Shown: positions 1 through 21,677 of the stretch, piece after piece
Numbering within the stretch: the stretch's first letter is position 1
Layout: each line of letters begins with the position of its first letter
Source: a virus
Length of the DNA: 21,677 nucleotides
IMG/VR virus record: IMGVR_UViG_3300043543_000115
Span: 1-21,677 of that record
Strand: one strand, 5' to 3'
Program-made: the position numbers and the translations under genes
The notes under the pieces: generated by a model
Told to the model about the DNA's origin: nothing
What the model saw: only the letters and a program-made list of their open reading frames with translations
The model's database searches: none

Positions 1-70
1 AACACCTGAAAAATTTTCCGTTCGTCGCAAATCCCAGTTTTTCCAGGGGATACGTCGCGTCGGGCCAACT

Positions 71-91
71 GTTCGGCATCTTGTACCGAAC
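71..91. promoter_or_regulatory. Inverted repeat upstream of the first HTH gene, possible operator
   Basis: GTTCGG (71-76) and CCGAAC (86-91) form a perfect 6-bp inverted repeat around a 9-nt spacer, about 60 bp upstream of the start of the HTH gene at 152. The arm spacing suits a dimeric DNA-binding protein. No clear -35/-10 pair is seen beside it, so an operator role is inference. Confidence 0.25.
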
Positions 92-151
92 GGTGCGCCA
101 ACGGGTATGCGAGCCGCACTGTGCGGCCTGCGATCCGATGGAGCGCCGATT

Positions 152-379
152 ATGGTTCCGACTGATTTTTCCTCCCCTCTGGCCCTGCGTCCCCGCGAAG
201 CGGCCCGCGTCTTGGGCGTTTCCACCCGCACCTTGTGGACCTGGACGAAGAACGGGCATGTTCCGCACGTGCGGGTCGGCGGCGGCAAGCGCAAGACAAC
301 CCTCTACCCGGTGGCCGAGTTGCGCGCCTGGCTGGCCCGAAACGCATCGCCGCGGCCGGCGGAGGAGGCGAGTCAATGA
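152..379 (+). CDS. Small MerR/excisionase-type helix-turn-helix protein
   Basis: This 75-residue protein carries one winged-HTH of the MerR/excisionase (HTH_17) type. Residues about 11-60 contain the pattern L-x-P-R-E-A-A-R-V-L-G-V-S, then a recognition helix starting S-T-R-T-L-W-T-W, then a basic wing and V-A-E-L-R-A-W-L. Such proteins bind DNA as recombination directionality factors or small regulators. I chose ATG 152 over the in-frame ATG 107 because GGAG lies at 140-143 with 8-nt spacing and the extra N-terminus has no HTH character. The stop overlaps the next start in an ATGA arrangement (376-379), so the two genes are translationally coupled. HTH followed by prim-pol is a common pair in integrated elements of Planctomycetota (family knowledge). 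Xis or regulator cannot be decided from sequence. Confidence 0.75.
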   Translation: MVPTDFSSPLALRPREAARVLGVSTRTLWTWTKNGHVPHVRVGGGKRKTTLYPVAELRAWLARNASPRPAEEASQ

Positions 380-1092
380 GCAGCGCCGAAATGCTCGACG
401 CCGCCTTGCGCTACGCCGCGATGGGTTTTCCCGTGTTTCCTTGTCGCCTTGGTGCGAAGGTGCCTGCCATGCCCCACGGCTGCCGCGACGCGACGCGCGA
501 CGTGACCCGCATCCGCCAGTGGTGGACTGCCGCCCCGGCGATGAATGTGGCCATCGCTACGTCGGGGGTGGCAGTGATCGACCTGGACCCGGCCGGCCGC
601 GACGCTGACCACGACGAGCTGCCGATCCGGCTGCTGGCCGACCTGCGGACGGTCTTCGATGCGGATGGCCGCGACAGCATCCCCACGATAGAGCTACTCG
701 ACGCACTATGCCGGATCGAGGACGCCCCCTGGGCCACACTGAGCACGGGCCGGCCTGTTACCCCCCACAAGCTGGGTCGGCTTCTGGGTGGGTTGCCGGC
801 CTTCGTGGCCACCGACGACCTGGTCCTCGGCCCGAGGCCTTGGTCTGACAGGGGATGCAAAAGACGCTGCACCGCTTCCCGCACGCCGCGGTGCTCGTCG
901 AACTTCACCTCGAGCGCGACCAACCCCAGCTCACCAGCTTCCTGCACCAGATCGCGCGGAGCGGCTACAGCCTCCGCTTCGTGGACTACGACGGCGACGT
1001 CGTGCCCATCGACCCGGCGACCATCGTGGCCCACCCATAGGAGCACGGGATGCTCTGGCTCCTGCGGTGAGGCCAGGCTGGCCAACCGGTGA
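376..1092 (+). pseudogene. Internally deleted prim-pol / DUF3631 gene remnant
   Basis: From ATG 376 (GGAGGAGG at 361-368) the product begins like a bifunctional DNA primase/polymerase: A-x-x-Y-A-A-M-G-F-P-V-F-P near residue 15, a Q-W-W near 48 and V-I-D-L-D near 67-71, which supplies the first acidic metal-binding pair. Around residue 75 it changes to sequence resembling the DUF3631 domain that ends many prim-pol/helicase proteins (residues about 86-138: L-L-A-D-L, E-L-L-D-A-L, E-D-A-P-W, G-R-P-V-T). The rest of the prim-pol fold and the whole helicase part are missing, so several hundred residues appear to have been lost in frame. After about residue 140 the reading becomes Ser/Arg-rich and meaningless and overlaps an unrelated fragment in another frame. 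Intact families are usually 600-900 residues; this open frame is 238. I read it as a decayed gene; a functional mini-protein is unlikely. Confidence 0.6.
855..1040 (+). pseudogene. Short fragment resembling the C-terminus of an FkbM-type methyltransferase
   Basis: A 61-residue open frame immediately follows a stop codon (846-848). It has natural-looking composition: an H-A-A-V-L-V-E-L-H-L strand, an amphipathic helix, then G-Y-S-L-R-F-V-D-Y-D-G and V-V-P-I-D-P. This strand order resembles the last part of FkbM-family SAM-dependent methyltransferases, but it is too short to contain the SAM site. GGGG abuts the ATG with no spacing, so initiation here is doubtful. It lies out of frame within the tail of the prim-pol remnant and ends about 90 bp before the tRNA fragment. 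A gene stump left by recombination is likely; a genuine small protein cannot be excluded. Confidence 0.3.
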
Positions 1093-1130
1093 TTGCTGAT
1101 TCTGCTGGCTCCTCTCAGGCCGACGTGCGG

Positions 1131-1188
1131 CCACACTGGAAATGTGGTGCCCCGAAAGGGGTTGCGGGTTCGAGTCCCGTGCCCTCCG
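1131..1188 (+). other. 3' part of tRNA-Ser(GGA), candidate att site
   Basis: The anticodon arm is perfect: CCACA (1131-1135) pairs with TGTGG (1143-1147) around the seven-base loop CTGGAAA, placing anticodon GGA at 1138-1140 (serine, UCC codons). A class II variable arm follows (CCCC-GAAA-GGGG). The T arm is GCGGG-TTCGAGT-CCCGT, then the 3' acceptor strand GCCCTCC (1181-1187) and discriminator G. No 5' acceptor strand (GGAGGGC) or D arm is found upstream, so the gene is truncated exactly at the 5' edge of the anticodon stem. Tyrosine recombinases of phages and islands often use tRNA anticodon arms as crossover cores (established knowledge), and an integrase gene lies about 1.3 kb to the right. 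This is therefore best read as attP, attR or the middle att of a tandem array. Confidence 0.75.
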
Positions 1189-1401
1189 CTGCGCGTGGCA
1201 CTGAGCGGGGAGGGGCGCCAGGAAGCCGGTCCGGCTGCGGCAGGCCGTCTCTCGTCCTTTGGCCAGGCGTCCCAGGCCGGCCGTCTGGCGACACCCATCC
1301 CCACTCTTGAGCCGCCGGCCTGCCCTGGCACCGGCGCATGGCGGCAGATGCGCTCCTGGTCCGATCGGGCCCCGACTACCTGCCGCAAGGCCACACGAGG
1401 C

Positions 1402-1441
1402 GCCACAAACCGCGTGGCAATGCCACAAACCGCGTGGCAAT
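1402..1441. repeat. 20-bp tandem direct repeat, two copies, each with an inner inverted repeat
   Basis: The unit GCCACAAACCGCGTGGCAAT occurs at 1402-1421 and again without a gap at 1422-1441; GCC at 1442-1444 begins a third copy. Each unit contains GCCAC-N7-GTGGC, a 5-bp inverted repeat. It lies between the att-like tRNA fragment and the integrase. That position would fit integrase arm-type or excisionase binding sites, or an operator for the HTH genes just downstream. The repeat is seen; the role is inference. Confidence 0.6.
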
Positions 1442-1534
1442 GCCGGAATCGTCCGACCTGGAGCAGCCGCTGGTCTTCACGGGCCATCGGCGGCCCTATC
1501 GTCCCACGCGCTTCCTCCCGTCGTTCTGCCGCGC

Positions 1535-1540
1535 TAAAAT
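1535..1540 (+). promoter_or_regulatory. -10-like element of the first HTH paralogue
   Basis: TAAAAT sits directly before GGAGG (1541-1545) and the start region of the HTH gene. The second paralogue has the matching element TAGAAT at 1776-1781 inside the same GCGCTA context. This suggests the duplication carried its upstream region with it. No -35 hexamer is evident, and a start site from this -10 would leave almost no leader, so promoter function is uncertain. Confidence 0.3.
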
Positions 1541-1546
1541 GGAGGC

Positions 1547-1765
1547 ATGATCGTGCTCAAGACGCCGGATTGTGAATGGCTCAGCACCACCGAAGCAGCA
1601 AACCTGCTGGGCGTGTCCCCACAATACATCCTCCGCCTGATCGTCAAGGGTAGGCTCACTGCGCAGCGAGCGTCGGGCAAAGCCTGGCTCGTCTCGCGTC
1701 ACTCTTTAGAGTCATTCTGCCCGACCAAGCCCGGAAGGCCGCGCAGTCGGCTACGGCGCAAATAA
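1547..1765 (+). CDS. HTH/excisionase-like DNA-binding protein, paralogue 1
   Basis: This product of about 72 residues has a MerR/excisionase-type HTH near residues 11-50: W-L-S-T-T-E-A-A-N-L-L-G-V-S, recognition segment P-Q-Y-I-L-R-L-I, then a short wing with A-W-L-V-S-R. It is a clear paralogue of the next gene, sharing V-L-K-T-P near the start, W-L-(S/T)-T, G-E/T-E-A-A and W-L-V-S-R. GGAGG at 1541-1545 is only 1 nt from ATG 1547 but 7 nt from the in-frame GTG 1553, so translation may start there, two residues in. The paralogue has the same geometry. The C-terminus is basic (P-G-R-P-R-S-R-L-R-R-K), which would favour DNA contact. Excisionase or a small regulator of integration is the likely role, given the nearby att fragment and integrase. 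Confidence 0.7.
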   Translation: MIVLKTPDCEWLSTTEAANLLGVSPQYILRLIVKGRLTAQRASGKAWLVSRHSLESFCPTKPGRPRSRLRRK

Positions 1766-1775
1766 CATTGCGCGC

Positions 1776-1781
1776 TAGAAT
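1776..1781 (+). promoter_or_regulatory. -10-like element of the second HTH paralogue
   Basis: TAGAAT occupies the same place relative to its gene as TAAAAT does before the first paralogue, with GCGC immediately upstream in both. Conservation between the duplicates is the only support; no -35 is seen. Confidence 0.25.
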
Positions 1782-1787
1782 CGGGGC

Positions 1788-1994
1788 ATGGTCATGCTCA
1801 AGACACCCGAGAATGAATGGCTCACGACTGGCGAGGCAGCGAAGTTGTTGGGCGTGCGCCGACAGTCCATCTGCCGTCTCATCAGACAGAAGCGGCTCAC
1901 GAGCTGCAGGGTCGGGCCGCGATGCTGGCTCGTGTCGCGCGCAACGGACACCCTCGCCGCGGCAAACAGCGGTAATAGCCGGCAGAGCGGCTAG
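1788..1994 (+). CDS. HTH/excisionase-like DNA-binding protein, paralogue 2
   Basis: The 68-residue product has the same HTH as its upstream neighbour (W-L-T-T-G-E-A-A-K-L-L-G-V, then R-Q-S-I-C-R-L-I and C-W-L-V-S-R). The two diverge in the recognition helix (R-R-Q-S-I-C versus S-P-Q-Y-I-L) and completely after the wing, so they probably bind different or half-overlapping sites. GGGG at 1783-1786 is 1 nt from ATG 1788 but 7 nt from in-frame ATG 1794, mirroring paralogue 1, so the true start may be 1794. The C-terminal 15 residues are polar and low in complexity and may be neutral drift. Likely an Xis-like or regulatory protein. Confidence 0.65.
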   Translation: MVMLKTPENEWLTTGEAAKLLGVRRQSICRLIRQKRLTSCRVGPRCWLVSRATDTLAAANSGNSRQSG

Positions 1995-2109
1995 TCGCTG
2001 AGAGAGGGGCAGCCGCCGCGATGTCCGCCGTGGCGGCTACTTGCCGCGATCTCCAGGGCTGGCCACGCCAGCCGGTCCGGAAAAAGCGCCCTGATTGTGC
2101 CACGTGCTC

Positions 2110-2137
2110 TTGACAGGCCATTGTTGTGATATAAAAA
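2110..2137 (+). promoter_or_regulatory. Strong sigma-70-type promoter
   Basis: A perfect -35 TTGACA (2110-2115) is followed by an AT-rich block containing TATAAA (2130-2135, 14-nt spacing) and TAAAAA (2132-2137, 16-nt spacing). The block TGATATAAAAACAATTG stands out sharply from the GC-rich surroundings. No open frame follows for almost 400 bp, so it probably drives a non-coding RNA or a long leader of the integrase gene. Confidence 0.5.
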
Positions 2138-2142
2138 CAATT

Positions 2143-2322
2143 GCTAGAGGCATCGTCGACCCCCCTTCCTGCGAGTGAGGCAAGCTCCCGGACGACCACA
2201 CTGAGGCGCCAGTGTGACCGGGAGTGAGGTCCTGGAGAGGTCGGAGCCAGGGCGCGGGAATCGACCCGCAGTGGGGCGGCGGGGCGCAAGCGTCGCCTAA
2301 CCCCTAGGGGTTGACGTTTTTT
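2143..2322 (+). ncRNA. Candidate structured non-coding RNA
   Basis: This unit of about 180 nt is bounded by the promoter at 2110-2137 and a terminator-like element at 2299-2322. It contains a long hairpin: outer stem CTCCCGG (2185-2191) with CCGGGAG (2218-2224), and inner stem CACACTG (2197-2203) with CAGTGTG (2210-2216), a 6-nt loop and an asymmetric internal bulge. A second hairpin is GCGGG-AATCGA-CCCGC (2254-2269). No open frame with a ribosome site lies inside. I recognise no known RNA family. The start (about 2143) is estimated from the -10 and the end from the T-run; both are inference. Confidence 0.4.
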
Positions 2323-2370
2323 CGAGAGGTCTCGGAGAGGGGGAGCCGAGGGCGGGAATCGACCCGCAGC
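2234..2370. repeat. Pair of direct repeats containing a 16-bp hairpin word
   Basis: Copy 1 (2234-2271) and copy 2 (2323-2370) share GAGAGGTC, CGGAG, AGCC, AGGGC and the 16-bp word GCGGGAATCGACCCGC, followed by AG. Copy 2 carries small insertions. The word is itself an inverted repeat (GCGGG/CCCGC), and on the minus strand it resembles a tRNA T arm with a six-base loop. The copies flank the palindrome at 2299-2312. They could be protein-binding sites of the integration system or duplicated RNA hairpins. Confidence 0.5.
2299..2322 (+). terminator. Palindrome plus T-run, terminator-like
   Basis: AACCCCTAGGGGTT (2299-2312) is a perfect 14-bp palindrome, able to fold as a 5-bp stem with a CTAG loop. 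After GACG comes a run of six T (2317-2322). The 4-nt gap before the T-run and the short stem make it a weak intrinsic terminator, and the symmetry would equally suit a dimeric repressor operator. Confidence 0.4.
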
Positions 2371-2530
2371 GAGGCACTGGTCGTCATGCGGTCGCGCAGG
2401 GAATGGATGCCATAACCCAAGGCAGCGACACGACTTGCGGCTAGATGCCTCGCGGGCCGACGACTTTGCCGCGTGGGAGGCAGGGACGTGTTAGGGTTGC
2501 TACTGGGAGCCAGAACTGCCTCGAAGCGGT

Positions 2531-3442
2531 ATGCCCGCCATGCTCCGGCTGGTCGAAATCGCCGATCAGTACCTGGCCTGTCGGGTGGGACTCTCCAGCC
2601 GATACCGACAGGCGGTCGAGAGCATCGCCCGCAAGTGCCAGCGGGAGTGTGCGCGGGGCAAAGCCAGCCTGGACCAGCGCATGGCAGCCTACCTCCAGCG
2701 CCTGGCGCGCGAGGGGCGGTCGCTGTACACCATCCGCACGCATCGGGCAGTCCTGCTGGCCCTGATGCGGTACGCCCACCAGATGCAAGTCATCCCTGGG
2801 GTGCCGCGTCTGCCCGAGGTGCGCGTGCCGCAGACGCTGCCGCGGGCCTGGTCGGCCGAGGAGGTCGCACGGCTGGTCGAGGCGGCCGCCGGCCTGCCTG
2901 GCCGCAGGCTGGCCTGGTGCGACGTGCCGGACTGCGACTATTTCGCCGCGCTGTTGGCGATGGCCTGGTACACGGCCGCACGTCTGGGAAGCCTGCTGGC
3001 GATCCGCTGGGACGACCTGGACCTGGCCCAGGGGCTGGTGCTGCTGCGTGCCGGGGCGCACAAGACGCTGCAGGACCAGGTGCTGCCGATCCCGCGGGAG
3101 CTGGCCGCCTGGCTGGATCGCCTGCCGCGGTGCGCGCGCGAGGTCTGGCCAGTGCCTCGCCGCCAGGCCACGCTGCACCGCTGGTTCCGCCGCATCGCCC
3201 GGCGGGCGGGCATCCAGGTGCCGCCTGGCCACGGCTCCTGCTTCCAGCGGCTGCGACGCTCGGCCATCACGGCCGCCGCGGCCTGCCACGGCCTGGAGGC
3301 GGCCAGGCGGCTGGCGGGGCATTCCAGCGCGTCGTTGACCCTGCGGCACTACGTCGACCCGCGATATATCGCCAGCGGCCCGGCTGTCCCTCCGATCCGC
3401 TTGCCCAGGCCGCGGGCCGTCCAGCTCCGGCTCTTCGACTGA
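2531..3442 (+). CDS. int: Tyrosine recombinase (phage integrase)
   Basis: This 303-residue protein has an N-terminal SAM-like core-binding domain (about 10-85, helical, with Y-T-I-R-T-H-R) and a catalytic domain (about 105-285). Expected catalytic residues visible are Arg151 in T-A-A-R-L-G-S-L-L, Lys178 in A-H-K-T-L, Arg242 in Q-R-L-R-R-S, His264 in L-A-G-H-S-S and nucleophile Tyr274 in L-R-H-Y-V-D-P. The usual His of H-x-x-R is Gln239 here, a substitution tolerated in some family members. It would catalyse site-specific recombination between attP and attB; the tRNA-Ser fragment at 1131 is the natural candidate core. No Shine-Dalgarno site precedes ATG 2531; M4 (2540) is an alternative start. 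A 6-bp hairpin (3456-3472) follows the stop. The family call is firm; the att assignment is inference. Confidence 0.92.
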   Translation: MPAMLRLVEIADQYLACRVGLSSRYRQAVESIARKCQRECARGKASLDQRMAAYLQRLAREGRSLYTIRTHRAVLLALMRYAHQMQVIPGVPRLPEVRVPQTLPRAWSAEEVARLVEAAAGLPGRRLAWCDVPDCDYFAALLAMAWYTAARLGSLLAIRWDDLDLAQGLVLLRAGAHKTLQDQVLPIPRELAAWLDRLPRCAREVWPVPRRQATLHRWFRRIARRAGIQVPPGHGSCFQRLRRSAITAAAACHGLEAARRLAGHSSASLTLRHYVDPRYIASGPAVPPIRLPRPRAVQLRLFD

Positions 3443-3455
3443 CGCGGCGTCTTCC

Positions 3456-3472
3456 GGGCGGTCGTTCCGCCC
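3456..3472 (+). terminator. Short GC hairpin after the integrase gene
   Basis: GGGCGG (3456-3461) and CCGCCC (3467-3472) form a 6-bp stem with loop TCGTT, 14 bp after the integrase stop. There is no T-run, so it could be a weak or factor-dependent terminator or simply an mRNA-protecting hairpin. Confidence 0.25.
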
Positions 3473-3540
3473 AGTCTGTCCTGTGGGGCGGTGGAGGCCT
3501 GTTGCCTGCTCCACCGCTGGCGCCCCTGTCCCTCTGTTTC

Positions 3541-3578
3541 GGCTGCTGCCCGGCCCGGGGCGCCCCGCGGCAGCAGCC
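3541..3578. repeat. 10-bp perfect inverted repeat with inner palindrome
   Basis: GGCTGCTGCC (3541-3550) pairs with GGCAGCAGCC (3569-3578), and the 18-nt interior contains the palindrome GGGGCGCCCC (3557-3566). The structure sits 22 bp before the start at 3601 and includes no T-run. It could be a factor-dependent terminator, a protein-binding site or a leader hairpin of the early operon. Confidence 0.5.
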
Positions 3579-3600
3579 TGCCTGTTCTAGGAGCGATCCG

Positions 3601-4026
3601 ATGGAATCTTCAGACCTTGAACAACTCTTGAACAAGTTGATCGCCCAGCATCTGCGGCAGGCGCAGCAGGCGGCGCAGCCTGCGGCATCAGCACCGAGCC
3701 CACCGCCCAATCTTGGCCTGCCGACCTGGCCTGCTGCCGCTTGGCCGCAGCCGCAGCCGCAGCCGATGGCGCCTGCCACCAGTACGACCTATCAGCCGAT
3801 CGGCGTGAGCGTACCGGTCCAGGTGCCGCTGCCAGACGGCCGGCGCGTTTCCATGAGGGTGCATTTCGGACCAGAGGCCGCGCAGAACCTGCCTGCACTC
3901 GCCACGCATTGCCTGACGATCTTCGGGCAATACCTGGCGGTGCAGCAACCTCGCGCATGGACGGGCGGATGGAACGGACAGAACGGATACGGTCACAACT
4001 ACCGAAACGGGAGGTGGAGCCGATGA
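3601..4026 (+). CDS. Unknown early protein with proline-rich middle and Gly/Asn/Arg tail
   Basis: The 141-residue product is not recognised. Residues 1-27 look like an amphipathic helix (L-E-Q-L-L-N-K-L-I) and about 28-60 are Ala/Pro/Gln-rich and probably disordered. Residues about 65-120 form a compact segment with V-P-V-Q-V-P-L-P-D-G-R-R-V-S-M-R-V-H-F-G and a helix ending I-F-G-Q-Y-L. The last 20 residues are rich in Gly, Asn, Tyr and Arg, like the nucleic-acid-binding tails of SSB-type proteins. ATG 3601 is chosen because AGGAG (3589-3593) stands 7 nt upstream; the longer frame reading back through the integrase is a shadow. It is the first gene of the early block and overlaps the next start in an ATGA junction. 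Confidence 0.75.
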   Translation: MESSDLEQLLNKLIAQHLRQAQQAAQPAASAPSPPPNLGLPTWPAAAWPQPQPQPMAPATSTTYQPIGVSVPVQVPLPDGRRVSMRVHFGPEAAQNLPALATHCLTIFGQYLAVQQPRAWTGGWNGQNGYGHNYRNGRWSR

Positions 4027-4268
4027 ACGCGATCGGACCTGTGGAGCTGACCAGAATGGCGCTGGCAAACGTTCAGATGGCCCTGCATGCCCTGCGCGCG
4101 GCGCAGGAAATGATCGGCGATCTTGGCGAGGAATCCACACACTGGCAGACGATGCGAGAGATCGCACAGACGTGCCGCTGGCTCGCACGGAGAGCTGATG
4201 CGATCGCTGAAAGGATCGAGGCGGAAGATTGGATGGCCAATCGCTTAGAAGGAGGAAGCCATGGCTGA
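4023..4268 (+). CDS. Small helical early protein, unknown
   Basis: This 81-residue, probably all-helical protein shows M-A-L-A-N-V-Q-M-A-L-H-A-L-R-A-A-Q-E-M-I and a second helix R-W-L-A-R-R-A-D-A-I-A-E-R-I-E-A-E-D-W. The regular hydrophobic spacing suggests a helical hairpin or coiled-coil dimer. GGAGGTGGAG (4010-4019) precedes ATG 4023, which overlaps the preceding stop. I recognise no family. Its place in the early operon fits a small accessory of replication or recombination, which is a guess from position only. Confidence 0.7.
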   Translation: MNAIGPVELTRMALANVQMALHALRAAQEMIGDLGEESTHWQTMREIAQTCRWLARRADAIAERIEAEDWMANRLEGGSHG

Positions 4269-4488
4269 GCGAGCGACGCTTGATCGCGGGTACGCACAAG
4301 GAGCATCTGCGAGCGTTTACCTGCCACCACCTGGCGTCAGAACAATCAGCGATGAGGAACGGGCCCGCCTGGTCCGCGAGGGGCTGCTGTGCTGCGCGCA
4401 GGCCGAGGTGCTCCGCTGCGTCTGCATGCTCGCCTTCCGGTGTGCTGTTCATTGGCCGCACGAGCGGCACATTGGCACTCACGACTAG
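4261..4488 (+). CDS. Small cysteine-containing early protein, unknown
   Basis: This 75-residue product starts at ATG 4261 with an excellent AAGGAGGA site (4249-4256), overlapping the end of the preceding gene by 8 bp. The N-terminal half is polar with S-D-E-E-R-A-R-L-V-R-E-G. The second half has five cysteines (C-C, then C-V-C, then C) followed by H-W-P-H-E-R-H-I, so a metal-binding role is conceivable, but no standard zinc-finger spacing is present. It ends 10 bp before the exonuclease gene. The start signals are strong; function is unknown. Confidence 0.6.
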   Translation: MAERATLDRGYAQGASASVYLPPPGVRTISDEERARLVREGLLCCAQAEVLRCVCMLAFRCAVHWPHERHIGTHD

Positions 4489-4498
4489 GGAGAATCGC

Positions 4499-5380
4499 AT
4501 GATCTGGCTCGTTCCCCCACAACATCTGACGCTCGACATCGAGACAATGGCCGGCGATCCGTGTGAGGCCGAGGCGGCACTTCGGCGCAGCTTCGCGCCC
4601 AATCCAGCGTGGAAGCCGGCCACGATCGGCGAGCGATACTTGCAGGCGCTCGCCGACAAGCAGTCCAAGCTCGCGCTACTCGACACAGCGCCAATCATCT
4701 CGGTTGCGCTGCGGACCGAGAGCGATTGCCGCCTATTGCACTGGATGCCGCTGGATGCGGACGAGGTGTCTGGCGTGCCGCTGGAGAGGTTCCAGGACGA
4801 ACGGGCAATGCTGGCCAAGGCCGCCGAGTATCTGGCCATCCTCGGCCCAGAGTCGGTGCTGGTCGGCCACAACCTGCGGCACTTCGATTTGCCGCGGCTG
4901 CGTCTGGCTATGGTCCGTCAGCGGATCATGCTTCCTCCGTGCCTGGCGTGCGTGGACCATCCGACCTATGACACAATGGCCCTGTGGCGCTATTTCACGC
5001 TCGACGAGAGGCCATTTATCAGCCTGGACCAGTGCCTGGAGCTGACCGGTCTGGAGAGCCACAAAAGCGCCATCAGCGGCCAGGATGTCGGCCGGCTGAT
5101 CGACAGCCAGCAGTGGCGAACGATCGCGGCATACGCCATCGCCGACGTGCTGGCACAGGACATGCTCTATCTGGTTATGACTGGGCAGATCGCCGCCCCC
5201 GATCCTCCCCCAGAAGCTGCAACATTGCAACCTGCGGCATCAGCCGGTGTCACCCAGAGCCAGCCGGTAGAGCCGCACGTAGTCGATGACACGGCAACGA
5301 CAGACCAAGAGCAAGAGGCGATAAGACGCAGCATCGCCGCGCTGCTGTCAAAATATGGCATCACTTCACAGGAGAGCTAA
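4499..5380 (+). CDS. DnaQ-like 3'-5' exonuclease (DEDDy, PolB-exonuclease-like)
   Basis: The 293-residue protein has the three exonuclease motifs: ExoI L-D-I-E-T (Asp13, Glu15), ExoII G-H-N-L-R-H-F-D (Asn125, Phe129, Asp130) and ExoIII Y-A-I-A-D (Tyr212, Asp216). The Y-x3-D form puts it in the DEDDy group, near predicted exonucleases related to the proofreading domain of family B polymerases. It should degrade single-stranded or recessed 3' ends using two metal ions. After about residue 230 comes a Pro/Ala/Gln-rich, probably disordered tail ending in a short helix. GGGAG (4488-4492) precedes ATG 4499. It is followed within 2 bp by an SbcC-like ATPase gene, suggesting a joint DNA end-processing module. 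No polymerase domain is attached. Confidence 0.85.
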   Translation: MIWLVPPQHLTLDIETMAGDPCEAEAALRRSFAPNPAWKPATIGERYLQALADKQSKLALLDTAPIISVALRTESDCRLLHWMPLDADEVSGVPLERFQDERAMLAKAAEYLAILGPESVLVGHNLRHFDLPRLRLAMVRQRIMLPPCLACVDHPTYDTMALWRYFTLDERPFISLDQCLELTGLESHKSAISGQDVGRLIDSQQWRTIAAYAIADVLAQDMLYLVMTGQIAAPDPPPEAATLQPAASAGVTQSQPVEPHVVDDTATTDQEQEAIRRSIAALLSKYGITSQES

Positions 5381-5382
5381 AC

Positions 5383-6795
5383 ATGAACACGATCAACATC
5401 GAAAACATCGGGCCGATCCGTCACTTGCGCATTCCGCTGCCTGATGGCGGCGGCGTTGTCGTGCTGCGTGGCCGCAACGGCGTGGGCAAGAGCCACGCCC
5501 TGGCGGCTGTCGATAGCCTGATCGCGAAGCGCGGCAAGCCGCCATGCCGGGATGGCGCCGCGGCGGGAGTTGTCGAAGGCTGCGGGGCAAGGCTCACCAT
5601 CGGCCGCAGCACCCGCCGCACAGGCGAGGCGGAGGTGCTCAGTCTGGAGGGAAGGCTCGACATTTCGCAGCTTGTAAGCCCGCCGATCAAAGATGAGGAG
5701 GCGGCTGACCGACAGCGCATCAAGGCCCTGGTCCAATTGTCTGGGGCTGCGGCAAATGAGGCTGATTTCGCGGGGCTGCTGCCGGATGGATACCAGTTGC
5801 GAGAGCTTGTCGGTCCGATTCTAGATGAGGACCCTGTGGCCTTGGCGGGGCAGGTCAAGAGGGCTCTGGAGGCCGAGGCGCGCCGCGAGGAAACAGCGGC
5901 GGAATCGTGTGAAAGGAAGGCCGAGGCCCAAGTCGCATCGCACAAACCGATCGACCCGCAACTGCCAACGAAGGAGCGGGCGATTCGCGAGCTTCAGGAC
6001 GCGCTCCTCAAGGTCAAAGAACTGGAGACCCTAGCCAAGGCGATCGAGAAACGTCGGGCGGCAGCCGAGGAGGCACGCCAGAAGTTCGAGGAATTTAGCG
6101 CGCAAAGCCTTGCTGTTGCTGAACTCAGGGAGCTGGAGCGCGAGCGCGACGATCTGAGTGATGACATCGCGAGGCTGCAAGAAGCGCTCACCATCGCCAG
6201 GGACCGGCACCAGCGCATCACAGCCGAGATCGAGCGAGCACGAAAAGTGGCCGACCAGATCAAGGAGCTGGAGCCAATCGTCCTGTTCGTGCCCGATCCA
6301 GTGCCGGCAGAAAAGATCGAGGCAGCGCGGCGCCATGCCGAAGCGTGCCGGCAAAGGATGGATGCCGCGGTTCGGCAGGACCTGGCCATCAAGGCCCAGG
6401 AAGAAGCGTCCCGGTATCTGGAGCGGGCCCGATCACACAAGCACAAGGCGGAACTCCTGCGAGAGGCCGCGCGTGCAACTGACCACGTGCTGTCGCAGAT
6501 GGTCGGCCGCGTCACCAGCAGGCTGCGTGTTGAGCAGGGGCGGCTCGTGTGCGATACAGATCGCGGGGCGGAGCCGTTTAGCGAATTATCGCCTGGCGAG
6601 CGGTGGCGAATCGCGCTGGAGATTGCCGCGGAGCAGGTCGGCCGTGGCGGCCTTGTCACGGTGCCGCAGGAGGCTTGGGAAGCACTGGACCCGCAGCATC
6701 GTGCCGAGATCACGGCGATCGCCCATCAGGTCGGGATTGTGATTCTGACGGCCGAGGCTGACGAACACGAGGAGATCGTGGTGGAGGCCTCGTGA
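5383..6795 (+). CDS. SbcC/Rad50/RecN-like SMC-type ATPase
   Basis: This 470-residue protein starts with M-N-T-I-N-I-E-N-I-G-P-I-R and Walker A G-R-N-G-V-G-K-S at 30-37. Residues about 150-360 are Glu/Arg/Ala-rich coiled coil. The ABC signature L-S-P-G-E-R-W is near 402-408, and a C-terminal P-loop half follows. The Walker B strand is unusual: where the family has a hydrophobic stretch ending in D-E, this one reads G-L-V-T-V-P-Q-E-A-W-E-A-L-D (about 423-436), so the Asp is missing and hydrolysis may be weak. With the DEDDy exonuclease just upstream it resembles phage recombination pairs where an SMC-like ATPase loads a nuclease on DNA ends. There is no zinc hook (CxxC) in the coiled coil and the length is half that of SbcC. 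AGGAG (5370-5374) precedes the start. Confidence 0.82.
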   Translation: MNTINIENIGPIRHLRIPLPDGGGVVVLRGRNGVGKSHALAAVDSLIAKRGKPPCRDGAAAGVVEGCGARLTIGRSTRRTGEAEVLSLEGRLDISQLVSPPIKDEEAADRQRIKALVQLSGAAANEADFAGLLPDGYQLRELVGPILDEDPVALAGQVKRALEAEARREETAAESCERKAEAQVASHKPIDPQLPTKERAIRELQDALLKVKELETLAKAIEKRRAAAEEARQKFEEFSAQSLAVAELRELERERDDLSDDIARLQEALTIARDRHQRITAEIERARKVADQIKELEPIVLFVPDPVPAEKIEAARRHAEACRQRMDAAVRQDLAIKAQEEASRYLERARSHKHKAELLREAARATDHVLSQMVGRVTSRLRVEQGRLVCDTDRGAEPFSELSPGERWRIALEIAAEQVGRGGLVTVPQEAWEALDPQHRAEITAIAHQVGIVILTAEADEHEEIVVEAS

Positions 6796-6821
6796 AGCGT
6801 GCGTGAGTGCAGGAGGAAGAG

Positions 6822-7937
6822 ATGGCTGGTGATTGGATACCGGTTTCTGTCGATCTTCCAGGGAAGCCAGAGGTAGCACGGTTGGCCGCCTTGACTGAGC
6901 GCAGCCCGGATGAGGTCGTGGGACTGCTCGTCCGGTTCTGGGCATGGGCCCAGTCCCAGACAGCGGACGGAACCTTTCCTGGGATGAACTGCCGGATGAT
7001 TGCGGCTGTGTCGCACGTCCCCGTCTGGTTCCTCGAAAAGCTGTCCGACGTAGGGTGGCTCATCATCCGCAGCGACGGCCTGGCCATTCCTGGCTTCGAT
7101 CGCTGGATGAGCGGTGGCGCGAAGCGACGCCTGAAAAAACGAGACCACGCGCGCGGGTCGCGTGGACAAGTTGTGGATATCTCACATCCACAGAACGCCC
7201 ACAACCTGCGCGCGAGGCGTGCAAAACAGGCACACGTCACGCCTAATTCTGACGAAACGGCGGTTGAAACACCCCCTCGTCGCTCAAACGCATCGCGTGG
7301 ACAAGTTGTGGACATCGAATGTCCACAGGATGCGCGCAACGTGCGCGCGTCGCGCGCAAAGCAGACACAAATCGCATTTCGTTCTGACGAAAACGCGGTT
7401 GAAACACCCCCTCGCAGCCCAGACGGACAAGCGCCGCCTGTATCGGCAGAAAGTCCAAGCGCACCAAGACCTTGCGTTTCTACCGAGGCGGTCCAGTGCG
7501 AGGCTGGCTGTGGACATTCTGTGGACAACTTGTGGACATCAGATGTCCACAAAATGTCCACTAGAGAAGAGAGATATAGAGAGAGAGAAAAGAATAATGT
7601 CCCCCCTAGATTCCCCCCGCGTGAACGCGGGGGGAAACCGGATGTGGATTTCTCCCGCGTGCAGTTCCCCGAGGGGTGCGACACCCCCGAGGTCCGCGCT
7701 GCGATCGCCGACTGGCTTGCATACCGCCGAAGGATCGGCAAGCCGTTCAAGGACCCGCAGGGGCAGGTCGCCCTGCTGCTCAAACGCTTCGGGCGAACTA
7801 TCGTCGAGGCGGTGCCCTACTCGATCGCCCAGGGGTTCATCGGATGCTACGCTCCGGGCCCAAAGCAAGCACGCGCGAGCCAAGCGAACGATCCGGCCTA
7901 CGTCTATGATCCGAGCTTCAAGTATGAGACCTTCTGA
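6822..7937 (+). CDS. Phage replication initiator (lambda O-like) carrying an internal origin
   Basis: The 371-residue protein begins at ATG 6822, 5 nt after AGGAGG (6811-6816); the upstream in-frame GTG 6807 lacks such a site. Residues 1-105 look like the winged-helix N-terminus of phage replication proteins (G-D-W-I-P-V near the start, R-F-W-A-W-A-Q, D-G-L-A-I-P-G-F-D-R-W), followed by a basic patch R-R-L-K-K-R. Residues about 113-200 are two copies of a 45-residue low-complexity unit (R-G-Q-V-V-D-I ... A-V-E-T-P-P). A disordered linker leads to a C-terminal helical domain (about 283-345, W-L-A-Y-R-R, S-I-A-Q-G-F-I-G-C-Y) seen in other phage replication initiators. The linker DNA holds phased DnaA-box-like iterons. 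The next gene, overlapping by 14 bp, is a DnaC-like loader, giving an O/P-type pair. Family call from fold pattern and context. Confidence 0.75.
   Translation: MAGDWIPVSVDLPGKPEVARLAALTERSPDEVVGLLVRFWAWAQSQTADGTFPGMNCRMIAAVSHVPVWFLEKLSDVGWLIIRSDGLAIPGFDRWMSGGAKRRLKKRDHARGSRGQVVDISHPQNAHNLRARRAKQAHVTPNSDETAVETPPRRSNASRGQVVDIECPQDARNVRASRAKQTQIAFRSDENAVETPPRSPDGQAPPVSAESPSAPRPCVSTEAVQCEAGCGHSVDNLWTSDVHKMSTREERYREREKNNVPPRFPPRERGGKPDVDFSRVQFPEGCDTPEVRAAIADWLAYRRRIGKPFKDPQGQVALLLKRFGRTIVEAVPYSIAQGFIGCYAPGPKQARASQANDPAYVYDPSFKYETF
7158..7425. repeat. Tandem 135-bp duplication within the initiator gene
   Basis: The stretch beginning TCGCGTGGACAAGTTGTGGA recurs exactly 135 bp later (7158 and 7293), and the end word CGGTTGAAACACCCCCTCG recurs with the same offset (7261 and 7396). 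The period is 45 codons, so the frame is kept and the protein gains a repeated linker. Each copy holds the same three-box cluster, so the duplication doubled origin boxes rather than a protein domain. The copies have diverged by point changes and compensating small indels. Confidence 0.8.
7161..7636. other. Candidate replication origin: phased DnaA-box iterons, AT-rich stretch and hairpin
   Basis: Cluster A has box-like words at 7161, 7172 and 7184 (the last inverted). Cluster B has words at 7296, 7307 and 7319 (the last inverted). Cluster C has five: TGTGGACAT 7509, TGTGGACAA 7520, TGTGGACAT 7531, then inverted ATGTCCACA 7543 and ATGTCCACT 7554. Start-to-start spacing is 11 bp between direct boxes and 12 bp where orientation flips, so the boxes lie on one face of the helix. 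In cluster B the words TGTGGACAT and ATGTCCACA form a perfect palindrome around CGA. TTGTCCACA is a known high-GC variant of the DnaA box. The purine-rich, AT-richer stretch 7563-7599 follows and could be the unwinding element, then a strong hairpin. An origin inside the initiator gene parallels ori-lambda in gene O. The pattern is seen; origin function is inference. Confidence 0.7.
7611..7636. repeat. 11-bp perfect inverted repeat next to the putative unwinding stretch
   Basis: TTCCCCCCGCG (7611-7621) and CGCGGGGGGAA (7626-7636) pair perfectly around the loop TGAA. It is in coding sequence (P-P-R-E-R-G-G-K) just after the purine-rich stretch of the putative origin. As single strand it would make a very stable hairpin, as used by some primase or single-strand initiation sites. 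Confidence 0.65.
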
Positions 7938-8622
7938 GGTATTCCGACGCATTGCCAGCAGCGAGCACGAGCTACGTTGCCGCGAGAGACGCGAGCGCGC
8001 GCAGGTTATCCATGGCCAGGTGTGGCTGGGGAAGCAGTTGCGCGCGGCAGAGTTGCTGTGGCAGTCGATCGGCCGGCGGTACGAGTCCTGCACGCTCGAC
8101 ACGTTCCACGCGCATTTGCCAGCCCAGCAGACTGTCTTGGGGCAGCTCCGCGAATATGCTGCACGCATCCGCCAGCGCGTGGCCGAGGGCGTCAACGTCC
8201 TGTTGATCGGGCCGAGCGGCGCAGGAAAAGATCACCTCCTGGCTGGCCTGGTGCATGTGGCACTGGCGGAGGGGCTGTCTGTACGATGGACGACAGGCAG
8301 CCAGCTCTGGCTGCACATGCGAGATGCGATCCAGGGCGGCTGCGAGCGCCAGGCAATCGAGGAGTTGGTGCGGCCCGATGTGCTGGTGCTGTCGGATCCC
8401 ATTCCGCCGCACGCCGAGCCATCGAACTATGAGCGCTCGATCCTTTACGCGATCGTCGATCGCCGCTACAGCCACCTGCGCCCGATCTGGATGAGCGCCA
8501 ACGTCGCCAGCCGCCAACAGGCGGATGAGCGGCTGGGGCATGCAGTGGCGGATCGCCTGCGCCATGGCGCGCTGGTGCTGGGCTGCTGGTGGCCCAGCTA
8601 TCGCCAATCAGGCAGCGCATGA
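7924..8622 (+). CDS. DnaC/IstB-type helicase-loader ATPase
   Basis: The 232-residue AAA+ protein starts at ATG 7924, overlapping the initiator stop by 14 bp. After a charged helical N-terminus (about 1-85) come Walker A G-P-S-G-A-G-K-D-H-L-L (96-106), a Walker B strand V-L-V-L-S-D (153-158), sensor I W-M-S-A-N-V (189-194), and the C-terminal H-A-V-A-D-R-L-R-H-G-A with W-P-S-Y-R (about 206-227), which matches the arginine-finger and end region of E. coli DnaC. Asp replaces the usual Ser/Thr after the Walker A Lys, and the Walker B Glu is absent, so catalysis may be modified. It should load the host replicative helicase at the origin marked by the upstream initiator, as lambda P does. No transposase is nearby, arguing against an IstB transposition role. 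Confidence 0.85.
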   Translation: MRPSEVFRRIASSEHELRCRERRERAQVIHGQVWLGKQLRAAELLWQSIGRRYESCTLDTFHAHLPAQQTVLGQLREYAARIRQRVAEGVNVLLIGPSGAGKDHLLAGLVHVALAEGLSVRWTTGSQLWLHMRDAIQGGCERQAIEELVRPDVLVLSDPIPPHAEPSNYERSILYAIVDRRYSHLRPIWMSANVASRQQADERLGHAVADRLRHGALVLGCWWPSYRQSGSA

Positions 8623-8638
8623 AGCATGGACGCGAACC

Positions 8639-9124
8639 ATGACGAACACAACGACGCGGTCGATCGAGCTGACGATCCGCGGACTAAAGCCGCAGACGCA
8701 AGGCAGTATGCGGGCGATTCCGTTTGCGAGACGGGACGGCAGCCTAGGCGTGCGAGTGCTGCACGCGGCAGAGCGGCGCGTCCAGGACTGGCGGCTCGCT
8801 GTGCGCGATGCAGCATGCCAGCGGTGGCTATGGCCGCCGACGGATGGGCCCGTGACGGTGGCGGTGCTTGTGGTCGCCCCGCGGCCCAAGAGCCACTTCT
8901 GCCGCAATGGGCTGTCGGCCCTGGGCCGCAGTCTCGCAAGGCCTCGACGCCGAGCTGGAGATGTCGATAAGCTGCTGCGCGCCGTGTTGGATGCGATGAC
9001 TGGCGTGATTTACCATGACGACGCGCAGGTAGCCGAGGCGTTGGTCCGCAAGGTCTGGTCCGACGACCCCCAGGCAACCTGGGTGACGACGATCCACGTG
9101 CAGACTGGCTGTGGTGTCTCATGA
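8639..9124 (+). CDS. rusA: RusA-type Holliday junction resolvase
   Basis: The 161-residue protein shows the RusA pattern: an opening beta strand leading to G-L-K-P-Q-T-Q-G, then the acidic core G-D-V-D-K-L-L-R-A-V-L-D-A-M-T-G-V-I-Y (Asp108, Asp110, Asp118) and H-D-D-A-Q-V (Asp127/128), with Lys138 near the end of the next strand. RusA proteins are dimeric metal-dependent nucleases that cut four-way junctions, and phages use them to resolve replication or recombination intermediates before packaging. The length is slightly above the usual 120-140 because of a basic insert (R-P-R-R-R) before the acidic core. ATG 8639 has only a weak ribosome site, so coupling from the upstream gene, which ends 16 bp earlier, is likely. 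The last codons overlap the next start (ATGA). Confidence 0.9.
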   Translation: MTNTTTRSIELTIRGLKPQTQGSMRAIPFARRDGSLGVRVLHAAERRVQDWRLAVRDAACQRWLWPPTDGPVTVAVLVVAPRPKSHFCRNGLSALGRSLARPRRRAGDVDKLLRAVLDAMTGVIYHDDAQVAEALVRKVWSDDPQATWVTTIHVQTGCGVS

Positions 9125-10116
9125 ACGGCCTGATCACCCTCGTGGCGCGACCGGTGATGCCGGTCCGACCGCCGGCTCGTGGCGAGGCAGACAGCCTCGG
9201 TCCGGCCTGGTGGTGGCTGCCGACGTGGCATCCGGACGTGCCGCTGGCCGTGGCCTGGCAGGTGGTCCGGGAGGCCCATCGCGGCGCCCGCTGGGGCCAG
9301 GTGCCGACGCGCACCAGTGCGCAGCAGCAGGAGCTGGCGCAGCATCGGCCGGAGGTGCCCAGCCCCGAGCATGTGCAGGCGCTCATGGCTCAGCGTCTGG
9401 GCATGGGAGGCGATGAGCCGTGGGTCTGGGAGTGGCTGGGCATGGATGCGGCCCGGGTGGGCCAGTTAGCCTCCGCCGAGGTCTGGGAGTGGCTGGCGCT
9501 CGTCTGGGCCGAGGACCCCAGCCAGCGCGGGAGGGTGCCCGTCGCCTGGGCGGTCTCCCGCGGCGACGGGCGGTTTCTGGCCGCCCAAGACGGCCGGCGC
9601 GCGCTATGGACCGGCGACCCGCGCGAGGCGTCGCTCTTCGCCAGCCGCGAAGCCGCGCAGCGTGTCGCCGGCGATGGGCTACAGCCGGTGCCGATGTATG
9701 GCTGGTGGCATGATCCGCCGCAGCCGCTGTTCGGCGTCGAGCCCGCGAAGATCGACCAGCCAAAGCCAACGGATTCGACCATCGAGTGGCGCGTGGAGGT
9801 GCGGGGGCTGAGCTTGCGAATGGTGCCGCGGCTGCAAGAGGGACCGCAGCGGGCGCTGCCGCTGTGGTCCATCACCCGCGAGATGCTCGGCTACAGTCCG
9901 CGCGATCAGGGGCTGCCGGTGGCGATCACCGAGCAGAACATCCTCGGCGTTTGGGAATGGGACGCTGGGCTGTTCCTGACAGACCTGATCACGCTGGACG
10001 ACTCGCAGGATGTCGCGACGCGCGTCCTGCGCCTCGACGCAGTGCTGCGGGCCTTCGGCTACCGGACGGTGCTCCGGGTGCCGATCGACCCGCTGAAGCT
10101 AGTGAGCCTCCCATAA
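9121..10116 (+). CDS. Large unknown tryptophan-rich phage protein
   Basis: This 331-residue product is not recognised. It is unusually rich in Trp, with W-W-W-L-P-T-W near residue 30, W-V-W-E-W-L and W-E-W-L-A-L-V-W near 100-130, and W-E-W near 280. The middle (about 140-185) has R-G-D-G-R-F-L-A-A-Q-D and A-L-W-T-G-D-P-R-E-A-S-L-F-A-S, a pattern like small repeats seen in phage proteins of unknown role. No signal peptide, membrane segment or nucleotide-binding motif is visible. It joins the RusA gene through an ATGA overlap and is the last gene before the late promoter, so it belongs to the early/middle transcript. A late-gene activator is possible by position only. Confidence 0.75.
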   Translation: MNGLITLVARPVMPVRPPARGEADSLGPAWWWLPTWHPDVPLAVAWQVVREAHRGARWGQVPTRTSAQQQELAQHRPEVPSPEHVQALMAQRLGMGGDEPWVWEWLGMDAARVGQLASAEVWEWLALVWAEDPSQRGRVPVAWAVSRGDGRFLAAQDGRRALWTGDPREASLFASREAAQRVAGDGLQPVPMYGWWHDPPQPLFGVEPAKIDQPKPTDSTIEWRVEVRGLSLRMVPRLQEGPQRALPLWSITREMLGYSPRDQGLPVAITEQNILGVWEWDAGLFLTDLITLDDSQDVATRVLRLDAVLRAFGYRTVLRVPIDPLKLVSLP

Positions 10117-10144
10117 AAAAGGGCCGCTAGAGGCTCTGCCGCGG

Positions 10145-10150
10145 TATAAT
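10145..10150 (+). promoter_or_regulatory. Consensus -10 before the terminase operon
   Basis: A perfect TATAAT stands 45 bp before the terminase small-subunit start, in the only intergenic gap of this region (10117-10194). No -35 hexamer lies 15-19 bp upstream (the sequence there is GGGCCGCTAG), so expression may need an activator, as is common for late phage promoters. Confidence 0.45.
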
Positions 10151-10194
10151 GGGCGCGCGGACAGTGAGGCACTCATGACGTGCTGTAGGCATGG

Positions 10195-10533
10195 ATGCCA
10201 AAACCTACCCCTATCGACCCGGCCCGAATCTCCAAGCTGGCCAGCTATGGCCTGACCAACGCCGAGATCGCCGACTTCCTGGGCATTTCGGAGGCCACGC
10301 TCAAGCGCCGCGCCCAGGCCGCCCTATCCACAGGCAGATCGCAGCTCAAGCTCCGCCTGCGCAAAAAACAGATCGCCGTGGCGCTCAAGGGCAACGTGTC
10401 GATGCTCATCTGGCTGGGCAAGGTCTATCTAGGCCAGCGGGAATCGACAGAGGGACAGGCCGATGATCACCTCCCGCGCATCGTCGAAGCCGTCGTCGAG
10501 CCGACGCACCGGCGCAGCCAGCAGGCGCGATAG
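10195..10533 (+). CDS. Terminase small-subunit-like HTH protein
   Basis: The 112-residue protein has an HTH near residues 20-42 (Y-G-L-T-N-A-E-I-A-D-F-L-G-I-S, then E-A-T-L-K-R-R). A basic helix follows, then the segment S-M-L-I-W-L-G-K-x-Y-L-G-Q-R, which is typical of proteins encoded just before large terminases in many phages. It would recognise the packaging site and recruit the large subunit. GTAGG about 5 nt upstream supports ATG 10195. The last 71 bp overlap the large-subunit frame in another phase. Confidence 0.75.
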   Translation: MPKPTPIDPARISKLASYGLTNAEIADFLGISEATLKRRAQAALSTGRSQLKLRLRKKQIAVALKGNVSMLIWLGKVYLGQRESTEGQADDHLPRIVEAVVEPTHRRSQQAR

Positions 10534-11716
10534 CCGCGACGTGGTGCAGATCGAGCTGACCACGCAGCAGCACGAGTTCGCTACGGCCGACGCGCCCCTG
10601 GTCGGTTTCGTGGGCGGGCGAGGCAGCGGCAAGACGTTTGCCGGGGCCTGGCGCATTCTCCGCAGGGCCAGGCCTGGCGGCCATTATCTGGTGGTGGCGC
10701 CAACCTATCCGATGCTCCGCGATTTCGCCTGGCCGACGCTGGTCGAACTGGCCCGCAAGTGCTGCATGCTTCGCCGCGCGCTTACAAGCCGCATGCAGAT
10801 CACGCTCCGCGGAGGTGCCCAGATTCTGTGCCGCACGGCGGACCGGCCCGACCGGCTCCGCGGCCTGACCGTCTCGGCCGCCTGGATTGACGAGGCCTCG
10901 CTGGTCCCGCGCGAGGTGCTCGATGTCGTGCTGTTCACGCTGCGCGAGGCGGAGCGCCCCTCGCTAGCCTGCACCTTTACGCCCAAGGGCCAGCGGCACT
11001 GGACGTACGAGCGCTTCGGCGCGCCGGGCCCGGGGCGATACCTCGTGCACGCCGACACGTGGAGCAATCCGTTCCTGCCGCAGGATTTCCTCGACCTGGT
11101 CGAGCGCGAGGCCAGCGGAAGGCTCGCAGATCAGGAGCTGCGGGGGCTGTTCGTGTCGATGGAGGGCGCGGAATGGCCGCAGGCGCTGTGGGGAGACTGG
11201 GTCTTCGTGCCGCCGCATCAGATGCCGCAGCCAGACGAGCACCCGGTGCGCTTGATCGGCGTCGATCCCTCGCTGGGCAAGAGCGATCGCGAAGGGGACT
11301 ACTCCGCGATCGTCTGCGTCGGCACAGCGCGCGGCCTGGTCTGGGTGCAAGCCGATCTGGCCAGACGAAGCCCGCAGAAGCTTGTGCAAGACACGCTGGC
11401 CGCCTGCGAGCGCTTCAAACCGCTCGCGGTGGCGATCGAAGCGAATCAATTCCAGGAGCTGCTCGTGCACGAGTTCGAGCGCGAGACGGCGGGGCGCTTT
11501 GGCGTGGCCTGGCCGGCGTTCGCCATCAAGAATACGGCCCCCAAGCTGCTGCGCATCCGGCGGCTGGGGTCGTTGATCATCCGGCGCGAGCTGCGGGTCC
11601 AGGACGATCCGGGCGGGAGACTGCTGGTCGGGCAACTCCAGGATTTCCCGCACGGGTCGCACGACGATGGCCCCGATGCACTCGAAATGGCCTTGCGGCT
11701 GTTGTGGGAGGCGTGA
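10463..11716 (+). CDS. terL: Terminase large subunit
   Basis: The protein is 417 residues if started at ATG 10463. Walker A G-G-R-G-S-G-K-T is at 51-58, Walker B A-W-I-D-E-A-S has Asp143/Glu144, and T-P-K-G near 172-175 looks like the coupling motif. The RNase H-fold nuclease has Asp268 in I-G-V-D-P-S, Glu326 in A-I-E-A-N-Q-F and a D-D-G-P-D-A-L-E motif (401-408). It packages DNA into proheads and cuts concatemers. The first 27 residues are Ser/Arg-rich and overlap the small-subunit gene, so translation may actually begin at GTG 10541, giving V-Q-I-E-L-T-T-Q-Q as a more typical start. Confidence 0.95.
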   Translation: MITSRASSKPSSSRRTGAASRRDSRDVVQIELTTQQHEFATADAPLVGFVGGRGSGKTFAGAWRILRRARPGGHYLVVAPTYPMLRDFAWPTLVELARKCCMLRRALTSRMQITLRGGAQILCRTADRPDRLRGLTVSAAWIDEASLVPREVLDVVLFTLREAERPSLACTFTPKGQRHWTYERFGAPGPGRYLVHADTWSNPFLPQDFLDLVEREASGRLADQELRGLFVSMEGAEWPQALWGDWVFVPPHQMPQPDEHPVRLIGVDPSLGKSDREGDYSAIVCVGTARGLVWVQADLARRSPQKLVQDTLAACERFKPLAVAIEANQFQELLVHEFERETAGRFGVAWPAFAIKNTAPKLLRIRRLGSLIIRRELRVQDDPGGRLLVGQLQDFPHGSHDDGPDALEMALRLLWEA

Positions 11717-11717
11717 C

Positions 11718-13019
11718 ATGACCGAGACGATGCTTGAGATGCTGGGTCGGGATGAGCCGGAATGGAGCGACTGGTCCGCAATCTCGACGATGTGGCCGCC
11801 GTATAGCACGCAGGACGAGCTGGACCGCATTCGCCGTGCCAGCCGCTGGCTGGCGGTGCGGCATCCTTTCGCGATCGCGGCCCTTGAGGTGCGGGCCTCG
11901 TATGTGGTCGGCACGGGGCACCGATACACCGTGCGGCCCAAGGATGGCCAGGAGATCGAGCCGAACGTGCTCACCGCCATACAGGCCGAGATCACGGAGT
12001 TCACGGAACGGAATCAATGGTTTCACAGGCAGCGCGACAATCAGATGCGGATGGACCGAGACGGTGAGCTGTTCCTGCGTCTGTTCGACGTGGATGGCTA
12101 TCTGGTCGTGCGATACATCGAGCCAGAGCTGGTGGCATCGCCAGTGGGTGTTGCCGGGCCCGGGAATCTTTTCGGCCTGGTGCTCGATCCACAGGATGCG
12201 GAAACAGTGCGCGCCTATACCGTCCGCAGGCCAGACCGCGGACCGTCGTCCTATGAGGAGGTGCCGGCAGACCAAGTGCAGCACCGCCGCAGCACGATCG
12301 ATACGGCCCTGCCGCGTGGCATGCCGATCTTCTGGGCGGTCGAGCCCAACCTGCGGCGCGTCTGGAAGCTATTGCGGAACATGACGACCGTGGCGAGCAT
12401 CCAGGCGGCCGTGGCGTTCGTGCGTCAGCACGAGCGGACCTCGGGCTCGGCGATCCAGCAGTACCTGGCCAGAACGGGCGCGACGCCCGGCGAGCGGCCC
12501 AAAGACGTGGAGACGATTCCGCCCGGGGCGATCATCGACCTGGGGCCGGGCGTGAAAGCAGAGTTTCCATCCAACTCGATTAACGTGGGCAACTTCACGG
12601 CAGCGGTGCAGGCGGAGCTGCGCGCGGTCGCCGCTCGGCTGGCGATGCCGGAATACATGCTCTCGGGAGATGCGAGCAATGCCAACTACGCCTCGACGCT
12701 CGTGGCCGAAGCACCAGCCATCCGCACCTTTGAGCGACTGCAAGCGGAGATGCTCTGGTACGATACGCAGCTCCTGTCTCGGGCCCTGCGATTGGCGGAG
12801 CTGCACGGCCGACTACCGGAAGGCGTGCATCAGCAGGTAGTGATCGACGGCGAGGCTCCGACGGTCGCCATCCGCGACCGGCTCAAGGAGGTCCAGGCGG
12901 ACCAGCTCCTGCTGACGATGCAGGTTGTCAGCCCGCAAACGATCGCGGCGCGCTACGGCTACGACTACGCCCAGGAGCGGAAGCTGATCGACCAAGCAGA
13001 GACCGGTCAGCTCGAATAG
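11718..13019 (+). CDS. Portal protein
   Basis: The 433-residue protein follows the large terminase by 1 bp, with GGGAGG (11706-11711) inside the terminase end. It fits lambda-type portals: an early helix R-H-P-F-A-I-A-A-L-E-V-R followed by V-V-G-T-G-H-R-Y, an N-Q-M-R-M-D-R-D-G-E-L-F-L-R strand, and the late conserved segment L-A-M-P-E-Y-M-L-S-G-D-A-S-N-A-N-Y-A-S, typical just before the crown helices. Twelve copies would form the DNA channel at the head vertex and dock terminase, then neck proteins. The length is normal to slightly short for the family. Confidence 0.88.
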   Translation: MTETMLEMLGRDEPEWSDWSAISTMWPPYSTQDELDRIRRASRWLAVRHPFAIAALEVRASYVVGTGHRYTVRPKDGQEIEPNVLTAIQAEITEFTERNQWFHRQRDNQMRMDRDGELFLRLFDVDGYLVVRYIEPELVASPVGVAGPGNLFGLVLDPQDAETVRAYTVRRPDRGPSSYEEVPADQVQHRRSTIDTALPRGMPIFWAVEPNLRRVWKLLRNMTTVASIQAAVAFVRQHERTSGSAIQQYLARTGATPGERPKDVETIPPGAIIDLGPGVKAEFPSNSINVGNFTAAVQAELRAVAARLAMPEYMLSGDASNANYASTLVAEAPAIRTFERLQAEMLWYDTQLLSRALRLAELHGRLPEGVHQQVVIDGEAPTVAIRDRLKEVQADQLLLTMQVVSPQTIAARYGYDYAQERKLIDQAETGQLE

Positions 13020-13037
13020 GCGCAGGGGGTCCGGCCG

Positions 13038-15248
13038 ATGGCTGACCTAGAGGGCCTGATCACGCGGAGGCTGGCTGCTTGGGCAGTACAGCGGCAGGCT
13101 GAGCGGCTGTCAACGGCCGATGCACTCGCGCAACGCATCCGATCTAGGATCGAGGCACTCGCACAGCGCATCGCGCGCGATGCGCAGCGATTGGGCCTGC
13201 CTAGGATCGCTGCCAGTCTCGATGAGTGGATTCGTGACGCATTGGCGCAGGTTGCTGGCGATCTGGCTTCGGGGCTGGAGATGATCGCCAAGCGCGAGTT
13301 CGACATGGCCCGCCAGCACCTGGCCGCGCAACTGCCGACAGAATTGATCCTGGCCGCTGTCTGGCGGCGATTCCGCTGGCGGATACGCGAGGACGAGGCG
13401 TCCAGTGGCCAAGTCGAGGTCAACATCCCGCCACAGGGGCTGAGCGAGGACGAGCTGAGGCGATTGGTGCGCGACCACGTCATGCCTCCGCCGGACGCTC
13501 AGACCGTCAAGGACTGGCTGACGAAGGCGCCGCCGGGCGGCCTGAGCTGGGACCAGCGTCTGAAGTCTTGGAACGAGGTTGCGCGCCGGGCATTTCTCGC
13601 GCAGGCCATCCAAGGCCTATCGCAGGGGGAGAATGTGGCGCAGCTCGAAAAGCGGCTGCGGCCGTTCGTGGATGGCCTGGCCTACAAATCGCAGCGGATC
13701 GCGAGGACGGAGGCCTGCCGCGTCGCCCAGCGCGCTGCCGACGCCGCGATCGACGGCCTGGGCGACATCGTGGCCGCCAGGCAGATCGTGGCCGTCATGG
13801 ACGAGCACACGCGGCCGGAGCATGCGGCACGCCACGGCCGGCTGTACCGCCGCGGAGCCGATGGCGTCTATCGCGATGACACAGGCGCACCGCTGCCCGA
13901 TCTGCCCGATGCGCCCAACTGCCGCTGTCTGTCGGTGCCCGTGTTCAAGATGCCGCAGGAGCTGCAAGCCAAGCCGGAACTCGTCAGGGCCCTGCGGACC
14001 GAAGCCAACAAGATCATCCCTGACCCGGCCGCGTATCAGGACTGGTGGCAGCGGCGGGCCACGGACAAGCAGCGGAAGCATGTGGTCGGCGTGCAGCGCT
14101 ACGACGCGGTACAGCGCTTCCTGGCGCATCACATGCCGCACCGCCAGCCCGATTTCGCCGACTTCCTCGACGCGAATGGCCAGCTCTTGCCGCTGTCGCA
14201 GCTCCAGCACCAGACGCTCGACCAGTGGCGCGCGCGACGGATGGAAGTCGATCTGCTGCTGGCCGCTCGGCGTGCCGCCTATCAGGTTGCGGCCTCTCAG
14301 GGGATCATGCCCAATCCGATCGGCCAGCGGGCCGACATCGCCCGAGCCCTGTCTCCCGCCCTGGCCCAAGCTTGGCGGGACCGCGTCCAGAAGGTGGCCA
14401 AGAGCCTCACCGAGCTGCCGACCGCAGAAACCGCACGCCGCCAGCGCTTCGCGTCGCAACTGCGTCGCGGCAAGGAGGTCTCGCGGGAAATCGACCGGCG
14501 GCGGCAGTGGCACGAACATCGTCTGGCAGAGCTGGCCGATCTGCGCTACGAGGTCACGGTCAGCACGCTGCCGGCACCCGACCAGGAGGACCTGCTAGCT
14601 GCGATCCGCACGGCCCAGGCGCGCCAGCAGGCCATCCGGCACCAGACCATCCACGACAGCATCGAGGTGCCACAGTCGCAGCGAGGCACGCTGCCGGCGA
14701 TCCAGCCCACCGACGCCCCAGCCGATGCCAGGCAGACGATCGAGGCCGCCATCGACTGGATGTCGCGTGTGATCACAAAACATGTCTTCGATCAGATAGC
14801 GCAACCTGTCCCGATCACCTACGGGGGCCCACAAGGCCGGCCTTATTACAGACTCGACCAGCCTCAAGTGGTGCTCTTTGGACGCTACAAGCTGATCCAG
14901 GACACAGTCCACGAGCTGACGCATCACGTCGAGCAGTTCGCCAAGCAGCTTCGCGCGAAGATGACCGCCTATTACGACCAGGTGACCAAGGGCGCAACGC
15001 CACAGCATCTAGGAAGCGACTATGGCCCGCAGGAAATGTACCTTGAGCGAACCGACGGCAAGCCGTGGCCGAATCCTTATCAGGGGTTCGTCGGCGGGCG
15101 AGAAATCTTGACGATGGCGATGGAGATGCTGTACGATGACCCTCAAGGCCTGCTGGACTACGACCGGGAACTGTTCGAGCTGCTAGTGGACGGTCTGCAT
15201 TGGGAGCCCAAACCACATGTGGGTGGACGTGGAAATCCCGGACCCTGA
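13038..15248 (+). CDS. Head-morphogenesis (Mu gpF-like) protein with C-terminal zincin-like domain
   Basis: The 736-residue protein begins after AGGGGG (13024-13029). Residues about 170-303 match the minor head / Mu gpF family: R-T-E-A-C-R-V-A (223-230), D-E-H-T-R-P-E-H (255-262), H-G-R-L-Y, and P-D-A-P-N-C-R-C near 290-297. Residues 310-600 are helical and charged, not recognised. Near the end comes V-H-E-L-T-H-H-V-E-Q, an HExxH zinc site (His625, Glu626, His629), followed about 60 residues later by G-R-E-I-L-T-M-A-M-E-M-L (Glu689 or Glu696), which could give the third ligand of a gluzincin-like fold. The ordinary gpF family is 250-450 residues, so this is a fusion. The protease part could cut capsid proteins or act on host cell material if ejected with DNA. 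The next frame overlaps its end by 32 bp. Confidence 0.83.
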   Translation: MADLEGLITRRLAAWAVQRQAERLSTADALAQRIRSRIEALAQRIARDAQRLGLPRIAASLDEWIRDALAQVAGDLASGLEMIAKREFDMARQHLAAQLPTELILAAVWRRFRWRIREDEASSGQVEVNIPPQGLSEDELRRLVRDHVMPPPDAQTVKDWLTKAPPGGLSWDQRLKSWNEVARRAFLAQAIQGLSQGENVAQLEKRLRPFVDGLAYKSQRIARTEACRVAQRAADAAIDGLGDIVAARQIVAVMDEHTRPEHAARHGRLYRRGADGVYRDDTGAPLPDLPDAPNCRCLSVPVFKMPQELQAKPELVRALRTEANKIIPDPAAYQDWWQRRATDKQRKHVVGVQRYDAVQRFLAHHMPHRQPDFADFLDANGQLLPLSQLQHQTLDQWRARRMEVDLLLAARRAAYQVAASQGIMPNPIGQRADIARALSPALAQAWRDRVQKVAKSLTELPTAETARRQRFASQLRRGKEVSREIDRRRQWHEHRLAELADLRYEVTVSTLPAPDQEDLLAAIRTAQARQQAIRHQTIHDSIEVPQSQRGTLPAIQPTDAPADARQTIEAAIDWMSRVITKHVFDQIAQPVPITYGGPQGRPYYRLDQPQVVLFGRYKLIQDTVHELTHHVEQFAKQLRAKMTAYYDQVTKGATPQHLGSDYGPQEMYLERTDGKPWPNPYQGFVGGREILTMAMEMLYDDPQGLLDYDRELFELLVDGLHWEPKPHVGGRGNPGP

Positions 15249-15504
15249 AGACAATCGTTTCCGGCGGCTGGTCCGCTACGGCGGCAACGAGGGGCGCTCG
15301 TTCAGCGGCTGGCATGGCGAGGTGCTGACTGCGATGGAGGCTGCGCGGCTGGCTGGGCGTTGGCCACAGTGCGCACGCGAGGAGGCACGGTCCGCCTTGA
15401 CGCTGGTCGAGAGGATGGAGGGCCAGATCGTCGCCTGGGGCCTGTGGCCATGGCGCGATGACTGGGGGACTGAGCACCAGCTTCCACCTGGAGCGATTCC
15501 CTGA
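15217..15504 (+). CDS. Small unknown protein in the head operon
   Basis: The 95-residue product starts inside the end of the preceding gene (32-bp overlap) with GGGAG about 10 nt upstream. The sequence is protein-like, with V-D-V-E-I-P-D-P-E-D-N, R-L-V-R-Y-G-G-N and a helix rich in Ala/Arg ahead of W-G-L-W-P-W-R-D-D-W. I recognise no family. Position between head-morphogenesis and protease genes suggests a structural accessory, but nothing in the sequence proves it. Confidence 0.6.
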   Translation: MWVDVEIPDPEDNRFRRLVRYGGNEGRSFSGWHGEVLTAMEAARLAGRWPQCAREEARSALTLVERMEGQIVAWGLWPWRDDWGTEHQLPPGAIP

Positions 15505-15518
15505 CAGAAGAGGTTGGA

Positions 15519-15746
15519 ATGGATGCCAAGCGACGCAAGGAGGCGCCCGCTGCCAGCCCGGAGCTCGGCGATTCGATGGCCGAGCACCCGCTGGTCGTGC
15601 GTGCCCATGAGCGCCTCGCCAGGCTTGCTGTTGAGTGTGCCAAGCAGCGCTTCTTTGGGGTCGTCGGGATCGAGATCAGTTTCGAGGCCGGCCAGCCGCT
15701 GATCGTCCGGCATACCGTGCAGGGGACCGACAAGCTCGGAACTTGA
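15519..15746 (+). CDS. Small unknown protein, weakly DUF2292-like
   Basis: This 75-residue protein has a charged helix (P-L-V-V-R-A-H-E-R-L-A-R-L-A-V-E) and then F-F-G-V-V-G-I-E-I-S-F-E-A-G-Q-P, a beta hairpin pattern reminiscent of the small DUF2292 family (helix, then G-x-V-x-I and an inverting turn). The match is weak. AGAGG lies a few bases upstream of ATG 15519. Its last codons overlap the TTGACA of the following promoter, so this gene closes one transcription unit. Confidence 0.55.
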   Translation: MDAKRRKEAPAASPELGDSMAEHPLVVRAHERLARLAVECAKQRFFGVVGIEISFEAGQPLIVRHTVQGTDKLGT

Positions 15747-15771
15747 CACGGCGGCCGCTAGGCCGTAGATT
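15743..15771 (+). promoter_or_regulatory. Sigma-70 promoter for the capsid genes or a leader RNA
   Basis: TTGACA (15743-15748) and TAGATT (15766-15771) are separated by exactly 17 bp. Transcription would begin near 15778. A strong terminator comes only about 25 nt later, so this is either a short RNA promoter or the start of an attenuated leader before the protease, decoration and capsid genes. Confidence 0.6.
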
Positions 15772-15802
15772 GACAACGACTGACTGGGTGTCGGAACAAC
15801 CG

Positions 15803-15848
15803 GGCCCGGGCGTGCTTCACTTGGATGGAGCGCGTCCGGGCCTTTTTT
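15803..15848 (+). terminator. Strong intrinsic terminator
   Basis: GGCCCGGGCGTGC (15803-15815) pairs with GCGCGTCCGGGCC (15830-15842) as a 13-bp stem with two G-U pairs and a 14-nt loop, followed directly by six T (15843-15848). ACAAC before and GTTGT after could extend the stem. It is the clearest terminator in the window, and it sits 25 nt ahead of the protease start and just after a promoter. Confidence 0.8.
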
Positions 15849-15873
15849 GTTGTGGCGTAGGGATGCGTAGCGT

Positions 15874-16821
15874 ATGGATGCGCCGGTGCGAGCACGGGGC
15901 GGCGGGCGCCAAGAAGGCAGCCAGGACGGCACCTGCCGCCTGCTCGAATACGTGGCAAGCGACGCGGCCCTGAAGATCGACCGAGAGCATGGCATCGTTC
16001 GTGATGTCAAGGTCTTGGGCTTGGTCAGCGCGAATGGCCGCGTCTATCTGAAGGAGGGGCTTGCGCAGGCGCTGCGGCTCTACGAGCGCCGCCCGGTAAA
16101 CATCGACCACGCCCCAGCAGATCGCCGAAGCTACCGCGACCGCATCGGCCTCTTGCAGAACTGCCGCCTGGCCGAAGACGGCATCAGGGCCGACCTGATC
16201 ATCAATCCGCGGCACCCGCTGGCCGAGCAGGTCCTATGGGACGCCGAACACGCCCCGACCAATCTAGGCCTGTCGCACGACGCGACTGGCCGCACCACGT
16301 GGAAGGACGGCAAGCAAATCGTCGAGGCGATCACCGCCGTCCGCAGCGTTGATCTGGTGGCGGAGCCAGCCACCACGCAATCGCTGTTTGAGGATCGACA
16401 GCCACAAACGGGAGACGATGACATGAGCGACACTCTCGCTGCCCTAACGCTCCAGCAGCTCCAGGAGGCACGACCTGACCTGGTCCAGCAGGTGGTCGAG
16501 GCCTCGCAGCTTCGCGCGAAACTGTCAGACCTGGAAAAGGAGCGCGACGCACTGCGTCAGAAGCTCGCGCAGATCGAGGCCCGCGAGGCCCTGCTCGAAT
16601 CGCTTCGCACGGCTGGCATTCGCGCGGAAGACGTGCCCGCATCCTGGATGCGTCTTTTGGAGTCTGCCGACGCCCAGGCGAGACAGGAGGCGATTTCCGA
16701 GCTGGCCCAGCTCCTGGCCAAGCAGCGATCATCGCCGGCCACCAGCGGGCCCGTGGCGAGCCGCGCGACCGTCCCGGATTTCGTGGACCGTGTCCGTGCG
16801 TGGCGGGTGACGACCAACTGA
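15874..16821 (+). CDS. Prohead protease fused to scaffold
   Basis: In this 315-residue protein, residues about 22-172 look like a phage prohead protease: V-L-G-L-V-S-A-N-G-R-V-Y, N-I-D-H-A-P (His79), Y-R-D-R-I-G, G-L-S-H-D-A-T-G (Ser134) and I-T-A-V-R-S-V-D-L-V-A-E-P-A-T. His79 and Ser134 are the probable catalytic pair. Residues 184-315 are a Glu/Gln/Arg-rich coiled coil (L-S-D-L-E-K-E-R-D-A-L-R-Q-K-L) typical of scaffolds. A second ribosome site and ATG at the domain border predict a free scaffold. TAGGGA about 10 nt upstream is a modest site, so the exact N-terminus is uncertain; the first 20 residues are poorly conserved in style. Confidence 0.83.
   Translation: MDAPVRARGGGRQEGSQDGTCRLLEYVASDAALKIDREHGIVRDVKVLGLVSANGRVYLKEGLAQALRLYERRPVNIDHAPADRRSYRDRIGLLQNCRLAEDGIRADLIINPRHPLAEQVLWDAEHAPTNLGLSHDATGRTTWKDGKQIVEAITAVRSVDLVAEPATTQSLFEDRQPQTGDDDMSDTLAALTLQQLQEARPDLVQQVVEASQLRAKLSDLEKERDALRQKLAQIEAREALLESLRTAGIRAEDVPASWMRLLESADAQARQEAISELAQLLAKQRSSPATSGPVASRATVPDFVDRVRAWRVTTN
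16423..16821 (+). CDS. Nested scaffold protein from an internal start
   Basis: Within the protease-scaffold gene, GGAG (16411-16414) lies 8 nt before an in-frame ATG at 16423, exactly at the boundary between protease and coiled-coil domains. Initiation here would give a 132-residue scaffold starting M-S-D-T-L-A-A-L-T. In lambda the scaffold Nu3 is made the same way inside gene C, so many free scaffold copies assemble with few protease copies. The ribosome site and position are seen; use of the start is inference. Confidence 0.6.
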   Translation: MSDTLAALTLQQLQEARPDLVQQVVEASQLRAKLSDLEKERDALRQKLAQIEAREALLESLRTAGIRAEDVPASWMRLLESADAQARQEAISELAQLLAKQRSSPATSGPVASRATVPDFVDRVRAWRVTTN

Positions 16822-16834
16822 CAAGGAGGAAGGC

Positions 16835-17293
16835 ATGCCCAACAACATGCGACTGATCCGTGGGAATCCGCAGGCGATCACCCTGCCCAAAGTCTCCAGT
16901 GACGTGATCGAGATCGGAGACCTGCTTTTCTACGACACTGCGGCGGATGCTGTGCGTCCAGCCGCCCAGGTCAGCGGCGGCACTTATGCGGCGAAGGTCA
17001 CAGCCTTTGCTGGTCGCTTCGTGGGCGTGGCCATCACTGCGCATGCGGCCGGAGACACGACGCCAGTGACGGTTGCCACAGGTGGCGATTTCGTGTTTAC
17101 GGCCCCGAGCGGAGGCGGCACCGACTACGACGTTGGAGATTACCTCGCGATCGGCGATGGCACCAATGTGCAGAACCAGACGGTCATCAAGACGGGCACG
17201 GCCACGGACGCCATCGCCCGGGTGATTGCCCCGAAGACGACAACTCAGCCATTCGTGACGCTGCGCATCGTCCCGCGGCTCAACGTCCTGTAG
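16835..17293 (+). CDS. Capsid decoration protein-like (DUF2190/gpD-type)
   Basis: This 152-residue, beta-rich, low-charge protein shows I-E-I-G-D-L-L-F-Y-D, G-R-F-V-G-V-A-I-T-A-H-A-A-G-D-T-T-P-V-T-V-A-T-G-G-D-F-V-F and D-V-G-D-Y-L-A-I-G-D-G. This resembles DUF2190-type proteins that sit directly before the major capsid gene and decorate capsids. AAGGAGGAA just upstream of ATG 16835 is a very strong ribosome site, as expected for an abundant structural protein. It lies between the scaffold and major capsid genes, the same order as lambda D and E. Confidence 0.75.
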   Translation: MPNNMRLIRGNPQAITLPKVSSDVIEIGDLLFYDTAADAVRPAAQVSGGTYAAKVTAFAGRFVGVAITAHAAGDTTPVTVATGGDFVFTAPSGGGTDYDVGDYLAIGDGTNVQNQTVIKTGTATDAIARVIAPKTTTQPFVTLRIVPRLNVL

Positions 17294-17311
17294 CGACAGA
17301 AGGAGATCATC

Positions 17312-18514
17312 ATGGCAAAGACGCTCGCTCGCGAACTTTTTCGCCAATACGCTGCCTCGCCGCAGAGGCTGCTGGAGGACCTCAGCGAGGCGCTGCGCCG
17401 TGGCCGTGCTGGGGAGCCGGGGGGCATCACGCCACAGGAGTTCTCGATCCGCGACCTGGCGGCCTGGTTCCTGATGGCGGATGGTCAGCCGATCGGACAC
17501 GACGGCCTGGCGCTGCTCGAATCGGGCGTGCCGCTGTCTGAGGCCTCGGCCGTGTCGAGCAGCGCGTTCGCGGCCGTGACGCAGCGCATCGTCACTGCGC
17601 AGGTGCTGGAGGGGTTCGCGCTTCCCGAGGCGGTGCTATCGCGCACGATCCCGACGACCCCGGTCCGCTCGCGCGATCCGCGCGTGGCCAATTTCACGCT
17701 TCCTCTGAGTGGCGATAAGTCGCTGGAATACGGGGAGACAGTCGAAAAGCCTCTCGTGGAAATGCACGCCGAGTACGTGCGCCCCAAGAAGCTCGCGAAG
17801 GTCGGCCCGCGATTGGCGATCACGCGCGAGACGATCCTGTTCGATGAGACGGGCCAGGTTCTCGATGCCGCTCGCCGCATTGGCGAGTTTCTGGCCTTGC
17901 AGAAGGAGCAAATGCTCACCGACGTGGTGACTGGCATGGTCAGCGGCTGCGTTATCGAGAAGCGCCGCACAGACAGCGCGGAAGTCACCAGCGACCTGTT
18001 CCTGTCGAGCGGCCGCTGGGTCAACTCGCTGGCTGCCAATCCGTTCGCCGACTGGACCGACATCGATGACATCGAGAACACGCTCCTGACCAATACGCTC
18101 CCGGGCACCAGCCTGCCGCCGATGCTCATGCAGAGGTTCATCCTGGCGCCCCCGCAACTGCGCAGTCGCGTGCTGCGGACGGTCACTGCGACCGAAACCC
18201 GCAGCGGCACCAGCAATGTCGTGGTGGCGGGCAACCCGCTGGCCGGGCTGGGCCTGACGCCGATCATCAGCCCGCTGGTCTATAGCCAGCAGAAGAAGGC
18301 TGGCGTGGCGGAAGCGACGGCCGCCGGGACGTGGTTTTACGGGGACCTTGCGCGGGCCTTCCGCTGGCTCGAAGTCTGGCCGCTGGAGGTGCGCGAGATT
18401 CGCGACGAGCGGACAAACGTGGTCTATGACATCGAGGTGGAGTTCGTCACCTCGTTCTACGGCGGGCCAGTCGTTGTCGAGCCGCGCGTCTGGGGACGCA
18501 GCTTGCCGAGCTAA
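17312..18514 (+). CDS. Major capsid protein (HK97-like fold expected)
   Basis: This 400-residue protein lies directly after the decoration gene with AGAAGGAG upstream. An N-terminal helical section (about 1-110) is followed by the capsid body with L-P-L-S-G-D-K-S-L-E-Y-G-E-T-V, an alpha-helical spine A-R-R-I-G-E-F-L-A-L-Q-K-E-Q-M-L-T-D-V-V-T-G-M-V, then L-M-Q-R-F-I-L-A-P-P-Q-L-R, and the end segment R-D-E-R-T-N-V-V-Y-D-I-E-V-E-F-V-T-S-F-Y-G-G preceding P-R-V-W-G. This order is typical of Mu gpT/HK97-type major head proteins. No long N-terminal delta domain is seen, matching a separate scaffold. The identification rests strongly on gene order and length. Confidence 0.8.
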   Translation: MAKTLARELFRQYAASPQRLLEDLSEALRRGRAGEPGGITPQEFSIRDLAAWFLMADGQPIGHDGLALLESGVPLSEASAVSSSAFAAVTQRIVTAQVLEGFALPEAVLSRTIPTTPVRSRDPRVANFTLPLSGDKSLEYGETVEKPLVEMHAEYVRPKKLAKVGPRLAITRETILFDETGQVLDAARRIGEFLALQKEQMLTDVVTGMVSGCVIEKRRTDSAEVTSDLFLSSGRWVNSLAANPFADWTDIDDIENTLLTNTLPGTSLPPMLMQRFILAPPQLRSRVLRTVTATETRSGTSNVVVAGNPLAGLGLTPIISPLVYSQQKKAGVAEATAAGTWFYGDLARAFRWLEVWPLEVREIRDERTNVVYDIEVEFVTSFYGGPVVVEPRVWGRSLPS

Positions 18515-18525
18515 CATGGCGAACG

Positions 18526-18819
18526 ATGTTGCGGAGATGGACGCAGTGCATGCTCGAATTGGTCGCGAGCCGCTCGGCGGCGGCGTTTCCCCAGTCGCTG
18601 CCGGCGGCCGTGGAGGCCACGCGCGAATTAGGAAAGCAGCAGCGATGGATGGGTCGCGCACGATGGAAGGCGATCGACGACCTGACCGAGCATCTGCTCG
18701 ACGAGATCGAGTCGCAGGAGGCGTTGGGCAAGATCAGGGCACCCGGTGCCCAGGAGGTGCAAGCGATCGTGCGCATCGTCTGCTATCTGGCATGGCTGCC
18801 GCTTGGCGATGGGTCCTGA
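18526..18819 (+). CDS. Small unknown helical protein after the capsid gene
   Basis: The 97-residue product appears mainly helical (A-V-E-A-T-R-E-L-G-K-Q, W-K-A-I-D-D-L-T-E-H-L-L-D-E-I-E-S-Q-E-A-L-G-K-I). ATG 18526 or the in-frame ATG 18550 may be the start; GGAG at 18534-18537 favours the latter by spacing. The competing open frame from 18516 reads through as Gly/Arg-rich junk and is rejected for this part. Position suggests a head-tail connector role, but no family is recognised. Confidence 0.5.
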   Translation: MLRRWTQCMLELVASRSAAAFPQSLPAAVEATRELGKQQRWMGRARWKAIDDLTEHLLDEIESQEALGKIRAPGAQEVQAIVRIVCYLAWLPLGDGS

Positions 18820-19373
18820 TCGTCGGCTGGATCATGGCGGTCCAGGGCCCGGCCTGGGCTGAGCATCCGGCAATGATGGACATCCCGCCCGAGTATCGGG
18901 CCTGGTTCCGCAACCCCGACGGCTCGTGCGTGCAGTGCAGCCTCGGGATGGTTGGGATGTGGATCAACCGTCCCGAGTGGACCTTCCTGCTGTGGGACAC
19001 GTCCTATGGCCCGGCGGAGCGTGGCGGATCGTGGCCGGGGCGCGTGGCCGAATATGCACGCCGGCGCGGCATGAAAGTCTACAACGTCACAGGCCGCACC
19101 TACGAGGACACGCGGCCATGGATGCTGTGGGCGGCTCAGACCGGGCGATTCGCCGCGATTGGCGCTGGACGCGCTCACTTCCAGACGCTCTACGGCTACG
19201 TTCCAGGCGATCCTCGCCCGTGGAAGGTATGCAACAACAACTCGACGTGGAAGATCGACGAATACACCGAGGAGGAGTTCCGGCGGCTGCACATGGCCAG
19301 CGGGCCGTGGGTCGTTGTGCCTGATGAGCCGCCAGCTCCGCCTCCTCCGATCATCGTGGCCTGGTGGCGATAG
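18792..19373 (+). CDS. Secreted papain-like (C39-like) cysteine-peptidase candidate
   Basis: The 193-residue protein has a clear signal peptide: a short positive start, hydrophobic stretch W-V-L-I-V-G-W-I-M-A-V and cleavage motif A-W-A before Glu24. The mature part has G-S-C-V-Q-C-S-L-G-M (Cys46, Cys49), then A-H-F-Q-T-L-Y-G-Y (His129) and V-C-N-N-N-S-T-W (Asn148-150), in the Cys-His-Asn order of papain-like peptidases such as C39 and of related transglutaminase-like folds. It ends in a Pro-rich tail. Similar exported proteins occur among Planctomycetota phage-like clusters (recollection, not verified). ATG 18792 overlaps the preceding gene by 28 bp. Hydrolysis of cell-wall or host peptides is possible; an inactive structural relative is the alternative. 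Confidence 0.6.
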   Translation: MAAAWRWVLIVGWIMAVQGPAWAEHPAMMDIPPEYRAWFRNPDGSCVQCSLGMVGMWINRPEWTFLLWDTSYGPAERGGSWPGRVAEYARRRGMKVYNVTGRTYEDTRPWMLWAAQTGRFAAIGAGRAHFQTLYGYVPGDPRPWKVCNNNSTWKIDEYTEEEFRRLHMASGPWVVVPDEPPAPPPPIIVAWWR

Positions 19374-19383
19374 GGGACGAGCT

Positions 19384-20394
19384 ATGACTGGTCTTGAGGT
19401 TGCGCTGGCTGGGTTCCTGGCCAGCCTGATGATGGCAGCGACCGATGAGCCGCGTCCAGGAGAAGGACGCAACGTTCCGCCCGCTGCGGTCTTTGAAATT
19501 CAGCGGCGCGGCACAATGGTCGAGCATGTGCGCGGGACCGAAGGGGAGACGGACGAGGCATTGCTCGCCTTCGTTGAGGCGGTCGCGCCGCCGGCCGACG
19601 ACAGTCACAAGTGGTTTTTCACGCTCGTGGTTACGCGCGGCTGCCCGTGGTGTGACAAAATGCGGGCCGATTTCGCCTCGCACCCGAAGCTCAAGGCCTG
19701 GGTCAACGTCAAGGACCCCAAGCAATCCTGGGCGCATTGGCAGGTGATTCAGATCGAGGACCAATCGCAGGCCTGGCGGTGGAAAAACGTCAAGCCGACG
19801 CAGTTCCCGACGCTGATCGTCCAGCCGCCGATGAACCGATCGTTCGGCGACCCCGCGACCATCGTTTACATGCACCAAGGCTACATCGACCCGGACAAAC
19901 TGGACGAAGAGCTGCGGGCCGCGATCCGGGCGTACACCAAGAAGGTCGCGCCTCAGTATCAGGCATGGAAGCGAGAGCAGAGCGCCGAGAAGGCTCTCGC
20001 CAAAGGTGGAATCGGCCAGCCTGAGAGCGCGACCGGGCAGACAGAGTCACCGTGGAGGCCACCAGCCACTCCGCCATCGCCACTGCCTGAGCCTCCTGTC
20101 CCTTTCCAGGTTCCGCCGCCGGCAATCTCTCCCCTCAGCCCCAGTGGGCCGGCGGCGGACAACCTGGGCCTGCTGATCGTGGCGCTGCTCGGCAAGGTTC
20201 TGCCGAGCTTCCAGACGGTGCTGCTGCTGCTGCTGGCCCTGAGCAACGTGTGGATGCTGTATCGAGACCTGGCACGCCAAAGCGGCGTCCGCCTGTTGAT
20301 CGACGACCAAGTGGCCCAGCAGATCGTGACCATGATCCGCAAAGCCGCGGGTGGCTCTGGCGGGCAGCAGCCGCCATCGCCTCCTGCTGCCTGA
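19384..20394 (+). CDS. Membrane-anchored thioredoxin-like protein
   Basis: The 336-residue protein begins with a hydrophobic segment (L-E-V-A-L-A-G-F-L-A-S-L-M-M-A-A) acting as signal or anchor. Residues about 75-190 form a thioredoxin-like domain with W-F-F-T-L-V-V-T-R-G-C-P-W-C (CxxC at 87-90) and the cis-proline loop Q-F-P-T-L-I (Pro142). A Pro-rich linker (about 215-255) precedes a strong membrane segment (L-G-L-L-I-V-A-L-L-G and L-L-L-L-A-L-S-N-V-W, 261-290) and a short cytoplasmic-type tail with a Pro-rich end. Thiol-disulfide exchange at the cell envelope is expected from the motif. It follows the exported cysteine-peptidase candidate by 10 bp, with GGGGACGAG as ribosome site. Redox proteins are unusual in a capsid-tail operon. 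Confidence 0.7.
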   Translation: MTGLEVALAGFLASLMMAATDEPRPGEGRNVPPAAVFEIQRRGTMVEHVRGTEGETDEALLAFVEAVAPPADDSHKWFFTLVVTRGCPWCDKMRADFASHPKLKAWVNVKDPKQSWAHWQVIQIEDQSQAWRWKNVKPTQFPTLIVQPPMNRSFGDPATIVYMHQGYIDPDKLDEELRAAIRAYTKKVAPQYQAWKREQSAEKALAKGGIGQPESATGQTESPWRPPATPPSPLPEPPVPFQVPPPAISPLSPSGPAADNLGLLIVALLGKVLPSFQTVLLLLLALSNVWMLYRDLARQSGVRLLIDDQVAQQIVTMIRKAAGGSGGQQPPSPPAA

Positions 20395-20408
20395 GCCTCT
20401 GGCAGTGG

Positions 20409-20510
20409 GTGAGCTGGTGGCTGTGGCTGCCGATGCGGATGGAGGCCCTGGCCTGGGCACTGGTCGCGATCCTGGCGCTGTATGTGCTCGTTCGGCTGGT
20501 GCGTGGATGA
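20409..20510 (+). CDS. Possible small single-helix membrane protein
   Basis: A frame ending at 20510 encodes a strong transmembrane helix (A-L-A-W-A-L-V-A-I-L-A-L-Y-V-L-V) followed by a basic end, preceded by a Trp-rich W-W-L-W-L stretch. GTG 20409 (33 residues) or ATG 20433 (25 residues) could start it; neither has a good ribosome site, but the preceding gene stops 14 bp earlier and could couple translation. A longer reading from 20250 passes through the thioredoxin gene out of frame and is not credible. Holin-like or a spacer with chance hydrophobicity are both possible. Confidence 0.35.
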   Translation: MSWWLWLPMRMEALAWALVAILALYVLVRLVRG

Positions 20511-20522
20511 AAGGGGAAAGGC

Positions 20523-20747
20523 ATGGCATACCTCGACCACTTGCGTGTCGCGCGGGACCGATACGCAGAGGAACTGGCCTTGCGGAGCGCTGATCCTGTC
20601 GAGACGCGCTGGGACGAGCGATTGATCTTGCTCCGAGAAGAGATCGAGCGGATCAACGCGATCCTGAAGGATGCCGACGAATTGGGAGAGCAGCACGTTG
20701 ATGCAGACGTCTGGACGATCCGGCAAGCAATGACTGGCATGACATGA
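20523..20747 (+). CDS. Small coiled-coil protein, possible connector
   Basis: This 74-residue helical protein (L-D-H-L-R-V-A-R-D-R-Y-A-E-E-L-A-L-R, then L-L-R-E-E-I-E-R-I-N-A-I-L-K-D) has an AAGGGGAAAGG site just before ATG 20523. The two helices suggest a hairpin or dimer. It sits where siphophages encode small head-completion proteins such as gpW, and its size fits, but sequence similarity to those families is not evident. It overlaps the next start by 4 bp (ATGA). Confidence 0.65.
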   Translation: MAYLDHLRVARDRYAEELALRSADPVETRWDERLILLREEIERINAILKDADELGEQHVDADVWTIRQAMTGMT

Positions 20748-21181
20748 TCGACCTGACCTTCAGGACGCAAAACAACGCGAGCGCGGCCGCCAAGGAGATG
20801 GAAAAGCGTGCCTGGGAGCTGGTGCTCCTAGCCGCCAACATCGCGCGGACGCAAGCGATCGCTCTGGTCAGCAAGCCAGCGCAGCGCATCCGCAAGCGCC
20901 GCACGCGCAACACCTCCCGCGGCAAGAAAGGGTCGCAGTACACGGTTTTCGTCGGGAGTCGTCCAGGGCAGCCGCCGATGGTCCGGACGAGCCTTGGCCG
21001 CCGCAGCGTGCAGATCGATCCGCGCCGCAACCTGCTGCTGGTGCGCCTCGGCGTCCTAAAGAACGCCGAGTACATGGGCATGCTTGAAGTGGGCACGCGG
21101 CGCGTGGCAGCCCGTCCCTGGCTCCGCGCGGCGCTGGATCGTGTGCGTCCTACCTTAGCGACCTTGCGCCTCAAGGGGTGA
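20744..21181 (+). CDS. HK97 gp10-like neck/tail-completion protein
   Basis: The 145-residue protein opens with a helix rich in Ala/Glu (A-A-K-E-M-E-K-R-A-W-E-L-V), then a basic loop (R-I-R-K-R-R-T-R-N). The C-terminal motif is Y-M-G-M-L-E-V-G-T-R-R-V-A-A-R-P-W-L-R-A-A-L, which is diagnostic of the HK97 gp10 family (x-L-E-x-G-T, then A-R-P-F/W-L-R-x-A). Those proteins sit at the head-tail interface or act in tail completion. An ATGA overlap joins it to the preceding gene; the next gene begins 3 bp after its stop. Confidence 0.8.
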   Translation: MIDLTFRTQNNASAAAKEMEKRAWELVLLAANIARTQAIALVSKPAQRIRKRRTRNTSRGKKGSQYTVFVGSRPGQPPMVRTSLGRRSVQIDPRRNLLLVRLGVLKNAEYMGMLEVGTRRVAARPWLRAALDRVRPTLATLRLKG

Positions 21182-21184
21182 GCA

Positions 21185-21589
21185 ATGACGACATGGATGG
21201 ACGCGCTGCATCAGCTTCTGTCGCAGGTGCTCATCGACCACAGCCTGGCCGACTGGCGCTTGCATCTTGGCAGGACGCCATCGGGAGCGCGCACGCCGTT
21301 GCTGACCATCGCAGAAATAGCGCTCCGAGTCACCAAGCGCAGCGATGTGGCGCGATACGGAACGCTCCACGCATCCATTACGGGCACTGGCCTGGATCGT
21401 CAGCAGGCGGAGCAGACGGCCTGGGAGGTGCTGCTCGACGCGGCGGACCGCACATTTGCGGCCGATCCGGGCGTTGCAGTGGATGGTCGGCTCGAAGAGT
21501 TCACGGTCGCGCGCGACGAAGGCGCGCGTGGCGAGGATTGGTGGAAGACCGAGGCAATGCTCAGTTATGCGGTGAAATGGCCGCGATAG
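21185..21589 (+). CDS. Tail-completion / tail-terminator-like protein
   Basis: The 134-residue protein of mixed alpha/beta character includes L-L-T-I-A-E-I-A-L-R-V-T, G-T-L-H-A-S-I-T-G-T-G-L-D, E-V-L-L-D-A-A-D-R-T-F and the C-terminal strand A-M-L-S-Y-A-V-K-W-P-R. Its size and place between a gp10-like neck protein and the tail-tube gene fit lambda gpU-like or HK97 gp11-like tail terminators. Sequence alone does not prove this. Ribosome site is weak (GGGG just before), and coupling to the upstream gene, 3 bp away, is likely. Confidence 0.6.
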   Translation: MTTWMDALHQLLSQVLIDHSLADWRLHLGRTPSGARTPLLTIAEIALRVTKRSDVARYGTLHASITGTGLDRQQAEQTAWEVLLDAADRTFAADPGVAVDGRLEEFTVARDEGARGEDWWKTEAMLSYAVKWPR

Positions 21590-21598
21590 GAGGAGCGC

Positions 21599-21677
21599 AT
21601 GCGCAGCGGTAAGTCAGGGAAGGTCAAAGTCGGCGATACATACGTCGGAGAGGTGATCCACTGGACGCTCGAAATCT
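21599..21677 (+). CDS. Start of a tail-tube-like protein (cut by window end)
   Basis: Only 26 codons are present. An AGGAGGAG site (21588-21595) precedes ATG 21599. The visible start (G-K-V-K-V-G-D-T-Y-V-G-E-V-I-H-W-T-L-E-I) has the pattern of phage tail-tube proteins, whose first strand reads G-x-V-x-V-G-x-x-x-V-x-E-V-x-x-W-x-L-E. Its place after neck genes supports a major tail-tube protein. The rest lies beyond the window. Confidence 0.6.
   Translation, partial: MRSGKSGKVKVGDTYVGEVIHWTLEI

Follow-up and report, generated by a model that had tools for sequence, protein, structure and literature searches.

Lambda gene O carries iterons and an AT-rich tract in its central part, and the tract-proximal iterons suffice in vitro (PMC7466680). 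The Rac prophage has an active origin, oriJ (PMC3945230), which we infer to be the array in its ydaU gene. Intragenic origins of this initiator-loader kind are known. The locus described here has two features of the lambda type, namely repeats inside the initiator coding sequence and an adjacent helicase-loader gene. It lies in a 21.7-kb IMG/VR record of 21,677 nucleotides (the window), which may be a fragment and which codes for an integrase, an SMC-like ATPase, the initiator, the helicase loader, RusA, a terminase and a portal. The array inside the initiator gene is very probably the origin of phage DNA copying, and from the sequence we put at roughly 85% the probability of a tailed-phage, lambda-style origin that employs iterons, tract opening and loader recruitment.

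Initiator gene and repeat array

The gene at 6822-7937 (plus strand) encodes a YdaU-type phage replication initiator of 371 amino acids (phrog_2509, E = 1.9e-29; phrog_9474, 6e-23). A tblastn search with the initiator matched Rac YdaU, epsilon15, SPN1S, phiPSA1 and Xanthomonas phages, with 38% identity to Rac YdaU in the N-domain, and phrog_2509 was matched by 26/26 alignment members including the window, through the shared N-terminal domain. This domain (6822-7160, plus strand) was modelled by AlphaFold2 as a winged helix with a mean pLDDT of 84 and the order H-E-H-H-E-E, and is a candidate reader of the iterons, with a predicted recognition helix at about residues 68-76. Compared with predicted viral structures, it matched phage primosomal protein 1 and the N-domains of replisome organisers; solved structures gave weak winged-helix matches and no close relative. 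The C-terminal domain (7605-7934, plus strand), which the window has in common with the relatives L003, L024 and L102, is weakly lambda-O-like (phrog_678, 'replication initiation O-like', E = 0.0054). Any homology to lambda O is confined to this C-terminal part, with no Pfam match and no close relative among solved structures, and the domain may contact the loader or the helicase. The adjoining gene (7924-8622, plus strand) overlaps the stop codon of the initiator and encodes a DnaC/IstB-like helicase loader (PF01695, 6.5e-17; phrog_50, 4.5e-28).

The initial annotation had described eleven helically phased boxes in three clusters within the initiator gene. Allowing up to one mismatch to TGTGGACAW, ten of the eleven were recovered at the positions it gave, on the plus strand at 7161, 7172, 7296, 7307, 7509, 7520 and 7531 and on the minus strand at 7319, 7543 and 7554; only the box at 7184 (ACATCCACA; minus strand TGTGGATGT) requires two mismatches. 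Cluster 1 (7161-7192; boxes 7161+, 7172+ and 7184-) is degenerate, cluster 2 (7296-7327) comprises 7296+, 7307+ and 7319-, and cluster 3, the core array (7509-7562), has direct boxes at 7509, 7520 and 7531 followed by inverted boxes at 7543 and 7554. Measured start to start, direct neighbours are 11 bp and inverted neighbours 12 bp apart, in agreement with the phasing claimed. The window contains 14 one-mismatch matches against 5.1 expected, a number reached in 0/100 shuffles of the window, and 10 of the 14 fall within the initiator gene. The eleven-box array is thus confirmed as real.

The encoded peptide does not explain the repeats, since the nine copies of GTGGACA/TGTCCAC in the open reading frame exceed the count in every one of 2000 synonymous-codon shuffles (mean 1.2, maximum 5). 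Moreover, a 36-nt stretch with 86% identity occurs in clusters 2 (7297-7332) and 3 (7521-7556) in differing reading frames, so that the protein fails to account for the repetition, and the boxes of cluster 3 occupy all three frames. Clusters 1 and 2 cannot be counted as separate occurrences, since both sit in an in-frame 135-bp tandem duplication (7158-7425, plus strand; direct repeat 7158-7290 / 7293-7425, 78% identical, spacing 135).

Comparison with the nearest relative, L003, whose initiator has 85% protein identity with that of the window, separates the clusters further. In cluster 3, 0/45 box bases and 3/9 spacer bases differ (Fisher p = 0.003), and it is therefore taken as the conserved core. 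The box bases of clusters 1 and 2 differ at 5/27 and 3/27 positions, respectively (8/54 together), and against L003 these clusters look like extra copies in decay. Synonymous differences number 0/27 sites from cluster 3 through the tract and hairpin described below vs 53/241 elsewhere (p = 0.004), a drop that becomes borderline when measured against the C-terminal domain alone (p = 0.06). These data support a DNA-level constraint on the array; the phasing was correctly read as a feature of the DNA, the boxes surpassing synonymous shuffles and being kept in L003 while the spacers change.

The whole feature is larger than the box array. The last iteron abuts a purine-rich, A+T-richer tract (7563-7599, plus strand), a candidate unwinding element that holds all six AGA codons of the initiator gene. 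This is followed, still within coding sequence, by a GC hairpin with a perfect stem of 11-12 bp (7611-7636), matched in 2/200 synonymous-codon shuffles. The hairpin was also considered as an intrinsic terminator and rejected, there being no terminator-like T-run after it; the single Rfam match, to a family of human lncRNAs, was below threshold and due to chance.

Iteron words and the adjoining tract among relatives

Relatives were collected from the phages matched by tblastn, from IMG/VR records and from bacterial genomes scanned with alignment A3, giving 36 non-redundant genes; a nucleotide search found no related phages. The three copies from bacterial genomes (L100, L101 and L102) all come from Planctomycetota MAGs, and within the eight-member clade of the window every host-assigned member is from Planctomycetota. 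Planctomycetota is the likely host phylum, and the window probably derives from an uncultivated tailed phage of planctomycetes.

Scanning these homologues for the array, as the initial annotation had proposed, revealed phased arrays at the same place in the gene with differing words. In a word-agnostic test, in which any 7-mer was allowed and the phased chain was scored against synonymous-codon shuffles, 27/36 genes reached p <= 1/60, and the remaining nine fell short of significance. The iteron word lies behind the significance in 23/36 genes, at a matching place; in the other four (L024, L026, L034 and L081) the scan picked the purine tract, and these were left out of the iteron detections. 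The 36 tests concern related sequences and are mutually non-independent. No array is recognisable in L099. Most arrays lie at about gene nt 330-450, just past the N-domain; the core array of the window, at gene nt 688-741, is displaced by the duplication.

The words found are GTAACGC (Rac and many other relatives), GTCACGC, TGTCCGCA (epsilon15 and L102), TGTCCCGA (L101), TTCCGCA (L100) and TGTCCACA (the window and L021-L023). Five of them occur within the window's own eight-row clade (100/99 support in the N-domain tree), so that the word changes even between close relatives that apparently share a host phylum. On the N-domain tree the words are clustered, with 8 changes vs 17.6 in shuffles. 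While the word changes, the relatives keep the position of the array, its phasing, its arrangement in two arms and the purine tract beside it.

Words also recur at second sites. The GTAACGC lineages carry a second inverted pair of GTAACGC at gene nt 149/161, and two GTCACGC lineages (L025 and L028) have GTCACGC at the same site with the peptide GHA/CHA. Such words, following the DNA-binding domain and recurring elsewhere, are expected of an initiator's own iterons, and from these sequence patterns the array is most likely read by the phage's own initiator. The inverted pair at gene nt 149-167 (for example in L010, L019 and L044) sits in the coding region of the winged helix and encodes GNAxxVT, so that the protein sequence here appears to be dictated by the DNA site. 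L100 carries a further TTCCGCA array in the stretch 32-121 nt before its initiator gene, at -76 to -32, which is possibly autoregulatory. L041 has an HNH-endonuclease-like insertion (FQCVYCGRQSD...LSIDHLVPASRGG) in the initiator linker, at gene nt ~380-640, which separates iterons at nt 332-356 from iterons at 654/665 beside the tract.

In almost every relative the final iteron passes without a gap into (C/T)AGAGAAGAGAAG, irrespective of the word, and the family-wide junction reads AC, the end of the array, followed directly by (C/T)AGAGAAGAG. The YdaU-type gene of the window conforms to this layout of a phased array after the N-domain and then a AGAGAAGAG tract. Arginine codons are AGA or AGG in 69/69 cases inside the tracts vs 101/588 elsewhere, a comparison that is partly circular as the tracts were chosen by purine content. 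In 12/36 genes a perfect stem within 150 nt past the tract exceeds synonymous shuffles (matched in at most 8/200), and the six clade members tested, which represent the window's clade, all show this excess although their stems differ in sequence. A strong hairpin of varying sequence stands just past the tract in the window, L021, L024, L100, L101 and L102; it is possibly a melting boundary or an aid to helicase or primase loading.

We tentatively suggest, as something that may well prove otherwise, a two-part origin in which the word is re-coded repeatedly together with the recognition domain, the (C/T)AGAGAAGAGAAG tract is constant even between distant lineages and possibly a sequence-specific single-strand element read by the initiator, and a hairpin often follows whose shape, unlike its sequence, is conserved. 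Within such an arrangement the constant tract may be the phage counterpart of the DnaA-trio. Word switching beside a constant purine tract in the YdaU-type family was not found described in the open literature searched, a scope that did not extend to the principal review of phage replication modules.

Host DnaA, operator and coding relic as alternatives

The initial annotation had suggested an origin bound by host DnaA, by the phage initiator or by both in competition, and had seen a different control logic in a DnaA-like array. An origin inside the initiator gene is very probable, as described above; a DnaA-based control logic finds no support among the relatives, which change the word. The boxes of the window fit the DnaA consensus only with G allowed at position 3, with six sites within one mismatch. 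Among 35 scored arrays, at least five DnaA-like sites (up to one mismatch) occur only in the window, L003, L021 and L022, the other 31 having 0 to 2 each, so that DnaA-box identity is not kept in the homologous origins. An exact-pattern scan of IMG/VR for a three-box DnaA-like array, from which records very near the window were possibly omitted, returned only the contig of L003. In three Planctomycetota MAGs the dnaA neighbourhoods showed no box cluster, a result uninformative about the box used by the host. Given that the relatives retain the layout with other words, the DnaA likeness appears incidental, and the sequences do not support host DnaA as a conserved logic, though DnaA may bind this particular word.

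An unlikely alternative is a dual use, in which the boxes are primarily initiator iterons and the word has drifted to a DnaA box in the lineages of the window and of L021-L023, host DnaA then assisting or competing and coupling replication to the host. Both lineages do carry exact TTGTCCACA, and a perfect TTATCCACA lies about 70 nt past the arrays of epsilon15 and SPN1S. However, only one or two steps separate TGT-NN-ACA from other words of the family, a distance that chance convergence can bridge, and the host dnaA neighbourhoods gave no informative signal. The TTATCCACA in the epsilon15 and SPN1S initiator genes (L011 and L018) is a perfect E. coli-type DnaA box. It was also observed that the Thermoguttaceae MAG of L102 has two DnaA-like proteins, one of which appears to be encoded on the initiator contig itself (G003:C15; CALKER010000015.1, 111,327 bases).

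Quite improbable is the reading of the array as true DnaA boxes, to which host DnaA would bind cooperatively and open the tract, either unaided or as a competitor of the initiator. TTGTCCACA fits a DnaA consensus that admits G at position 3, L021 and L022 carry the same word, and cooperative DnaA arrays have a similar head-to-tail spacing of 11 bp. Yet members of the same clade place TGTCACGC, TGTCCCGA, TGTCCGCA or TTCCGCA at this position, at least five DnaA-like sites occur in just 4/35 arrays, and tandem TTNTNCACA pairs were not found in the three Planctomycetota MAGs. Orientation bears on the same point. With the purine tract as reference, the window has TGTGGACA as its direct arm and L021 has TGTCCACA, the order being TGTGGACA then TGTCCACA in the former and TGTCCACA then GTGGACA in the latter. 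Both arms resemble one DnaA box on either strand because TGT-NN-ACA is nearly palindromic, but DnaA boxes are directional, and a DnaA complex following their direction would point one way in the window and the other way in L021.

That the array serves mainly as an operator for self-repression of the initiator, and not as an origin, we consider very improbable: several relatives have extra copies before the gene or within the part that encodes the N-domain, but in the window the gene is free of boxes over its first 280 nt and none precedes it, and the invariant adjacency of the purine tract suits melting over repression. Least probable is that the repeats have no DNA function and merely reflect a repeated peptide or a past duplication of coding sequence, which is possible for clusters 1 and 2, held by the in-frame 135-bp duplication, but is contradicted and was discarded for cluster 3 by the frame and synonymous-shuffle tests, its boxes lying in three frames that encode unrelated peptides, surpassing the shuffles and being kept relative to L003 while spacers vary.

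A probable intragenic origin and its relation to known systems

From the positions and phasing of the boxes, the DNA-level constraint, the conserved layout and the order of domains and genes, a model of an active, lambda-style origin can be proposed. The N-terminal winged helix of the initiator would bind the phased 8-9 bp iterons, with 7509-7562 as core and the upstream copies as degenerate additions, and would bend or wrap the array into a nucleoprotein complex built along a single DNA face. This complex would open the adjoining purine-rich tract at 7563-7599, and the C-terminal half of the initiator would recruit the DnaC/IstB-like loader encoded directly downstream, which in turn would place the host DnaB helicase. 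The initial annotation had also suggested GC skew as a check on the origin position; over the 21.7-kb window, possibly a fragment, the skew shows no switch at the array.

The analysis maps a probable origin to the base in a phage that is uncultivated and probably infects planctomycetes. It also provides a simple rule for finding origins in many phages and prophages, namely phased two-arm iterons running into YAGAGAAGAG within a YdaU-type gene. The natural switches of word, each with its homologous winged-helix domain, form a dataset on the evolution of initiator DNA specificity, in which the initiator coding sequence carries its own target while specificity evolves. The analysis also cautions that a DnaA-like word alone is no proof of DnaA control.

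Bacterial oriC DnaA-box arrays resemble the locus in the TTGTCCACA match, the 11-bp phasing and the adjacent tract, a putative melting element in the window. In contrast to oriC, the word of the window is not conserved in relatives, its orientation is reversed in L021, and the array is tied to the initiator gene. The initiator genes of epsilon15, SPN1S and phiPSA1 have a phased two-arm array and a AGAGAAGAG tract as in the window, but the word is TGTCCGCA and their C-terminal parts are unlike that of the window, the one in epsilon15 being annotated as DnaT-like. Rac ydaU-ydaV shares with the window a homologous N-domain, a matching location of the iterons within the gene, a purine tract immediately behind them and a DnaC-like gene next; its word is TGTAACGC, compared to TGTGGACA in the window, and it has extra copies in the N-domain coding region.

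Compared to the lambda-type origins, the iterons of the window are 8-9 bp long and arranged in direct and inverted arms at 11/12 bp, the N-domain is YdaU-type and not demonstrably O, the loader is DnaC/IstB-like, and the tract is GA-rich and followed by a hairpin. Like the window, the lambda-type origins (lambda and the Stx phages P27 and 933W; PMC7466680) have iterons midway through the initiator gene beside an AT-rich unwinding tract, for which the purine tract is the candidate in the window, with the loader gene next, iteron number varying among relatives and the iterons nearest the tract mattering most.
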